Origin: Chitinophaga alhagiae
Lineage (GTDB): Bacteria > Bacteroidota > Bacteroidia > Chitinophagales > Chitinophagaceae
Assembly: GCF_003568665.1 (NCBI RefSeq)
Contig: NZ_QXMH01000002.1
Coordinates: forward strand, 992,001-1,056,000
Direction: 5' to 3'
DNA length: 64,000 nucleotides
Made by a program: the position numbers and the translations under genes. Shown here one piece after another: positions 1-64,000 of this stretch. Position 1 is the first letter of the stretch. Every line of letters begins with the position of its first letter. The notes beneath the pieces were generated by a model. That model made no database searches and had not been told where the DNA came from. It saw only the letters and a program-made list of their open reading frames with translations.

Positions 1-288
1 GTCTCCTGACAGCACCACGGGGAACCAGTTGGCCTTGATGGTATCGCACACGCTTTTGCTGATCTTCTCATACATGGAATAGGTGCCTTTGATGCGTTTG
101 GCGTAAGGGCTTTCTATGGGCTCGAAGAGGAGCTTATTTTCCGTTTCTATTTCTTCTGTGGGAAAGTGTACAAAGAAGTTGCTCATGAAATCGAGCGCTG
201 CTATCTTGATAGCGTCTACCCCCAGGCTGGCGCCACGGGTACCTGCCCCGATTTCGGACTTCACTTCAATAATCTTGATGTTCTTCAT
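1..288 (-). CDS. arginase/ureohydrolase family protein, N-terminal part
   Basis: The minus strand gives 96 residues from an ATG at 288 and runs off the window edge without a stop, so only the N-terminus is visible. It begins MKNIKIIEVKSEIGAGTRGA and ends in WFPVVLSGD, which is the lead-in to the metal-binding GGDHS-type motif of arginase and agmatinase enzymes. Bacteroidota arginase-family proteins commonly begin with this kind of segment. The expected reaction is hydrolysis of arginine or a related guanidino compound to urea plus an amine, using two manganese ions, but the metal ligands lie outside the window. The substrate cannot be decided here. The gene is read toward the window edge, away from the acyl-CoA dehydrogenase. 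Confidence 0.7.
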   Translation of the reverse strand, partial: MKNIKIIEVKSEIGAGTRGASLGVDAIKIAALDFMSNFFVHFPTEEIETENKLLFEPIESPYAKRIKGTYSMYEKISKSVCDTIKANWFPVVLSGD

Positions 289-396
289 ATTGTTTTGGTG
301 TTGTGGCCGCCAATACGGATAGGGCGCCGTTTTGCGGGGAATCGTATTGTTGCCGGCAGGCTGTGCCCGGTTGCCGGCCGCCGGGCGCGGCGCCGC

Positions 397-1539
397 CTAA
401 TGGCCCAGAATGCTGCGGCCTATCACGATGCGCTGCACTTCGGAAGTACCTTCGTATATCTGCGTGATCTTGGCGTCCCGCATCAGCCTTTCTACATGGT
501 ATTCTTTTACGTACCCGTAGCCGCCGTGTACCTGTACGGCCTCGGTGGTGACCCACATGGCGGTCTCTGATGCAAATACCTTGGCCATGGAGCTGCTCAG
601 CGTATAGTCCAGGTGGTTATCTTTCTCCCATGCCGCGCGCAGGCACAGCAGCCGCGCCGCTTCTATGCGGGTGGCCATGTCCGCCAGCTTGAACTGGATG
701 GCCTGGTGCTGGCTGATCTCCTTGCCGAAGGCCTTGCGTTCCCTGGAATATTTCAGGGCCAGCTCAAAGGCGCCGCTGGCTATGCCCAGGGCCTGCGAGG
801 CAATGCCAATGCGGCCGCCGCCCAGGGTCTTCATGGCAAACTTGAAACCGAAGCCGTCTTCCCCGATGCGGTTTTCCTTGGGCACCTTCACGTCCTGGAA
901 CATCACGCTGTGCGTATCGCTGCCGCGGATGCCCAGTTTGTTTTCCTTGGCGCCGATGGTGATGCCCGGCGTGTTCTTTTCTATAATGAGGGCGTTGATG
1001 CCCTTGCTGCCCAGTTCAGGATGGGTTTGCACCATTACCAGGTACACGCTGGCGGAGTTGCCGTTGGTGATCCAGTTCTTGGTGCCGTTCACCAGGTAGT
1101 GGTCTCCCTTGTCTTCCCCGATGGTGCGTTGGGACGTGGCGTCAGACCCGGCTTCCGGCTCGCTCAGCAGGAACGCGCCAATGATCTCGCCCTTGGCCAG
1201 CGGCGCCAGGTATTTTTGTTTCTGTTCTTCGTTGCCGAAAGTTTCCAGCCCCCAGCATACCAGGGAGTTGTTAACGCTCATCACCACGGAGGCAGACGCG
1301 TCTATTTTAGAGATCTCTTCCATGGCCAATACATACGAAATTGTGTCCAGTCCGGCGCCGCCGTATTTCGGATCTACCATCATGCCTAAAAAGCCCAGCT
1401 CGCCCAGTTTCTTGATCTGTTCCGCGGGAAATTTCTGTTGTTCGTCGCGCTCAATGACGCCCGGCAACAACTCATTCACCGCAAAATCACGCGCAGCCTT
1501 TTGGATCATCAGGTGTTCTTCCGTTAACTGAAAATGCAT
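397..1539 (-). CDS. acyl-CoA dehydrogenase (short-chain type)
   Basis: A 380-residue protein of normal family length that carries the whole acyl-CoA dehydrogenase fold: an N-terminal helical domain, a middle beta domain with the LSEPEAGSD segment (about 125-133), and a C-terminal FAD/catalytic domain. The catalytic base is Glu363 in QIYEGTSEVQR, the position used by short-chain and butyryl-CoA dehydrogenases. RKAFGK (about 268-273) is the usual tetramer/FAD contact. It oxidises a short acyl-CoA to the trans-2-enoyl-CoA and passes electrons to ETF in the cytoplasm. Chain-length preference is inferred from similarity only. A TAGGTTTG -7 element lies 36 nt upstream of the start. It has no operon partner in view. 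Confidence 0.93.
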   Translation of the reverse strand: MHFQLTEEHLMIQKAARDFAVNELLPGVIERDEQQKFPAEQIKKLGELGFLGMMVDPKYGGAGLDTISYVLAMEEISKIDASASVVMSVNNSLVCWGLETFGNEEQKQKYLAPLAKGEIIGAFLLSEPEAGSDATSQRTIGEDKGDHYLVNGTKNWITNGNSASVYLVMVQTHPELGSKGINALIIEKNTPGITIGAKENKLGIRGSDTHSVMFQDVKVPKENRIGEDGFGFKFAMKTLGGGRIGIASQALGIASGAFELALKYSRERKAFGKEISQHQAIQFKLADMATRIEAARLLCLRAAWEKDNHLDYTLSSSMAKVFASETAMWVTTEAVQVHGGYGYVKEYHVERLMRDAKITQIYEGTSEVQRIVIGRSILGH

Positions 1540-1574
1540 ATGTATATGGTTTTAAAAAAGATTGTTGGTGTGTA

Positions 1575-1582
1575 CAAACCTA
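1575..1582 (-). promoter_or_regulatory. -7 element for the acyl-CoA dehydrogenase gene
   Basis: On the minus strand this reads TAGGTTTG, an exact match to the Bacteroidota -7 consensus TAnnTTTG. A T-run about 19 nt upstream could serve as a weak -33 box. The start codon follows 36 nt downstream. Confidence 0.5.
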
Positions 1583-1719
1583 TTTTAAAATGAGGATGTA
1601 AAAAAATAATTTGACATCATCAAGCATTTTACACGTATTGTTGAATAATTTGCACGAATGTGGCACCTAATATGTGTTAATTCACAAAGCAGGACTGCTC
1701 AGAAATGGTAAAAGTCTAT

Positions 1720-1727
1720 TAATTTTG
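1720..1727 (+). promoter_or_regulatory. -7 element for the yggS-type gene
   Basis: TAATTTTG matches TAnnTTTG exactly and ends 7 nt before the ATG at 1735, so the transcript would have almost no leader. No convincing -33 TTTG is seen at the usual spacing. Confidence 0.5.
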
Positions 1728-1734
1728 TAGGATT

Positions 1735-2406
1735 ATGGCAGTCAATTTAACGAACTACCGGCAGGTGCTGGCCAACATAACGCCGTACCATGCCCGGCTG
1801 GTAGCCGTATCAAAGATCAAACCGGTAGAAGACATACAGGCGCTGTACGATGCAGGGCAGCGCATCTTCGGGGAAAACTACGTGCAGGAGCTGGCAGACA
1901 AGGCCGGCCGGCTGCCGCAAGACATTGAGTGGCATTTCATAGGCCACCTGCAGCGCAACAAGGTAAAATACATAGCCCCTTTTGTAAGCATGATACATAG
2001 TGTAGACAGTGTGAACCTGCTGCAGGAGATCAACAAGCAGGCCGCCCGCCACAACCGGGTCATCCACTGCCTGCTGCAGGTGTTCATTGCCACGGAAGAG
2101 ACCAAGTTCGGCCTTAGTGAAGCAGAGGTGTACGAAGTGCTGGAGCAGGCCGGGGCATTGCCCAACGTGCGCATAGCCGGTTTGATGGGCATGGCCAGTA
2201 ATACGGACGATGAAGAGCGTATACGGAAAGAGTTCCGCGGCCTCAGGGCATTGCACAACGAGGTGCGCGCCCGTTATTTCAGCGGGGCCGAAAGTTTCAG
2301 GGAATTATCTACCGGTATGAGCGGTGATTATAAAATAGCGCTGGAAGAAGGCAGTACGCTGGTGCGTATCGGCAGCCTGCTTTTTGGCGCAAGAAACTAT
2401 GTATAA
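1735..2406 (+). CDS. YggS/PROSC family pyridoxal phosphate homeostasis protein
   Basis: A 223-residue single-domain protein with the alanine-racemase-like N-terminal TIM barrel. The PLP lysine is Lys27 in AVSKIKP, and the family signatures FGENYVQE (about 44-51) and WHFIGHLQRNK (about 66-76) are both present, as is the phosphate-binding STGMSGDY near the C-terminus. The family binds PLP and maintains vitamin B6 and amino-acid balance, with no known catalytic turnover. A -7 element sits immediately upstream. The next gene, a TlpA-like lipoprotein, starts 1 nt after this stop, so the two are probably co-transcribed. Confidence 0.93.
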   Translation: MAVNLTNYRQVLANITPYHARLVAVSKIKPVEDIQALYDAGQRIFGENYVQELADKAGRLPQDIEWHFIGHLQRNKVKYIAPFVSMIHSVDSVNLLQEINKQAARHNRVIHCLLQVFIATEETKFGLSEAEVYEVLEQAGALPNVRIAGLMGMASNTDDEERIRKEFRGLRALHNEVRARYFSGAESFRELSTGMSGDYKIALEEGSTLVRIGSLLFGARNYV

Positions 2407-2407
2407 T

Positions 2408-3640
2408 ATGAGAAGACTGTTAATTTTTGGTGCGGCCCTGACCCTGGCGGCCTGTGGCGCACAACAATCGAAACAACTGGCCGCCGGCCCCTGGCAGGGC
2501 CACCTGCTGCGTGAAGACGGCGGGGATATTGTGTTCAATTTTGAGGTGCAGGATAGCGCCGGTAAAAAAACGATCTACATCCTCAATGCCGGGGAACGGA
2601 TGCTGGTAGATGACGTGCGGCAGGAAGGCGATTCCGTTTTTATCCGCATGCCTTTTTACGACTCCGAGTTCCGTACCGCCCTGCAGGCAGACGGCAGCCT
2701 GGAAGGCCGCTGGATCAGGCACCTGGCGGATAGAGACCAGAGCATTGCCTTCAAGGGCCTGCCCGGCATTGCAGAACGCTTTGCCGCCACCGCACCGCCG
2801 CAATACAACATTACCGGCCGCTGGCCCACGTACTTCAAGTTCCCTGACAGGAAAGACAGCAGCTTTGCCATTGGCGAGTTTGTGCAGGAAGGCAGCGCCG
2901 TACGCGGTACCTACCTCACCACCACGGGAGATTACCGGTACCTGCAAGGCGTAGTGAGCGGCGATACCCTGAAGGTATCTACCTTTGACGGCTCCTTTGC
3001 CTACGTATTTACCGCCAAAATAGAGAACGACTCCACGCTCGGCAACGGCGAGTTTTTGCAGGGCATCACCAACAAGGCCGCTTTCACCGCAAGGAAAGAC
3101 AGCGCCGCCCGCCTGCAGGACGCCACCACCATTGCCACCGTGAAAACACCCAACACCAAGCTGGACTTCTCCTTCCCCGACCTCAACGGCCAGCAGGTAT
3201 CTATCAACGACGACCGTTTCAAAAACAAGGCCGTGGTGATACAGATCTCCGGCTCCTGGTGCCCCAATTGCATGGATGAGACCAAGTACCTGAGCGAGTG
3301 GTACAAACAGCACAAAGACCGGGGCGCGGAAATCATCATGCTCAGCTACGAGCGCACTACGGACTTTGAAAAGTCCAAAAAAGCGCTGGCCAGCTTTGTA
3401 GACCGGTTCAACGTAACGTATCCCGTGCTCATTACCGGCGTAACGCCCGCAGACCCGCAGAAAGCAGAAAAAACGCTGCCGCAGCTAACGGCTATCAAAG
3501 GTTTTCCCACCACCATTTACCTGGACAGGCAGGGGATAGTGAGAAAGGTACACACCGGGTTCAACGGCCCGGGCACCGGGGAGCATTATGAAGAATACAA
3601 AAGGGCGTTTAACGCGTTGATGGATGAGCTGTTGAAATAG
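2408..3640 (+). CDS. TlpA-like thioredoxin-domain lipoprotein
   Basis: A 410-residue protein. ATG 2408 was chosen over in-frame upstream starts at 2384 and 2399 because it gives a compact lipoprotein signal, MRRLLIFGAALTLAAC, with a lipobox cysteine at residue 16. The middle region resembles the DUF4369-like beta domain often placed before thioredoxin domains in Bacteroidota. The C-terminal half carries a thioredoxin fold of the TlpA/ResA kind with the redox motif WCPNC in SGSWCPNCMDE. It probably acts as a periplasm-facing thiol-disulfide reductase. A strong terminator follows directly, at 3664-3699. The specific partner protein is unknown. Confidence 0.85.
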   Translation: MRRLLIFGAALTLAACGAQQSKQLAAGPWQGHLLREDGGDIVFNFEVQDSAGKKTIYILNAGERMLVDDVRQEGDSVFIRMPFYDSEFRTALQADGSLEGRWIRHLADRDQSIAFKGLPGIAERFAATAPPQYNITGRWPTYFKFPDRKDSSFAIGEFVQEGSAVRGTYLTTTGDYRYLQGVVSGDTLKVSTFDGSFAYVFTAKIENDSTLGNGEFLQGITNKAAFTARKDSAARLQDATTIATVKTPNTKLDFSFPDLNGQQVSINDDRFKNKAVVIQISGSWCPNCMDETKYLSEWYKQHKDRGAEIIMLSYERTTDFEKSKKALASFVDRFNVTYPVLITGVTPADPQKAEKTLPQLTAIKGFPTTIYLDRQGIVRKVHTGFNGPGTGEHYEEYKRAFNALMDELLK

Positions 3641-3663
3641 GAGCGGCGTTGAAATAACGCCAG

Positions 3664-3699
3664 GCGGCGGATGCGGTGAATGGCATCCGCCGCTTTTTT
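3664..3699 (+). terminator. Rho-independent terminator after the TlpA-like gene
   Basis: An 11-bp perfect stem, GCGGCGGATGC with GCATCCGCCGC, separated by an 8-nt loop and followed by six T residues. It sits 23 nt after the stop codon. Confidence 0.9.
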
Positions 3700-3857
3700 A
3701 TGCGGTCAATGAACTGAAATTTTTTAGTTGTCCGGACAATGGGAAATGTGCTCTGTTTTCCTGTGTTATGCGGCTGCCGTTCCGCAGTACAGTTGGGTTT
3801 GAGAAATTTTCTTGTAGTAATGTGAAAATCTTCATGATCTTTTTCAAACCCCGTCAT

Positions 3858-3865
3858 TAATTTTG
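3858..3865 (+). promoter_or_regulatory. -7 element before a very small reading frame
   Basis: TAATTTTG is an exact TAnnTTTG match. It lies 13 nt before an ATG at 3879, the same geometry as real genes in this window. No -33 box is clear. Confidence 0.3.
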
Positions 3866-3878
3866 AGTAGAACAATTG

Positions 3879-3986
3879 ATGATAACATTACAATTTTCTG
3901 TTGAACAGGCAAAAATTTCTTTCAAAATAAAACCCTTTGCTGTGGAGGGTTCCAGGGAAATGGTGAGGTGCTTGTTTTCATTGTGA
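3879..3986 (+). CDS. possible 35-residue peptide or decayed gene start
   Basis: ATG 3879 to TGA 3984-3986 encodes 35 residues, beginning MITLQFSVEQAKISF and ending VRCLFSL. The frame is supported only by its position behind a TAnnTTTG element. In another frame the sequence stays open past the stop (VRKVAACRAFLSKES), which could mean a frameshifted remnant. No family was recognised, and chance is a real possibility in an AT-richer gap. Confidence 0.2.
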   Translation: MITLQFSVEQAKISFKIKPFAVEGSREMVRCLFSL

Positions 3987-4144
3987 GAAAGGTAGCCGCA
4001 TGCCGGGCCTTTTTATCCAAAGAATCCACTAATTTGGACCGGTGTAGCGGGACCCCCTCCCCCCCTTGAAAATTACTGCATGGATTCACACAGAAAGTGG
4101 GCTGCATAAAAAACGGTCCATTTAATGTGTATGAAGAAATGCAC

Positions 4145-4181
4145 AAAAAAACCATCCAGGTTTAAAGTTTTCCTGGATGGT
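4145..4181 (-). terminator. minus-strand Rho-independent terminator
   Basis: A 10-bp perfect stem (ACCATCCAGG with CCTGGATGGT, 11-nt loop) followed on the minus strand by seven U residues. No annotated minus-strand gene lies upstream of it, so it implies an unannotated transcript. Confidence 0.7.
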
Positions 4182-4316
4182 CTTACGCGAATTGTAAGTT
4201 TGGTCAAAAAACTCAAGGACCTTTTTGATTCGTTTCAGTAAGGTCCGCGGCCTGGAGTCTCGTACACTCCGGGCCTTTTCATAAAAATACACTTTATTTC
4301 ATAATGAGAATCAGAC
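4145..4316 (-). ncRNA. candidate structured RNA of about 150-170 nt
   Basis: Read on the minus strand, four hairpins follow in order: GGCCCGGAGT with ACTCCAGGCC (4254-4280 region), GGACCTT with AAGGTCC (4217-4248), CTTAC with GTAAG (4182-4200), and a 10-bp terminator stem followed by a U-run (4145-4181). The 5' end is a guess, based on an imperfect -7 match (GAAATTTG) near 4324. No known RNA family was recognised; 6S, SRP RNA and tmRNA hallmarks are missing. A short open frame also crosses the region on this strand, so a decayed coding remnant remains an alternative. Confidence 0.35.
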
Positions 4317-4339
4317 TTTCAACCAAATTTCTCATTATG
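4300..4339. repeat. 11-bp perfect inverted repeat
   Basis: CATAATGAGAA at 4300-4310 is the exact inverse complement of TTCTCATTATG at 4329-4339, with 18 nt between. It could be an operator or an RNA hairpin. It lies 80 nt upstream of the serine hydrolase start and at the presumed 5' end of the minus-strand RNA candidate. Confidence 0.6.
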
Positions 4340-4418
4340 CTCCCTGTAAAATCACAATGCAATTGATTTGTTAACCAAGATTATGTTTTTTGCCCGCTGA
4401 CCCGTAATTTTCATACCT

Positions 4419-5660
4419 ATGAAAAAAATTCCACTGTTCCTGCTCGTTCTCACGTTTCAGGCCGCCCTTGCCCAGCAGCAGCTCAAGCCCGCCGCCAGCG
4501 TAAGCGCCGCAGGTTTTTCTCCCGAGCGCCTGGCGCGCATAGACAGTTTTTTTAACGCGGCCGTCAAAAACGGGTATGCCCCCAACGCCGTTACTTTCAT
4601 AGCCCGCAACGGGCAGATAGTGCATCACAAGGCCTTTGGTTTCAGCAACATGGAGCAGCGTACGCCCGCGCGTACAGACAATATTTTCAGGATTGCCTCA
4701 CAAACCAAACTGGTGACCACTATTGCCATGCTGATGCTCTATGAAGAGGGCCGCCTCTTCCTGGAAGACCCGGTGGAGAAATACCTGCCGGAGTTCAAGG
4801 GCATACAGGTACTGGAAGACCCGGCTACAAGCAAAACGGGAACACGGCCGCCCAAAACGCCGCTGACCATCCGCCACCTGCTTTCTCACTCCGCCGGCAT
4901 TCCCTATCAGCACCCCGCAGATACCGCGGGCCTAGAAGCGCTGGCATCGCTGGAAGGCCTCACCACGGAAGCGCTGGTGAAGAAGGTGGCCCAGCGCCCC
5001 CTGCTCCACGATCCCGGCGCCCGGTTCACCTACGGCTTCAATACAGACGTGGCGGGCCGCATAGTGGAAGTGATCTCCGGCAAGCGGCTGGACGAGTTTT
5101 TCCGGGAACGCATTTTTGCCCCATTGGGCATGCACGATACTTATTTTTACCTGCCTCCGGCCAAGGCCGGGCGCCTGGTGGAGCTGTATGCCAAACCTAA
5201 AATGGACAGCCCCATTACCCTCAGCACCAACGAAGCGGTACGCCGCTTCCCGGTAACCGGTAAACAAACCCTTTTCCTGGGCGGCGCGGGCCTGGTGAGC
5301 ACGGCGGCAGACTATGCCAAAATATGCCAGCTGGTGCTCAACGGCGGGGAGTTCAACAATGTGCGCCTCCTTTCCCGCAAAACAGTAGACCTGATGGCGC
5401 GTAACCAGATAGGGGAGGCCACCGTGTGGGACCGGCAAGACCAGTTCGGGCTGGGCCTCCAGATCATCACGGCCAACAGCCGCTACGGAGACCAGGCTAC
5501 GCCCGGCTCGCTCACCTGGGGCGGGGCCTATTGCTCGGAATATACCATAGACCCTTCCGAAAAGTTGATCATGCTGGTATTTACGAACGTAACGCCTTAC
5601 GCCTGGTACGGGGAGTTTGTGCGGAAGTTCAGGATATTGACTTACGCGGCGTTGAAGTGA
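4419..5660 (+). CDS. serine hydrolase of the beta-lactamase/EstB class
   Basis: A 413-residue secreted protein with a signal peptide (MKKIPLFLLVLTFQAALAQ). It has the class C/EstB active-site SxxK at Ser94-Gln-Thr-Lys97 (RIASQTKLVT), the second motif around FTYGFNTDVAGR, and a C-terminal WGGAYCSEYTIDP segment that matches the glycine-rich third-motif region of EstB-like esterases. The family includes esterases, D-aminopeptidases and penicillin-binding-like enzymes in the periplasm or at the cell surface; the substrate cannot be told from sequence. It stands alone and converges on dcd across a shared terminator. Confidence 0.9.
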   Translation: MKKIPLFLLVLTFQAALAQQQLKPAASVSAAGFSPERLARIDSFFNAAVKNGYAPNAVTFIARNGQIVHHKAFGFSNMEQRTPARTDNIFRIASQTKLVTTIAMLMLYEEGRLFLEDPVEKYLPEFKGIQVLEDPATSKTGTRPPKTPLTIRHLLSHSAGIPYQHPADTAGLEALASLEGLTTEALVKKVAQRPLLHDPGARFTYGFNTDVAGRIVEVISGKRLDEFFRERIFAPLGMHDTYFYLPPAKAGRLVELYAKPKMDSPITLSTNEAVRRFPVTGKQTLFLGGAGLVSTAADYAKICQLVLNGGEFNNVRLLSRKTVDLMARNQIGEATVWDRQDQFGLGLQIITANSRYGDQATPGSLTWGGAYCSEYTIDPSEKLIMLVFTNVTPYAWYGEFVRKFRILTYAALK

Positions 5661-5764
5661 TACATGGTCCGGGCAAGAGAAGCAAGTAAGCAAGCAAGCA
5701 GCCTGGCTCCGGGGCCGGAATTGCTGTAAGAAGGCAAAGCAATAATAAACAAGCCGCGATAAGC

Positions 5765-5804
5765 AAAGAGGGTTGGCCGCAGCAATACCGGCCAACCCCT
5801 CTTT
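5765..5804. terminator. bidirectional terminator between the serine hydrolase and dcd genes
   Basis: AAAGAGGGTTGGCC (5765-5778) pairs with GGCCAACCCCTCTTT (5790-5804), with one bulged C. A and T runs flank the stem on the proper sides, so it can act for both converging genes. Confidence 0.75.
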
Positions 5805-5838
5805 ACGTATAAAAAGCGCATGGCGCGCCTGTATCATT

Positions 5839-6375
5839 CTAAAATTCGTTCTTCCACATCATGCTCTCCACGGGCCGCACTGTTCTGCCGTTGTACTTGG
5901 CATTGCCTTTCTTGTTGTAAAAGGTCTCAATGTCCCCTTCCACCGCAAAATAAATGAGCTGGCCAATAGGCATGCCGGCGTAGATCTTCACCGGCTGGGC
6001 GCAGGATATTTCAAGCGTCCAGGTGTTGCAGAACCCAACGTCTCCCTTACCCGCGGTGGCGTGAATGTCTATACCCAGGCGCCCGGTGCTGGACTTGCCC
6101 TCCAGGAAAGGCACGTGGGCGTGCGTTTCCGTGTATTCCAGCGTTACCCCCAGGTACAGGGTGTTCGGCTGCAGCACATATCCTTCTTCCGGTATCTCAA
6201 AGTGGATGATCTCGTTGTGTTTACGCGCGTCCAGCACCCGGTCCGCATAAGTGGCCAGGTGTTTGCCCAGGTGTACGTCGTACGAGTTGGTACCCAGGTA
6301 TTTGCGGTCATAAGGGCTGATCACGATGGTGCCCTTTTCAATTTCCTCGAGTATCCGTTTATCCGACAGGATCAT
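5839..6375 (-). CDS. dcd: dCTP deaminase
   Basis: A 178-residue protein, the normal length for dCTP deaminase. The signature LEGKSSTGRLGIDIHATAG (about 91-109) is followed by GDVGFCNTWTLEIS, where Glu122 is the expected catalytic residue. It converts dCTP to dUTP, the precursor for dTMP, as a cytoplasmic trimer. Residues do not let me decide whether it also carries dUTPase activity. It is transcribed toward the serine hydrolase gene and away from the phosphopantetheinyl transferase gene, whose start is 67 nt from this start, so the two share a divergent promoter region. Confidence 0.93.
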   Translation of the reverse strand: MILSDKRILEEIEKGTIVISPYDRKYLGTNSYDVHLGKHLATYADRVLDARKHNEIIHFEIPEEGYVLQPNTLYLGVTLEYTETHAHVPFLEGKSSTGRLGIDIHATAGKGDVGFCNTWTLEISCAQPVKIYAGMPIGQLIYFAVEGDIETFYNKKGNAKYNGRTVRPVESMMWKNEF

Positions 6376-6442
6376 GATGTGTTCGTTTAGGTTAGGCCAG
6401 TTGGGTATTTCCCGTTAAATTCGCGTTTAATGCGGCGAATTT

Positions 6443-7072
6443 ATGGCATTAATACGTACAATTCAAATAGATCAGGATACGAAACTCGGAGTGTGGAAAA
6501 TTGGTGAAGAAGAAGCCTTTTTCAGGAAGACCGTAGCCATAGAGCCGGAGGTACACCACCCCCACAAGCGCCTCCAGCATTTTGCGGGCCGCTACCTGCT
6601 GGTGCAGCTTTTCCCGGAGCTGCCGGTGAACGATATCAGGATCATGGACAGCCGCAAGCCCTATATTCCCGGCAATCCCTACTATTTTTCCATTTCCCAT
6701 TGCGGGGATTTTGCCGCCGCCATTGTCAGTACGCGTGAGCACGTAGGCATAGACATTGAGCTGGTGCAGCCCAAAATAGGCAAGGTGGCCCACAAGTTCC
6801 TGGCCCTGCGGGAGGCGCAGTTCCTGTCCAGGGAGCACAAGCTCCGCCACCAGACCGTGTGCTGGTCTGCCAAAGAGGCCGTGTACAAATGGTACGGCAT
6901 GGGCGGGCTCGATTTCCGGGCCAACATGCAGCTCCAGGCCTTTCCCTACGCCCACACCGGTTTTATCACCTGCGATTTTCTGAAAGACGAGCGCCTGGCC
7001 TGCCTCGACCTGCAGTATATGTTTGACGGGGACCTGTGCCTTGTGTGGGTAGCGGGGGAGCGGCGGCAATAG
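6443..7072 (+). CDS. 4'-phosphopantetheinyl transferase superfamily protein
   Basis: A 209-residue protein with the Sfp/AcpS-type signatures: VGIDIEL (Asp104 and Glu106 as magnesium ligands) and WSAKEAVYKWYG (141-152, with Glu145 and Lys149). The histidine-containing FSISHCGD (83-90) before them is also typical. It should transfer the phosphopantetheine arm from CoA to an acyl or peptidyl carrier protein. Whether it serves fatty acid synthesis or secondary metabolism is not visible, as no carrier protein is nearby. It fits with the CoA-synthesis genes coaE and coaD elsewhere in the window. Confidence 0.9.
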   Translation: MALIRTIQIDQDTKLGVWKIGEEEAFFRKTVAIEPEVHHPHKRLQHFAGRYLLVQLFPELPVNDIRIMDSRKPYIPGNPYYFSISHCGDFAAAIVSTREHVGIDIELVQPKIGKVAHKFLALREAQFLSREHKLRHQTVCWSAKEAVYKWYGMGGLDFRANMQLQAFPYAHTGFITCDFLKDERLACLDLQYMFDGDLCLVWVAGERRQ

Positions 7073-7157
7073 GGCCGGCCGTATTAATTTTTCCCATTTC
7101 CCCCCTCATTTCGTACTTTTATTAAATTCAGCTTTAACATCAATAAACATTTATATA

Positions 7158-7664
7158 TTGAAAATATTCTTACTCGGTTTTATGGGAGCCGGAAAATCCT
7201 ATTGGGGCAAACAGCTGGCCACGCACTGGAGCTTGCCCTACTTTGACCTGGATGAAGTAATAGCCGAGCTGGAAGACATGCCGGTGGCGGACATTTTCAA
7301 TACCAAGGGAGAGGACTATTTCCGCCGGAAGGAAGCTGAAACGCTCCGCGCGCTGGCAGATGCCCATGAATCCTTCCTGATCTCCTGCGGCGGCGGCACG
7401 CCTTGCTTTTCGGATACGATGGACTTTATGAACGGCACCGGCATCACCATATGGCTCAATCCTTCCATTCCCCTGATGGTAGAGCGTTTGCAGCGGAAAC
7501 AATACAAACGCCCCCTCATACAGGACCTTGGTACAGAGGAGCTGACCGCCTTTACAGAAAAGAAACTGGCAGAACGGAAACCGTTTTATGAGCAAAGTCA
7601 GGTGATCATCAGTGAAGATGAAATAACTTTGGGCACTTTTGACAAACTGATCAGCCATGCATAA
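7158..7664 (+). CDS. aroK: shikimate kinase
   Basis: A 168-residue P-loop kinase of normal size. The start is a TTG at 7158, as no in-frame ATG exists between it and the preceding gene and the family N-terminus (hydrophobic strand directly before the P-loop) begins here. Walker A is GFMGAGKS (7-14). The shikimate-binding residues are Asp32 in DLDE and Arg56 in YFRRKE, and CGGGTP supplies the glycine-rich loop. It phosphorylates shikimate in chorismate biosynthesis. The stop overlaps the next gene, a DUF423 membrane protein, by 8 nt, so the two are probably translated from one message. Confidence 0.93.
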   Translation: MKIFLLGFMGAGKSYWGKQLATHWSLPYFDLDEVIAELEDMPVADIFNTKGEDYFRRKEAETLRALADAHESFLISCGGGTPCFSDTMDFMNGTGITIWLNPSIPLMVERLQRKQYKRPLIQDLGTEELTAFTEKKLAERKPFYEQSQVIISEDEITLGTFDKLISHA

Positions 7665-8043
7665 ATCATTTCTCGTATGGGCGGCACTGTTAGGCGCCCT
7701 GGCCGTTATACTGGGCGCCTTTGGCGCACACAAGCTGAAAGAGCTGGTACCCCCTGAAACCGTGAGCACTTTCCAGACCGGGGTTACCTACCAGTTCTAC
7801 CACGTATTTGCCCTGCTGGCCGTGGGCATCCTGTACGCGCACATTCCGGCGCCGCAGCTGGTATGGGCCGGGCGGTTCTTCCTGCTGGGCATTTTGCTGT
7901 TTTCCGGTTCGCTGTATGTATTGACGCTGCTGAAGGCTACGGAAACCGTGGGCCTGCGTGGCATTGGCGCTATTACGCCCGTTGGCGGCCTCTTGTTCAT
8001 TGCGGGCTGGATAAGCCTGCTGCTGGGTATCCTGAAGAAATAG
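7657..8043 (+). CDS. DUF423 family small membrane protein
   Basis: A 128-residue, strongly hydrophobic protein with four predicted membrane helices. The opening MHKSFLVWAALLGALAVILG and the short AFGAHKLKE segment after it are characteristic of the YgdD/DUF423 family, whose function is unknown. It overlaps the end of aroK by 8 nt, which suggests translational coupling. FtsK follows 93 nt later behind its own -7 element. Confidence 0.85.
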   Translation: MHKSFLVWAALLGALAVILGAFGAHKLKELVPPETVSTFQTGVTYQFYHVFALLAVGILYAHIPAPQLVWAGRFFLLGILLFSGSLYVLTLLKATETVGLRGIGAITPVGGLLFIAGWISLLLGILKK

Positions 8044-8119
8044 GCACGCTGAAACCGGCCCGCCCAGGCAAAACAACCGGCGCCGCGAAATAATTTTCCG
8101 CGATTGCCCCGGCAATAGT

Positions 8120-8127
8120 TAATTTTG
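8120..8127 (+). promoter_or_regulatory. -7 element for ftsK
   Basis: TAATTTTG matches TAnnTTTG exactly and ends 9 nt before the ATG at 8137. A TTTC about 21 nt upstream may be the -33 box. Its position rules out the possible TTG start at 8125. Confidence 0.55.
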
Positions 8128-8136
8128 ATTTCGATT

Positions 8137-10716
8137 ATGGCTGGTAACAAACTGAAATCAGAAAAGAAAGAACCTAAAAAGAAAAAGGAGCAACAACCTA
8201 ATCCGGATGTACTGAAGCCCGACAAGGAAGCGGAAGTAAAAGTGAAGGAACTGGTAAGGGACGAGCGCACCCATAAGGTGCTGGGGGCCTTTTTCATCCT
8301 GCTTTCCCTTTATTGTTTCATTGCTTTCACGTCTTACCTGTTCACCTGGGAAGAAGACCAGGACAAGGTGTTCCGCTACTCCTCCAAAGTGCTGTTCATG
8401 CACGAAATTGAGGTAGACAACCTGCTGGGCCGCCTGGGCGCCTACACCTCCCACTGGTTCTTTTTCAAAGGTTTCGGGCTGGCCTCTTACCTGTTCTGTT
8501 ATTTCTTTTTCATTATCGGTATCAACTTCATTGTAGGCCGCCGCGTGTTCCGCTTCTGGCGCAATGTAAAATACATCCTCTTCGGCCTGCTGTTCATCAG
8601 CATGAGCCTTTCTTTCCTCACCGGCAAGGCTGATTTTCCCTGGGGCGGCGCGCTGGGCAACGCTATGAACAAATGGACGGGCGGCTTCCTCGGCAAAACA
8701 GGGGAGGGCCTGCTGCTGTTGCTGGCAGGGCTGGCCTGGGTGATCTGGAAGTTCAACGTGGATTTCAAGTGGCCGGAGAAAAAACCGAAAAAAGTAAAAA
8801 CGCCGCTGCCTGTTACGGAAGAAGAAGAAGAAGAAGGCAATACGGAAGCGGAAGAGGACGAAATGATGGCCGCGGCCGCCATGAACCGCTACAACAACGC
8901 GGAAGGCAGCGTAACGGTAATACCGGTTATGGAAGAGGAAGCCTTTGACGCGGGCCTGCAGCTGATAGAGAAAGAAGACACTACGCCCAATGTAGCCTAC
9001 ATTCCGCCGCAGCCGCCCGTTGTGGTGAAAGAACCGGAACCTGCGCCGGCGCCCATGCCCGAGCCGGAACCTGAACCGGTGCGCGAAACAACGCCGCCAA
9101 AGAAAAGCAGCGCCGCATCCGAAGTGGCCTTTGAAATAAAACCGGTGTATGAAGACCCGGCCGAGGAAGAAATTGAAGAAGCGGAAATAGTGCGGGAACC
9201 GGTACTGGCAGACCCTTACGAGCCTACGCTGGACCTGCGGGACTATAAATACCCCGCGCTGGACCTGCTGGAAAACCACGGCTCTGACAAAATTGTGCAA
9301 GACGCTTCCGAACTGGAAAAGAACAAGAACCAGATCATTGATACGCTGAAGAACTACGATATCACCATCCAGAAGATCAGTGCTACGGTAGGCCCCACGG
9401 TAACGCTCTATGAAATAGTGCCGTCTGCCGGGGTGCGCATTTCCCGTATCAAGAACCTGGAAGATGACATTGCCCTCAGCCTCTCCGCGCTGGGCATCCG
9501 CATTATTGCGCCCATCCCCGGCAGGGGCACCATCGGTATTGAGGTGCCCAACGTGAAAAAGACCATCGTTTCCCTGCGTAACATACTGGCGTCAGACAAG
9601 TTCCAGCACAGCACCATGGACCTGCCGATAGCCATCGGTAAAAAGATAGATAACGAGAACTTCATTGTAGACCTGGCCAAAATGCCGCACCTGCTCATGG
9701 CGGGGGCTACCGGCCAGGGTAAGTCCGTAGGCATCAACACCCTGCTGGTATCCCTGCTCTACAAGAAACACCCCTCGCAGCTCAAGTTTGTACTGGTAGA
9801 TCCCAAAAAGGTGGAACTGTCTCTCTACAAGCTGATAGAGAAACACTTCCTGGCCAAGCTGCCGGGAGAGGAAGACGCCATCATCACAGACACTAAAAAG
9901 GTGGTACACACCCTCAACGCGCTGTGTATCGAAATGGACCTGCGGTACGATCTGCTGAAGGAAGCCGGTACCCGCAACATCCGCGAGTATAACGGCAAGT
10001 TCACCCAGCGCCGCCTGAACCCGCAGAAAGGGCACCGCTACCTGCCCTTTATTGTGCTGGTGGTAGACGAATTTGCAGACCTGATCATGACGGCCGGCAA
10101 GGAAGTGGAAATGCCCATTGCCCGCCTGGCCCAGCTGGCCCGTGCGGTAGGCATTCACCTTATTATTGCCACGCAGCGCCCTTCCGTGAACATCATTACC
10201 GGTACCATCAAGGCCAACTTCCCCGCCCGCATCGCGTTCAAGGTATCTTCCAAGATAGACTCCCGCACCATCCTGGATATTGGCGGCGCGGAGCAGCTCA
10301 TCGGGCAGGGAGATATGCTGATTTCCTTCAACGGTGAGCTGGTACGCCTCCAGTGCGCTTTTGTAGACACGCCGGAAGTGGAAGGCGTGGCCGAGTTCAT
10401 CGGTGAACAGCGCGGCTACCCGGATGCCTTCCTGCTGCCGGAGTATATTGACGAAAAAGATATGGAAGGAAAGGATTTCAGCCTGACCGACCGTGACCCG
10501 CTGTTTGAGGAAGCCGCCCGCGTGATCGTGCAGAACCAGCAAGGCTCCACCTCGCTGCTGCAAAGAAGGATGAAGCTGGGCTACAACCGGGCCGGCAGGC
10601 TCATGGACCAGCTCGAGGCCGCAGGCATTGTAGGCCCCAATATGGGCAGCAAGGCCAGGGACGTGATGGTGAAAACGGAGGCTGACCTGGAAGAAATTCT
10701 TAACAGTATGTTATAA
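8137..10716 (+). CDS. ftsK: FtsK/SpoIIIE DNA translocase
   Basis: An 859-residue protein starting at ATG 8137, just downstream of a -7 element. A Lys-rich N-terminus is followed by four membrane helices (about residues 55-210), an acidic and proline-rich linker (about 220-360), and the motor domain with Walker A MAGATGQGKSVGIN and Walker B IVLVVDEFADLI. The C-terminal winged-helix gamma domain (TSLLQRRMKLGYNRAGRLMDQ) recognises polar DNA sequences. It pumps chromosomal DNA toward the dif region at the closing septum and supports divisome assembly. The linker is short compared with the enterobacterial protein, which is usual outside Proteobacteria. Confidence 0.96.
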   Translation: MAGNKLKSEKKEPKKKKEQQPNPDVLKPDKEAEVKVKELVRDERTHKVLGAFFILLSLYCFIAFTSYLFTWEEDQDKVFRYSSKVLFMHEIEVDNLLGRLGAYTSHWFFFKGFGLASYLFCYFFFIIGINFIVGRRVFRFWRNVKYILFGLLFISMSLSFLTGKADFPWGGALGNAMNKWTGGFLGKTGEGLLLLLAGLAWVIWKFNVDFKWPEKKPKKVKTPLPVTEEEEEEGNTEAEEDEMMAAAAMNRYNNAEGSVTVIPVMEEEAFDAGLQLIEKEDTTPNVAYIPPQPPVVVKEPEPAPAPMPEPEPEPVRETTPPKKSSAASEVAFEIKPVYEDPAEEEIEEAEIVREPVLADPYEPTLDLRDYKYPALDLLENHGSDKIVQDASELEKNKNQIIDTLKNYDITIQKISATVGPTVTLYEIVPSAGVRISRIKNLEDDIALSLSALGIRIIAPIPGRGTIGIEVPNVKKTIVSLRNILASDKFQHSTMDLPIAIGKKIDNENFIVDLAKMPHLLMAGATGQGKSVGINTLLVSLLYKKHPSQLKFVLVDPKKVELSLYKLIEKHFLAKLPGEEDAIITDTKKVVHTLNALCIEMDLRYDLLKEAGTRNIREYNGKFTQRRLNPQKGHRYLPFIVLVVDEFADLIMTAGKEVEMPIARLAQLARAVGIHLIIATQRPSVNIITGTIKANFPARIAFKVSSKIDSRTILDIGGAEQLIGQGDMLISFNGELVRLQCAFVDTPEVEGVAEFIGEQRGYPDAFLLPEYIDEKDMEGKDFSLTDRDPLFEEAARVIVQNQQGSTSLLQRRMKLGYNRAGRLMDQLEAAGIVGPNMGSKARDVMVKTEADLEEILNSML

Positions 10717-10847
10717 TTTTGCGCACGTTGACCGCAAACATTGCACCTTTTGTAATAAATGACGAATTTTGCAAATCTTTAACAGGGCGGCTTAAACGGC
10801 CCGGCATAACATTTGTCTAAATACCTGTAACTGTAACACTAAAAATT

Positions 10848-11522
10848 ATGATGATGAAGAAAACGGTATGTATGGGGTTGATCTTGTGCGGGCTGGCATT
10901 CGGCGCAACTGCTCAAAGTCGCGCTTCCCTGGGGCAGAGCGATCCCAAAGCCAAGGCAGTACTGGATAACGTTAGCAAGAAGTTCAAATCCCTCAAATCT
11001 GTCATAGCTAATTTTATTTTGAAGATAGAAGGCGCCAACAACAGCGTAATGGACTCCAAGAAAGGGGCCGTGTACCTGAAAGGCCCCAAGTATAAAGTGG
11101 TGATGGGAGACCAGGAAATTATCAGCGATAATAAAACCTCCTGGACGTATGCCAAAGACGTGAACGAGGTGACCATCAACAACGTAGACCAGAGCGGCAG
11201 CGCCATGACGCCGGCCAAGATATTCACCAACTTCTATGACAAGGATTTCCTGTACCGCCTCAACGGTGAGACCACCGAAAAAGGCAAGGTGCTGCAGAAT
11301 ATTGAGCTGACGCCCACAGACAAGTCAAAGACCTTCTTCAAGGTACTGGTAGACGTAGATAAAAAGAACCAGACGCTGGCCCGCATGAAGGTGTTTGAAA
11401 AGAACGGCAACCGCTATACCTACGAGATCAGCAGCTTTACGCCTAACGGCGCCGTTACGGACGATATGTTCACCTTCGACGCCAAAAAATATCCCGGCGT
11501 GGAAGTGGTAGATTTACGATAA
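10848..11522 (+). CDS. LolA-like outer membrane lipoprotein carrier
   Basis: A 224-residue secreted protein with a signal peptide (MMMKKTVCMGLILCGLAFGATAQ) and one LolA-type domain. The order of segments fits: VLDNVSKKFKSLKSVIANF, GAVYLKGPKYKVVM, then the ISDNKTSWTYAKDVNEVTI strand pair. It should carry lipoproteins through the periplasm to the outer membrane. It follows ftsK by 131 nt, an order common in Bacteroidota. A strong terminator ends the unit at 11542-11580. Confidence 0.87.
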   Translation: MMMKKTVCMGLILCGLAFGATAQSRASLGQSDPKAKAVLDNVSKKFKSLKSVIANFILKIEGANNSVMDSKKGAVYLKGPKYKVVMGDQEIISDNKTSWTYAKDVNEVTINNVDQSGSAMTPAKIFTNFYDKDFLYRLNGETTEKGKVLQNIELTPTDKSKTFFKVLVDVDKKNQTLARMKVFEKNGNRYTYEISSFTPNGAVTDDMFTFDAKKYPGVEVVDLR

Positions 11523-11541
11523 CAACCTGTTCATCAAGTAT

Positions 11542-11580
11542 AAAAAAGGAGATCACCGTACTGGCGATCTCCTTTTTTTT
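11542..11580 (+). terminator. Rho-independent terminator after the lolA-like gene
   Basis: GGAGATC and GATCTCC form the stem, extended by flanking A and T pairs, followed by eight T residues. Confidence 0.85.
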
Positions 11581-11655
11581 AACTTTTAACTGCGTAAAAA
11601 TCAACGCTGTACGCAGCATTCTTTTTACTTTTTACGTTTTGCTTCTGACTTTTAT

Positions 11656-11663
11656 TACATTTG
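11656..11663 (+). promoter_or_regulatory. -7 element for lpdA
   Basis: TACATTTG is an exact TAnnTTTG match, 28 nt upstream of the start codon at 11692. A TTTA 21 nt upstream may be a poor -33 box. Confidence 0.5.
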
Positions 11664-11691
11664 CCAAGTTTTATTATAAAAATCAAGCAAT

Positions 11692-13098
11692 ATGGCATAC
11701 GACGTAATCGTAATTGGTAGTGGCCCCGGTGGGTACGTGGCGGCTATCCGGGCTTCTCAACTGGGATTTAAAACAGCTATAGTAGAAAGAGAGAGTTTGG
11801 GCGGTATCTGTTTGAACTGGGGCTGTATCCCAACCAAGGCATTGTTAAAATCAGCACAGGTAATGGAATACATACAGCATTCCAAAGATTACGGTGTAAC
11901 GGTGGGTGATGCCAAAGCAGATTTTCCCGCAGTGATCAAACGTAGCCGCGGCGCTGCTGATAAAATGAGCAAGGGCGTTCAGTTCCTCATGAAGAAGAAC
12001 AAGATAGACGTGATCCTCGGCAATGGCAAGCTGAAAGCCAAAGGCCAGGTGGAAGTAACTGATAAAGACGGAAAAACGGCCGTACATGAGGCTAAACATA
12101 TCATTCTGGCTACCGGCGCCCGTTCCCGCGAACTGCCCAACCTGAAGATAGACGGCAAGAACGTGATCGGCTACCGCGAGGCCATGAACCTGCCCACTCA
12201 GCCTAAGAGCATGATAGTGGTAGGCTCCGGCGCCATCGGCGTTGAATTTGCCTATTTCTACGCTACCATGGGCACCAAGGTGACCATTGTAGAGTTCCTG
12301 CCGCGCATTGTGCCGGTTGAAGATGAAGACATCTCCAAAGAGCTGGAAAAGATCTATAAGAAGAAAGGCATTGAAGTAATGACCAATTCCAGCGTGGAAG
12401 CGGTAGAAGCCACCAAAGGCGGCGTGAAGGCGAAAGTGAAGACCGCCTCCGGCGAAGTGGTGCTGGAAGCAGACGTGGTACTGAGCGCTGTAGGCATTGC
12501 CGCCAATATCGAGAACATTGGCCTGGAAACCCTGGGCGTAAAAACCGATAAAGGCAAGGTGCTGGTAGACAAGTTCTACGCCACCAACGTGGCCGGCGTA
12601 TACGCCATTGGCGATATTGTTCCCGGTCAGGCCCTGGCCCACGTGGCTTCCAAAGAAGCCATCGTTTGCGTGGAAGCCATTGCATACAACGAAAAGAAAT
12701 TCAATCACAAACCTACCCCTATCGACTACAACAACGTACCGGGCTGTACCTATTGCTCTCCGGAAGTAGCGTCTGTTGGCTACACCGAGAAACAGGCCAA
12801 AGAAGCCGGTTACGAAGTGAAAGTGGGCAAGTTCCCCTTCTCCGCTTCCGGCAAGGCCGTGGGCGCAGGGGCTACGGAAGGTTTCGTGAAAGTGATCTTC
12901 GACGCCAAGTACGGCGAGTGGCTGGGCACCCACATGATCGGCATGAACGTGACCGAAGCCATTGTACAGACCGTAACGGCCCGTACGCTGGAAACCACTT
13001 ACCTGGAAGTGCTCAACAGCATCCACCCGCACCCCACTATGAGCGAAGCGGTGAAAGATGCTATTGAAGTGGCTTACGGGGAAGCGATCCACCTGTAA
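11692..13098 (+). CDS. lpdA: dihydrolipoyl dehydrogenase
   Basis: A 468-residue flavoprotein of standard length. The N-terminal FAD motif GSGPGGYVAA leads to the redox disulfide Cys40-x4-Cys45 in GGICLNWGCIPTK. The NAD motif is GSGAIGVEFA (about 184-193) and the C-terminal catalytic pair is His447/Glu452 in HPHPTMSEA. It reoxidises lipoamide in the pyruvate, 2-oxoglutarate or branched-chain dehydrogenase complexes and in glycine cleavage. The partner E1/E2 genes are not in the window, so the complex served is unknown. It is a single-gene unit with its own -7 element and terminator. Confidence 0.96.
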   Translation: MAYDVIVIGSGPGGYVAAIRASQLGFKTAIVERESLGGICLNWGCIPTKALLKSAQVMEYIQHSKDYGVTVGDAKADFPAVIKRSRGAADKMSKGVQFLMKKNKIDVILGNGKLKAKGQVEVTDKDGKTAVHEAKHIILATGARSRELPNLKIDGKNVIGYREAMNLPTQPKSMIVVGSGAIGVEFAYFYATMGTKVTIVEFLPRIVPVEDEDISKELEKIYKKKGIEVMTNSSVEAVEATKGGVKAKVKTASGEVVLEADVVLSAVGIAANIENIGLETLGVKTDKGKVLVDKFYATNVAGVYAIGDIVPGQALAHVASKEAIVCVEAIAYNEKKFNHKPTPIDYNNVPGCTYCSPEVASVGYTEKQAKEAGYEVKVGKFPFSASGKAVGAGATEGFVKVIFDAKYGEWLGTHMIGMNVTEAIVQTVTARTLETTYLEVLNSIHPHPTMSEAVKDAIEVAYGEAIHL

Positions 13099-13120
13099 AT
13101 AATAAGAACGATCTTTTGAA

Positions 13121-13152
13121 AAGAGCTGCCTGGCAAGGCGGCTCTTTTTTTT
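13121..13152 (+). terminator. Rho-independent terminator after lpdA
   Basis: AAGAGC-T-GCC pairs with GGC-G-GCTCTT across a 6-nt loop, and a run of T residues follows. Confidence 0.8.
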
Positions 13153-13195
13153 GTTGGTTGCCCTGGTGAACTACACGGAAATTCCGGATAGTTCA

Positions 13196-13218
13196 GTTAT
13201 TCGGATTTTTCGAATAAC
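13196..13218. repeat. 8-bp inverted repeat
   Basis: GTTATTCG and CGAATAAC face each other across a 7-nt spacer. It lies in the gap after lpdA, upstream of a hypothetical small gene, and could be an operator. No binding protein is suggested. Confidence 0.35.
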
Positions 13219-13339
13219 CGGGTGACCGCTGCGAAAGGAAAAATAGCCCGGTTTGCCGTATGGTGGCCGTTTTTCAGTCCCGGAAGCGGGACAGAAATCA
13301 CCCCATTTAAAGATTTCGAAATGTTTGAGTATTCCGCCC

Positions 13340-13669
13340 ATGAATAGTTGCATGAACAACCCCGGCGCCACGCATTTGTGTATCAAGGCTTTGGCCGTAC
13401 ATGTTCAGCCTGGCTTTGAACAGGCAACGGCCACCGCGTCAGCGGCGGTGCTGTTTCCGGTTGACCATCCTTCAGGTGAGATCACGCTGGTGGTGCCCGC
13501 GCAAAAGGTCGTTGTGAGCTGTGTGATGCTGGAAGTCAGCCAGTACATGGAAGAGCAGGGGAAGATGGTGTTCCTGCATAACCGGCAATACACCGCGGTG
13601 GATGTTATTGCCGTATTGCCGGGAAGGATGGCGAAAGTGAAGCGCAAACGCCCTGTTGTAAGGCGGTAG
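13340..13669 (+). CDS. hypothetical protein of about 109 residues
   Basis: I do not recognise this protein. The frame stays open well upstream of ATG 13340, but codon use looks gene-like only after it, with another ATG at 13352. The central part, LFPVDHPSGEITLVVP followed by KVVVSCVMLEVSQYMEEQG, reads like alternating strands and one helix, and the end is strongly basic (MAKVKRKRPVVRR). There is no signal peptide. No -7 element is close. It stands between lpdA and the S46 peptidase, both on the same strand. It could be spurious; competing minus-strand frames here look poorer. Confidence 0.4.
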   Translation: MNSCMNNPGATHLCIKALAVHVQPGFEQATATASAAVLFPVDHPSGEITLVVPAQKVVVSCVMLEVSQYMEEQGKMVFLHNRQYTAVDVIAVLPGRMAKVKRKRPVVRR

Positions 13670-13883
13670 GCGCAGCGGCAGGCGGAAGTGCCTTGCCTGC
13701 CTCCAGCGGTCCATGCTACTTTCGCGTCAAGTTCGCATGTCCTTCAGCGCATATCCGCATCAAGTCCACCTTTTCAGTATCAACCTCTTGATTTTCATTG
13801 TACTTTACGATACGGTTTGTTATTGCCAACCCCTACAAATTCCCTAAATTGCTCCTTTCTAGTCACCAAAGCACAACTTACTT

Positions 13884-16064
13884 ATGAGAAAGTATTTTTT
13901 GATGGCAGTGCTGCTGGCCGGCCACCTTTCCGGGTACGCTACGGAAGGCATGTGGTTGCCGCAGCTGCTCACCAAACTGAACGAGAAAGAAATGAAGGGC
14001 ATGGGCATGAAGATCAGCGCCGCGGACATCTACAGCCTGAACAAAGGCAGCCTGAAAGATGCCATTGTGAGCTTCGGCGGTTTCTGCACCGGGGAGATCA
14101 TTTCTTCCCAAGGCCTGCTGCTCACCAACCACCATTGCGGTTACTCCGCCATTCAAAGCCATTCTTCCGTACAAAACAATTACCTCGACAATGGTTTCTG
14201 GGCCCGCAACAAAGCGGAAGAGCTGCCCAATGAAGGCCTCACCGCCACCTTTATTGTACGCATAGAAGATGTAACCGCGCAGGCCCTGCAGGGCGTAGCG
14301 GGCCACCTCAGCGAAAGCGCCCGGCAGAGCGCCATAGACAAGAACCTGAACACTATTAAAGCCGCCGCAAAAAAGGAAAGTTACCAGGGCGTGCTGATCA
14401 AACCTTTTTTTGAAGGCAACCAGTATTTCCTGTTCATCACGGAAACGTATAAAGACATACGCCTCGTAGGCGCGCCACCTTCCTCCATAGGCAAATTTGG
14501 CGCGGACACGGACAACTGGGTGTGGCCCCGCCATACCGGCGATTTCTCCATTTTCAGGATCTATGCCGGTCAAGACAACCGGCCCGCGGAATATTCCAAA
14601 GACAATGTGCCCCTGAAACCCAAACATTTCCTGCCCATTTCGCTGGATGGCGTGGCGGAAAATGATTTCACCATGGTGTTCGGCTTCCCCGGCCGCACCA
14701 ACGAGTACCTGCCGTCAGAAGCCATGAAGCTGACGGTGGAAGGGCAAGACCCGGCCCGTGTGCAAATGCGGGACGCGGCGCTGAAAGTGATAGACGGCTT
14801 CATGAGAAAGGATGAACAGGTCAAGATCCAGTATGCTTCCAAGTTTGCCAGCACCGCTAACGCCTGGAAAAAATGGATCGGTGAAATGCAGGGCGTGAAA
14901 CAGACCAACGGCATTCAGCGCAAGCTCGATTTTGAAAAACGCTTCCAGCAGCTGGCACAGGCCCACCCGCCCTACCGCGGCCTGCTGGATTCTCTCAACA
15001 ACCTCTACAAGGCCCAGGCGCCCTACGCCGTCAGCCGCGATTATTACAGCGAAATGGTGCGCAGCGTGGAAATGCTGTCCTTTGCGAACAACATCATTTC
15101 TTCTCTGCAGGCAACCCGCCTGAAAGGGGAGGAACATTGGAACGCAGAGCGGGAGGAGCTGCTGGCCAAACTGCAGCCGCTGTACAAAAATTATAACAAC
15201 GATGTAGACCGCGAAGTAGCCGTTGCGCTGCTGGACATTTATTTCAGGGAAGTGCCCTCCAGCCGCATTGGCGGCGAGGCTTACCAGATCTGGATGGAAA
15301 CCAACAAAGACGGGCGCACTACGGCCAATAAACTGTACAGCCAGAGCGCGCTCACGGCTTACGACAAACTGGCCGCTTTCCTTAACCAGCCTTTCCGCAA
15401 AGTATCTGAGGCTGTATGGAAAGACCCCGCCACCCGCCTGGCCATTGGCCTGCGGAACGGCTATATTGATTTCATCAACAAACCGTATGACGAGCTGCAG
15501 CCGCAGATCAACCACTTGCAGCGCCGCTACATGCAGGCGCAGATGGACCTGGTGAAAGACAAACGTTTTTACCCGGATGCCAACAGCACGCTCCGCCTCA
15601 CCTACGGCAAGGTGAACGGCTACAGCCCGCGGGATGCGGTGAAATATGGTTTCGTTACTACGCTGGACGGGGTGATGGAAAAATACAAGCCGGGTGACTA
15701 CGAGTTTGACGTACCGGAAAAGCTGCGCGACCTGTATGCCCGGAAAGACTACGGCCCATACGGTGCAGCAGGCAAAATGCCTGTGTGTTTCATTGCCTCC
15801 AACCATACTACCGGCGGCAACTCCGGCAGTCCCGCGCTGGATGCGTACGGCAACCTCATCGGCCTCAACTTTGACCGCACCTGGGAAGGCACCATGAGCG
15901 ATATCAACTACGATGCGTCCATTTGCCGGAACATTATGGTAGACATCCGGTACGTGCTCTTCATTGTAGACAAATTTGCGGGGGCCAAACACCTGATAGA
16001 TGAAATGAAGCTGGTGCGGCCGAAGAAGATGAAAGCGCCCACGGTAAAAAAGAAAGCAGCCTGA
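13884..16064 (+). CDS. S46 family dipeptidyl peptidase, DPP11-like
   Basis: A 726-residue secreted serine peptidase with a short signal peptide (MRKYFLMAVLLAGHLSGYA). The S46 catalytic elements are His84 in LTNHHCGYSA, the Asp region around GADTDNWVWPRHTGDFS, and Ser647 in GGNSGSP. Arg665 lies exactly 18 residues after the serine in NFDRTWEG. In Porphyromonas DPP11 the equivalent Arg673 (Ser655 + 18) confers preference for Asp or Glu at P1, whereas DPP7 has Gly there. An acidic-residue dipeptidyl peptidase acting in the periplasm on oligopeptides is therefore inferred. It forms a single-gene unit and converges on a methyltransferase across a shared terminator. Confidence 0.93.
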   Translation: MRKYFLMAVLLAGHLSGYATEGMWLPQLLTKLNEKEMKGMGMKISAADIYSLNKGSLKDAIVSFGGFCTGEIISSQGLLLTNHHCGYSAIQSHSSVQNNYLDNGFWARNKAEELPNEGLTATFIVRIEDVTAQALQGVAGHLSESARQSAIDKNLNTIKAAAKKESYQGVLIKPFFEGNQYFLFITETYKDIRLVGAPPSSIGKFGADTDNWVWPRHTGDFSIFRIYAGQDNRPAEYSKDNVPLKPKHFLPISLDGVAENDFTMVFGFPGRTNEYLPSEAMKLTVEGQDPARVQMRDAALKVIDGFMRKDEQVKIQYASKFASTANAWKKWIGEMQGVKQTNGIQRKLDFEKRFQQLAQAHPPYRGLLDSLNNLYKAQAPYAVSRDYYSEMVRSVEMLSFANNIISSLQATRLKGEEHWNAEREELLAKLQPLYKNYNNDVDREVAVALLDIYFREVPSSRIGGEAYQIWMETNKDGRTTANKLYSQSALTAYDKLAAFLNQPFRKVSEAVWKDPATRLAIGLRNGYIDFINKPYDELQPQINHLQRRYMQAQMDLVKDKRFYPDANSTLRLTYGKVNGYSPRDAVKYGFVTTLDGVMEKYKPGDYEFDVPEKLRDLYARKDYGPYGAAGKMPVCFIASNHTTGGNSGSPALDAYGNLIGLNFDRTWEGTMSDINYDASICRNIMVDIRYVLFIVDKFAGAKHLIDEMKLVRPKKMKAPTVKKKAA

Positions 16065-16068
16065 TAAC

Positions 16069-16103
16069 AAAAGAGCGTGTTCGTTTTCCGGACACGCTCT
16101 TTT
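16069..16103. terminator. bidirectional terminator
   Basis: AAAAGAGCGTGT (16069-16080) pairs perfectly with ACACGCTCTTTT (16092-16103), so it can serve both converging genes. Confidence 0.85.
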
Positions 16104-16105
16104 GT

Positions 16106-17002
16106 TTATAACAATTTGCATTCATACACAATAGAACTGCACTTGTCTACATGCCGCCAGGCTTTCCAGTAGGAGCGCAGTCCCCTGAAACCACCCGCCA
16201 GCAGGCCGCCTTTGCCGGTCCTATATTTTTCGCTCAGCAGGCTTACATAAAAGGCATCGAACACCATGGGGTGTTTGGACTCGATGTTGAAGCGGTGCTG
16301 CTGCATCAGCATGTCCATAGCCACGGGTGAGAAGTGGTAGAGATGGCGGGGTACATCATATGCTGCCCAATGGCTGCCGTAGATGCGGGCATCTGTAGAT
16401 CTGTAGTTGGGAACGGCCACCAGCAGCGCGCCGCCGGGTTTGAGCAGGGTATGTATCTGGTCAAGGTAGCCGTGGAGGTCATGTACGTGCTCCAGTACGT
16501 GCCACATGGTGATGCAATCGTATTGACCAGGTTCCAGCTGGAAGAGGTCTTCTATAGAGCGGCTGTCTATTTGGTGGTATTTGAGCGCATTTTCGCGGGC
16601 GGTGGCATCCGGCTCCAGGCCGGTTACGTCCCAGCCCAGCTGTTTCATATGGGCCAGGAAGGCGCCGGTGCCGCTGCCAATATCCAGCAGGGTGCCGGTT
16701 TTAACGCCTGCGGCGGTTTTCACCCAGTTCTGCTTGGAGCGCATGGTGATCTTGCGCACGCTGTGATACAGGCGGTTGATGAGGCCTTCGCGGGTCTCGG
16801 AGTGGGAAATATATTCGGCAGACTGGTAATACCGGCCTATGTCGGAAAGGGCAGGCACATCCTGCGTGAAGCGGCCGGTGCAGGTGGCACACTCCCATAT
16901 GTCAAAAGTTTCCAGTGATACGGTATGGTCTTTTGCCGTGAGCTTTTTGCCGATCTTTTCAGATCCGCAAAGCGGGCATTGCTGGTAATGAATCAAACTC
17001 AT
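16106..17002 (-). CDS. class I SAM-dependent methyltransferase with N-terminal zinc-ribbon-like motif
   Basis: A 298-residue protein. Two CxxC pairs near the N-terminus (CPLCGS at 9-14 and CATC at about 38-41) look like a small zinc ribbon. They are followed by a Rossmann methyltransferase domain with motif I LLDIGSGTGAFL (about 105-116), an acidic motif II GLEPDA, and MWHVLEHVHD. This layout is common in methyltransferases acting on sugars, lipids or small molecules during polysaccharide or secondary metabolism. The substrate is not evident. The neighbouring mutase gene is on the same strand, 37 nt upstream, and could be co-transcribed. Confidence 0.85.
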   Translation of the reverse strand: MSLIHYQQCPLCGSEKIGKKLTAKDHTVSLETFDIWECATCTGRFTQDVPALSDIGRYYQSAEYISHSETREGLINRLYHSVRKITMRSKQNWVKTAAGVKTGTLLDIGSGTGAFLAHMKQLGWDVTGLEPDATARENALKYHQIDSRSIEDLFQLEPGQYDCITMWHVLEHVHDLHGYLDQIHTLLKPGGALLVAVPNYRSTDARIYGSHWAAYDVPRHLYHFSPVAMDMLMQQHRFNIESKHPMVFDAFYVSLLSEKYRTGKGGLLAGGFRGLRSYWKAWRHVDKCSSIVYECKLL

Positions 17003-17038
17003 GTTGTAGTTAAAGCTGCTGCAAGATAAGCATCCATT

Positions 17039-18592
17039 TTAAATACCACTGTACTCTCCCCATACTTTGCGCAACGTGTCCGCAATTTCTCCCAGGGTGC
17101 AATAACATTCCACCGCATCCACCACCAGGGGCATCAGGTTGGCGGAAGTGCCGGCGGCAGCCTTCAGGGCGGCCAGGGCGGCGGTAGCTTTTTCATTGCT
17201 GCGGCGGCTGCGCAGTGCCTGCAGTTTTTCCGACTGCAGCTTGCGGATGCTGTCATCTATCCTGAACACGTCTGTATGTGCTTCTTCTTCCACCACAAAT
17301 TTGTTGACGCCTACGATCACTTTTTCGCCCGTTTCAATTTCCTGCTGGTAGCGGTAGGCGCTGCGGGCTATTTCATCCTGTATGAAACCCTGTTCCACAG
17401 CGGCTACGGAGCCGCCCATGGCATCTATTTTCCCGATCAGCTCCCAGGCTTTGGCCTCCACTTCGCGGGTGAGCGCTTCTACGTAGTAGGAGCCGCCCAG
17501 CGGGTCTACCGTATCGGCAATACCGCTTTCGTAGCCGATGATCTGCTGCGTGCGCAGGGCAATGCGGGCGGCGGCTTCCGTGGGCAGGGAAATAGCTTCA
17601 TCAAACCCGTTGGTGTGCAGGCTTTGCGTGCCCCCCAGGGTGGCGGCCAGCGTTTGCACGGCCACGCGCACAATGTTGTTGTGGGGCTGCTGCGCGGTGA
17701 GGGTGCTGCCGCCGGTTTGCGTGTGGAAGCGGAGCATCTGCGCCTTGGGATCTGTAGCGCCCAGGCTTTGGGTGATGTGCGCCCACATGTTGCGCGCCGC
17801 GCGGAACTTGGCCACTTCTTCAAAGAGGTGATTGTGGGCGTTGAAGAAAAAGCTCAGCCGCTTGGCAAACACGTTGATGTCAAGCCCCTTCTCCAGTGCG
17901 GCCTGCAGGTAGGCCTTGCCGTTAGAGAGGGTGAAAGCCAGCTCCTGCACGGCATTGGCGCCCGCTTCGCGGATGTGGTAGCCGCTGATGGAAATGGTGT
18001 TCCATTTGGGCACCTCGCGGCTGCAGTAGTCAAAAATATCGGTGATCAGCCGCATGGAGGGCTTGGGAGGGTAAATGAAGGTGCCGCGGGCGGCGTATTC
18101 TTTCAGGATGTCGTTCTGGATGGTGCCCGAGATCTTTTTCAGGTCCGCGCCCTGTTTTTTGGCCAGTGCAATGTAGAGGGCCAGCAGAATATAGGCGGTA
18201 GCGTTAATGGTCATGGAGGTGGATACCTTTTCCAGGTCTATGCCGGAAAACAACACTTCCATATCCTCCAGCGAGTCTATGGCCACGCCTACCTTGCCTA
18301 CTTCGCCTTCCGCCATGGGGTGGTCTGAATCGTACCCGATCTGCGTAGGCAGGTCAAAGGCCACGCTGAGCCCCATTACACCCTGGCCGAGCAGGTAATG
18401 GTACCGTTTGTTGGAAGCCTCCGCCGTGCTGAAACCGGCGTACTGCCGCATGGTCCACAATTTGTCACGGTACATGGAGGCATGGATGCCGCGGGTGAAG
18501 GGGAAACTGCCCGGCACTTCTTCCATCGGTACGGGATTGGTGTACAACGGTTGTATCTCAATGCCCGAATCAGTGCTGATCTTCTTTTCCAT
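17039..18592 (-). CDS. methylmalonyl-CoA mutase catalytic subunit
   Basis: A 517-residue protein from ATG 18592 (an in-frame GTG 6 nt upstream is less likely). It contains only the substrate-binding TIM barrel of the cobalamin-dependent acyl-CoA mutases: [27 protein letters not shown], and [13 protein letters not shown]. The DxHxxG cobalamin domain is absent, so a separate small subunit of about 135 residues must be encoded elsewhere. [13 protein letters not shown] keeps the arginine that binds the methylmalonyl carboxylate, where isobutyryl-CoA mutases have Gln. Methylmalonyl-CoA/succinyl-CoA interconversion is therefore the best assignment. It diverges from the M23 gene with 54 nt between the starts. 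Confidence 0.9.
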
Positions 18593-18646
18593 ATTCACAA
18601 TGTTACTTTAAAAACAATAAATTGTGATAAATTTTGTTGCCTGGTT

Positions 18647-19549
18647 ATGATTACGTACCTGTTGCTGCTGCTGACGATAGGCATTGGACTATGGAGCATA
18701 CACCTGTTTTTTCGCGCCACGCGCAAACCCATGCCGGACGCGCTGTTCACCGCTGCCCTGTCTGCCGCCATGGCCCTGTTCATCTACCTTTACGGCACCT
18801 GGGTGTTCCTGACCATTTACGCCAAGTACGTTTTCGGCGGTGCATACCTGCTGCTGGCGCTGCTCTTCCTGCTGCGGCGTAAAACCGCCGGCCGCAACCG
18901 CGGTGTTATTGTCAAAGTGTTCTTTACCCTTTTACTGGCCCTTGGCTGCGTTTTGTATTTTACCGGCACAACGGGCCGGCCGGATACTGTTGAGCTTGAT
19001 TTTCCGCTTAAAAAGGGGCGTTATTTCGTTTTACAGGGAGGGAAGGGATTGCCCACCAACCTTTTCCACTTCAGCCTGCGGGGCGCCATTTATGCAATGG
19101 ACATTGTGAAGCTGGACCCCCTGGGCCGCCGGGCCAACAAAATATTCTCGCGCAGGCTGGAAGATTACGCCATTTTCGGGGATACCATTTACAGCCCTTG
19201 CGACGGTATTGTAACGCGGGCCTACGGCGGCAACCCGGACAATATTCCCCCCAATATGGACCGCGGCCCCAAAAACACCAACCTGGTGCTGATAGAAACG
19301 CCGGACTATTATGTGTTCATGGGGCATCTGAAAAAAGGGAGCGTGCTCGTGCAGGAGGGGGATACGGTAAAAACCGGTTTCCCGCTGGGCCGGGTGGGCA
19401 ACTCCGGCTTCAGCTCCGAGCCGCACCTGCACATACAGGTGCACGCCAGGGAGGCGGGGAAAGCCTGGTACGCTTCCACACCGCTGTATATTCACTTTAA
19501 CGGGAAAGGCTATTTGCTGAATGAGATGATCAAAAAGAAAGACCTTTAG
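18647..19549 (+). CDS. M23 family metallopeptidase, membrane-anchored
   Basis: A 300-residue protein from ATG 18647. The first 110 residues hold three or four membrane helices, and the rest is a LytM-type domain. Metal ligands seen are the Asp of GAIYAMDIV, the His of YYVFMGHLKKG and HLHIQVH. Segments IYSPCDGIV and VGNSGFSSEPHLH match the family well. Most members cleave peptidoglycan cross-links or peptides in the periplasm; the first His-x-x-x-Asp motif is not in its classical form, so activity is not certain. It is transcribed divergently from the mutase gene. Confidence 0.82.
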   Translation: MITYLLLLLTIGIGLWSIHLFFRATRKPMPDALFTAALSAAMALFIYLYGTWVFLTIYAKYVFGGAYLLLALLFLLRRKTAGRNRGVIVKVFFTLLLALGCVLYFTGTTGRPDTVELDFPLKKGRYFVLQGGKGLPTNLFHFSLRGAIYAMDIVKLDPLGRRANKIFSRRLEDYAIFGDTIYSPCDGIVTRAYGGNPDNIPPNMDRGPKNTNLVLIETPDYYVFMGHLKKGSVLVQEGDTVKTGFPLGRVGNSGFSSEPHLHIQVHAREAGKAWYASTPLYIHFNGKGYLLNEMIKKKDL

Positions 19550-19632
19550 GCAGATGGCCGCTGCAAAAAAAGTGCGGTGGCTGTGTTTATTCCCGCATTA
19601 CCCAAATGCTCCCGCGGGCATGTAGAAAAGCC

Positions 19633-20184
19633 TCAGGAGGCAGACGCCTGCTGCATCAGCTGCCTGGCCGCCGCATTGATGATCTCCGCGGCAATATCAG
19701 AAGGCGATTCTTTCTGATGCATGAAAAGTTCCAATATCTGTTTGTTCAGCTCAATAGAAGGCGCGTCTGGCGGGAGCTTGAGCGCTATCTGGTTAATGAT
19801 GGAAATGGTCTGCTCCTTCACCGTTCTCACGGCCTCCCAGGCCTCCGGCGCTACATAGATCTGCTGGGAAACGTTGTGATCGTATTCTGATTTGATGTTG
19901 GATACCATGCCTATCTGCATGTCAAGCACGGAAAAGCCAGGCTGGTTCACGCGGCTGATCAGGCTTTGCGGGTTGATCCTTTCCACAAACAACACCAGCC
20001 GCTCATAGGCCTGCAACTGCAGGGGCAGCACTACCTCCTGCTGCTGGCGCTTCCCGGCCTCCGCGGCGGGTTTGTCGCCACCCGTTTTGCCGGGTTTCTT
20101 CAGCGTGTCTTTCAATGTCCAGATAACGAGCACTACGGCGCCGGCAATGATCAGTATAAACAACAGTTCCTGGGTGGAGGGCAT
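19633..20184 (-). CDS. conserved hypothetical protein with one membrane helix
   Basis: A 183-residue protein I recognise only as a type common in Bacteroidota. One N-terminal membrane helix (about 8-24, LFILIIAGAVVLVIW) is followed by a basic linker and a mostly helical domain. That domain contains LQLQAYERLVLFVERINP (about 56-73) and NVSQQIYVAPEAWEAV (about 103-118). No catalytic motif is visible. A palindromic -7 element lies 23 nt upstream. It converges on the M23 gene. Confidence 0.7.
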   Translation of the reverse strand: MPSTQELLFILIIAGAVVLVIWTLKDTLKKPGKTGGDKPAAEAGKRQQQEVVLPLQLQAYERLVLFVERINPQSLISRVNQPGFSVLDMQIGMVSNIKSEYDHNVSQQIYVAPEAWEAVRTVKEQTISIINQIALKLPPDAPSIELNKQILELFMHQKESPSDIAAEIINAAARQLMQQASAS

Positions 20185-20206
20185 AATACGGTGTGGTTTA
20201 GAAGTA

Positions 20207-20232
20207 CAAATATAATAGTATTTTTATATTTG
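20207..20232. promoter_or_regulatory. palindromic pair of -7 elements
   Basis: On the minus strand TATATTTG (20207-20214) lies 23 nt before the start of the 183-residue hypothetical gene. The plus strand carries TATATTTG (20225-20232) in inverted orientation, so the two elements form an inverted repeat. No plausible plus-strand gene follows. Confidence 0.4.
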
Positions 20233-20446
20233 TAACGGTTGTTGTGGAAATTTTGTTGGCAGCAGCGCGGCGGCGGGGCAGGGCGGCTGAAAAAGCTGCA
20301 TGGCCTTGAAGCTGAAGTAAGTGATGTTGATGTTGAGTACCTCCCGGAAGGGGATCATGAGCAGGTCTCCGGAAATGTGCGTGGCCCTGCTGGTTTCGGA
20401 AGAGTAAAAGCAGGGTCAGCACGAAAGCCCCGATAGCTAAATTCAT
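20224..20446 (-). pseudogene. possible frameshifted small membrane-protein gene
   Basis: The ATG at 20446 opens with MNLAIGAFVLTLLLLF, a clear membrane-helix start, but that frame quickly becomes His-, Pro- and Arg-rich. In the next frame, after a single-base slip near 20400, codons with G or C in third position continue to a stop at 20224. They read SSETSRATHISGDLLM, then FREVLNINITYFSF, then KAMQLFQPP. The switch in coding character suggests one insertion or deletion in a gene of about 74 codons. A sequence error or two unrelated frames are alternatives. Confidence 0.35.
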
Positions 20447-20484
20447 GGAAGGTTAACATTTATATAAACAATGGATGCAAGCGG

Positions 20485-20682
20485 TCAATCAAACTCAGGC
20501 GCCGGTGACCTTACAACTGATATCCGCATGGCAGGGCGGCTGGCGGTGGCAGGAACATCTACCCATATTTCCTGCCGCATGGCAACCGCGTAAGGGTTGT
20601 TCAGGATGGCCGTAAGCACGGCATCTGCCGCTACATCGTCTCTCAGGAATTGTTTTCCGAGTTCGCTGATCGCAGGTCTCAT
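20485..20682 (-). CDS. hypothetical protein of 65 residues
   Basis: I do not recognise this protein. It begins MRPAISELGKQFLRDDVAAD and has codon use similar to the neighbouring genes. A short helical N-terminus is followed by strand-like segments (EIWVDVPA and MRISVVRSP). There is no signal peptide or membrane helix and no clear promoter element. The frameshifted membrane-protein remnant lies just downstream on the same strand. Confidence 0.42.
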   Translation of the reverse strand: MRPAISELGKQFLRDDVAADAVLTAILNNPYAVAMRQEIWVDVPATASRPAMRISVVRSPAPEFD

Positions 20683-20764
20683 AAATAGTTGGTTTTAATG
20701 CAACACAATTTACAGCAAAACCCCTTTCCTCCCAAAAGATTTTCTCACACTCAACCTGCAAACA

Positions 20765-22192
20765 TCAGCACTCCGGCAAACTGATAGGAATGTTCACGGC
20801 CAGCCCTCCGTCTGATGTTTCCTTGTACTTGGAGTTCATGTCCAGCGCGGTGTCCCACATGGTTTTCACCACTGCGTCCAGCGATACTTTTGCCAGTTCG
20901 GGGTTGCTTTGCAACGCGAGCTGCGAGGCGGTAATGGCTTTGATGGCGCCCATGGTGTTCCTTTCAATGCAGGGCACCTGCACCAGGCCGCCAATGGGGT
21001 CGCAGGTGAGGCCGAGGTGGTGTTCCATGGCTATTTCAGCGGCCATGAGCACTTGCCTTTGCGAACCGCCGAGGCATTCTGTGAGCGCTGCCGCGGCCAT
21101 GGCGGAAGATACGCCTATTTCCGCCTGGCAGCCGCCCATGGCGGCGGAGATGGTAGCGCGTTTTTTGAAGATGCTGCCTATTTCTGAAGCGGTGAGTATG
21201 AACTGCAATATTTTATCCCGGTGCAGGCCATCGCAGAAGGCAATGTAGTATTGCAATACAGCGGGTATCACGCCCGCGGCCCCATTGGTGGGCGCTGTTA
21301 CCACGCGGCCGAAGGAGGCGTTCTCCTCATTCACGGCCAGGGCAAAACAGCTCACCCAGTCAAGCGTATAGGAAAAATGGCTGCCGCCCGCGCGGATGGC
21401 CGCTATCCACGAGTTATAGTCTGTGTATGTTCTTCCCTGCAACAGTTTTTTGTTGAGCGCCGCCGCCCTGCGGCCTACGTGGAGGCCTCCCGGCAGCTCG
21501 CCGGTGGTGTGGCAGCCGCGGTAAGTGCATTCCTGCATCACCTGCCATATCTTCATCACGCCTTCCCGCGTTTCCGCTTCACTTCTCCATGCCTGTTCAT
21601 TTTCCATCACCAGCTCGGAAATGGAATACCCTGTTTTCATGCACCATTGCAGCAGCTGCCTGGCGGTGTCAATGGGGAAGGGCAGTTCCACGCCGCCGTC
21701 GGCGCCGCCGGTTTCGCCTTCTTTCACCACAAAGCCGCCGCCAACAGAGTAATAGGTGGCTGCCAGCTGCTCTCCGTCTGCCAGCGTTACCAAAAAGGTA
21801 AGGGCATTGGGATGGAAGGGGAGGGATGCTTCGAAAAGAAATTCAATGTCTTCCACGGGGTCGAACGTAAGGGTATGCGTACCGTGCAGCTGCAGGGTGC
21901 GGTAGCGGCGGATGTGATCTATTTTGGAATGGATCTGGCTAACGTCAAACGTAACAGGGTCATCTCCGGAAAGGCCCAGCTGCACGGCAATGTCTGTACC
22001 GTGGCCGTGGCCTGTTTTGGCCAGGGAGCCGTACAGCAGCACTTTCACCTGCCGCACCTGCGCCAGCTTGCCGGCGGCCTGCAGCTCATCGCAAAAGCGC
22101 ATGGCGGCGCGCCAGGGGCCAAGGGTGTGAGAGCTGGAAGGGCCTACGCCTATCTTGAAAATGTCAAATACGGAAATGCACTCGTTTGGCAC
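20765..22192 (-). CDS. sdaA: L-serine ammonia-lyase, single-chain Fe-S type
   Basis: A 475-residue protein. The GTG at 22192 was chosen as the start because the frame upstream runs into a transcription terminator, while the family N-terminus ([19 protein letters not shown]) follows directly and a -7 element sits 21 nt upstream. The beta domain comes first and the alpha domain second. Cysteines for the 4Fe-4S cluster are in [16 protein letters not shown] and VPCIERN. It deaminates L-serine to pyruvate and ammonia. It is a single-gene unit on the minus strand. Confidence 0.92.
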
Positions 22193-22213
22193 AATTGATA
22201 CGTGTTTAATTTT

Positions 22214-22221
22214 CAAAGGTA
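22214..22221 (-). promoter_or_regulatory. -7 element for the L-serine ammonia-lyase gene
   Basis: On the minus strand TACCTTTG matches TAnnTTTG exactly, with 21 nt before the GTG at 22192. This supports that start. Confidence 0.5.
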
Positions 22222-22249
22222 AGCGTTCCGCGGCAGATGCAAAAAACAA

Positions 22250-22271
22250 GGGCCGGCACAAAGGCCGGCCC
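22250..22271 (-). terminator. terminator of the SusD gene
   Basis: GGGCCGGC (22250-22257) pairs with GCCGGCCC (22264-22271) around a 6-nt loop. On the minus strand the stem is followed by the U-rich TTGTTTTTT. It lies 28 nt after the SusD stop. Confidence 0.8.
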
Positions 22272-22298
22272 GGGTATAAGGAAGGGTGTTTCAATAAT

Positions 22299-23690
22299 CT
22301 ACGGTTTGTCCCACCACAGTTTGCCGTACAGCCCGTCTCCCGCGCCGCCGAACTGCCGGGTCACGGCTTCGTTGTAATTGTCGCGGTTGTTGAATACTTC
22401 ATCTGACGGGTAGCCCTGGCGGGTGGGGATGTCTTTGCCCTGCGGCTTGTGCAGTACGGGGAAGCCCGTTCTTCTCCATTCCGCCCAGGCCTCATACCCG
22501 TGCATGAACAGGTGTACCCAGCGCTGCGTGGCAATCTGTTCCATGCCGTTGGCGGGCACATAGGTGATGCCGGGTTTGGCATAGAAAGCGGGGTAGCTGG
22601 CGGAGTCTCCCGTCCACTGGTAAATAGATTCCCGGATGGCGGCCTTGTAACTGGCTTCCGCTTCGGCTTCGCCGCCGCCGGTCCAGCCGCGTTTGGCGGC
22701 TTCCGCTATGGCAAAAAGGGCCTGTGCGTAGGTGACCAGGTATACTTTGGCATCTTGCCGGCGTACCTCGGCGCCCAGGAGGGAGTAAGCAGTGGTGCTC
22801 AGCCCGTCCTGCTTGCCAAATTCCAGCCCAACGTACTCGCCGCCGGAGTTTTTGTCGCCATACACGGGCAGGCGCGGATCGTCCACGGGTTTCATTTTAT
22901 CTACCAGGGTGAGGCTGAGGGCCCACCATTTGCGGTTCTGGTCCGAGACCTGATCGTACCAGAAACTTTCATTGGCCTGTTCGGCCAGGTGCTGGAAGGT
23001 GAGGTTATCTGCCGTGCCCGTCATGATGCCGGCGGCCAGGGCGGCGTTAAATTCCGTTTTGGCCTTTTCCGGCGCCACTTCGGAGAGGCGGAGCGCCATC
23101 AGCAGGCGGATGGTGTTGGCCAGCTTTTTCCATTTGGCGATGTTGCCCTTGTAAATGATATCGTTGCTGATGTTGCCGGCCACTATCATGTTGCTGGCAT
23201 CGGTCAGCTCTGCGAACAGGCTGTTGTAAAGCTGCTCCTGCGGGTCATACACGGGCGTAAAATCGCTCTTCCCCTGTAGGGCGGCGGAGTAGGGCACATC
23301 TCCCCAGCGGTCTGTAACATGCCAGAAATAATAGGCCTTCAGTATTTTGGCCACGGCCTGCTGGTTGGCGCCGGGCCCTTCTGCCGGGTTGTACACTTTG
23401 GCGCGCAGCACGGAGTCCAGGTTCATGAGCGGCCCCTGGTAAATGCCGTAAAAGCTGGCGCTCACCTGGTTGAAGAGGGAGAGGTTGGGATACTGCGTTT
23501 CTGACAGGTATTGCGCAAAGTATTCGCCCTGCGGCGATTCTGCCAGCACCGGCAGGTACAGCTGCGAGTTGGCTATCAGTTGCGTATTGGAGGCCTGTGA
23601 GGGCAGGTTCGGGTTCACGTTCAGATCGCCAAATTTGTTACACGCCCCAAGCACCATGCACGTTATTGCTATTATCGGGAGTATTTTCAT
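22299..23690 (-). CDS. SusD/RagB family nutrient-binding lipoprotein
   Basis: A 463-residue lipoprotein starting at ATG 23690 ([17 protein letters not shown], lipobox cysteine at residue 17), chosen over an open frame that extends far upstream into the intergenic region. The sequence, with [11 protein letters not shown] near the N-terminus, four helical TPR-like repeats and the ending TRQFGG...[11 protein letters not shown], fits the SusD-like group 2. It sits at the surface as a lid on the SusC pore and captures the ligand. The ligand is unknown. It follows susC by 10 nt and is the last gene of the unit. Confidence 0.92.
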
Positions 23691-23700
23691 TGGAGTAGTT

Positions 23701-26700
23701 TTAGAAGTTGACAGTAAGGTTTGCGCCAAATGAACGGACGGTGTTGGATTGGCCGGACTCAAACCAGCTGATGGCCTGGCTGCCGCTGGAAAGCTCCGTG
23801 GGGTCAAGCCCTTTGGGGGCTTTCTGCCACAGCATGGCGGGGTTGCGGGCAATCAGCGCAATGTTGACGCGGGAGAAGGGCAGCTTGCCGAGGCTGGCCT
23901 TGTTGAGGGTATACCCCAGCCGTATTTCGCGCAGCTTTATATAATCCGCCCCGTACAGCCATTCTTCATATACATGGGTGCCCAGCGTGGTGCGGTAGTA
24001 GGTGCGCGCGTCTACAAATGCCGTTACCGGTTCTTTGGAAACGGAGGAAATGCCGGTCACCTTTACACCGCCGCCGTCTGCCACGGGGTCCCGCACGTTC
24101 TTACCGTTCTCGTTGGTAGCGGCGGTTTCAGCGGCCATGCCCGTTTTGGCGGCCAGCATTTTGGAGCGGCTGAAGAACATGCCGCCAAACTGGTAGTCTA
24201 TCATCACGCCCAGGTCAAAGTTGCCGAGCTGGAACATGTTCTGGAAACCGCCGGTAACATCCGGCAGCACGCTGCCGAAGTTGTGCGTTTCAGACGTGTA
24301 GAGCGGCTGGTTGTTGGCGCCCAGCAATATTTGCCCGGTAGCGGAATCCCGCTGGTAGGCCTTGCCAATGAGGCTGCCGAAGGGCTGGCCCTTGTAGGCG
24401 TTCAGGTAAGAGGTAACCTGGCTGTAAGTGGTGGAGTACAGCGGGTACACATCCTGCCCGGGCCCCAGTTCCACTACCATGCTGCGGTTCCTGTTCAGGT
24501 TGAAGATGGTGTTCCAGCTAAAGTTCTTGCCGCGTATGGGCGTAGCCGTTAGGGTCAGTTCTATCCCTTTGTTCTCTATCAGCCCCGCGTTGATGGTGGT
24601 ACGCGCATAGCCGCTGGTGCCGGAAAGGCCCAGGGGGATGATCTGGTTCTTGTTCTTCTGGATGTAATAGGTGAACCCGGCGCCCAGCCTGCCGTCAAAG
24701 AACTTCAGGTCTATGCCTGCTTCGTAGGAGTGGGCAAAGGAGGGTTTGATCTCCTGGTTCACGAGATCGTCCAGCACATAGAGGGAGTTGGTTTGCGAAT
24801 TGGCGTCTTTATAAAAACCGCCTACGCCGTAGTTCAGCGAGGTTTCGTACACGCCCAGGTCGGAGCCGGCCTGCGCATAGCTGAGGCGCAGCTTGCCGAA
24901 GGAGAGCGGTTTCCATTGCATGACCTCGCTGAAAATGAAGCTGCCTGAAATGGAGGGGTACCAGTAGGAGTTGTTCTCGGCGGGCAGCGCGGAAGAATTG
25001 TCGTTCCGCAGCGAGGCGTCTACAAAATACGTGTTCCTGTAACCGAAAGAGGCCATGCCGTAGCCGCTCCTGATCTGCTTGCGCAGCAGGTAAGAGTTGC
25101 TCAGCGGCCGGTCTATGGAGGCGGCCAGGTTGTAGAAACCCGGACTGGAAAGACCGCCCTGCGTGGCGCCGGTCACATAGCTGTAGCGGCGGTTGTAAAT
25201 GTTGCCGCCCAGGTTGGCGTTGAAGGAGAAATCGTCCCAGTTCTTGTTATACTGCGCCAGGAACTCGTAGTTCATTTCCCGGTTCTGGTACTTGCCGGTG
25301 GAATATTGCGGTACGCGCCTGCCGCCGTATGCAATGCGGCTTTCGATGTTCTGGGTATACATATCGCCGCGTACAAAACCGCTCAGTTTCAGTTCCGGCA
25401 ATATTTTCCAGGTGAGGCCCACGTCCCCGAAAAAACGGTCGCGGCTGTCATTGCTGGTATTTTCGAAAGCGTCAAAGTAGGGATTGTCCCAGTAGAGGGC
25501 GCTGAAGTCTGTCAGTTCGCCGCTGCTGCCGGAAGCGGGCGGGTCCAGGTTCCAGTGTTTAACGGTACCGTCTGCATAACGGTAGTCCCGCATGCGTTTC
25601 ATGTCCAGGTTGCGCTGGAACCATTGCACAATATAGCGCGCGCCCCATTCGGAGCCCTGGGAGGGCCTCTGGGCGCTGTTGTTGGCGTAGTTGATGTTGG
25701 TGGCTACCGTCCATTTGGGAGAAAGGTCCAGCGCGGCGCTCACGCCCAGGTTGTTCCTCTTCAGCCAGGTATTAGGCTCTATGCCGCCAATGCTGGTGTT
25801 GTTGTAGCTGACGCGGAAGGTGGAGTTTTCGCTGCCGCCGGCTACGGTAATGCCGTTGTTGAAGTTATGCCCGGTCTGGTAAAAATCCTTGATGTTGTTG
25901 GGGTGCGGTACAAAGGGCGTTTCTTTGCCGTACTCGGGGTCTTGCGGGTAAAAGCTGAACACCTGGCGTACGGGCGTGCCGTCCATTTTGGGCCCCCAGC
26001 TTTCATCATAGTCCAGCTGCACAAATTTCTGGCCGTTGGAAAGGGTGCGCCATGTTTGGGTGGAACCGGCGCCGTAGAGGTTTTGCAGTTCCAGGAAGTT
26101 GCCGGCCTTTTCAACGGAATAGGCGCTGTTGAGCTGTACTTCCACTTTTTTGGCGCCGCGCCTGCCTTTTTTGGTGGTGATCATGATCACCCCGTATTGC
26201 CCGCGGATGCCGTAGAGAGCGGATGCTGCAGGGCCTTTGAGCACGTTGATGGTCTCAATGTCTTCCGGGTTCACATCTTGCCCCAGGTTGCCGAAGTCCG
26301 CCCGGTCGCTGCCGGCAAAGTTGGCGTTGGAGATGGGCGTGCCGTCTACCACAATGAGGGGCTGGTCCCCGCCTGAAATGGAGTTGACGCCGCGGATCTT
26401 TATTTTCTGGGTGCCGCCCATGCTGGAGCCGGAAGCGCCTACTACCTGCACGCCGGCAATTTTGCCGGCCAGGGAGCCGAGTACGTTCTGTTCTTTGGTG
26501 AGCGTGAGGTTGCTGCCGTCTACCTGTTGCGTGGCATAACCGAGGGAGCGCTGGTTGCGGTTGATGCCGAGGGCGGTCACCACTACTTCACTGAGGTCTT
26601 TGCCGCCTTCTGCCAGCTCAAAGTGGAGGGTGGCGGTGGCATTGTCCTGCACGTCAACGGTTTTCACCAGGGCGTCAAAACCCACGGCGGAGGCCTGCAG

Positions 26701-27288
26701 CTGGTGGCTGCCTGCCTTGAGGCCGGTAAGGGTAAATTCTCCGTTCGCATCGGCCACTGTGCCTTTGGTGGTGCCTACTACGGTAATGGTGGCAAACGGC
26801 ACGGGGGCGCCGCTGCGGTCCCTTACCACGCCTTTTACATGGCCGTCATACACGGCCGCGCCGCTGAAGCCGGGCGCGGCATGCGGGGTTGCGGCGGGCA
26901 GGGGCATGCCGCTGAAGGTCTTTTTAATGATGATATTGGCTTCTACCTGCTCGTACCGCAGGTCTGTAGATTTCAACAGGTCGTCCAGCACCAGGGCCAG
27001 CGGTTTTTCTACCGCCTGGTACGTGATGTTGGAGTAGGCCGCCACGTCTGCGGTCTTATAGGTAAAGGAAAGTTTGCCGAGATGCTCTATTTTCCGGAGG
27101 GCCTGCTTCAGGCTGGCGTTCTTAAGCTCTATGGACACGGGTTTGCGCAGGTCCTGGCCGGTTCCGTTGCCGGCCATCAAAAGCCCGTTGATCGTTAGCA
27201 ATGCGGCCAGAATGGATATTCTCATAAATAACCGTTTGGTTTTACAGCATAGCAGCGGATGGCCATGCAGTTTTGCATACAAATTCAT
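23701..27288 (-). CDS. SusC/RagA family TonB-dependent outer membrane transporter
   Basis: A 1195-residue protein beginning MNLYAKLHGHPLLCCKTKRL. In order it holds an extended signal segment, an STN domain (VSIELKNASLKQALRKIE onward, about residues 50-125), a carboxypeptidase-regulatory-like domain (VKGVVRDRSGAPVPFATI, about 150-230), the TonB plug (IKIRGVNSISGGDQPLIVVDG) and the 22-strand barrel ending VRSFGANLTVNF. The STN domain marks it as a transducer that contacts the FecR anti-sigma protein. It should import a ligand, often an oligosaccharide or peptide, using TonB energy. The ligand is unknown, and no glycoside hydrolase or peptidase accompanies it. Confidence 0.95.
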   Translation of the reverse strand: MNLYAKLHGHPLLCCKTKRLFMRISILAALLTINGLLMAGNGTGQDLRKPVSIELKNASLKQALRKIEHLGKLSFTYKTADVAAYSNITYQAVEKPLALVLDDLLKSTDLRYEQVEANIIIKKTFSGMPLPAATPHAAPGFSGAAVYDGHVKGVVRDRSGAPVPFATITVVGTTKGTVADANGEFTLTGLKAGSHQLQASAVGFDALVKTVDVQDNATATLHFELAEGGKDLSEVVVTALGINRNQRSLGYATQQVDGSNLTLTKEQNVLGSLAGKIAGVQVVGASGSSMGGTQKIKIRGVNSISGGDQPLIVVDGTPISNANFAGSDRADFGNLGQDVNPEDIETINVLKGPAASALYGIRGQYGVIMITTKKGRRGAKKVEVQLNSAYSVEKAGNFLELQNLYGAGSTQTWRTLSNGQKFVQLDYDESWGPKMDGTPVRQVFSFYPQDPEYGKETPFVPHPNNIKDFYQTGHNFNNGITVAGGSENSTFRVSYNNTSIGGIEPNTWLKRNNLGVSAALDLSPKWTVATNINYANNSAQRPSQGSEWGARYIVQWFQRNLDMKRMRDYRYADGTVKHWNLDPPASGSSGELTDFSALYWDNPYFDAFENTSNDSRDRFFGDVGLTWKILPELKLSGFVRGDMYTQNIESRIAYGGRRVPQYSTGKYQNREMNYEFLAQYNKNWDDFSFNANLGGNIYNRRYSYVTGATQGGLSSPGFYNLAASIDRPLSNSYLLRKQIRSGYGMASFGYRNTYFVDASLRNDNSSALPAENNSYWYPSISGSFIFSEVMQWKPLSFGKLRLSYAQAGSDLGVYETSLNYGVGGFYKDANSQTNSLYVLDDLVNQEIKPSFAHSYEAGIDLKFFDGRLGAGFTYYIQKNKNQIIPLGLSGTSGYARTTINAGLIENKGIELTLTATPIRGKNFSWNTIFNLNRNRSMVVELGPGQDVYPLYSTTYSQVTSYLNAYKGQPFGSLIGKAYQRDSATGQILLGANNQPLYTSETHNFGSVLPDVTGGFQNMFQLGNFDLGVMIDYQFGGMFFSRSKMLAAKTGMAAETAATNENGKNVRDPVADGGGVKVTGISSVSKEPVTAFVDARTYYRTTLGTHVYEEWLYGADYIKLREIRLGYTLNKASLGKLPFSRVNIALIARNPAMLWQKAPKGLDPTELSSGSQAISWFESGQSNTVRSFGANLTVNF

Positions 27289-27452
27289 AGCTTTGATAAG
27301 TTTTAATGATTCTGAAACAGGGATTATTAATTACAAACAGAGCCGCAACCTGCTGCAACAGGGAGCGGCTCTTTCACAACCCTTTATCCGTAAGCGGATT
27401 TTCGGTACGTATTCATACAATAGATTTTGGTTGACGGTTAGATTGCTACTAA

Positions 27453-28385
27453 CTATTGAATAATGTATATGCCTTCCGACCGGAGCAATTGTTTGTCTGT
27501 TAACCTGCAGAGCACTTCCAGCGCTTTTTCCGCACCTACGTTCCGCCTGAAGGAAGTGGATATCCTGATCTGCTCTATGCCCGGTTCCATGATCCGGATG
27601 TTGACGTTATATACCCGTTCCAGGTCTTTCACAATATCTTCCATGGTCTCGTTGTCATAGGCCAGGTTGCCCTGTTTCCATGGCGCGGCCTCTGTAATGG
27701 CCGTTTTTATGGCGGCGGGAACGGTCTCTTCCGGGCGGTCTACTTTCAGCTGCTGGCCGCCGGTGAGGGTAGCGGCCTGCTGGTGGCCGTAGTTGACGCT
27801 CACCTTGCCCCTGTTCACGGATACGATAATGTTTTTCAGGCCCGGGTACGCCTTGATATTAAAAGCGGTGCCCAATACGGTGGTAGACACGCTGCCGGTA
27901 TGTATCACAAAAGGCACCTGTTCCGCGTGCTGCACGTCAAAATAGGCCTCGCCGGAAAGGTACACTTCCCGTTTGCCGCCGCTGAACTGCGCGGGGTACT
28001 CCAGCGTGCTGGCGGCGTTGAGCCATACCTGCGTACTGTCTGGCAGCAGCAGGTGCTTAAATTCCGAGCGGGCGGTATGGTTGCGGGTAAGCGGCGGGGC
28101 GGGCTGCCACCAGAGTGCCACGCCCAGCAGCAGCACGGCGGCGGCGGCCATGCTCCAGCGCAGGCCGCGCTTTGCTTTGCGCAGCACCAGCGCACCGTTG
28201 CCGTCTACATAAGGCGGCGCGGCGGGCGGTTCCTGCCCCTGCGCGGCATACAGCTCGCGCACCAGGTCCCTGAGCGCCTCATCTCCGGAAGACCGGCGCA
28301 CGTATGCAAAGAACTCTTCGTACTCCTTCCTGGAGCATTTACCGGCAGTATACTGCCGGAATAAGTATTTGATCCGCTCTTCCAT
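27453..28385 (-). CDS. FecR-domain anti-sigma factor
   Basis: A 310-residue protein from ATG 28385 (MEERIKYLFRQYTAG), the start typical of Bacteroidota FecR proteins; the open frame extends 17 codons further upstream. A cytoplasmic N-terminal region binds the sigma factor, one membrane helix follows (AAAAVLLLGVALWW, about 78-91), and then the periplasmic FecR domain (LPDSTQVWLNAASTLEYP, about 113-130) and the DUF4974-like C-terminus (VLCRLTDKQLLRSEGIYII). It should hold the ECF sigma factor inactive until the STN domain of the SusC transporter signals ligand binding. It lies between the sigma and susC genes. Confidence 0.93.
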   Translation of the reverse strand: MEERIKYLFRQYTAGKCSRKEYEEFFAYVRRSSGDEALRDLVRELYAAQGQEPPAAPPYVDGNGALVLRKAKRGLRWSMAAAAVLLLGVALWWQPAPPLTRNHTARSEFKHLLLPDSTQVWLNAASTLEYPAQFSGGKREVYLSGEAYFDVQHAEQVPFVIHTGSVSTTVLGTAFNIKAYPGLKNIIVSVNRGKVSVNYGHQQAATLTGGQQLKVDRPEETVPAAIKTAITEAAPWKQGNLAYDNETMEDIVKDLERVYNVNIRIMEPGIEQIRISTSFRRNVGAEKALEVLCRLTDKQLLRSEGIYIIQ

Positions 28386-28466
28386 TTCGGGGTGCTTGTA
28401 TTGGTGTACGTGGATTAGAAAAGTTGTAACCTTCAACAGGGAAGACGAAGCAAAAAGAAGATGTTC

Positions 28467-29051
28467 CTATTCGCCCGCAAAATATTTCAGAAAAAAGAGG
28501 GAAAGGGGGCCGGAAGTTTTGAGAATGAAGCTCCTGATAGCGTGGAGGGCGGTAGACAGTTGGTTTTTAACGGTATGCCGGGATATCCGCAGCTCTTTTG
28601 CGATCTGCTGGTAATTAAGGCCTTTCTCCCGGTTCAGCTGGTAAATGAGGCGGCGCCGGGGCGGCAGGTGGGCAATGGCTTTTTGTAGCATGTGATGGTA
28701 TTCCCGGGTCACTACCAGGCTTTCCGTGGCCTGGGCGTTGGGGGAGAGGGAATGCCAGATGGCCTCCCGTAGCCGCTCGTCTGCCGCCGCCTTGCGGAGA
28801 AAGTCTATCACCTTGTTTTCCGTGAGGCGGTACAGCCAGGCTTCCATGTTGTCGATATCACGGAGCTGCGCGCGCTGTTCCCAGAGTTTCATGAACACTT
28901 CCTGGATCACGTCTCCGGCAAACAGGTCTGATCTGGTGAGTTGATGGGCCAGGGCGTACAGGCGGCCTTCATGCTGCCTGAAAATGTCTACAAAAAGCAG
29001 TTCAAGCGCTTTTTCATTGTCGGCGGTAATATGTTGGGTACGCTCTATCAT
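28467..29051 (-). CDS. ECF sigma-70 factor (Bacteroidota FecI-like)
   Basis: A 194-residue protein from ATG 29051 (MIERTQHITADNEKALELLF), chosen over an upstream open frame rich in hydrophobic residues. Region 2 (DVIQEVFMKLWEQR) and region 4 (LPPRRRLIYQLNREKGLNYQQIA then LRISRHTVKNQLSTAL) are both clear and no sigma region 3 is present. It should direct RNA polymerase to the susC promoter after release by the FecR protein. It is the first gene of the sigma-FecR-SusC-SusD set, which reads on the minus strand. Confidence 0.93.
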   Translation of the reverse strand: MIERTQHITADNEKALELLFVDIFRQHEGRLYALAHQLTRSDLFAGDVIQEVFMKLWEQRAQLRDIDNMEAWLYRLTENKVIDFLRKAAADERLREAIWHSLSPNAQATESLVVTREYHHMLQKAIAHLPPRRRLIYQLNREKGLNYQQIAKELRISRHTVKNQLSTALHAIRSFILKTSGPLSLFFLKYFAGE

Positions 29052-29114
29052 TTTTTGGTTGACATCATTTTCGGGGGCAATTAAAAATAACCAAAAAAAA
29101 CATCTTTGCCGCAT

Positions 29115-29152
29115 AAAAAATGCCCGCCTTTTTGGGAGGCGGGCATTTTTTT
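29115..29152. terminator. terminator after the FKBP gene, active in both directions
   Basis: AAAAAATGCCCGCC (29115-29128) pairs with GGCGGGCATTTTTT (29138 onward). The U-run on the minus strand suits the FKBP gene at 29168-29659, and the plus strand also has a T-run. Confidence 0.85.
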
Positions 29153-29167
29153 AAAGAATATCGGTGA

Positions 29168-29659
29168 TCAATAATAGAAGTTATGCAGGGTGATCTCGAA
29201 AACCAGCACGGAGTTGGGCGGTATGCTGCCCATGTTGGCGTTTTTATACCCCAGGCCGGAGGGGACCAGCAGCAGCACCTTGCCGCCTTTGGAAATCTTG
29301 CGGAGGCCTATTTTCCAGCCTTCTATCAGGTTTTCCAGGCGGTACTCCCCCAGGGTGGTCTTTTCTCCCGCGTCAAACTGGTTACCGTTCAGCAGGGTGC
29401 CCACGTAGGTGATGTTCATACGGTCATCCAGCGCAATGGTGTCTCCGGGCGTGCCATGTTCCATTATCTTGTAATGCAGCCCGCTGGTATCTTTCAGCGT
29501 GCCGGTAATGTTGTTCCTGGTGATGTGCTCCTGTATCAGCTGTTCGTCAATGACTGCCTGTTTCACCGGGTCGTAGGGCGGCGGGTTGTCTTTTTTCTTG
29601 CAGGCCGCAAAGATCGAAATGGCCAGGAGGCTTAACAGCCAAAAGTAGTGTCTCTTCAT
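29168..29659 (-). CDS. FKBP-type peptidyl-prolyl isomerase lipoprotein
   Basis: A 163-residue lipoprotein (MKRHYFWLLSLLAISIFAAC, lipobox Cys20). The C-terminal FKBP domain has GDTIALDDRMNITYVGTLLNG, IEGWKIGLRKISKGGK, and LLVPSGLGYKNANMGSIPPNSVLVFEITL, the usual order of family strands. It should catalyse proline isomerisation in the cell envelope and assist protein folding there. The gene lies 12 nt downstream of a second, diverged FKBP lipoprotein on the same strand, so the two look like one operon and probably arose by duplication. Confidence 0.9.
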   Translation of the reverse strand: MKRHYFWLLSLLAISIFAACKKKDNPPPYDPVKQAVIDEQLIQEHITRNNITGTLKDTSGLHYKIMEHGTPGDTIALDDRMNITYVGTLLNGNQFDAGEKTTLGEYRLENLIEGWKIGLRKISKGGKVLLLVPSGLGYKNANMGSIPPNSVLVFEITLHNFYY

Positions 29660-29671
29660 ATGCAGATCGGA

Positions 29672-30184
29672 TTATTTAATGTCCACAAGGGTTACGTCAC
29701 AAATCAGGATGGCATTGGGGGGGATGATGTTCTGCACGCCCTGCGTGCCGAAGGCCAGGGCGGACGGGATGTACATGATGATGCGGCCGCCTTTGGTGAT
29801 CTGCGGCAGGCCTATCTGCCAGCCGGCAATATGGTCTTTGAGCTTGCGCCCGTCAAAAGAGGTGGGCAGGCCCAGGGAAGATTCTATGAGCTTTTCACTG
29901 GGGAGCAGGTAACGTTTGAATACCACCACCGGTATGTTCTCGCGGCGGATGGAGTCACGGCCGTTCCCTTCTTTCACCACCTTGTAGCACAGCCCGCTGG
30001 GGTGTATCACCAGGCCGGAGTCCAGCTGCCGGGAGCGAAGGTACTCGCGGATGATGCCATTATCCCGGTAAATGGACTCTACCGCGGCATTGGCCGGCAT
30101 TTCGCTCTGGTTTTTCATGCAGGAGGTGAATACCACGGCGGTACAGGCGGTCAGCAGTAAAAAATATAGCGGTCTTTTTATCAT
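29672..30184 (-). CDS. FKBP-type peptidyl-prolyl isomerase-like lipoprotein
   Basis: A 170-residue lipoprotein from ATG 30184 (MIKRPLYFLLLTACTAVVFTSC, lipobox cysteine at residue 22); an in-frame GTG lies 18 nt upstream. The FKBP domain is more diverged than in its neighbour but keeps GWQIGLPQITKGG, YIPSALAFG and IIPPNAILICDVTL. Some active-site aromatics are not obvious, so it could act as a chaperone more than an isomerase. A -7 element lies 29 nt upstream. It is the first gene of the two-gene FKBP unit. Confidence 0.85.
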   Translation of the reverse strand: MIKRPLYFLLLTACTAVVFTSCMKNQSEMPANAAVESIYRDNGIIREYLRSRQLDSGLVIHPSGLCYKVVKEGNGRDSIRRENIPVVVFKRYLLPSEKLIESSLGLPTSFDGRKLKDHIAGWQIGLPQITKGGRIIMYIPSALAFGTQGVQNIIPPNAILICDVTLVDIK

Positions 30185-30212
30185 CTTGTTGCCGGAAATC
30201 ACAAAAGTTCGT

Positions 30213-30220
30213 CAAAAATA
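30213..30220 (-). promoter_or_regulatory. -7 element for the FKBP lipoprotein pair
   Basis: On the minus strand TATTTTTG matches TAnnTTTG exactly, 28 nt before the ATG at 30184. Confidence 0.5.
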
Positions 30221-30255
30221 CAACAGTTAAACGGCCGGGAGGGAAATAATGTTAC

Positions 30256-30289
30256 AAAAAAAATCCCGCCCGGGAGTGCCGGGCGGGAC
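30256..30289 (-). terminator. Rho-independent terminator after groEL
   Basis: GTCCCGCCCGG and CCCGGGCGGGAT form a strong GC-rich stem with a 4-nt loop on the minus strand, followed by a run of U residues. Confidence 0.85.
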
Positions 30290-30315
30290 AGGAATATCGG
30301 ATAACCGGTGGCGGA

Positions 30316-32278
<1,963 letters not shown>

Positions 32279-32388
32279 TGTCAATCTATTTTTAAAGACT
32301 TGTTTATGTGTATTAAGGAGATAATTTGACGGAATTTCCCTTTACGAAGATTGTGCCAACCGGCTATTCGGGTCAAATTTTCAGGAAC

Positions 32389-32421
32389 CAAAGATAATCA
32401 AATTGGTGAGGGACTGACAAG
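32389..32421 (-). promoter_or_regulatory. promoter for groES-groEL
   Basis: On the minus strand a -33-like CTTG (32418-32421) is followed after 21 nt by TATCTTTG (32389-32396), an exact TAnnTTTG match. Spacing is 1-2 nt longer than usual. The leader would be about 105 nt. Confidence 0.5.
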
Positions 32422-32506
32422 AAATGCCATTTTTTCATTTTTGGCTGTCAAAAGCCCTGTTCGTGGCAGTTTTTTTGTCTGCCGCCGGGGCAGTGGGGAA
32501 GTATTT

Positions 32507-32537
32507 TTTAAAAAGTCCCTGTAAAACAGTAGATTTG
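32507..32537 (+). promoter_or_regulatory. promoter for nusB
   Basis: TTTA (32507-32510), a 19-nt spacer and TAGATTTG (32530-32537), an exact TAnnTTTG match, lie 22 nt upstream of the start at 32560. Confidence 0.55.
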
Positions 32538-32559
32538 CGGCCATTTTCCTAAGCGTACA

Positions 32560-33489
32560 ATGATCAGTAGAAGAAACATCCGGGTAAAAGTTATGCAAAC
32601 GCTGTATGCCATGGACACCATGGAGCAGGGCGCCGTGAAACCGGGCACTGCCACGAGTTTGCTGAATGAGAAATTGGACCAGACCTGCCAGATTTTCACT
32701 TATTTGCTGTATACTATTGCCCGTGTGGCGCAGTATGCGGAAACAGACGCGCAGGCCAGGGCCTCCAAACACCTGCCCAGCGCGGAAGATCTGTCTGTCA
32801 ACACCAAAATAGCCGGGAACGATTTTGTGTTCCAGGTATTGGGAGACAAAGGGTTCCAGGTGAACCTGGATACCTGGAAGCTGCGGCGGTTCGAAGACGT
32901 GGAACTGGTGCGCAAGCTGTATAACCAGCTGACGGACAGTGAGGTGTATAAAAACTACATTGCCGTGCCTTCCCGCGATAAAGCCTCCGAGAAACAGATC
33001 GTTGAATATATTTACAAAGAGGTGCTGGACAAGAGCGAGCTGTTCCGCCAGCATATGGAAGACAGTTTCCTGCACTGGGGAGACGATGAGGAGATGATGG
33101 GCATACTGGTGGGCAACTACCTGTCAAAGCCCCAACTGTTCAACTTCCTGCAGCTGATCAGCCATGAAAAGCTGGAATATGCCAGGGAACTGCTCACCAC
33201 GGGCATCAACAAGAAAGATTACTGCCTGGAGCTGATCAAACCCAAATTGCAGAACTGGGACCCGGAGCGTATTGCGGCGGTAGACATGCTGCTGATGGAA
33301 ATGGGGGTGTGCGAGTTCCTCTATTTTCCCACTATTCCTACAAAAGTGACCATCAATGAGTATATTGACCTGGCCAAGGCTTACAGCACGCCCCAGAGCG
33401 GGCAGTTCGTGAACGGCATACTGGACAATATCCTGAAAGACCTGCAGCAGGCCAACCTGGTGCAGAAAGTGGACCGTACCAAAAAATAA
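32560..33489 (+). CDS. nusB: transcription antitermination factor NusB, long Bacteroidota form
   Basis: A 309-residue protein, about twice the length of the E. coli protein. It opens with the family start MISRRNIRVKVMQTLYAMD. The second half carries the NusB helical core, with LIKPKLQNWDPERIAAVDMLLMEMGVCEFLYFP (about 225-257) containing the usual DMLLM helix and a conserved final segment. The extra middle part is typical of the phylum. It should bind boxA RNA with S10 and promote rRNA antitermination. It leads a unit with a DUF1573 lipoprotein and yajC, 2 nt and then 37 nt apart. Confidence 0.9.
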   Translation: MISRRNIRVKVMQTLYAMDTMEQGAVKPGTATSLLNEKLDQTCQIFTYLLYTIARVAQYAETDAQARASKHLPSAEDLSVNTKIAGNDFVFQVLGDKGFQVNLDTWKLRRFEDVELVRKLYNQLTDSEVYKNYIAVPSRDKASEKQIVEYIYKEVLDKSELFRQHMEDSFLHWGDDEEMMGILVGNYLSKPQLFNFLQLISHEKLEYARELLTTGINKKDYCLELIKPKLQNWDPERIAAVDMLLMEMGVCEFLYFPTIPTKVTINEYIDLAKAYSTPQSGQFVNGILDNILKDLQQANLVQKVDRTKK

Positions 33490-33491
33490 TC

Positions 33492-33941
33492 ATGTTACGT
33501 ATGAAACTATTCTTATACCCGTTGGCAGCCATTGGCCTGCTGCTGGCAGCCTGCAACGGCGGCGGGGAGGGCGGCGGCAAGCAGCCGGTTTCCACCAATG
33601 CTGCGGACACCGGCAAGGTGGCTGTCATGACATTTGAGAAGGAGGTGCATGATTTCGGCAAGGTAACGCAGGGCGAAGTGGTGGAATATTCTTTCAAATT
33701 CACCAACACCGGCAACAAAGACCTGCTGATCCAGAAAGCGGAGGCCAGTTGCGGCTGCACCGTACCGGAGTGGCCCAAAGAGCCCATCAAGCCCGGGGAA
33801 AGCAGCTACATGAAGGTGAAATTTGACAGCCATGGCCGGCCGGAAGGGTATACGGAAAAGGAATTGTTCATCCAGGCCAACACCAACCCTCCGCTGGTGA
33901 CCGGCCCCAGAATTCAATGCGTGATCGTTGCAAAGAAATAG
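33492..33941 (+). CDS. DUF1573 domain lipoprotein
   Basis: A 149-residue lipoprotein (MLRMKLFLYPLAAIGLLLAAC). The start may equally be the ATG at 33501. The DUF1573 domain is one immunoglobulin-like ASH-type sheet with the diagnostic HDFGKVTQGEVVEYSFKFTNTGNKDLLI and ASCGCTVPEW. Its exact role is unknown; in Bacteroidota such proteins are frequent near nusB and yajC. The nusB stop lies 2 nt upstream. Confidence 0.88.
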   Translation: MLRMKLFLYPLAAIGLLLAACNGGGEGGGKQPVSTNAADTGKVAVMTFEKEVHDFGKVTQGEVVEYSFKFTNTGNKDLLIQKAEASCGCTVPEWPKEPIKPGESSYMKVKFDSHGRPEGYTEKELFIQANTNPPLVTGPRIQCVIVAKK

Positions 33942-33978
33942 GTAACTTTACGAGCTTCAAATCAACAAACTACATACG

Positions 33979-34329
33979 ATGTACAACTTATTAAATGTTT
34001 TATTGATGACGCCGCCCCAGGGTGGTGGTCAGGGCGGTTTCGGCGGCATGGGCTCCCTGCTGTTCTTCGGCGGTATGATCCTGGTAATGTGGCTGTTCAT
34101 GATCCGTCCTCAAACCAAAAAAGCCAAACAGCAAAAACAGTTTATCGACAACCTCAGAGAAGGAGATAAAGTGGTGACCATTGCGGGCATCCACGGCAAA
34201 GTAAAAAAGATCAACGAGAACAATACTTTGCAACTGGAAGTGAGCGCCGGTACCTATTTTACCATTGAGCGTTCCGCTGTAAGCATGGAATATACTACCG
34301 CGGTAAACAAAGCTGCTGAAACCAAATAA
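33979..34329 (+). CDS. yajC: preprotein translocase accessory subunit YajC
   Basis: A 116-residue protein with one N-terminal membrane helix (LLFFGGMILVMWLFMIRPQ) and a cytoplasmic domain containing KKAKQQKQFIDNLREGDKVVTIAGIHG. YajC associates with SecDF and the YidC insertase. A strong terminator at 34356-34385 follows, so coaE is likely to have a separate promoter. Confidence 0.93.
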   Translation: MYNLLNVLLMTPPQGGGQGGFGGMGSLLFFGGMILVMWLFMIRPQTKKAKQQKQFIDNLREGDKVVTIAGIHGKVKKINENNTLQLEVSAGTYFTIERSAVSMEYTTAVNKAAETK

Positions 34330-34355
34330 ACTGTTTTCAGCTAAATGAAATAGAG

Positions 34356-34385
34356 AGGCGCTCCATCACCGGAGCGCCTTTTTTT
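34356..34385 (+). terminator. Rho-independent terminator after yajC
   Basis: AGGCGCTCC (34356-34364) and GGAGCGCCT (34371-34379) form a perfect 9-bp stem with a 6-nt loop and a T-run. Confidence 0.9.
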
Positions 34386-34475
34386 ATGCGTACAGATAAC
34401 GCTTTTCGTACTTGTCAGAACTTGACAAAAATGAATACGTTTTTATTTTCTATATTTAGTTTTTTAACGTTAGAC

Positions 34476-35063
34476 ATGCTCATTATCGGTATCACAGGCG
34501 GCATTGGTTCCGGCAAAACCACTGTGGCCAAACTGTTTACATTGCTTGGCATCCCCGTTTACTCGGCAGACGATGCCGCTAAAGAAATCATGACCAAAGA
34601 TGCGCTGCTGGTCCGGCAGATCAAAGAACACTTTGGCCCGGCATCTTATTGTGAAGATGGCAGCCTCAACCGCCAATACATTGCCAACATTGTTTTTAAC
34701 GACAAAGACCAGCTGGAGAAACTCAACTCCCTGGTACACCCCGCCACCATCCGCGATTCCAAGACCTGGGCAGCGCAGCAAAATGCGCCTTATGTGATCA
34801 AGGAAGCCGCGCTCATGTTCGAAACAGAATCTTTCCACCATGTAGACAAAGTGATCATGGTGTATGCCCCGCAGGCGCTGCGCATTCACCGGGTGATGCA
34901 GCGGGACGGCGTGGAGCGGGATGCCGTGCTGGCGCGCATGCACAAGCAGCTGGATGAGAAGATCAAGCTGAAACTGGCGGACTATGTGATCTATAACGAC
35001 GAGCAGCAGATGGTGATACCCCAGGTACTGGCGTTGCACAAACAATTTCTTACGCTTGCCTGA
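34476..35063 (+). CDS. coaE: dephospho-CoA kinase
   Basis: A 195-residue P-loop kinase from ATG 34476. The frame is open upstream for 30 codons, but the family begins with the strand-loop MLIIGITGGIGSGKTT, which contains the Walker A motif at residues 8-16. Further markers are PVYSADDAAKE and the substrate-recognition helix with a conserved leucine run (LVHPATIRD). It phosphorylates dephospho-CoA in the last step of CoA synthesis. CoaD is also in this window, but not adjacent. The yajC-coaE neighbourhood is usual for the phylum. Confidence 0.95.
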   Translation: MLIIGITGGIGSGKTTVAKLFTLLGIPVYSADDAAKEIMTKDALLVRQIKEHFGPASYCEDGSLNRQYIANIVFNDKDQLEKLNSLVHPATIRDSKTWAAQQNAPYVIKEAALMFETESFHHVDKVIMVYAPQALRIHRVMQRDGVERDAVLARMHKQLDEKIKLKLADYVIYNDEQQMVIPQVLALHKQFLTLA

Positions 35064-35183
35064 GAGCTTTATGCGCGCTGGAAGGAACGCGGGGAAAAAG
35101 GCATAACTGCGCACAAAGAGGAGGCACGTCCGCCTGCAAAAAGTACAACTACGCGGCAAACAAAAAAGCATGACCGCTGCCAT

Positions 35184-35212
35184 AAAAAAAGGCCGGAACA
35201 ACGCCCGGCCTT
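35184..35212 (-). terminator. Rho-independent terminator after the aminotransferase gene
   Basis: On the minus strand GGCCGG pairs with CCGGCC across an 8-nt loop and seven U residues follow. Confidence 0.8.
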
Positions 35213-35222
35213 CTGTATCGTT

Positions 35223-36413
35223 TTATTGCAGCTTGCCCAGCCACTCCTTCATTCTTTTCATGCCTTCCTCAATGCGGGGCATACCGGTAGCGTAAGATAT
35301 CCGGATGCACTCCGGCTGGCGGAAAGCCGCGCCGGATACCACGGTCACATTGGCCTTGTGCAGCAGGTACATGCAAAGCTCATCCGCGTTGCTGACCGTT
35401 TCTCCTTCGTAAGACCTGCCAAAAAAGGCGCTTACGTTGGGGAACATATAAAAAGCCCCGTCCGGCTCATTCACCTGCAGGCCCGGTATATTTTTCAGCG
35501 CATTGTAAATGAACGCCCTCCGTTCCCGGAAAGCGGCCACCATTTCCCGGGCCGTGTCCAGCTCGCCGCGCAGGGCCGTAATGGCGCAGCGTTGCGTAAT
35601 GGAGCAGGTGGCGGAGGTGAACTGGCTTTGCACCATGTCTGCCGCTTTGGCTATTTCCAGCGGCGCGGCCAGGTAACCCAGGCGCCAGCCCGTCATGGCA
35701 AAACCCTTGCTCAGGCCGTTGATGATCACCGTTCTGTTCTTCAGCGTGCCAATAGCGGCAATGCTGGCATGCTCCCCTACATAATTGATGTATTCATAGA
35801 TCTCGTCGGAAATGATGAAGACCTGCGGATGTTTTTCAAACACCGCTGCCAGGCCTTCCAGCTCCTGGCGGGAATATACGGAGCCGGTGGGGTTGCAGGG
35901 GGAAGAGAACATGAACAGCCGGGTTTTGGGCGTAATGGCGGCTTCCAGTTGTTCCGGCGTGATCTTGTAATTATTTTCAATGCCGCAGGTCACAAATTTT
36001 ATGTCACCCTGGCACAGCTTCACCAGTTCCGAATAAGTAACCCAGTAGGGAGTGGGTATGATCACTTCGTCTCCCGGGTCTACCAGGCTCAGCACGGCAT
36101 TGGCAATGCTTTGTTTGGCGCCGGTAGATACTACGATCTCTTCGGGGCTGTACGCCAGCCCGTTGTCCCTTTTCAGTTTATAGGCCACGGCCTGCTTGAG
36201 GTCCAGGTAACCGGCTACCGGCGTATAGTGAGTATAACCTTCGTCAATCGCTTTTTTGGCGGCCTCCCGGATGTGGGCCGGCGTATCGAAGTCCGGCTCC
36301 CCGATGCTGAGGTCTACAATGTCTATTCCCTGTGCTTTCAGCTCCCGGCTGAGTTTTGCCATTCTGATGGTCTGCGGTACGGATATCCGTGTTAATCTTT
36401 CTGCTAACTGCAT
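35223..36413 (-). CDS. aspartate-type class I aminotransferase
   Basis: A 396-residue PLP enzyme from ATG 36413 (MQLAERLTRISVPQTIRMAK), with the open frame extending further upstream. Lys236 in NGLSKGFAMTGWR is the Schiff-base lysine; SPCNPTG (171-177) and SDEIYE (202-207) are the usual PLP contacts. It belongs to the Ib group, whose members transfer amino groups between aspartate and 2-oxoglutarate and sometimes act on prephenate or aromatic substrates. A -7 element and terminator bracket it as a single-gene unit. Confidence 0.93.
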   Translation of the reverse strand: MQLAERLTRISVPQTIRMAKLSRELKAQGIDIVDLSIGEPDFDTPAHIREAAKKAIDEGYTHYTPVAGYLDLKQAVAYKLKRDNGLAYSPEEIVVSTGAKQSIANAVLSLVDPGDEVIIPTPYWVTYSELVKLCQGDIKFVTCGIENNYKITPEQLEAAITPKTRLFMFSSPCNPTGSVYSRQELEGLAAVFEKHPQVFIISDEIYEYINYVGEHASIAAIGTLKNRTVIINGLSKGFAMTGWRLGYLAAPLEIAKAADMVQSQFTSATCSITQRCAITALRGELDTAREMVAAFRERRAFIYNALKNIPGLQVNEPDGAFYMFPNVSAFFGRSYEGETVSNADELCMYLLHKANVTVVSGAAFRQPECIRISYATGMPRIEEGMKRMKEWLGKLQ

Positions 36414-36445
36414 GCTTGGTAGAGTTTTTTTTGGATTGACCGCGG

Positions 36446-36453
36446 CAAACCTA
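36446..36453 (-). promoter_or_regulatory. -7 element for the aminotransferase gene
   Basis: On the minus strand TAGGTTTG matches TAnnTTTG exactly and lies 33 nt upstream of the start at 36413. Confidence 0.5.
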
Positions 36454-36618
36454 CGAATTTTAATGCTATGCTGCCATGGCTTCCTGTACCCGCCGCGGGG
36501 CGCAGCGAGAGGCCGGGCGTGCCCCTCCTCGCAACAGGCAGTTGCACATCCCAAATTTTATCAACGGCAAGGTAAACGGCCAACAGCCCGGCGGCCATTA
36601 TTCCCCGTTGGCAGTCAC

Positions 36619-36660
36619 CGGGCCTTATGATGGTATTATCGGGCCTTATGATGGTATTAT
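36619..36660 (+). repeat. two perfect tandem copies of a 21-bp unit
   Basis: Bases 36619-36639 and 36640-36660 are identical, adjacent and in the same direction (unit starts CGGGCCTTATGATGG). Function unknown; recent slippage or duplication is likely. Confidence 0.9.
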
Positions 36661-36675
36661 ATTAACAATACCCCC

Positions 36676-36730
36676 AACCGAACCTCAAGCGAACGTGAAG
36701 CGAACGAGAAGCGAAGGAGAACCGAAGGAG
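36676..36730 (+). repeat. five 11-bp tandem repeats
   Basis: Five units fit a period of 11: AACCGAACCTC, AAGCGAACGTG, AAGCGAACGAG, AAGCGAAGGAG and AACCGAAGGAG. They share the core AA(G/C)CGAA(C/G). Near-identical units suggest either replication slippage or a protein-binding array. Confidence 0.88.
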
Positions 36731-36760
36731 AAGATTGTGAAAATAGTATCAGTTTAAACA

Positions 36761-36796
36761 GGGAAGGCCCGGCCAGTTGTTTGGCCGGGCCTTCCC
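36761..36796 (-). terminator. terminator hairpin after the DUF4397-like gene
   Basis: GGGAAGGCCCGGCCA (36761-36775) pairs perfectly over 15 bp with TGGCCGGGCCTTCCC (36782-36796). Only a modest U-rich tail follows on the minus strand, so strength is uncertain. Confidence 0.65.
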
Positions 36797-36823
36797 GTTC
36801 TATATAGTTGTATTACCGGTGAG

Positions 36824-37531
36824 TTAGTACCTGTACCCGATAATGGCAGGTTTCCTGTCTCCGGTATCACCTTCGGTGCCGGCGTAGAAAATAGTGTACA
36901 CCCCGCCGGTAACGCCCAGGTCTACTGTTTTCCTGGTCAGTTCAGTGCCGGCTGCATTTTTTACGATGATCTCGGCGGAAGAAGACGGCTCTATGGCAGT
37001 AAAGCTGTCATAGTAACCACCCATAAAGTCTTCATACATGCGGCTGGCGCTGAGTTTGGTCTCGCCAATGAAAAAGTCTACCGGGTCTGAATCTGCCACT
37101 ACATTATAAAAGCGGATATTGGCTTTGGAAGTGGAGAGGTCGGAGAAATCTTCCCGGATGGTATGCATTTTAATACCATGGGTTTGCGTGCCGTGAATAA
37201 AGAAGCTGAAGAAACGGAGCGTATCCAGTGTAATGTTGGTACTGGTCAGCAGGGTATCTGAGCCAAGGCGTTTGATATCGATCTTGGCCGGGCCCGGGTT
37301 AACGGCGCCGGCGCTTTGCCTGCCAAATTCCAGCCCTTCCCCTCTCAGCAGGTCCGTGTTATCGCGCCAGAGTGTCACTTTGTAAGAAGGTGTTGCCAGG
37401 TTAGCGAAAAATGCATAACCGTTAATATCCGGCTCCACCGGTGTATTGTTTTTCAAACAGGAAGTGAGGCCTGTTACAACGGCCACGGTCATCAGCACTG
37501 CGAGAAGTCGCTTCTTTGTTGCTAGGATCAT
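36824..37531 (-). CDS. DUF4397-like lipoprotein
   Basis: A 235-residue lipoprotein from ATG 37531 (MILATKKRLLAVLMTVAVVTG, lipobox TSC). The frame is open for 19 codons upstream. The sequence has two beta-rich halves, with ANIRFYNVVADSDPVDFFIGETKL (about 139-162) matching the DUF4397 core, in which an asparagine and PVDFF precede the second strand. Function is unknown; such proteins are secreted or surface lipoproteins. The gene lies 43 nt downstream of a beta-lactamase-like gene on the same strand and may share its transcript. Confidence 0.75.
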   Translation of the reverse strand: MILATKKRLLAVLMTVAVVTGLTSCLKNNTPVEPDINGYAFFANLATPSYKVTLWRDNTDLLRGEGLEFGRQSAGAVNPGPAKIDIKRLGSDTLLTSTNITLDTLRFFSFFIHGTQTHGIKMHTIREDFSDLSTSKANIRFYNVVADSDPVDFFIGETKLSASRMYEDFMGGYYDSFTAIEPSSSAEIIVKNAAGTELTRKTVDLGVTGGVYTIFYAGTEGDTGDRKPAIIGYRY

Positions 37532-37574
37532 GCTCTCTTTTTTTATGAATTTAAATGTTGAGTTGCTACGGTTG

Positions 37575-38852
37575 TTATTCCTTGTCATATGTTACTTTAA
37601 AACGTTGCAGATCAGGTTTGTATTTTTTCACACGCTGCAGTTCCAGCTCATATATCATCCGCCCCAGTTCTCTCAGGAAAGGCTTGCCTGTGGATTCAAA
37701 ATCGTATGTATCGTCTCCTATAACGCCGTCTTTATTGGCATACAGGGTGGCAGACAGCATAAATTCCACCCCTGTATCAAAATCCGCAAAATATGCCACG
37801 TCTGTCAAAAAGCCATACGCCCAGCCCGGTTTGTTGAAAATGCGCAGGCCGGGAGGAAGCTCCGTGGCCGCATCAGCGCCGCCCATCAGGTATTTCACGT
37901 AGTTCCGGTGAAATTCCGTGGTATCGTATACCGGGTGGCTGGTTTCCGCTGGCAGCTGTGACATATACCGGTATAAAAACCGGTAATCGTCTTCCTTTAA
38001 ACGAAATGCCTGCCCGGATGTTACACTTTCCGGAAAAATTATGCTCCTGAGCATTTGGTGAAGGTCTTTGAGCAGCAGCCGGTTCTTGGCGGAAAAATCG
38101 AAGGGCCCTTCCACCAGCTGGTTGTTGGCGTAGTGGGCGCGGCCCACGGTATCGTGCCGGGGGGCAAACGCCAGGCGGCTGGTCACATCGGGCTGGGTGT
38201 GAACAACCGTGCCGTTTTGCTCAAAACGCACGGCATTGGTATGGCGGTTGGCTTCCTGCGGCAGCGCAATATCCAGCCGGTGGCGTATCTGGGCGGCCTC
38301 GTACCCTTTTTCCCAGAGGCCGCGGTTAATGCCTTCCTGCCCCAGGAACTCGTACAGCCGGTTAAAAGCGTCGTTGTCACTGACGAGGAATATTTTTTTA
38401 ATATAATGCGCCACGGAAGGCTGCCCGTTGGCGGCCGTACTGTCTGCCATCACCGCGGGCGTGATGCCGGCCAGGCTGTCTGTGTACATGGGCGTAAATT
38501 TGTCCAGCCCCAGCCGGCCCATTTTTTCGAGGGCCAGCAGGGCGGCGGGCATCTTGACGGTGGAAGCGGGGTAGAAGTACTCTTCCGGGCGGGCGCGGTA
38601 ATAATAGTCCGTGAAAACCGGGCGGTTGCGGGCATCCCGGTCTATCTGCGTGTAGATCACCTGCAGGCGGCAGCCCTCCGGATCAGCCATTACCGGACCC
38701 AGCCGGGCGGCATGGGCGCGGAGCAGGGAATCCAGCCGGCCGGGATTTTTTTTGTCCATTGCAGGAGAATTTATGGTCCGGGATGTTTGGCAGTTCGCAA
38801 AAAAAACCAATATTGCACCTGCCATTAAAAAGCGTTGCATCATAGAAGTCAT
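37575..38852 (-). CDS. class A beta-lactamase-like serine hydrolase, secreted
   Basis: A 425-residue protein with a signal peptide and a possible lipobox (FFANC, cysteine at residue 21). The class A signatures are Ser97-Thr-Val-Lys100 (PASTVKMPAA), SDNDAFN (about 157-163) and KPGWAYGF. It is larger than a resistance enzyme (about 290 residues), and the region between motifs is expanded, so it is more likely a penicillin-binding or peptidase relative than a true beta-lactamase. Any resistance role is unproven. No promoter element was seen in front. Confidence 0.83.
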   Translation of the reverse strand: MTSMMQRFLMAGAILVFFANCQTSRTINSPAMDKKNPGRLDSLLRAHAARLGPVMADPEGCRLQVIYTQIDRDARNRPVFTDYYYRARPEEYFYPASTVKMPAALLALEKMGRLGLDKFTPMYTDSLAGITPAVMADSTAANGQPSVAHYIKKIFLVSDNDAFNRLYEFLGQEGINRGLWEKGYEAAQIRHRLDIALPQEANRHTNAVRFEQNGTVVHTQPDVTSRLAFAPRHDTVGRAHYANNQLVEGPFDFSAKNRLLLKDLHQMLRSIIFPESVTSGQAFRLKEDDYRFLYRYMSQLPAETSHPVYDTTEFHRNYVKYLMGGADAATELPPGLRIFNKPGWAYGFLTDVAYFADFDTGVEFMLSATLYANKDGVIGDDTYDFESTGKPFLRELGRMIYELELQRVKKYKPDLQRFKVTYDKE

Positions 38853-38940
38853 TTTTGAAGGCCAAAATCCTGCTCAGAATCAGTCACATATTGGATTTTT
38901 AGCTGTTTAAATCCGGGCTTTAATATATCAATTTAAATTC

Positions 38941-38948
38941 TATCTTTG
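38941..38948 (+). promoter_or_regulatory. -7 element for secDF
   Basis: TATCTTTG is an exact TAnnTTTG match, 39 nt upstream of the ATG at 38988. No clear TTTG -33 box lies at the expected distance. Confidence 0.5.
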
Positions 38949-38987
38949 CAACTCTTAAAAAATTTATATTCATAATCCGTAAAGAAA

Positions 38988-41900
38988 ATGCAACTAAAAG
39001 GACTGGTTAGATTTTTTGCTGTCGCACTGATCCTTATCTCTTTGTATCAATTGTCCTTCACGTTTGTGGTGCAGAACTATGAGAAAAAGACTAAGAGCAA
39101 GGCTGAAGAGTTTGTGGCCAAGCAATATCCCTCTGCCGAACAGAAGTACCCCGGTAACAAAGAGTTACAATCTTTCTACCAGGACACGCTGAACGACTTT
39201 GTGAAAGCGAGGATGGAAGAGTTACTGGACAGTACCAGTGGCAAACAGATTGCCGGATTCCCCTGGTTTACCACCTATACCAAAGCGAAAGAAAAGCAGC
39301 TGAACCTGGGGCTTGACCTTCAGGGCGGTATGAACGTTGTGCTGGAAGTGAGCGTGGAAGACGTGGTGCGTAACCTGGCCGGGCAATCCAAAGACCCTGC
39401 TTTCAACAAAGCCATTGAAAAAGCAAGAGAACGCAAGAAAAACAGCCAGTCTGATTTTGTTACGCTTTTCGGGGATGCTTATAAAGAAGAAGCGCCCAAT
39501 GGCAAACTGTCTACCCTTTTTGCGAGCGCTTCCCAGAAAGACATCACCTTCAACAGCAGCAACGAGCAGGTGCTGACGGTGATCCGGAACGAAGCCAAAG
39601 CCGCCATCAGGAACACTTACAAGGTACTGCAGAACCGTATTGACAAATTCGGGGTAGCATCTCCCTCCATCAACCTGGACGAGAACCGCGGCATCATTTC
39701 CGTGGAACTGGCCGGTGTGGACGATGCCGACCGTGTGCGTAAATACCTGCAGGCCAGCGCCAACCTGGAGTTCCGCGAAACGTATAAAAGCAGCGAAGAA
39801 TTTTACGTAACGGTGCTGCAGCCCATGAACGAGGCCATTAAAGTGGCCCTGGGCACTGCACCGAAAGCAGATACTACACAGAAAGACAGCGCCGCCACGG
39901 CCGCCGCAGCCCCTGCCTCCGCAGACTCTACGGCCAGCCTGAGCAGCCTGCTGGCTAAAGATTCCGGCAAAGGCGCCCTCACCGGCGATTCCGCCAAACT
40001 GCTGGAAGCACAGGCCGCCCGCGAGAACCCGCTGTTCACCATCTTCATGCCCAACGCTACCCAGCAGGGCATTGTACCCAGCTCTACGCTCGGTTACATG
40101 GCCCCCAGGGATACCGCCACTTTCCGCAGGTACATCGAAATGCCGGCCGTGAAAGCGGCCATGCCGAAAGACCTGGTGTTCGTGTACGGCCCTTCCAACA
40201 AGGAAGACCGTAACCAGCCCCTGCAGGTGTACGGCATCAGGGTAAACCCGGCCAACCCCAAAGCCCGCATCACCGGTGAAAGGGTGATAAAGGCCAAGGC
40301 TGACTTCGGGCAGGACAACCAGGTGGAAGTATCCATGAGCATGGACCCCACCGGCACCCGTGACTGGCGGAACCTGACCCGCGCGCTGAAACCCACTAAT
40401 CCCAACGATCCGCGTACCTTCAACTACGTGGCCATTGTGCTGGACAACGTGGTGTACACCGCCCCCTCCATCAACACCGAAATTCCCAACGGGAACTCCT
40501 CCATCAGCGGTAACTTCACCACCGAAGAGGCGGATGACCTGGCCAACATCCTGATGTCTGGCAGAATGCCCGCCCCCGCCAAAATTGTGCAGGAGCAGGT
40601 AGTAGGGCCTACCCTCGGGCAGGAATCCATTGAAGCCGGTGCAAAATCTTTTATCATATCGTTTGCGGTGATCTTCATCCTCATGCTGGTGTACTTCAAC
40701 ACCGGCGGCTGGGTGGCCAACATCGCGCTGATCCTCAACCTGCTGTTTACCGTAGGCATCCTGGCCTCGCTGGGCGCCACATTGACCATGCCCGGTATTG
40801 CCGGCCTGGTGCTGACCATCGGTATGGCAGTGGATACGAACGTAATTATATTTGAAAGGATCAAGGACGAGCTGAGCCGTGGCAAAACCTACCAGCAGGC
40901 CGTGGAAGACGGCTACAAGCGCTCCTACGCGCCGGTGCTGGACGGTCACATCACCTCCCTGCTCACCGCCTGCATCCTGTTCTACTTCGGCCTCGGCCCC
41001 GTACTGGGCTTTGCCACCACGCAGATCATAGGCCTGCTGCTCTCCCTGTTCTGCGGTATATTGGTATCCCGTATGATCACCGACTGGTGGACCAACAAAA
41101 AACGCCACCTGGAGTACTTCACACCGATCAGCCGCCGTATTTTCAAACATGCCAATTACGACTTTGTAGGCATGCGCAAATACACCTACATCATTTCCGC
41201 TATTGTGCTGGTGCTGGGCATCGGCTCCTTCTTCAACGGCTTTGACCGCGGGGTGGACTTCAACGGCGGCCGCAGCTACACCGTACGTTTCGACAAACCG
41301 GTGAACCGCGCTGACGTACATGAAGCGCTGAACAAGGAATTTGAATCAGAGACCTTTGTAAAGACCATTGGCGATAACAACCAGCTGAACATCACCACGT
41401 CTTACAAAGTAGACGAAAATACAGACGAGGCCGCAGCAGAAGTGCTGACCAAGCTGCACAACGGCCTGAAGCCTTTCTATGGCGGCGATATTGACCAGCA
41501 GGCATTTGTCAGCAGGTTCCTGGTAGGCTCGCAAACGGTGGCGCCTACTATCTCTGACGACCTCCGCCAGGGCGCTATCAAGGCCACCGTACTGTCCCTG
41601 CTGGTGGTGTTCCTGTACATCCTGCTGCGCTTCAATAAATGGCAATACTCCATCGGTACCATTTTCTCCCTGCTGCACGACGTGCTCGTAACGCTGGCCG
41701 TGTTCTCGTTCTGCCGCAACTGGGTGCCGTTTGCGCTGGAAATTGACCAGCACTTCATTGCGGCCATCCTGACGGTGATCGGTTTCTCCATGAACGATAC
41801 GGTGATCGTATTTGACAGGATCCGCGAGAACTTCCGCCTCACCAAGAATACCGATACCAAGTTCGTGATCAACCGCGCCATCAACGAAACGTTGAGCCGT

Positions 41901-42134
41901 ACCATCATGACCTCCGTAACGGTGTTCCTCACCATTCTCATCCTCTTCATCTTCGGTGGTGAAGTAACCCGCGGCTTTGCCTTCGCTATGCTGATCGGCG
42001 TGCTCACCGGCGCTTACTCCTCTATTTTTGTGGCAGCCCCCATTTTGGTGGACTTCGACAAAAAGAACACCCTTGCACAGGAGAAAGAAGCCGTGAAGAT
42101 CGAGAAAGCACCGCCTTTGGTGAGAGGGAAATAA
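38988..42134 (+). CDS. secDF: fused protein translocase subunit SecDF
   Basis: A 1048-residue membrane protein joining SecD and SecF, as is usual in Bacteroidota. The SecD half shows LNLGLDLQGGMNVVLEV, the P1 periplasmic domain, and membrane segments with TIGMAVDTNVIIFERIKDEL; the SecF half shows FDRGVDFNGGRSYTVRF and MNDTVIVFDRIREN. Twelve membrane helices are expected. It uses the proton motive force to pull secreted proteins through SecYEG. An Ala-, Ser- and Thr-rich segment (about residues 290-340) inside P1 is longer than in the E. coli protein. A -7 element precedes it. Confidence 0.96.
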   Translation: MQLKGLVRFFAVALILISLYQLSFTFVVQNYEKKTKSKAEEFVAKQYPSAEQKYPGNKELQSFYQDTLNDFVKARMEELLDSTSGKQIAGFPWFTTYTKAKEKQLNLGLDLQGGMNVVLEVSVEDVVRNLAGQSKDPAFNKAIEKARERKKNSQSDFVTLFGDAYKEEAPNGKLSTLFASASQKDITFNSSNEQVLTVIRNEAKAAIRNTYKVLQNRIDKFGVASPSINLDENRGIISVELAGVDDADRVRKYLQASANLEFRETYKSSEEFYVTVLQPMNEAIKVALGTAPKADTTQKDSAATAAAAPASADSTASLSSLLAKDSGKGALTGDSAKLLEAQAARENPLFTIFMPNATQQGIVPSSTLGYMAPRDTATFRRYIEMPAVKAAMPKDLVFVYGPSNKEDRNQPLQVYGIRVNPANPKARITGERVIKAKADFGQDNQVEVSMSMDPTGTRDWRNLTRALKPTNPNDPRTFNYVAIVLDNVVYTAPSINTEIPNGNSSISGNFTTEEADDLANILMSGRMPAPAKIVQEQVVGPTLGQESIEAGAKSFIISFAVIFILMLVYFNTGGWVANIALILNLLFTVGILASLGATLTMPGIAGLVLTIGMAVDTNVIIFERIKDELSRGKTYQQAVEDGYKRSYAPVLDGHITSLLTACILFYFGLGPVLGFATTQIIGLLLSLFCGILVSRMITDWWTNKKRHLEYFTPISRRIFKHANYDFVGMRKYTYIISAIVLVLGIGSFFNGFDRGVDFNGGRSYTVRFDKPVNRADVHEALNKEFESETFVKTIGDNNQLNITTSYKVDENTDEAAAEVLTKLHNGLKPFYGGDIDQQAFVSRFLVGSQTVAPTISDDLRQGAIKATVLSLLVVFLYILLRFNKWQYSIGTIFSLLHDVLVTLAVFSFCRNWVPFALEIDQHFIAAILTVIGFSMNDTVIVFDRIRENFRLTKNTDTKFVINRAINETLSRTIMTSVTVFLTILILFIFGGEVTRGFAFAMLIGVLTGAYSSIFVAAPILVDFDKKNTLAQEKEAVKIEKAPPLVRGK

Positions 42135-42158
42135 CTGATGATGCATTCTTTATAATAG

Positions 42159-42190
42159 GGGCTGACCAAAAATAATGGTCAGCCCTCATT
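42159..42190 (+). terminator. terminator hairpin after secDF
   Basis: GGGCTGACCA and TGGTCAGCCC form a 10-bp stem with a 7-nt loop. The T-tract that follows is short and interrupted (TCATTTATTT). Confidence 0.65.
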
Positions 42191-42271
42191 TATTTGGGTA
42201 CCTGTCATCGTGTAAGCAATTCTCAAGCCTTTCATTTTACTTTTAAGCCGCCCCGTCTTACGGCAACGCAT

Positions 42272-42303
42272 AAAAAAAGCCCTTCCGCTCCGGAAGGGCT
42301 TTT
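42272..42303 (-). terminator. Rho-independent terminator after the IscA-type gene
   Basis: On the minus strand AAAAGCCCTTCCG pairs with CGGAAGGGCTTTTTTT across a 3-nt loop, with a following U-run. Confidence 0.85.
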
Positions 42304-42320
42304 CCAAAAGATGCTCAATA

Positions 42321-42665
42321 TTACACCGCGAAAGAAGTGCCACATCCGCAACTGGACGTAGCATTCGGATTTGTAAACGTAAAACCGCGGGCATTCAGGC
42401 CCTGGGCAAAGTCTACTTCCATACCCAGCAGGTAAATGCCGTGGGCCTTTTTCATGACAACAGGGATGCCTTCGATCTCGTACACTTCATCGTCTTCCAT
42501 TTTGGCATCAAAGCCCAGTACATAAGAAAGCCCGGAACAACCGCCGCCCTTTACGCCAATACGCAGGTACTGGGATTGGTCAAAGCCTTCCTCCGAACGG
42601 AGGCGCTGCAGCTCCTGTATGGCGCCGGTGGTCAATTTTATAGGTGATTGTGCTATTGTTTCCAT
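42321..42665 (-). CDS. IscA/HesB/ErpA-type iron-sulfur cluster assembly protein
   Basis: A 114-residue A-type carrier with the three family cysteines: Cys43 in GGGCSG and Cys106/Cys108 in SSCGCGTSF. It should accept and hand on Fe-S clusters in the cytoplasm. Which client or cluster type is served (IscA, ErpA or SufA role) is not visible, since the other isc/suf genes are not here. A -7 element lies 25 nt upstream. It forms its own unit. Confidence 0.93.
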   Translation of the reverse strand: METIAQSPIKLTTGAIQELQRLRSEEGFDQSQYLRIGVKGGGCSGLSYVLGFDAKMEDDEVYEIEGIPVVMKKAHGIYLLGMEVDFAQGLNARGFTFTNPNATSSCGCGTSFAV

Positions 42666-42690
42666 CTTGAAAATGCATTTATATTCCCTG

Positions 42691-42698
42691 CAAAAATA
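42691..42698 (-). promoter_or_regulatory. -7 element for the IscA-type gene
   Basis: On the minus strand TATTTTTG matches TAnnTTTG exactly, 25 nt before the ATG at 42665. Confidence 0.5.
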
Positions 42699-42794
42699 CG
42701 AAAAAATTACGGATGCCTGTTACCCCGGCATGCCCGGCCGGAAACATGAAAATTAATGGGCATACTTCAAAAATGTATGTAATTTGTTACGCAT

Positions 42795-45587
42795 ATGCGA
42801 AAAGTTCTATGCCTCGTATTGGCGGCAGGCCTCGCGCAACAGGCTGCCGCCCAGCAATTTGGCGGCAACCTGCCCTCCCTGAAATGGCAGCAGATCAATA
42901 CAGATACGGTACGCGTAATTTTTCCCCGCGGCATGGAAGCGTATGGCCGGCGGGTGGCGGATATTACCAGCCATGTAAGCCGGTACCACCGGGCTTCCGT
43001 TGGCCCGCTGCAGCAAAAAGTGAGCATAGTGCTGCAAAACCAGACCCTGCAATCTAACGGGTACGTGCAGCTGGGGCCTTTCCGTTCCGAGTTCTTTATG
43101 ACGCCCCCGCCTTCCAGCAACAACGTAGGCTCCCTCAACTGGGCAGACCAGCTGGCCCTGCATGAGTACCGCCACGTGCTGCAGAACGCCAACTTCCGCA
43201 AGGGGGTGAGCAAGGTGTTCTACTACCTGTCCGGGGAGCTGGGCCAGGCGGCCGTTACCAATATTGCCGTGCCCAACTGGTTTTGGGAAGGAGACGCCGT
43301 AGTGACGGAAACCGCCCTCAGCCAGCAGGGCAGGGGGCGCCTGCCGGCATTTTTCAACGGCTTCAGGGCCTTGCACCTGGCCGGCAGGAACTATTCCTAC
43401 ATGCAGGTGCGCAACGGCTCTTACCGCCGCTTTACGCCTGACCATTACGCTACCGGCTACCTCATGACCAGTTACGGCCGGCTGCAATACGGGCCTGATT
43501 TCTGGAACGGGGTAACAGACGATGCGGTGCGCTACCGCCGCCTGTTCTATCCCTTCTCCCAAAGCCTTAAACACCGCACGGGCAAAAATGCGGCGGCATT
43601 CTTCAAGGCCTCCCTGAACAGCTATACGCAACACTGGCCGGCCGCCGCCCCGCAGCCGGCAGACACGCTCACACCCGCCACCCGTACTTATACAGACTAC
43701 CGCTATGTATATGCGGACGGCAGCGGCGGCCTCATTGTATCCAAACGCTCCTACAAAACCATCCCCGCTTTTTACGCTATCAGCGCAAACGGGGAGGAAA
43801 CCCGCATTACCGCGCCGGGCCTGGGCTTTGACGATTATTTCAGCTACCGCAACGGCCATCTGCTGTGGACGGAGAGCCGCTACAGCGCCCGCTGGGGCTG
43901 GAAAGACTATTCCCTGGTACGGGTGCATGACCGGGCCACCGGCCAAACCCGCACCCTGCGCCACGAGCGCCGCTGCTTTTCGCCAGACCTTTCATTTGAC
44001 GGCCGGAGCATAGCGGTAGCGGCCGTTACGGAAAACCAGCAATACCACATTGAAATACTGGACGCCGCCAGCGGCGCCATCCTGCGCAAGCTGCCCAACC
44101 GGGAAAACTGGTATTACACCTACCCCAGGTTTGCGCCGGGAGACAGCCTGATCATCAGCGCCGTGCGGGACCAGGCGGGTAATATGGCGCTCATCAGCCA
44201 GTCCATCGCAACCGGTGAAACAACCATACTCGCGCCCTTCCGGGTGCAAACCATCGGCATAGCCGCCGTGGAAGGGGAGCAGGTGTATTTTACGGCGGCC
44301 TTCGGGGACGCGGACAATGTATACCGCCTGTCTCTCCGCCAGCCCGCCGCCATGGAGCAGGTGACCCGCCGCCCCAACGGGGTGCAGCATATGGCCCTCA
44401 CCGGCGGCGGCATTGTATACAGTGAATTTACGGCAGACGGCTACAAACTGCTGAAAAGCCCCCTTGAGCCGCAACCCTTCCGGGAAACGGGCCATAACGC
44501 CTGGTTAAAGCCCGATTTTGGCGAGGGAGGGGATATACTGGATAAAGTGCCCGCCCGGGAATATGAGGTGCGCAAATACCCTAAAACGCACCGTATTTTC
44601 AATTTCCACAGCTGGCTGCCCCGTATAGATGACCCGGACTATGGCCTGTACCTCTACGGCGAAAATGTGCTCAGTACCCTGCAGACCACGGCCGGCGCGT
44701 CTTACAACATTAACGAGAACAGCCCCGAGGTAAGCGCGGCGCTGCTGTACGGCGGCTGGTTCCCCTACCTGCGTACGGGAGCGGATTACCGCATGCGGCG
44801 CAAGCTACAGGTGAGTGATACCGTGAGCCTGGAATGGAACGAGCTGGACTGGTACGGCGGCTTCAGCATCCCGCTGAACCTCAGCGCCGGCAAGTATTAC
44901 CGCTCCCTCAGCCTGGGCGCCAACTACCATTACCTGAGCCGCGCCCGCACCCCCCGCTCCAAATACCGCTTCCGGGATGACAAGGTGCAGTACGTAGACG
45001 CCGCTTTTACCTTCAGCAACCAGCGCATCAGGGCCTTTCAGAACATCTACCCGCATTTTGCTCAGATCTTGCAGCTGCGGTACAACAAGGCGGTGAACAA
45101 CGTGCCCGCGGAGCAGTGGCTGGGCCGCCTGGACCTTTACCTGCCGGGCTTTTCCGCCAATCACAGCCTGGTGCTGCAAGGCATGTACCAGCAGCGGGAT
45201 ACCATGCTGCGGTACGCTTTCACAGATCACTTCGTATATGCGAGAGGATATGAAAAACCTTTCTACGAACATATCTATAAAGCCGGGGCCAATTATCATT
45301 TCCCTATTTGTTACCCGGACTGGGGTTTTGCCAACCTGCTGTACTTTATGCGGCTGCGCGGGAACGTGTTTTATGACCACAGCATAGCCTACAACTTTCG
45401 GAGCAGGCAGGATGTTACTTATGCATCTGCCGGGGGAGAGTTTTTTTTCGACACCAAACTGGGGAACGTGCTGCCTTTTACATTCGGCATGCGTTACAGC
45501 CACCTGCTGCATACAGACCCGGTAGACCCTTTGCGGAAAAACAGGTTTGAAGTGATAGTGCCCCTGCAGCAATTGTTTTCTTATTAA
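42795..45587 (+). CDS. predicted metallopeptidase/beta-propeller/outer-membrane barrel protein
   Basis: A 930-residue secreted protein (MRKVLCLVLAAGLAQQAAAQ). I do not know its function. Three parts are visible: an N-terminal gluzincin-like domain with HEYRH at 123-127 and WFWEGDAVVTE (162-172), which supplies a plausible third ligand Glu165; a middle region of about 290-580 with repeating blade-like segments, such as GLGFDDYFSYRNGHLLWTES and CFSPDLSFDGRSIAVAAV, reminiscent of a TolB/PD40 propeller; and a C-terminal region of about 600-930 rich in amphipathic strands (YYRSLSLGANYHYLSR, FTFGMRYSHLL) suggesting a membrane barrel. The AI-2E transporter gene starts 10 nt after its stop. Confidence 0.7.
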   Translation: MRKVLCLVLAAGLAQQAAAQQFGGNLPSLKWQQINTDTVRVIFPRGMEAYGRRVADITSHVSRYHRASVGPLQQKVSIVLQNQTLQSNGYVQLGPFRSEFFMTPPPSSNNVGSLNWADQLALHEYRHVLQNANFRKGVSKVFYYLSGELGQAAVTNIAVPNWFWEGDAVVTETALSQQGRGRLPAFFNGFRALHLAGRNYSYMQVRNGSYRRFTPDHYATGYLMTSYGRLQYGPDFWNGVTDDAVRYRRLFYPFSQSLKHRTGKNAAAFFKASLNSYTQHWPAAAPQPADTLTPATRTYTDYRYVYADGSGGLIVSKRSYKTIPAFYAISANGEETRITAPGLGFDDYFSYRNGHLLWTESRYSARWGWKDYSLVRVHDRATGQTRTLRHERRCFSPDLSFDGRSIAVAAVTENQQYHIEILDAASGAILRKLPNRENWYYTYPRFAPGDSLIISAVRDQAGNMALISQSIATGETTILAPFRVQTIGIAAVEGEQVYFTAAFGDADNVYRLSLRQPAAMEQVTRRPNGVQHMALTGGGIVYSEFTADGYKLLKSPLEPQPFRETGHNAWLKPDFGEGGDILDKVPAREYEVRKYPKTHRIFNFHSWLPRIDDPDYGLYLYGENVLSTLQTTAGASYNINENSPEVSAALLYGGWFPYLRTGADYRMRRKLQVSDTVSLEWNELDWYGGFSIPLNLSAGKYYRSLSLGANYHYLSRARTPRSKYRFRDDKVQYVDAAFTFSNQRIRAFQNIYPHFAQILQLRYNKAVNNVPAEQWLGRLDLYLPGFSANHSLVLQGMYQQRDTMLRYAFTDHFVYARGYEKPFYEHIYKAGANYHFPICYPDWGFANLLYFMRLRGNVFYDHSIAYNFRSRQDVTYASAGGEFFFDTKLGNVLPFTFGMRYSHLLHTDPVDPLRKNRFEVIVPLQQLFSY

Positions 45588-45597
45588 ACCAACTGCC

Positions 45598-46650
45598 ATG
45601 AAACCAGTGAGCAACAAGCCGCCTTTTTATATCAAACTCAGCCATGTGCTGCTGAGCCTGGTGCTGATAGTGGTGATACTCCGTACCACCAAAGACATAC
45701 TGGCGCCGGTAGCGTTCGGGTTCATCTTTGCCATACTGCTGCTGCCGGTGGCGCAGGGGCTTGAAAAACTGCGCCTGTCACGCGGGCTGGCCGCTACCCT
45801 CGCCGTGCTGCTGTTCATCCTCTGCATGTTCGGGCTGATCTATTTTATTTCCTGGCAGATGTCTTCTTTCCTGACAGACCTGCCGCAACTGGAAAAAAGA
45901 TTGATGCAGCAGGCTAACGCGCTTACCCTGTGGATCGATGAAAAATTCCAGGTGGATTCAGCACAGCAGATCGCGTGGATCAATGAGACGGCGGCCAAGA
46001 GCATTGCCACCGTGTCCCAGTTTGTGGTGAACGCGGTGTCTTCCGTTTCTTCCGTGCTCATCTTCCTGGTGTTCATCCCGCTGTATACTTTCTTTTTGCT
46101 GTTTTACCGCCGCCTGCTGGTCAATTTCCTGCTGCGGCTGTTCCGCCGGGAAGATGCGGACAATGTACACGCAGTGATAGCCCACGGCCGCGTGGTGATC
46201 AAAAGTTACGTGGTGGGCCTGTTCATTGAAATGGTGGTGGTAGCCCTGCTGAACGTAACGGCCCTGCTGTTGCTGGGCGTGCAATACGCGGTGCTGCTGG
46301 GTACGCTGGGTGCTATTTTTAATGTGATCCCGTACCTGGGCATGGTGGTGACCATCATCATCACGCTGCTGGTAACCCTTACCACGGCTACGCCGGTGCT
46401 GGCCTTATGGGCGGTGGTGGCCCTGTTTGCCATTCATTTGCTGGATGCTAACGTATTGCTGCCGCGGATAGTGGGGTCTAAAGTGTCTATCAACGCCATG
46501 ATCACGCTGCTGGGCGTATTTATAGGCAGCATGATATGGGGCATTGCGGGCATGTTCATTTCCATTCCCGCCATGGCGCTGCTTAAAATCATCTTTGACC
46601 GTATCCCGAACATGAAACCCTGGGGTATTTTGATGGGCTCGGGAGAATAG
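45598..46650 (+). CDS. AI-2E family transporter
   Basis: A 350-residue membrane protein with seven or eight helices. The family's paired N-terminal helices (HVLLSLVLIVVILRTT and AFGFIFAILLLPVA), a soluble loop with LPQLEKRLMQQANALTLWIDEKF, and C-terminal helices (YLGMVVTIIITLLV and SINAMITLLGVFIGSMIWGIAGMFISIP) are all clear. Members include TqsA and sodium/proton or autoinducer exporters; the substrate is not known here. Only 10 nt separate it from the metallopeptidase/barrel gene, so they are probably co-transcribed. Confidence 0.92.
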   Translation: MKPVSNKPPFYIKLSHVLLSLVLIVVILRTTKDILAPVAFGFIFAILLLPVAQGLEKLRLSRGLAATLAVLLFILCMFGLIYFISWQMSSFLTDLPQLEKRLMQQANALTLWIDEKFQVDSAQQIAWINETAAKSIATVSQFVVNAVSSVSSVLIFLVFIPLYTFFLLFYRRLLVNFLLRLFRREDADNVHAVIAHGRVVIKSYVVGLFIEMVVVALLNVTALLLLGVQYAVLLGTLGAIFNVIPYLGMVVTIIITLLVTLTTATPVLALWAVVALFAIHLLDANVLLPRIVGSKVSINAMITLLGVFIGSMIWGIAGMFISIPAMALLKIIFDRIPNMKPWGILMGSGE

Positions 46651-46735
46651 GGGAAGGGCTGTTTTCAGGGAGATCGTTCTAATCGCTCACAGGCACTGCG
46701 GCGGCGCCGGGAATTGCTGTGGGGGCCGGCCGCCC

Positions 46736-47218
46736 TTACCTGATGATGATCTTCAGCTCCGCCACGCGGTAAAACTTGTTGCCGGGGTAGCTGACAACGA
46801 TGTTGTTGAAGAACAATACATCACCTTTGGCCAGGTCTTCCTTCAGCCTGTTCACCCATGCGGCAGACAGCCGGTCGGATCTGAAAGAATCCCCGGTGAG
46901 GTCACGCGCTATCTGTACTTCGCGGGTAGTGTCATTGATATAAGGCTCCAGTTTTTCGTAAGTAAAATCAAAGGAAACTACGGGCACGCGGTTTTTGTTG
47001 CTGTCTCTCACCACCAGCGCGGAGTCCAGTATTTTCAGTATTTCCGGGCGGGGAATGGAATCACTGAGAAAAATGTGCCAGGAGGTAGTGAAACGAAGGG
47101 GCTTTTTCTGTTCCGCCGCCTGTTTGGCGGGCGCGGGCTTCTTCACCGCCTTGTTTTGCGCCAGGGCGGCGGAAGTGCAGCCAAGCAGGCATACCAGATA
47201 TAAGCATTTTCTAGTCAT
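46736..47218 (-). CDS. secreted hypothetical protein of 160 residues
   Basis: A signal peptide (MTRKCLYLVCLLGCTSAALAQ) precedes a Lys-, Pro- and Ala-rich spacer. The rest is a compact domain ending VLFFNNIVVSYPGNKFYRVAELKIIIR. I do not recognise its family. The C-terminal strand pattern resembles carrier-type extracellular beta domains but gives no function. It lies 53 nt downstream of valS on the same strand, separated by a terminator hairpin. Confidence 0.62.
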   Translation of the reverse strand: MTRKCLYLVCLLGCTSAALAQNKAVKKPAPAKQAAEQKKPLRFTTSWHIFLSDSIPRPEILKILDSALVVRDSNKNRVPVVSFDFTYEKLEPYINDTTREVQIARDLTGDSFRSDRLSAAWVNRLKEDLAKGDVLFFNNIVVSYPGNKFYRVAELKIIIR

Positions 47219-47230
47219 AGGAGATAATAA

Positions 47231-47266
47231 AAAGATCGTCCGGTTATTGAACGCCGGACGATCTTT
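47231..47266 (-). terminator. terminator after valS
   Basis: AAAGATCGTCCGG (47231-47243) and CCGGACGATCTTT (47254-47266) form a 13-bp stem. On the minus strand it is followed by TTATT, and it lies 5 nt after the valS stop. Confidence 0.8.
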
Positions 47267-47270
47267 AAAA

Positions 47271-49967
47271 TTATAAAGTTTTTAAACTTTCTTCAATACT
47301 CTGAATCCTGTTCAGGCAATCGGACTGTTTGCGGCGTTCTGCCTCTACAATTTCCGGTTTGGCATTTTGTACAAAACGTTCGTTGGCAAGTTTCTTTTCT
47401 ACGGATTGCAGAAAGCCTTTTTGATACTCAAGCTCCTTCAGGAGTTGTTCTTTTTGAGCTTCTTTATCGATTGTTTTGTTGGTGAAAGCTTGTGTCTTAT
47501 AACCTAAAACAGGTATTGTAGTCATTGTAGTGGTAGTAGCGGACGTTGTGCTAGCGGTTGTTGGTGTAGATTCATCGATAGGCCTTTTCGTTGTTGTTGT
47601 TGTTGTTGTTGTACTTACATTTAGCTGTTTTTGAATTATCAGCATAATGCTTGAATAAAATCCAATGAGTTCATCTGGAACCACTAATTCTTCTATCACG
47701 TCAGAGCTTTTAAATTGCCCCTCCAGCCTAACTTTTTTATTTACGATAGTTATGTAAGTTTTCAAATTTGCCCCATGAGCTAGAATCTCTGTGTCTACAG
47801 ATTTTACAGGATCAAACTGGCGCACCACCAGGTCGTCTCCCGCCTTGCGCTCGCGCAGCAGGTGGTACAGTTCTTCCGTTACGAAAGGCATGAAGGGGTG
47901 CAGCAGTTGTACCAGCCGCTCAAAGAAGCTGATGGTCTTTTCGTACACGCCTGCGTTGATGGGCTGCTCAAAGCCGGGTTTGATCCATTCCAGGTACCAG
48001 CTGCAGAAATCGTCCCAGATGAGGCTGTAAATAGCTTTCAGGGCTTCGCTCAGGCGGAAGTCCTGAAACAGTTTCTCCACTTCGGCATGCACTTCGTTGA
48101 GACGGTTCTCGAACCACTCCACGGCAAACTCCGGAACGGCGGCGCCGGTATTTTCTACCGGTGTCCACATCTTCACCAGCTTCAGCGCGTTCCACATTTT
48201 ATTGTTGAAGTTGCGGCCCTGCTCGCAGCTCGCATCGTCAAACAGCAGGTCGTTACCGGCGGGAGAGGAGATCATGATGCCGAAGCGCACGGCGTCTGCG
48301 CCGAAACGTTCTATCAGCTCCAGCAGGTCTGGCGAGTTGCCGAGCGATTTGCTCATTTTGCGGCCGAGCTTGTCACGCACCATGCCGGTGAAATATACGT
48401 CGCTGAAGGGTTTCTCCTGTTTGTATTCCAGGCCGGCCATGATCATGCGGGCCACCCAGAAGAAGATAATGTCCTGGCCGGTTACCAGTACGGAAGTGGG
48501 ATAGTAGTACTCAATATCCGCATTGCCGGGCTGGCTGATGCCGTGGAACACTTCCATGGGCCAGAGCCAGGAAGAGAACCAGGTGTCCAGGCAATCCTCA
48601 TCCTGCCGGAGAGATTCCCGCGTGGCGCCGTACTGCTGCGCATAACGGCGAAGCGCTTCTTCATGCGTTTCAGCTACTACAAATTGCCCGCTTTCATCGT
48701 ACCAGGCGGGGATTTGCTGGCCCCACCAGAGCTGGCGGGAAATACACCAGTCCTTCACATTCTCCATCCAGTATTTGTAGGTGGCCATGAAGCGGTCCCC
48801 GGGGTGTATCCTCACATCGCCGCTTGTTACCGCTTCCAGCGCAGGCTGCGCCAGGTCTGCCATTTTCACGAACCACTGTGTGGAAATACGCGGTTCCACT
48901 ACCGTATCAGGGTTGCGCTGGCTGTACCCGAGGCGGGTGGCGTACTCCTGCTCTTTTACCAGCAGGCCTTGCTCCTGCAGGGCGGCCACTACCTTTTTAC
49001 GGGCGCGGAAACGGTCTTCTCCCACAAACACCACGGCCGCGGCGCTGAGGGTACCGTCTTCATTCAGCGTGTCTACCACCTCCAGGTTGTGTTTGAGGCC
49101 CAGGTTGTAGTCGTTGATATCATGCGCCGGCGTTACTTTCAGCGCGCCGGTACCAAATTCCTTGTCTACATATTCGTCAAATATCACCGGCACTTTGCGG
49201 TTTACCAGCGGCACTATGGCATAGTGGCCCTTGAGGTGCGCATACCGTTCATCTTCCGGGTTCACGCAAATAGCGGTATCGCCCATGATGGTTTCCGGGC
49301 GCTGGGTGGCAATGGTGATGAACTCCCCGGTGGCTTCGCCGGCGGCGTTCACCACGGCGTATTGTACGTGGTACAGCTTGCCGTTCAGCTCTTTGTATTC
49401 CACTTCCTCGTCACTGAGCGCGGTTTTGGCCTTGGGGTCCCAGTTGATCATGCGGGCGCCGCGGTAAATGAGGCCTTTGTTGTACAGGTCTACGAATACC
49501 TTGATCACTGCTTTGTAATAGTGATCGTCCATGGTGAAGTTGACCCGCTCCCAATCTACAGAGCAGCCCAGTTTTTTGATCTGGTGGTAGATGATGCCGC
49601 CGTATTTTTCCTTCCACTCATGCGCGTATTGCAGGAACTCCCCGCGGGTGAGCTGGCTTTTTTCTATTCCTTTTTCTTCTTTCAGCATGTTCACCACCTT
49701 GGTTTCGGTGGCAATGGAAGCATGGTCCGAGCCGGGTACCCAGCAGGCATTGAAGCCGCTCATGCGGGCATGGCGCACCAGGATGTCCTGCACGGTTTCA
49801 TTGAGGGTATGGCCCATGTGGAGCACGCCCGTAACGTTAGGCGGAGGTATAACAATGGTGAACGGAGGCCGCCCGTCGGGAACGGAGCGGAAATATTGCT
49901 TGTCCATCCAGTACTGGTACCACTTGTCTTCTGCCGAGGCAGGGATATAATTCTTCGAAAGTTCCAT
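47271..49967 (-). CDS. valS: valyl-tRNA synthetase with unusual Thr-rich C-terminal segment
   Basis: An 898-residue class I synthetase from ATG 49967 (the frame is open 13 codons further). HMGH is at 50-53 and KMSKS at 537-541. The CP1 editing domain and anticodon-binding helices are normal. The C-terminal coiled coil (QKEQLLKELEYQKGFLQS to the end) is also normal. Between them, residues 786-817 (32 residues, 19 of them Thr) form a linker containing eight consecutive Thr, encoded by seven ACA codons and one ACG (47589-47612). Bases 47461-47820 are about 37% GC against a high-GC background. The enzyme still has all catalytic motifs; the altered part is C-terminal to them. Confidence 0.95.
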   Translation of the reverse strand: MELSKNYIPASAEDKWYQYWMDKQYFRSVPDGRPPFTIVIPPPNVTGVLHMGHTLNETVQDILVRHARMSGFNACWVPGSDHASIATETKVVNMLKEEKGIEKSQLTRGEFLQYAHEWKEKYGGIIYHQIKKLGCSVDWERVNFTMDDHYYKAVIKVFVDLYNKGLIYRGARMINWDPKAKTALSDEEVEYKELNGKLYHVQYAVVNAAGEATGEFITIATQRPETIMGDTAICVNPEDERYAHLKGHYAIVPLVNRKVPVIFDEYVDKEFGTGALKVTPAHDINDYNLGLKHNLEVVDTLNEDGTLSAAAVVFVGEDRFRARKKVVAALQEQGLLVKEQEYATRLGYSQRNPDTVVEPRISTQWFVKMADLAQPALEAVTSGDVRIHPGDRFMATYKYWMENVKDWCISRQLWWGQQIPAWYDESGQFVVAETHEEALRRYAQQYGATRESLRQDEDCLDTWFSSWLWPMEVFHGISQPGNADIEYYYPTSVLVTGQDIIFFWVARMIMAGLEYKQEKPFSDVYFTGMVRDKLGRKMSKSLGNSPDLLELIERFGADAVRFGIMISSPAGNDLLFDDASCEQGRNFNNKMWNALKLVKMWTPVENTGAAVPEFAVEWFENRLNEVHAEVEKLFQDFRLSEALKAIYSLIWDDFCSWYLEWIKPGFEQPINAGVYEKTISFFERLVQLLHPFMPFVTEELYHLLRERKAGDDLVVRQFDPVKSVDTEILAHGANLKTYITIVNKKVRLEGQFKSSDVIEELVVPDELIGFYSSIMLIIQKQLNVSTTTTTTTTKRPIDESTPTTASTTSATTTTMTTIPVLGYKTQAFTNKTIDKEAQKEQLLKELEYQKGFLQSVEKKLANERFVQNAKPEIVEAERRKQSDCLNRIQSIEESLKTL
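47461..47820 (-). other. low-GC segment inside valS
   Basis: A hand count gives 132 G+C in 360 bases (37%), lower than the surrounding valS sequence, and it covers the Thr-rich linker. The shift in base composition points to a local replacement, an insertion or a repeat expansion. Confidence 0.7.
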
Positions 49968-50366
49968 GCTGTATATAATATATGCGATTTCTTTACAGGA
50001 TTGCAAAAATATTGAATCTGGCCAGTATTTCCACTACCGGCCCCGAAATGGCCGCCCGGCGGCGTTTTTTTGCCTGCCTGCGCGGCGTGGCGGCAGTTTT
50101 TTGGGGGAGTGCAGGGCCTGTGCGGCGCGAGGCGCATATTCCGGAAGGTATTCCCGGCTGGGCGCCTGAAGAGGTTGCCTGTGGCGCTGGTATATATTTC
50201 CGAAGCCGCTCTCCCCGGTGCGAATAAAAAACGTCTGTTAAACTGCAACCCCCATCGGTTAAAGAAAACCCGTTATCCGATCATTTGACGGGAAAGCCTG
50301 CTGCGGGCGCCGCTATCTTCGCCCCCGATATTTATTTCAACATCATCAAACAAAGTAAAAAAGTTC
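49968..50366. other. 399-nt gap between valS and the first collagen-like gene
   Basis: The gap holds the -7 element of valS and the upstream region of the first collagen-like gene. No gene was recognised in it; open frames in both directions have unlike codon use. Confidence 0.6.
50004..50011 (-). promoter_or_regulatory. -7 element for valS
   Basis: On the minus strand TATTTTTG is an exact TAnnTTTG match, 36 nt upstream of the start at 49967. Confidence 0.5.
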
Positions 50367-50930
50367 ATGAAAAAGTTAATTCCAATGCTGTTTGTTGTAC
50401 TCCTCGCTTCAGCTTGTTCCAAAGAAGGCCCCCAGGGCCCTGCCGGTACAGCCGGCACTAATGGCACCAATGGTACCAATGGCGCTCCGGGCGCCCAAGG
50501 CCCCGCCGGTCCCCAGGGGCCGCAAGGTAACGCCGGTACCGCCAATGTGATCTACTCCGGGTGGATAAAGAAAACCAATGCCGACTGGGTGAATGTGAAT
50601 ACCACCGCTTCCACCACGGTAGTAGCGGCGCCCGCCCTCACCGCCAACCTGCTGGGTAACGGTACGGTACTGGTATACATGCGTTATAACCTCGTGGTGT
50701 ACCCGCTGGCGCACACCTTCAACGCCAATATCGGTTCGGTAGATTTTTCCGTAGTGCCCGGCCAGATCACCGTCCGCAATTTTATAGATTTTGTGAAGCT
50801 GGTGAAACCCCTTGGCGATGCGGATTTCCGTTACATGCTGATACCCGGCGGCACCCAGGCCCGCGCCGAAGCCCCGGTGGATTACAAGGATTACGAAGCT
50901 GTAAAAGCGTATTATAACCTGCCTGAGTAA
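50367..50930 (+). CDS. collagen-like lipoprotein (first copy)
   Basis: A 187-residue lipoprotein (MKKLIPMLFVVLLASAC, lipobox cysteine at 17). Directly after the lipid anchor, about 12 Gly-x-y triplets run from GPQGPAG to GPQGPQGNAG, with Asn/Thr and Pro in the x and y positions. A globular beta-rich domain follows and ends VDYKDYEAVKAYYNLPE. The triplets are typical of bacterial collagen-like stalks, which lift a domain above the cell surface. Its role is unknown. A paralogue lies about 390 nt downstream and shares the lipobox, the SKEGP junction and the C-terminal KDYEAV. Confidence 0.85.
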   Translation: MKKLIPMLFVVLLASACSKEGPQGPAGTAGTNGTNGTNGAPGAQGPAGPQGPQGNAGTANVIYSGWIKKTNADWVNVNTTASTTVVAAPALTANLLGNGTVLVYMRYNLVVYPLAHTFNANIGSVDFSVVPGQITVRNFIDFVKLVKPLGDADFRYMLIPGGTQARAEAPVDYKDYEAVKAYYNLPE

Positions 50931-50953
50931 ACCTGCAACTGTTGCACTGTACG

Positions 50954-50986
50954 TCCCTGCCGTTTGTAGCGGCAGGGATTTTTTTT
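50954..50986 (+). terminator. Rho-independent terminator after the first collagen-like gene
   Basis: TCCCTGCC (50954-50961) pairs with GGCAGGGA (50971-50978), and eight T residues follow. Confidence 0.9.
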
Positions 50987-51097
50987 GTACCGGGGAACGG
51001 CCGCGGAGGGCGGGTGCTTTCCCAGCGCAGGCTTTTTTTCCAGGCCGGTTGTTTTACAGCCGGCTTCACAGCTACTTGTCAGACCATTGCAACCTGC

Positions 51098-51199
51098 AGT
51101 TGTAACAGGCTCCCGCCGGTCAGCCACTTACACCTTCCTCATTCAGCATGTCGGTATCCAGGAGTTGTAACAGGCTCCCGCCGGTCAGCCACTTACACC
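51098..51199 (+). repeat. two perfect 37-bp direct repeats separated by 28 bp
   Basis: Bases 51098-51134 and 51163-51199 are identical, with unit start AGTTGTAACAGGCTCCCGCC. The 28-bp spacer does not repeat. Only two copies exist and no cas gene is near, so this is not a CRISPR array on present evidence. Confidence 0.9.
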
Positions 51200-51317
51200 C
51201 GCAGCAGCTTTTCATTAACCCGTTTCCGTGAAAGGTTAATCCGCGGCCCCGGCGGAGAAAACGGCACCGTAGTTTTAACCCCGTAAAGAAAAAATGATCA
51301 CGCTTAACCTCAAACAC

Positions 51318-51932
51318 ATGAAACGTTTGCAACACATTTTTTATCTCGCAGGCTTATCTGTAATTCTTCTGACAGCAGCATGTTCCAAAGAAGGCCCTGC
51401 CGGCCCCGCAGGCCAGCAGGGTAATACGGGAGCCCCCGGCCCGCAAGGCCCACAAGGCCCGGGCGGCGCAACCGGCCCGCAAGGTCCCGCAGGCCCCGCC
51501 GGCCAGCAGGGCGCGCCGGGTAATGCCAATGTGACCTTGTATACCTTCAAGAATGTTAAAGTTAAGATCGGCTACCAGCTGCATCTCACCAACCTGCCGA
51601 AAGCGCGGATGGATTCCTGCATGGTGCTGGGCTACTATAACCCCGCGGGCGAGTACTCAGGTACGTGGTATCCCATACCGGGCCCGGGGCCGGGCAATGC
51701 GTACTGGGCCGTGTATAATCTGGTGCAGGTAGGCGGCAATATGGGCCTGTATGGCTTCAACCTGAAGCTGCAGCAGCCGGATGGCACTGCCTACAATACG
51801 GAAGTGATATTCAACACCGTGCGCATCTTTGTGGTACCGGCGTCTTCCATTATACCGTTGGGAAAACAGGCGCCGGCGGTAGACGTGAAGGATTATGAAG
51901 CCGTGCTGAAACACTACGGTTTCCAGGATTAA
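51318..51932 (+). CDS. collagen-like lipoprotein (second copy)
   Basis: A 204-residue lipoprotein from ATG 51318 (an alternative ATG lies 24 nt upstream). The signal ends in LLTAAC and is followed by SKEGP and about 14 Gly-x-y triplets, richer in Pro and Gln than in the first copy. The globular domain is different in its core ([19 protein letters not shown]) but ends with the same motif, [17 protein letters not shown]. The two genes look like diverged tandem duplicates. Function is unknown; a surface-exposed, stalked lipoprotein is inferred. Confidence 0.85.
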
Positions 51933-52010
51933 ACCGCTGCGGTTGGCAGGAGCTTGCCTCCGGCGTGTGTTGGCTTTCCTCCGGCACACGCTGTTGCGTT
52001 AACCCCCGTG

Positions 52011-53024
52011 TCAGGACATGGTCCGTATCACTTCCACCGTTTTGTCTACCATGTCAGGCGTAACGCCCAGGTGGGTCACCATGCGTACCTGCGTGGGAGA
52101 GATGGCCATTACGCGGATGCCTTCCTTGGCCAGGTAATCCCGGAAAGTAACGGGGCTCCAGGGCGATTTTATCTCGAAAATGAGGATGTTGGTTTCCACG
52201 GGCAGCATGTGGCCGGTAAACTCCCGTTCCAGCAAGGCGCGGGCAATTCTTTTGGCGTGGGCATGGTCTTCCGCCAGGCGGTCTGTATGATGTTCCAGCG
52301 CGTAGAGGCCGGTAGCCGCCATGTACCCCGCCTGCCGCATGCCGCCGCCGAATTTTTTGCGCACGCGGCGCGCTTCGCGGATGAAAGCCTGGCTGCCTAT
52401 GAGCACGGAGCCGATGGGGCAGCCCAGCCCCTTGTTGAGGCAAACGGAAATACTGTCAAACACTTCGCCGTATTGCCGGGCGGTTTGGCCGGTGGCCAGC
52501 AGGGCGTTAAAGAGGCGGGCGCCGTCCAGGTGCAGCTGCAGGCCATGGTTGTTGCATACGTTGCGTATCCGTTGTATTTCCTCAAAGTCATAACAACAGC
52601 CGCCGCCCCGGTTGGAGGTATTCTCCAGGCATACCAGCGAGGTGCGGGCCTTGTGAACATCGTCCGGATTGATGGCGGCTTCCACGGCCGCCGCGGTGAT
52701 CATGCCGCGGTCTCCTTCCAGCGCGCGCACCTGTGCGCCGGCGTTGAAGGCTATGCCGCCCCCTTCGTAAATGTACACGTGCGCCAGCGAGCTGCAGATC
52801 ACTTCATCTCCCGGCCGGGTGTGTACTTTGATGGCCACCTGGTTGCTCATGGTGCCGGAAGGGCAGTAAAGGGCCGCCTCCATGCCAAAAAGTGCTGACA
52901 TGATGGCTTCCAGTTTGTTCACCGTAGGGTCTTCGCCAAAAACATCGTCTCCGGTATCCGCCCGCAGCATGGCTTCCAGCATGGGCTGGGTGGGTTTCGT
53001 AAAGGTGTCGCTCCTGTAATCCAT
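52011..53024 (-). CDS. ltaE: low-specificity L-threonine aldolase
   Basis: A 337-residue PLP enzyme of normal length. The PLP lysine is Lys198 in SVCLNKGLGCPIGS, and HLDGAR (166-171) contains the aspartate that contacts the pyridine ring. It cleaves L-threonine (and allo-threonine) to glycine and acetaldehyde. It is a single gene on the minus strand, converging on the second collagen-like gene. No -7 element close to its start was found. Confidence 0.93.
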   Translation of the reverse strand: MDYRSDTFTKPTQPMLEAMLRADTGDDVFGEDPTVNKLEAIMSALFGMEAALYCPSGTMSNQVAIKVHTRPGDEVICSSLAHVYIYEGGGIAFNAGAQVRALEGDRGMITAAAVEAAINPDDVHKARTSLVCLENTSNRGGGCCYDFEEIQRIRNVCNNHGLQLHLDGARLFNALLATGQTARQYGEVFDSISVCLNKGLGCPIGSVLIGSQAFIREARRVRKKFGGGMRQAGYMAATGLYALEHHTDRLAEDHAHAKRIARALLEREFTGHMLPVETNILIFEIKSPWSPVTFRDYLAKEGIRVMAISPTQVRMVTHLGVTPDMVDKTVEVIRTMS

Positions 53025-53415
53025 TAAATATTTTGCAATAACGGGTGAAATAAATTAGAGAAGTTTTTAATCCGAATATGATTATTTTTCAATTGTTAAA
53101 ATTTACATAAAGCGCCGGAAATACTGACGAAAACGCTATAAAAATCCGTTTATATGGAGTACTTTGTTTAAGGAAGTCAGGCATAGAGACTGGCTTTCCA
53201 AAGTGCGCAACCATTGATAGTGAACGAGTAACGCGCGTCTTACCCCGGTCGGTCGTAACCCATCCGCAGCCATGTTGTCATATTTGGAAGAGTGGGGGAT
53301 TAGCACGATCTTTGCAGGCTAATTTCGCAACCGTGTAAGATATACCATTTAAATGTTACAACAAAATTATCTTTCGGCTGTTAGTATAATATTCGTAAAC
53401 CAATACTTTTAAAAT
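53025..53415. other. 391-nt gap upstream of the primary sigma factor gene
   Basis: It carries the sigma factor promoter (53283-53314) and the upstream region of the threonine aldolase gene. No RNA gene or further reading frame could be supported. Confidence 0.6.
53283..53314 (+). promoter_or_regulatory. possible promoter for the primary sigma factor gene
   Basis: TTTG (53283-53286), a 20-nt spacer and GATCTTTG (53307-53314) follow the -33/-7 layout, with one mismatch in the -7 box (G in place of T). The leader would be about 95 nt. Confidence 0.4.
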
Positions 53416-54273
53416 ATGAGGCAACTTAAAATTGCCACCCAGATCACCAATCGTGATTCGCAGGCGGTAGAAAAATACCTGCAGGAAATCTCGAAGATCC
53501 CCTTGTTAACTCCAGAGGAAGAGACCATACTGGCTCAGCGCATCAAAATGGGCGACCAGCGGGCTCTCGAAAGATTAACTACAGGAAACCTTCGTTTCGT
53601 TGTTTCCGTGGCCAAACAGTATCAACACCAGGGCTTAAGCCTCAGCGACCTCATCAACGAGGGCAATTTAGGGTTGATCAAGGCCGCACAGCGTTTCGAT
53701 GAAACCAAAGGTTTTAAATTCATTTCATACGCGGTATGGTGGATACGTCAATCCATCCTGCAGGCGTTGGCAGAGCAGGGCCGCCTTGTCCGCCTGCCGC
53801 AAAACAAGATCGGCACTTACAACAAAGCGAATAAAGCTTACATGGCATTTGAGCAGGAGAACGAGCGTGAGCCTTCTACCGAGGAACTGGCAGAGATCCT
53901 GGAAATGTCTGAGTCGGAGATCAACAATATCTTCCAGAGCAATACCCGCCACATGTCTCTTGATGCACCCGTGCATGAAGCGGAAGACGTGGCCATGGGC
54001 GACCTGCTGGAAGGCGGTGATGTGACCGATGACGATGTCATGCAAGATTCCCTTCGTGAAGAGATCCGCCGCGTGCTCAAGTCCCTGAGCCCCCGCGAAG
54101 CGGAAATTGTGAACGCGTACTTTGGTCTGGATGGTGAAAACGGCGCAACAATTGAACAAATAGGACAGAAATACGATTTGACGAAGGAACGTATCCGCCA
54201 AATCAAGGAAAGGGCCATCAAAAGGCTGCAAAAAGCCCGCTATAGCGGCGCATTGAAATCCTATCTGGGATAA
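53416..54273 (+). CDS. rpoD: primary RNA polymerase sigma factor, RpoD/SigA type
   Basis: A 285-residue protein, short because Bacteroidota primary sigma factors lack most of region 1.1. It keeps region 1.2 (MRQLKIATQITNRDSQAVEKY), region 2 (LRFVVSVAKQYQHQGLSLSDLINEGNLGLIKAAQRFD, KFISYAVWWIRQSI), region 3 and region 4.2 (TIEQIGQKYDLTKERIRQIKERAIKRLQ). It directs most transcription in this phylum, from promoters with the TAnnTTTG -7 box that are abundant in this window. A terminator follows at 54308-54348. Confidence 0.95.
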   Translation: MRQLKIATQITNRDSQAVEKYLQEISKIPLLTPEEETILAQRIKMGDQRALERLTTGNLRFVVSVAKQYQHQGLSLSDLINEGNLGLIKAAQRFDETKGFKFISYAVWWIRQSILQALAEQGRLVRLPQNKIGTYNKANKAYMAFEQENEREPSTEELAEILEMSESEINNIFQSNTRHMSLDAPVHEAEDVAMGDLLEGGDVTDDDVMQDSLREEIRRVLKSLSPREAEIVNAYFGLDGENGATIEQIGQKYDLTKERIRQIKERAIKRLQKARYSGALKSYLG

Positions 54274-54307
54274 TTGGTTTAAATTTTAATTCTTTCGAAT
54301 CTGGGAT

Positions 54308-54348
54308 AAAAGCATCCCGCCCTATGAACAGGCGGGATGCTTTTTTTT
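54308..54348 (+). terminator. Rho-independent terminator after rpoD
   Basis: AAAAGCATCCCGCC pairs with GGCGGGATGCTTTT over a 9-nt loop, with a run of T residues. Confidence 0.9.
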
Positions 54349-54423
54349 ATGCCTATAGGTAGTGTCTATAACCGTATAGACGCCTTTCATCATACCTTAT
54401 TCGAAATTCTCCTCCCAACCCTT

Positions 54424-54431
54424 TATTTTTG
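54424..54431 (+). promoter_or_regulatory. -7 element for the DUF4249 gene
   Basis: TATTTTTG matches the consensus exactly and ends 7 nt before the ATG at 54439, so the message would be leaderless or nearly so. TTCG sits 20 nt upstream as a one-mismatch -33 box. Confidence 0.55.
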
Positions 54432-54438
54432 CAATCCT

Positions 54439-55323
54439 ATGCAAAAGGCATACATTCCGCTGATGCTGATCTTCCTGACCGGCACAGCCTGTGAAAAGGA
54501 AGTTACGGTAGACCTGCAAAGCAGGGAAGACCGCCTGGTAGTGGAAGGCGTTATTGAGAACGGCCGGTTCCCCATGGTGACCATCAGCCGCAGCCTCAAT
54601 TACTTTTCCCGGATCACCCCGGAGCAGTTGCTGGCGTCTTTTGTGCACGATGCGGTAGTGACCGTATCCAGCGGCGTACAAACGCACCAGTTGCGAGAGT
54701 ACCGTACAGATACCACCAACGGCATTGCGCTGTACTACTATACGGTAGATACCGCGCAGTTTCACAGCGCCTTTGCCGGCCAGCCGGGTAACAGCTATAC
54801 GCTGAAGATAGAAGCGGAAGGGCAGACGCTGAGCGCTGTTACCACCATCCCGGATGCAGGGCTCCGCCTTGATTCCATGTGGTGGATGCAGTCAGGCAAC
54901 AGCAACCTGGGAGAAAAGGCCCGCGTGCTGGTGAAAGTGACAGACCCGCCGGAAAGAGGCAACTACGTCAGGTACTTCACCTCCCGCAACCGGGAGCGCT
55001 TCCTGCCGGGCCTCAACTCGGTGTTTGACGACCACGTGGTGAACGGCACCACCTTTGACGTGCCGCTGGACGCGGGGATAGACAAAAACCAGCAAATAGA
55101 TTTTGACACGTACGGGTATTTCAGGCGCGGAGATACCGTTACCCTCAAATTCTGTAACGTAGACCATAATACGTACGATTTCTGGAGAACGGCAGACTTT
55201 GCCTATACCGCTACCGGCAATCCCTTTGCCACACCTACCCGCACCCTGGGCAACATTCCCGGCGCGCTGGGTTACTGGGGTGGATATAACGTAACGTACA
55301 AGACCATTACTATACCAAAATAA
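54439..55323 (+). CDS. DUF4249 domain lipoprotein
   Basis: A 294-residue lipoprotein. ATG 54439 was chosen because a -7 element lies just before it and the signal MQKAYIPLMLIFLTGTAC (lipobox cysteine at 18) starts there; the frame runs open 34 codons upstream through a terminator. The DUF4249 pattern is clear: DLQSREDRLVVEGVIENG, VVTVSSG, and a Trp-rich TYDFWRTADFAYTATGNPFATPT near the end. Function is unknown; such genes usually neighbour TonB-dependent receptors, but none is present here. Confidence 0.82.
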   Translation: MQKAYIPLMLIFLTGTACEKEVTVDLQSREDRLVVEGVIENGRFPMVTISRSLNYFSRITPEQLLASFVHDAVVTVSSGVQTHQLREYRTDTTNGIALYYYTVDTAQFHSAFAGQPGNSYTLKIEAEGQTLSAVTTIPDAGLRLDSMWWMQSGNSNLGEKARVLVKVTDPPERGNYVRYFTSRNRERFLPGLNSVFDDHVVNGTTFDVPLDAGIDKNQQIDFDTYGYFRRGDTVTLKFCNVDHNTYDFWRTADFAYTATGNPFATPTRTLGNIPGALGYWGGYNVTYKTITIPK

Positions 55324-55358
55324 TCAGAAACCAAACCAACAACAGTTTAAACAACAGC

Positions 55359-56306
55359 ATGGAAAACAACACATCACCCGAACATGTACACGTATTGATC
55401 ATCGGATCGGGCCCGGCAGGGTATACGGCAGCCATCTATGCCGCCCGCGCTAACCTGAAACCTGTACTATACCAGGGCATACAGCCCGGCGGCCAACTGA
55501 CCATCACCACAGAGGTGGAAAACTATCCCGGCTACCCGGAAGGCATCCAGGGCCCCGAAATGATGGTGGACTTTGAAAAACAGGCCAGCAGAATGGGCGC
55601 AGACATCCGCTACGGCATGGCCACCAAGGTGGATTTTTCATCGCAGCCTTATAAAGTGGAAATAGATGAGGAAAAGACCCTCACGGCAGACGCTATCATT
55701 ATTGCTACCGGCGCTTCCGCCAAATGGCTGGGGCTGCCCTCCGAGCAGCGCCTGAACGGCAGCGGCGTGTCTGCCTGCGCGGTGTGCGACGGCTTTTTCT
55801 TCCGCGGTAAAGAGGCCGCTATTGTAGGCGCGGGAGACACCGCCGCCGAAGAAGCGCTGTACCTCTCCAAGATCTGCTCCAACGTACACATGCTGGTACG
55901 CCGGCACGAAATGAGGGCATCCAAGGTGATGCAGGACCGCGTGCTGAAAACGTCCAACATCATGGTGTACTGGAACACGGAAACCCTGGAAGTAGTAGGC
56001 GAGAATAAAGTGGAAGGCGTACGCGTGCTCAACAGCCAGACCAAAGAAGAAAAGGTGATCCCCGTGAACGCCTTCTTTGTGGCCATCGGCCACCAGCCTA
56101 ATTCCGGCATTTTCAACGGCCAGCTGGACATGGACGAGCAGGGGTACATCAAAACCATTCCCGGCACCACCAAAACCAGCGTGGAAGGCGTTTTTGCCTG
56201 TGGGGACGTGCAGGACAAAATATACCGCCAGGCCGTTACGGCCGCGGGCAGCGGATGTATGGCCGCGCTGGACGCGGAAAGGTACCTCTCTGCAAAAGGA
56301 CATTGA
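55359..56306 (+). CDS. trxB: thioredoxin reductase
   Basis: A 315-residue flavoprotein. It has the FAD motif GSGPAGYTAA (16-25), the redox disulfide Cys140-Ala-Val-Cys143 in SACAVCDG, the NADPH motif GAGDTAAEEA (about 156-165), and the FAD-binding end FACGDVQDK. It transfers electrons from NADPH to thioredoxin. It starts 35 nt after the DUF4249 stop and may share that transcript. A terminator follows at 56314-56350. Confidence 0.96.
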   Translation: MENNTSPEHVHVLIIGSGPAGYTAAIYAARANLKPVLYQGIQPGGQLTITTEVENYPGYPEGIQGPEMMVDFEKQASRMGADIRYGMATKVDFSSQPYKVEIDEEKTLTADAIIIATGASAKWLGLPSEQRLNGSGVSACAVCDGFFFRGKEAAIVGAGDTAAEEALYLSKICSNVHMLVRRHEMRASKVMQDRVLKTSNIMVYWNTETLEVVGENKVEGVRVLNSQTKEEKVIPVNAFFVAIGHQPNSGIFNGQLDMDEQGYIKTIPGTTKTSVEGVFACGDVQDKIYRQAVTAAGSGCMAALDAERYLSAKGH

Positions 56307-56313
56307 TCATAAA

Positions 56314-56350
56314 GAATGGGGGAGGTACCGCTTCTCCCATTTGTTTTTTT
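56314..56350 (+). terminator. Rho-independent terminator after trxB
   Basis: AATGGGGGAG pairs with CTCCCATT with one bulge, and TTGTTTTTTT follows. Confidence 0.75.
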
Positions 56351-56373
56351 ATAGCCCAACAATCTGCAAGCAC

Positions 56374-56730
56374 ATGCTCCACATTGCGCTGGAAGGCATC
56401 CGGTTTTACGCCTATCACGGTTTTTACAAGGAAGAACAGGTGATCGGCAATCATTTTGTGCTGGACGTAAAGGTGAGCATCCCCGAGCCGGAACACCCAT
56501 CTTCCCTGGCAGAATCGGTTAATTACGAAGGGCTGTATGCCATTGCCCAACAGGCGATGCAGGTACCTCAGGCGCTGCTGGAACAGGTGGTGCACGATAT
56601 TACCGCCGCCATCAAAACACAATACCCCGGCGTACAGGCCTCCGTGGTAACCCTCCGGAAACAGGCGCCCCCGTTTGGGGGAGACGTGGATTTCTCCGTG
56701 GTTTCGCTGGAAAAACAATATGTGATATAA
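56374..56730 (+). CDS. folB: dihydroneopterin aldolase
   Basis: A 118-residue protein from ATG 56374 (the frame is open much further upstream, over the trxB terminator). MLHIALEGIRFYAYHGFYKEEQ contains the conserved tyrosine and glutamate of the family, and LRKQAPPFGG holds the lysine. It converts dihydroneopterin to hydroxymethyldihydropterin in folate synthesis. The next gene has its own -7 element. Confidence 0.9.
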   Translation: MLHIALEGIRFYAYHGFYKEEQVIGNHFVLDVKVSIPEPEHPSSLAESVNYEGLYAIAQQAMQVPQALLEQVVHDITAAIKTQYPGVQASVVTLRKQAPPFGGDVDFSVVSLEKQYVI

Positions 56731-56753
56731 AATAAATATGACTTATTTTTGGA

Positions 56754-56761
56754 TCACCCAA
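56754..56761 (+). promoter_or_regulatory. -7 element for the TPR protein gene
   Basis: TATTTTTG is an exact TAnnTTTG match, 12 nt before the ATG at 56774, supporting that start. Confidence 0.55.
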
Positions 56762-56773
56762 CAAATTCGTCCT

Positions 56774-57529
56774 ATGCTTAAGAAAACCATCCTGCTTCTT
56801 TTGGCCTGCTGGGCCTCACTTTTTGCCAAGGCCCAAACCGTGGAGGAAATCATTGCCCAGGCGCAGCAACTGGAAAAACAGATGAAAGAAAATGAATCGC
56901 TGGAGAAATACAAGGAGGCGCTGCAGGTGTCTCCCGGCCATGTGCTGGCTTTTACCCAGGCCAGCCTGCTGGCAGGCAGGGAAGGGGCCCGGCTGAAAGA
57001 CAAAGCGGCCAAACAGGAGTATTTCAACAACGCCAAAATATACGCTTACGAGGCACTCAAGGTGGAACCGGAGAATGCGGAGGCCAACTACGCCATGGCG
57101 GTAGCCTGGGCCCGCATCGGGCAGATATCCGGCGCCAAGGAAAAAGTGGCGGCGGCCAAGGAGGTGAAGAAATATGCGGACCTGGCCCTCAAGTTCAAGC
57201 CTGATTACGGGGAGGCCTGGCACCTGGTGGGCAAATGGAACTTTGACCTCTACAACTTAGGCTCCATTGAGAAAGCTGCGGCCAAGGTATTGTTTGGCGG
57301 CGTACCCCCCGGCACCATGGAAGACGCCATTGCCGCCTATGAAAAATGCCTGAAGCTGAAACCCTCTTTCATACTCAACTACCTTGACCTGGCGCTGGCC
57401 TACCGCCAGAACAACCAGGAAACCCAGGCTATGGAAGTGCTGAACAAAGGTGTGAGGATGCGCCCCATTTACCAGGATGACCCGGGGTACAAGGCAGAAA
57501 TGAAAAAACTGCTGGACGCCATGCAGTAG
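56774..57529 (+). CDS. secreted TPR-repeat protein
   Basis: A 251-residue protein from ATG 56774 with a signal peptide (MLKKTILLLLACWASLFAKAQ). It consists almost entirely of helical repeats, including ESLEKYKEALQVSPGHV, KIYAYEALKVEPENAEANYAMA, KYADLALKFKPDYGEAWHLVG and AIAAYEKCLKLKPSFILNYLDLALAY. The spacing resembles the RMD1-type TPR proteins. Such repeats bind other proteins in the periplasm; the partner is unknown. It converges on the MATE gene. Confidence 0.82.
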   Translation: MLKKTILLLLACWASLFAKAQTVEEIIAQAQQLEKQMKENESLEKYKEALQVSPGHVLAFTQASLLAGREGARLKDKAAKQEYFNNAKIYAYEALKVEPENAEANYAMAVAWARIGQISGAKEKVAAAKEVKKYADLALKFKPDYGEAWHLVGKWNFDLYNLGSIEKAAAKVLFGGVPPGTMEDAIAAYEKCLKLKPSFILNYLDLALAYRQNNQETQAMEVLNKGVRMRPIYQDDPGYKAEMKKLLDAMQ

Positions 57530-57633
57530 GGGCCGCAATATTCCGTGCGGTGCCTTTGCGGGGTACTCCGGATGTGGAGCTTGTCTTCTTGTTGCAACAC
57601 CTCCGCGCCCATTGGGGTATACGGCATCTCCTT

Positions 57634-58968
57634 TTACTGCAGCACCTTCCCCTTCCACCGGCCGCTCCGGAGGTACCAGAGCGCCAGCCCGCCCATAATG
57701 ATCCAGTACACGAACTCCGCGCCCCAGGCCCAGTGCAGCGGGCTGCGCCACCGTTCTACCACCAGCACGCAATACACCAGGTAGATGGTTACGGCAGATA
57801 CCTCTATCAGCATGTTCACCCGCGTACGGCCGGTGCCCGTTATACCGTTGAAAGTAACAGCGGTCACTGAAGAAAGCAGGGTAACGGCGGTGCATACACG
57901 GATAGACGGGATGGCCGCGGTGATCAGTGTTTTATCTGCCGTGTACATCCGCAGCAACTGGTAAGGCAGCAGGTTGATCAACAGGCACACGGCGGCCGCG
58001 CAGAAGAAGGCAAAGCCCGCTATTTTCCGCACCGCTTTCAATACGTCCGCCTCCCGGCCCTGGCCAATGAGGTTGCTCACCATGGTATTGCAGGTGGCGG
58101 CCAGCGCCCAGGTAAAAATGCCGAACAGCCCAAAGATGCTGCGCATCATGTTAGACAGGGCCAGGGGCCTTTGCCCCAGATGCTCAATAAATATGAAGAA
58201 CACCAGCCAGCTGCCGATGCCGAAGAGGAACTGCACAATAAGCGGCGCCGAAATGGTGAGAATGTTGCGCATGGCCGCAAAGTCTGGTTTGAGACGGGCA
58301 AAAAGATGATACCTGGGCGGGAACTTCAGCAGCACCAGTATGCTGTACGCCGCCACAAAACCAATGCCTTCCGCAATAATGGAGGCCACGGCTGCGCCGT
58401 TGAGCCCCATCGCCGGCAGGCCCAGCTTCCCGAATATCAGCCCATAGTCCAGCACAATATTGGCCACCTCCTGGAAAAGGGAAGTGATGGCCAGCAGGCG
58501 CGTATGGCCCGTGCCGATGTAAAAGGCATTGCAAAGCCCCATCAGCATCAGGAAAGGCAACCCCCAGATGCGGATGCGGATAAAAGACACCGCCGCCTCC
58601 CTGATCTGCGGGTCATGCAGGCTGCCGCCGAAGAAAAGCGGCGCCAGGGTATAAGTGACCGCAATGGCAAACAGGGAGAAGAGCAGCGCCAGCACAAAAC
58701 CATTGGAAAAATACCGCCCCATGCCGGCATAGTTCATTTCTCCCGCGCGGCGGGCAAAAAGCACCTGCAGCCCGTTGTTCAGGCCGTAGGCGATCATGTG
58801 CATCACCAGGTAATAAATACCCGCAATGCCGTTCACGGCAAAGGGGAACTCGCCCAAATGGCCCAGGAAGGCCGCATTGGTCATGTGGTTGATCTGCGGC
58901 AGCACCAGCGAGAGGCTGATGGGAGCGGCAATAGCGATCACCTGTTTATTTGTTAAGTTAACCTGCAT
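57634..58968 (-). CDS. MATE family efflux transporter
   Basis: A 444-residue protein from ATG 58968 (MQVNLTNKQVIAIAAPISLS) with 12 membrane helices. The duplicated halves begin IAAPISLSLVLPQINHMTNAAFLGHLG and ILTISAPLIVQFLFGIGSWLVFFIF, and GTGHTRLLAI lies between helices 5 and 6 as in the family. Proton- or sodium-driven export of drugs or metabolites is expected. A -7 element lies 14 nt upstream. It converges on the TPR gene and diverges from the DUF3822 gene. Confidence 0.93.
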   Translation of the reverse strand: MQVNLTNKQVIAIAAPISLSLVLPQINHMTNAAFLGHLGEFPFAVNGIAGIYYLVMHMIAYGLNNGLQVLFARRAGEMNYAGMGRYFSNGFVLALLFSLFAIAVTYTLAPLFFGGSLHDPQIREAAVSFIRIRIWGLPFLMLMGLCNAFYIGTGHTRLLAITSLFQEVANIVLDYGLIFGKLGLPAMGLNGAAVASIIAEGIGFVAAYSILVLLKFPPRYHLFARLKPDFAAMRNILTISAPLIVQFLFGIGSWLVFFIFIEHLGQRPLALSNMMRSIFGLFGIFTWALAATCNTMVSNLIGQGREADVLKAVRKIAGFAFFCAAAVCLLINLLPYQLLRMYTADKTLITAAIPSIRVCTAVTLLSSVTAVTFNGITGTGRTRVNMLIEVSAVTIYLVYCVLVVERWRSPLHWAWGAEFVYWIIMGGLALWYLRSGRWKGKVLQ

Positions 58969-58982
58969 ATGAAAAGGGCGGG

Positions 58983-58990
58983 CAAAAATA
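58983..58990 (-). promoter_or_regulatory. -7 element for the MATE gene
   Basis: On the minus strand TATTTTTG matches the consensus exactly, 14 nt before the ATG at 58968. Confidence 0.5.
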
Positions 58991-59067
58991 CGAAAATCCC
59001 GCTGCCGCCCCTTCGCGCCCAAACTCAACAATTTTAATTATTATTGTGCTTTACAATACTGAAATAC

Positions 59068-59946
59068 ATGCCCGTGGCATATACCATACAACCCACATAC
59101 GCAATAGATGACGCCACCCTGCTGGAAACGGACCTGACCACCTGCACCCTGCTGGTGCTGGTAGGCAGTGGCACGTTCAGTTATGCCGTATTGTCTCCCC
59201 TGCAACGCAAGTTCCTGGCGCTGAAAAGTTATAGCTACCAGCCTAAAACGCTGGCTATGGCGGACCTGGAGATGATAGAAGAGATCTTTGACGCGGACAA
59301 GCTGTTGTTTACCGCCTTCAAACAGGTGCTGCTGGCCTTTGACTCGCCGGAGAGCACGCTGGTGCCGGAAGCGCTTTTTCAGCCGCAGCTGAAAAGGGAC
59401 TACCTGCATGTGGCGCAGTTGGAAAAAATGCAGGAGGCCGTGCTGTTTGACACCGTGCCGGAGCTGGGCCTTGTGAACGTATATGCCATAGATAAAGACA
59501 TCCTGGGCTTTCTGCGGAAGGAATTTTCTTCAGATACCGTTATGCATGCCTACACCGGCCTGCTCAAAGCCTACCGGAAAGACAACGAAGTACAGTTCTC
59601 TGACGGGGTGGTATACGTGGAAGTGCAGCCCATGCAGTTTGCCCTCACCATTTTTGCCGGCGGCAAGCTGCTGCTCCAGCAGCAACTGGGGTACCGCAGC
59701 GGGCTGGACATGGTGTATTACATTGTCAACTCCCTGCGCCAGCTGGGCCTCAGCGAGCTGCAGGCCAAGGTGAAGCTGGGCGGCGCCCTCACGGAAGACT
59801 CGCAGGTGTATCACGAGCTGCACCGCTTTCTGCCCCGGCTGGACTGGGTGCACAAACCAGACGGCTTCCTGTACATTCCCCGGATGAATGAAGTGCCCCC
59901 GCATCATTTTCATAATTTATATGCACTGGCCTTATGCGTATCATAG
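59068..59946 (+). CDS. DUF3822 family protein
   Basis: A 292-residue protein; ATG 59068 was preferred over an ATG 24 nt upstream, but this is uncertain. It follows the DUF3822 pattern, with an actin/ASKHA-like build: two strand sheets and the repeating YMPVAYTIQPTYAIDDATL and VQPMQFALTIFAGGKLLLQQQLGY segments. Function is unknown. The family is known as a Bacteroidota neighbour of rsmD, and here it overlaps rsmD by 13 nt, which suggests translational coupling. Confidence 0.82.
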   Translation: MPVAYTIQPTYAIDDATLLETDLTTCTLLVLVGSGTFSYAVLSPLQRKFLALKSYSYQPKTLAMADLEMIEEIFDADKLLFTAFKQVLLAFDSPESTLVPEALFQPQLKRDYLHVAQLEKMQEAVLFDTVPELGLVNVYAIDKDILGFLRKEFSSDTVMHAYTGLLKAYRKDNEVQFSDGVVYVEVQPMQFALTIFAGGKLLLQQQLGYRSGLDMVYYIVNSLRQLGLSELQAKVKLGGALTEDSQVYHELHRFLPRLDWVHKPDGFLYIPRMNEVPPHHFHNLYALALCVS

Positions 59947-60500
59947 GAGGTTCCATGAGCGGCCGGCGGATCAATCCGCCCGCTAACATGCCGCACACGC
60001 GCCCTACCACAGATATTGCCAAAGGCGGGCTGTTCAATATCATCGAAAACAACCTGGACATTTCCACCCTCAAGACCCTGGATATTTTTGGCGGCACCGG
60101 CAGCATCAGTTACGAACTGGCGTCCCGCGGGGCCGCAGACCAGACCATTGTGGAGAAAGACCCGGCCATGGCGGACTTTATCAGCAAAACCGCCGCGCTG
60201 CTGGGCGTACAGTTGAAGCTGGTGCGGATGGACGTGTTCAAATACCTGCAGCAGTGCACGGAGCAGTTCGATTTTATTTTTGCCGGCCCGCCCTACGCCC
60301 TGGGCACTATAGACGAGCTGCCCAAAATAGTATTTGAAAGGCAGCTGCTGAAACCGGAAGGATGGTTCGTATTGGAACACACGCCGCGTAACAATTACAA
60401 GGAGTTCAGCTACTACCGCTCGGAACGGAATTACGGTACCACCATATTTTCCATATTCATTAACCGGGAAGAACTGAGGAAACCCTCTGCCGGTCAATAA
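59934..60500 (+). CDS. rsmD: RsmD-type 16S rRNA (guanine-N2)-methyltransferase, motif IV altered
   Basis: A 188-residue Rossmann methyltransferase. It starts MRIIGGSMSGRRINPPANMP and carries RPTTDIAKGGLFNII and SAM motif I LDIFGGTGSISYE. Motif IV, which is normally (D/N)PP(Y/F) and often ADPPY in this phylum, here reads FAGPPYAL: the aspartate is Gly (codon GGC). The expected reaction is methylation of G966 of 16S rRNA. Loss of the base-contacting Asp could lower or abolish activity. It overlaps the DUF3822 gene by 13 nt and coaD follows 12 nt later, so it sits mid-operon. Confidence 0.85.
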   Translation: MRIIGGSMSGRRINPPANMPHTRPTTDIAKGGLFNIIENNLDISTLKTLDIFGGTGSISYELASRGAADQTIVEKDPAMADFISKTAALLGVQLKLVRMDVFKYLQQCTEQFDFIFAGPPYALGTIDELPKIVFERQLLKPEGWFVLEHTPRNNYKEFSYYRSERNYGTTIFSIFINREELRKPSAGQ

Positions 60501-60512
60501 TACTTATACACT

Positions 60513-60995
60513 ATGCACAGCATCTGCTTATTTCCCGGTACATTCGATCCTGTGACCCTCGGGCATACCGACATCATTGACCGCGCCCTGCCGCTTTTTG
60601 ACGAACTGATCATCGGCATCGGCATCAACTCCGGCAAAGTGCCCATGTATTCCGTGGAGCAGCGCGTGGAATGGATCAGGGAAATTTATAAGGACCAGCC
60701 CAAGATAAAGGTCACCTCCTACGAAGGCCTCACCGTTACCTTCTGCCGGCAGGTGAATGCCCGCTTTATACTGAGAGGCATCCGGTACGTGGCGGATTTT
60801 GAGTACGAAAAGGCGATTGCGGACATCAACCGGAAAATGGACCCCGATGTGGAAACCATCTTCCTCACCTGCTCGCCCGAATTTTCCACCATTGCCTCCA
60901 CGCTGGTGAGAGACGTGATCAGGAACGGGGGAGATGCCGCGCAGTTTTTGCCCGGTCCGGTGGCTAAAAGCATACAGCAACAAAAGAAGAGTTAA
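60513..60995 (+). CDS. coaD: phosphopantetheine adenylyltransferase
   Basis: A 160-residue protein of standard length. The nucleotidyl-transferase motif GTFDPVTLGH (9-18, His18) and the RGIRYVADFEYE segment are diagnostic, with FSTIASTLVRDVI near the end. It adds AMP to 4'-phosphopantetheine, the penultimate step of CoA synthesis, complementing CoaE encoded near 34476. Its gene follows rsmD by 12 nt, and the thioesterase gene follows 12 nt later. Confidence 0.95.
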   Translation: MHSICLFPGTFDPVTLGHTDIIDRALPLFDELIIGIGINSGKVPMYSVEQRVEWIREIYKDQPKIKVTSYEGLTVTFCRQVNARFILRGIRYVADFEYEKAIADINRKMDPDVETIFLTCSPEFSTIASTLVRDVIRNGGDAAQFLPGPVAKSIQQQKKS

Positions 60996-61007
60996 AACCG
61001 CAATATC

Positions 61008-61445
61008 ATGAAGGCAATCTGGTTCTCGCTGGACATTTCTCTTGACCAGCTCAATGAAAATGCGCAGAACACCATGGGCACCTACCTCGGCATGGAATTT
61101 ACCGAGATAGGCCCGGATTACCTGCGGGCCATGATGCCGGTAGACCACCGTACCGTTCAGCCCTACGGCCTGCTGCACGGCGGCGCCTCCGCCGCCCTGG
61201 CGGAAACCGTGGGCAGCGTGGCCTCCGCCCTCATTATTGATCCGGAAAAGCAGATCTGCGTAGGGCTGGAGATCAACGCCAACCACGTACGCGGCGTGCG
61301 GGAAGGGTATGTGCATGCCGTGGCCCGGCCGTTACACATCGGCTCCGGTACCCACGTGTGGGACATCCGGATCACGGATGACGATAATAAGCTCGTTTGC
61401 GTGAGCCGCCTCACCGTAGCCATACTGGCTAAGCGCCAGGCTTAG
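61008..61445 (+). CDS. hotdog-fold acyl-CoA thioesterase (PaaI/MenI-like)
   Basis: A 145-residue hotdog-fold protein. PYGLLHGGASAALAETVGS (about 52-70) contains the catalytic His-Gly-Gly and the glutamate used by YdiI/MenI-type enzymes, which hydrolyse 1,4-dihydroxy-2-naphthoyl-CoA or aryl- and acyl-CoAs. Membership in the menaquinone pathway is an inference; the other men genes are not visible. It is the last gene of the DUF3822-rsmD-coaD unit and overlaps the 3' end of the opposing methyltransferase gene by 17 nt. Confidence 0.85.
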   Translation: MKAIWFSLDISLDQLNENAQNTMGTYLGMEFTEIGPDYLRAMMPVDHRTVQPYGLLHGGASAALAETVGSVASALIIDPEKQICVGLEINANHVRGVREGYVHAVARPLHIGSGTHVWDIRITDDDNKLVCVSRLTVAILAKRQA

Positions 61446-62157
61446 CCGCCACCAGGTAATGCATGCGCATGATCACTTCATGGTCCTGCACCATAAAACC
61501 TGCGGCCGTCAGCATCATTTTTACCTGCTCTATGCCCAGCCGCAGTTTCCTGTAGCTGCTTACTTTCTGTATCCACTGGCCCTGCTGTTTTTCCAGTAAA
61601 ATGTCGTACACGCTCACATACCCCGGGAAATATTCCAGGAAGCAGGTGTGAATGCGCTCATCTTCGGCGCGTACGGGTACAAACCGTTCTTCCTGCTCCA
61701 GCGGTTGGGTGAGGTCACGGAAAGACAGTACCAGCTTGCCTTTGGGCGTGAGCATCCGGTACCATTCCCCAATAAGGGTGTTTACCTGCTCCACGCTTTC
61801 CAGGTGGGTGAGCGTGTCTCCCATGCAAACGATCAGCTCTGCGTCCATGCCGTACTGGCCCGTGTTGGCCAGGTTGGCCAGGATGGTGCGTACCGGCAGG
61901 CCCTTGGCCCGCGCGTTCAGCTCAGACAGCAGATGCTGGTTAAAGTCTACCGCAAACACGGAAAACCCCAGGTTGGCGAGAGACACGGTTTGCAGGCCGT
62001 GGCCGGCGCCCAGGTCAAGCGCCACACCGTTGCCGCCGGGGGCAATGTGTTTGTTGGTGAAATAGGCCTGCTGTTCCTGCTGTTTGGTGTCGAAGTTGCC
62101 GCTCATCCAGGCGTAGAAGGCGGCCAGGTGGTTGTCGTAATGGGCTTGTGCGTTCAT
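61429..62157 (-). CDS. class I SAM-dependent methyltransferase
   Basis: A 242-residue methyltransferase. Motif I is VALDLGAGHGLQTVSLA, followed by the acidic post-I strand AVDFNQ, motif IV-like LIVCMGDTLTHL, and LVLSFRDLTQP. The C-terminal part with EQVKMMLTAAGF fits small-molecule methyltransferases. The substrate is unknown. A Nudix gene ends 3 nt upstream on the same strand, so the two form a small operon transcribed from the divergent promoter next to pyrE. Its 3' end overlaps the thioesterase gene by 17 nt. Confidence 0.87.
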   Translation of the reverse strand: MNAQAHYDNHLAAFYAWMSGNFDTKQQEQQAYFTNKHIAPGGNGVALDLGAGHGLQTVSLANLGFSVFAVDFNQHLLSELNARAKGLPVRTILANLANTGQYGMDAELIVCMGDTLTHLESVEQVNTLIGEWYRMLTPKGKLVLSFRDLTQPLEQEERFVPVRAEDERIHTCFLEYFPGYVSVYDILLEKQQGQWIQKVSSYRKLRLGIEQVKMMLTAAGFMVQDHEVIMRMHYLVAAKPGA

Positions 62158-62160
62158 AGG

Positions 62161-62787
62161 TCATAGTTTATATCCCGCTTTCAGGAACACCTCCCGGATG
62201 TTTTCGTAGGAATAGGCCATGTACTTGCCAAGGTTTTCGGGGCGTATCCATTGAATGTCCAGGATGTCTTCCTCTATCTGCGGAACGGTCAGCTCCGTAC
62301 CACTGAAAAACATGCGGTACCAGTGACTCTGTTTGAGGATTTTTTTGTCTTTCAGGGGATAATAATGGAAGGTTTCCGTGATCTTGCCGCTAATATTGAC
62401 GTGCTGCAGGCCGGTTTCTTCCTGCACCTCGCGCAGGGCGCAGGCTTCCAGGGTTTCTCCTTCGTCCAGCTTGCCTTTGGGCAGGTCCCATTTGCCCCGG
62501 CGGAACATCAGCAGTATCTCGCCGGCTTCGTTGGTGATCAGTCCGCCCGCTGCTTCATATACTGTAAAATGCCCTTTTACCGTTTCAAATAAAGACGGTA
62601 CGTGCTGCTGGCGGAGCACCGCCATGGGCAGTTGGTTTTTTTCCAGCAGGGCAATGGTTTGCGCTATTTCCGCCTGGCCGGGCGAGAAGAGGGTGGCCGC
62701 CCCGTCAAAACCGGGGGGCAGCAGGTGCTTGTCTCCCGTAAGCAATAAAGGTCTTTCATTTATATATATAATAACCGGCATTTCCAT
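62161..62787 (-). CDS. Nudix hydrolase
   Basis: A 208-residue protein from ATG 62787; ATG 62781 is an equally good start. The Nudix box runs from Gly105 to Leu127 (GKLDEGETLEACALREVQEETGL), with the REVQEE metal ligands. The preceding MFRRGKWDLPKGK and following HYYPLKDKKILKQSHWYRMFF match the subfamily acting on nucleotide or sugar-nucleotide diphosphates. Substrate unknown. It is the first gene of a two-gene unit with the downstream methyltransferase. A -7 element sits 4 nt upstream, so the message is probably leaderless. Confidence 0.87.
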   Translation of the reverse strand: MEMPVIIYINERPLLLTGDKHLLPPGFDGAATLFSPGQAEIAQTIALLEKNQLPMAVLRQQHVPSLFETVKGHFTVYEAAGGLITNEAGEILLMFRRGKWDLPKGKLDEGETLEACALREVQEETGLQHVNISGKITETFHYYPLKDKKILKQSHWYRMFFSGTELTVPQIEEDILDIQWIRPENLGKYMAYSYENIREVFLKAGYKL

Positions 62788-62791
62788 CCTG

Positions 62792-62799
62792 CAAAAATA
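62792..62799 (-). promoter_or_regulatory. -7 element for the Nudix-methyltransferase unit
   Basis: On the minus strand TATTTTTG is an exact match, 4-11 nt before the possible starts at 62787 and 62781. It shares a 47-nt intergenic space with the pyrE promoter. Confidence 0.5.
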
Positions 62800-62819
62800 A
62801 TCGTTTGCATTATTCATTG

Positions 62820-62827
62820 TACTTTTG
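62820..62827 (+). promoter_or_regulatory. -7 element for pyrE
   Basis: TACTTTTG matches TAnnTTTG exactly and ends 7 nt before the ATG at 62835, implying a leaderless or near-leaderless message. Confidence 0.55.
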
Positions 62828-62834
62828 CGACGTT

Positions 62835-63470
62835 ATGAACAATGTCAGCGAAAAACAGGTAGCAGAGAAGCTGCTCCAGGTACAGGCCGTAAAACTGAGC
62901 CCGGCCAAGCCCTTCACCTGGGCTTCCGGATGGAAATCTCCCATTTATTGCGACAACCGTAAGGTGTTGTCTTTTCCGTACGTACGTGATTACATCAAGT
63001 CGGAACTGAGCAACCTGGTATTTGAGACCTTCCCTGACGCGGCGGTGATAGCCGGGGTGGCCACGGCGGGCATTCCCCATGGGGCGTTGGTGGCGGACCA
63101 GCTGAAGCTGCCGTTCATATACGTGCGGTCCAAACCCAAAGAACACGGCATGGGCAACATGATCGAAGGCGTATTGCAGCCCGGCCAGCCTGTGGTAGTA
63201 GTGGAAGACCTGATCTCTACCGGCAAAAGCAGCCTGGAGGCCGTGCAGGCCATCCGCGCCGCCGGTGGTGAGGTGATAGGCATGGTGTCTATCTTCAACT
63301 ACGGGTTTGAGGTAGCGGTAAAAGCCTTTGAAGCGGCCGGCGTGCCCTTCAGATCCCTGAGCAACTACAGCGCCCTGATAGAGCTGGCGGTAGAAAAAGG
63401 GCAGGTATCCGCGGAGGAGCAGAGCACTTTGCAAGCCTGGCGTACCGCCCCGGACGTATGGGGAAAATAG
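62835..63470 (+). CDS. pyrE: orotate phosphoribosyltransferase
   Basis: A 211-residue protein from ATG 62835, chosen because a -7 element ends 7 nt before it; the open frame reaches 30 nt further up. The PRPP-binding motif is VVVVEDLISTGKSSLEA (about 120-136), and AGVATAGIPHGALVADQLKLP with KEHGMGNMIEG are specific to this enzyme. It joins orotate and PRPP to give OMP in pyrimidine synthesis. It is transcribed away from the Nudix gene and forms a unit of its own. Confidence 0.95.
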   Translation: MNNVSEKQVAEKLLQVQAVKLSPAKPFTWASGWKSPIYCDNRKVLSFPYVRDYIKSELSNLVFETFPDAAVIAGVATAGIPHGALVADQLKLPFIYVRSKPKEHGMGNMIEGVLQPGQPVVVVEDLISTGKSSLEAVQAIRAAGGEVIGMVSIFNYGFEVAVKAFEAAGVPFRSLSNYSALIELAVEKGQVSAEEQSTLQAWRTAPDVWGK

Positions 63471-63523
63471 GAACATATTTAATTTTATAATAGTATATTG
63501 TGTTGGTTTAAAAAAGACTTGCT

Positions 63524-63901
63524 ATGCGTACAATCCAATTAATGCTGTTGCTGTTGCTCGCCGGGGCAGGGGTAACAATGGGCCAGGTAAAGAAGGGCAC
63601 ACTGGCCACTGCCAAGATCAAGGTGCCCACGGTGCAGTGCAACATGTGCAAAGACCGCATTCAGCGTTATTTTCTCCGGGAGGAAGGGATCAAATCCATG
63701 GTGGTAGACGTGAAGAAGAAAGAAGCAACGGTGAAATACTATACAGACCGTACCAATGTTGAGAATATCAAGACCGCCATTGCCAATGTGGGATATGATG
63801 CGGACGATGTAACGGCGAACGAGGATTCTTACAAGGAACTACCCAAATGTTGCCAGAAACCGGAAGACGGCGGAGGCCCGCCACCCAAGAAAAAGGGATA
63901 G
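63524..63901 (+). CDS. secreted heavy-metal-associated domain protein
   Basis: A 125-residue protein with a signal peptide (MRTIQLMLLLLLAGAGVTMG). The HMA domain has the metal-binding pair Cys39-Asn-Met-Cys42 in TVQCNMCKDRIQ and the second-strand segment AIANVGYDADDVTA. A double Cys (PKCCQKP) and a Gly/Pro/Lys tail end it. It could carry copper or a related ion in the envelope. No transporter is visible in the window, which ends shortly after it. Confidence 0.85.
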   Translation: MRTIQLMLLLLLAGAGVTMGQVKKGTLATAKIKVPTVQCNMCKDRIQRYFLREEGIKSMVVDVKKKEATVKYYTDRTNVENIKTAIANVGYDADDVTANEDSYKELPKCCQKPEDGGGPPPKKKG

Positions 63902-63920
63902 CTTTTCCAGAAGAACTTGA

Positions 63921-63953
63921 CCGCTCCGGGTATTCCCCCGGGGCGGTTTTTTT
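63921..63953 (+). terminator. Rho-independent terminator after the HMA gene
   Basis: CCGCTCCGGG (63921-63930) pairs with CCCGGGGCGG (63937-63946) with a T-G wobble, and seven T residues follow. Confidence 0.88.
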
Positions 63954-64000
63954 ATGTGCGCGGGTGGGTATTTTCAGTCAATGTGCATCCTCCTGAAACA

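Follow-up and report, generated by a model that had tools for sequence, protein, structure and literature searches.

What kind of event placed a low-GC, Thr-rich segment inside a valyl-tRNA synthetase (ValRS)? The first-pass annotation of the 64,000-nucleotide stretch of Chitinophaga alhagiae DNA analyzed here (the window) had singled out a 32-residue stretch of this enzyme and offered a repeat expansion, a local replacement by transfer, or an inserted linker as explanations. The gene, valS, and its parts are as follows.

47271..50006, minus strand: valS, valyl-tRNA synthetase (above the cut-offs of NF004349 and TIGR00422; sole full-length match in its own genome)
47820..49967, minus strand: native gene body, with the catalytic and editing domains plus the greater part of the anticodon-binding domain (protein identity to congener G054; flank tree)
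47469..47819, minus strand: divergent linker of 117 codons joining the anticodon-binding bundle and the coiled coil, GC 0.37, GC3 0.29 (alignment, composition, class membership)
47724..47792, minus strand: predicted helix TEILAHGANLKTYITIVNKKVRL, overlapping the site of the canonical IRDARNKNQxKPKD helix (AlphaFold2 model, alignment)
47517..47612, minus strand: Thr-rich stretch, 19 Thr in 32 residues, mostly a low-confidence loop between predicted strands (pLDDT below 50 at model residues 253 to 272)
47589..47612, minus strand: (ACA)7ACG, encoding eight Thr (sequence)
47271..47468, minus strand: C-terminal coiled-coil arm and stop codon, native in protein, AT-shifted at third positions (PF10458 at residues 849 to 911)

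The product passed both full-length NCBIfam ValRS profiles (NF004349 with 1045.5 bits against a cut-off of 704; TIGR00422 with 882 bits against 612.1) and had the Pfam domain order of a ValRS (PF00133 at residues 28 to 588, PF08264 at 630 to 769, and PF10458 at 849 to 911). The listed frame opens with TTG, and the likelier start is the ATG at 49967 (MELSKNY...), where most congeners begin aligning. This was the one full-length ValRS in its genome, a second valS copy was not found there (the next DNA match of the linker tract had an E value of 0.32), and the genome has this single form, in its native gene neighborhood. From its status as the sole ValRS, the enzyme would be expected to charge tRNA-Val. 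Plus-strand frames inside the linker tract were all of 46 aa or less, and one of 79 aa (47791 to 48030) touched the tract edge. That the segment is an assembly or sequencing artefact, or belongs to a decayed and nonfunctional gene, is the least probable of the explanations considered: the window linker is unique among the congeners read, but the frame is open throughout, the flanks and tail are conserved, the genome of which this is the only ValRS is 99.99% complete, and the same linker class recurs in independent genomes.

The segment is as dense in Thr as first described, with 19 Thr in 32 residues at 47517 to 47612 (the runner-up among the window's stop-free frames of at least 200 aa had 8 per 32 residues), and the eight consecutive Thr do come from an ACA-type repeat, ACA seven times plus ACG at 47589 to 47612. 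The low GC, put at about 37%, is likewise real: the linker had a GC of 0.368 and a GC3 of 0.29, compared with 0.553 and 0.71 in the preceding part of valS, and ACA supplied 15 of 25 Thr codons in the linker versus 3 of 34 in the rest of the gene. The Thr count of the 32-residue stretch thus stands, but not its extent, since the aberrant tract covers about 117 codons (47469 to 47819). Nor is the anticodon-binding part wholly normal, because the tract begins near residue 731, inside the span of Pfam Anticodon_1, which runs to residue 769. Plain expansion of an ACA trinucleotide repeat in a normal linker would fit the (ACA)7ACG run and the shorter Thr runs present, but most of the 117-codon divergent tract lies outside the Thr stretch, which refutes expansion as a full account and makes it highly improbable as one; expansion may still account for the Thr loop, the only part of the tract that it explains.

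Alignment with the ValRS of near relatives, the check that the first-pass annotation had proposed, found the segment, whose presence in relatives would have spoken against a local change, in none of the 77 congeners read. Linkers were read from 77 of the 78 other genomes of the genus (G069, frame-split, was left out); all 77 were of the canonical IRDARNKxQxKPKD type, and the window linker differed from every one, its class occurring instead in more distant genera. (In G069, valS, record L223, is split over two frames; that genome is only 80% complete, and the split may be an error.) The valS body was 94% identical in protein to that of G054 over residues 21 to 710, with a codon-aligned nucleotide identity mostly of 0.8 to 0.9 and a lowest block of 0.74. 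Past the RQF codons this identity dropped to about 0.3 to 0.4, and it returned at the QKEQLL codons. Between the aligned columns the window linker had 102 residues against 82 in congeners. An inserted linker in the strict sense therefore does not describe the locus: where the canonical linker would be, there is instead a divergent homologue of it with 20 more residues.

Among 396 genomes of the order, the best foreign match of the window linker was the ValRS of G387 (E = 2.6e-6, 33% over 71 aa), whose linker is likewise aberrant. The Puia-type genus of G387 had matches in 28 of 33 genomes, and 6 of its 25 linkers listed belonged to the divergent class, the others being canonical or altered otherwise; five of these six variants (records L160 to L164) came from MAGs. 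Side by side with these, four Puia-type linkers (L109, L112, L117, and L119) were shortened or divergent in ways of their own, and in that genus this part of the enzyme may be especially prone to change. A seven-linker profile searched against 394 genomes of the family, and built without the linker that it found, recovered an eighth variant in a third genus, G555, at 72.1 bits (next row, 59.3 bits). The rare class thus comprised 8 ValRS found, in three genera of one family. A profile search of the phylum (395 genomes) returned 7 genomes at an E value of 1e-9 or less, the window's included, all in the same family, and a profile search of the order (396 genomes) gave no further variants, the best row beyond G387 and the window being a canonical linker (L126, 65.1 bits). 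The window linker alone had no confirmed match among named genomes. No relative was found for it in phages, plasmids, or viral contigs, for the G555 linker in plasmids and phages, or for the variant profile in viral contigs; these searches returned one phage row at an E value of 5. No published account of such a ValRS linker was found in the literature searched.

Members of the class share position-specific features. A Ser/Thr-rich tract lay at the same place in 4 of 8 variants (window, G555, G486, and, more weakly, G475), G555 having ...STSSTTTTTTTIPIEGWATQ... at the site where the window has ...TSATTTTMTTIPVLGYKTQ..., and a motif defined post hoc from the alignment, [IF]P[FVI]..[YWHS] after the Thr tract, was present in 8 of 8 variants and 0 of 106 others. 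When the comparison was limited to the part of the window linker preceding the Thr tract, the six closest of 113 linkers were all variants; variant L095 fell outside the 20 linkers most like that first part. The closest linker to the window's was that of G555, at 36 to 38% identity, so that no donor near in sequence was found. G555 keeps RDFRNK, canonical linkers having RDxRNK, and the sole other genome in its genus has a canonical linker; against G500, its identity dropped in the linker too, and one block of the body was also variable (0.28 protein identity). Since 4 of 8 variants lacked a clear GC dip, low GC is no mark of the class. Outside the linker, two residues just before it were present in all 8 variants and absent from 45 to 46 of 106 others, and a search for covarying residues in the flanks gave two columns (455 and 858), both weak.

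Profile scores and trees placed the window linker with the variants of the Puia-type genus and not with its congeners. An HMM built from the six Puia-type variants, and thus held out from the other two, ranked the window (62.4 bits) and G555 (52.8 bits) first and second of 108 linkers. Thirty canonical HMMs of six linkers each gave the window a mean of 32.5 and a best score of 44.9, leaving the variant HMM 29.9 bits above the canonical mean, and gave G555 a mean of 44.4 and a best score of 52.1; the other 106 linkers favored the canonical HMMs by at least 11 bits (mean, 94.5). Of the 114 distinct ValRS rows, 54 entered the trees; 7 that had been intended were missing from the set. In the linker tree (54 rows, 99 columns) the 8 variants formed one clade with 100/100 support, a unity that is partly built in because linker similarity was what defined the class, and the approximately unbiased (AU) test rejected a grouping of the window with its congeners (p = 0.0086). 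A control tree confined to the 64 columns that precede the Thr tract, with four long rows left out, gave a weaker placement: the clade of 8 persisted (100/98.6), but the window with congeners was not rejected (AU p = 0.0835).

The flanks gave a different history. In their tree the window stood beside G054, G555 stood beside G500, and the Puia-type variants were scattered among their own kin at two or three points; several forks were weakly supported. This scatter of the 8 variants is not built in by the class definition. A clade of 8 was rejected for the flanks (AU p = 5.2e-7), and the window with congeners was not (p = 0.755), in a quick tree search whose unconstrained result fell 16.7 log units short of the tree holding the window with its congeners. 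An otherwise native valS thus carries a linker of a rare class, and the rest of each variant gene follows its own lineage. Local replacement by transfer has the strongest support of the three explanations first proposed, given the sharp 5' edge, the loss of nucleotide similarity across the whole linker, and the tree conflict. We put at about 0.6 the probability that the window valS is a mosaic, formed by horizontal exchange of a sub-gene linker module and then by expansion of its Thr loop.

The 3' edge is another matter. The coiled coil had been called normal, which is true of the protein (90% identity to the nearest congener, G054, over the last 61 residues) but not of its third positions, which are AT-shifted. 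Of the 55 residues that the tail shares with G054, 26 use an identical codon (0.47); the corresponding fraction was 0.69 for the body (p = 0.001) and 0.61 for the tails of two congeners (p = 0.04). The GC3 of the tail was 0.38, against 0.59. The valS tail (47271 to 47468) is thus unusually diverged at synonymous sites while conserved in protein. This divergence blurs the 3' edge of an import: either the imported piece derived from a low-GC relative and extended into the tail, or a local AT-biased process has acted at the 3' end of the gene.

The AT shift of the tail also counts in favor of the main rival to transfer, accelerated divergence in place, by which relaxed constraint, AT-biased drift, and repeat expansion would have acted separately in the window lineage, in some Puia-type genomes, and in G555, the likeness among variants being partly convergence or long-branch attraction. 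The variants do occupy long end branches in the linker tree and have low identity to each other, the 64-column control did not reject the window with congeners, the four Puia-type linkers mentioned above were altered in their own ways, and G555 looks intermediate, its variant score of 52.8 being barely above its best canonical score of 52.1. Yet nearly saturated nucleotide change beside flanks of mostly 0.8 to 0.9 identity demands a very high local rate, and separate origins sit poorly with the common motif, the ranking by the held-out HMM, the 100/100 linker clade, and the Ser/Thr tract at the same turn in the window, G555, G486, and, more weakly, G475. We regard divergence in place as a possible but clearly less likely history than transfer.

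Genes around valS were in the same order as in four congeners, and no mobile genes were seen near it in the window. Neighborhoods of valS in the other variant genera were mostly unlike that of the window, except that in G486 and G475 the gene next to valS is distantly homologous (34 to 39%) to the window gene at 42783 to 45584, which canonical congeners have too. Elsewhere in the window, a plus-strand gene at 53413 to 54270 encodes a sigma-70 factor of 286 aa with Pfam regions 1.2, 2, 3, and 4, which scored under the cut-off of every RpoD model and was 99 to 100% identical in protein to its counterparts in four congeners, nearby genes being mostly 60 to 96% identical; and at 36619 to 36733, a 21-base unit is present in two exact copies, after which an 11-base unit is repeated imperfectly about four times. 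A divergent ValRS might also be kept for resistance to an antibiotic or toxin that targets the enzyme. The patchy occurrence of the class across genera with the same tRNA would fit, and antibiotics are discussed as a selective force for whole-gene homeoalleles (PMC3191353), but the catalytic domain is native, the score against alt_ValS (NCBIfam NF000540) was 256.9 bits, under the cut-off of 900, and no toxin or biosynthetic gene was identified among the five adjacent or near neighbors annotated, two of which had no family match. Resistance of this kind is accordingly quite improbable.

The coiled-coil arm of ValRS acts at the elbow of the tRNA, as reported for Thermus thermophilus. An AlphaFold2 model of the last 359 residues, made with six sequences, was modest (best pLDDT 66.4, the other four 50 to 53; pTM 0.54). 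It gave the linker a helix, a strand, short helices, a strand, the unstructured Thr loop, and two strands before the coiled coil. The first Foldseek match of the model was the T. thermophilus ValRS (1gax; E = 7.4e-12), and model residues 46 to 293 matched the C-terminal region of the Pseudomonas aeruginosa ValRS (4xkz) with a Z score of 17.1 and an rmsd of 3.7 over 226 aligned residues; such matches take the linker together with its flanks, and the VIA-align list tests mainly model residues 2 to 192. The linker sequence alone had no match in the PDB. The linker fold appears to be kept as in an ordinary ValRS, judged from this modest model of linker plus flanks, and within the same limits the Thr tract looks like a loop. 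The window region thus resembles the canonical bacterial C-terminal region (1gax, 4xkz) in position and predicted fold but differs from it in lacking the canonical helix motif and in having the Thr-rich loop. On the tRNA side, the two tRNA-Val(UAC) genes of the window genome and the two of G054 all encode the same tRNA, and variant G475 and canonical G485 likewise have theirs in common, so that the linker change is not tied to a change in the UAC tRNA; a change of tRNA-Val as driver was rejected for this tRNA. The sequence pattern used gave no match to a GAC tRNA-Val in the window genome.

If the linker module was exchanged, it would have come by recombination with the valS of another, lower-GC member of the family that lies outside the collections, and the import perhaps took in part or all of the valS 3' end. 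A Ser/Thr-rich loop, present in half of the class, would later have grown through expansion of the ACA repeat. The linker would keep its small alpha/beta fold joining bundle to coiled coil, letting the arm still reach the elbow of the same tRNA-Val, and the Thr tract would be a flexible loop at a strand-to-strand turn with no catalytic role. More speculatively, and with a low chance of being right, two old allele classes of the linker may move among species of the family as a cassette smaller than a gene (a "module homeoallele") under frequency-dependent selection, since a toxin, phage protein, or inhibitor would recognize the linker or the coiled-coil junction; the Thr-rich loop would then be an evasive surface.

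Three known systems bear comparison. Homeoalleles of aminoacyl-tRNA synthetases (ThrRS, SerRS, and TyrRS; Andam and Gogarten) are divergent synthetase forms with a patchy distribution across taxa, usually one form per species and sometimes in the same gene neighborhood (PMC3191353). In those cases whole genes differ, whereas here the clear difference is confined to the linker, about 117 codons long; the window valS, with its native body, is not a whole-gene homeoallele and would be a sub-gene, in-place form of one. Cyanobacterial ValRS with a CAAD module at position 750 or 820, the removal of which affected catalysis little, also vary at a site that by number falls near or inside the window linker (residues 730 to 846), but CAAD is an inserted membrane anchor (PMC4893482), the window has a homologous linker replacing the native one, and CAAD was not among the 7 Pfam families listed for the window ValRS at E values of 10 or less. 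Lateral transfer of gene fragments (Chan et al.) recombines sub-gene pieces, in conserved genes too (PMC2639706); that work surveyed breakpoints, whereas the valS linker is a single module that reappears across several genera, always in that gene.

Phylogenetic work often handles an essential synthetase as one unit. If the history of this linker differs from that of the rest of the gene, even a housekeeping enzyme would be exchangeable in pieces, and closely related pairs that share the same tRNA and are distinguished chiefly by the linker module allow the role of the ValRS junction, and selection on it, to be tested.
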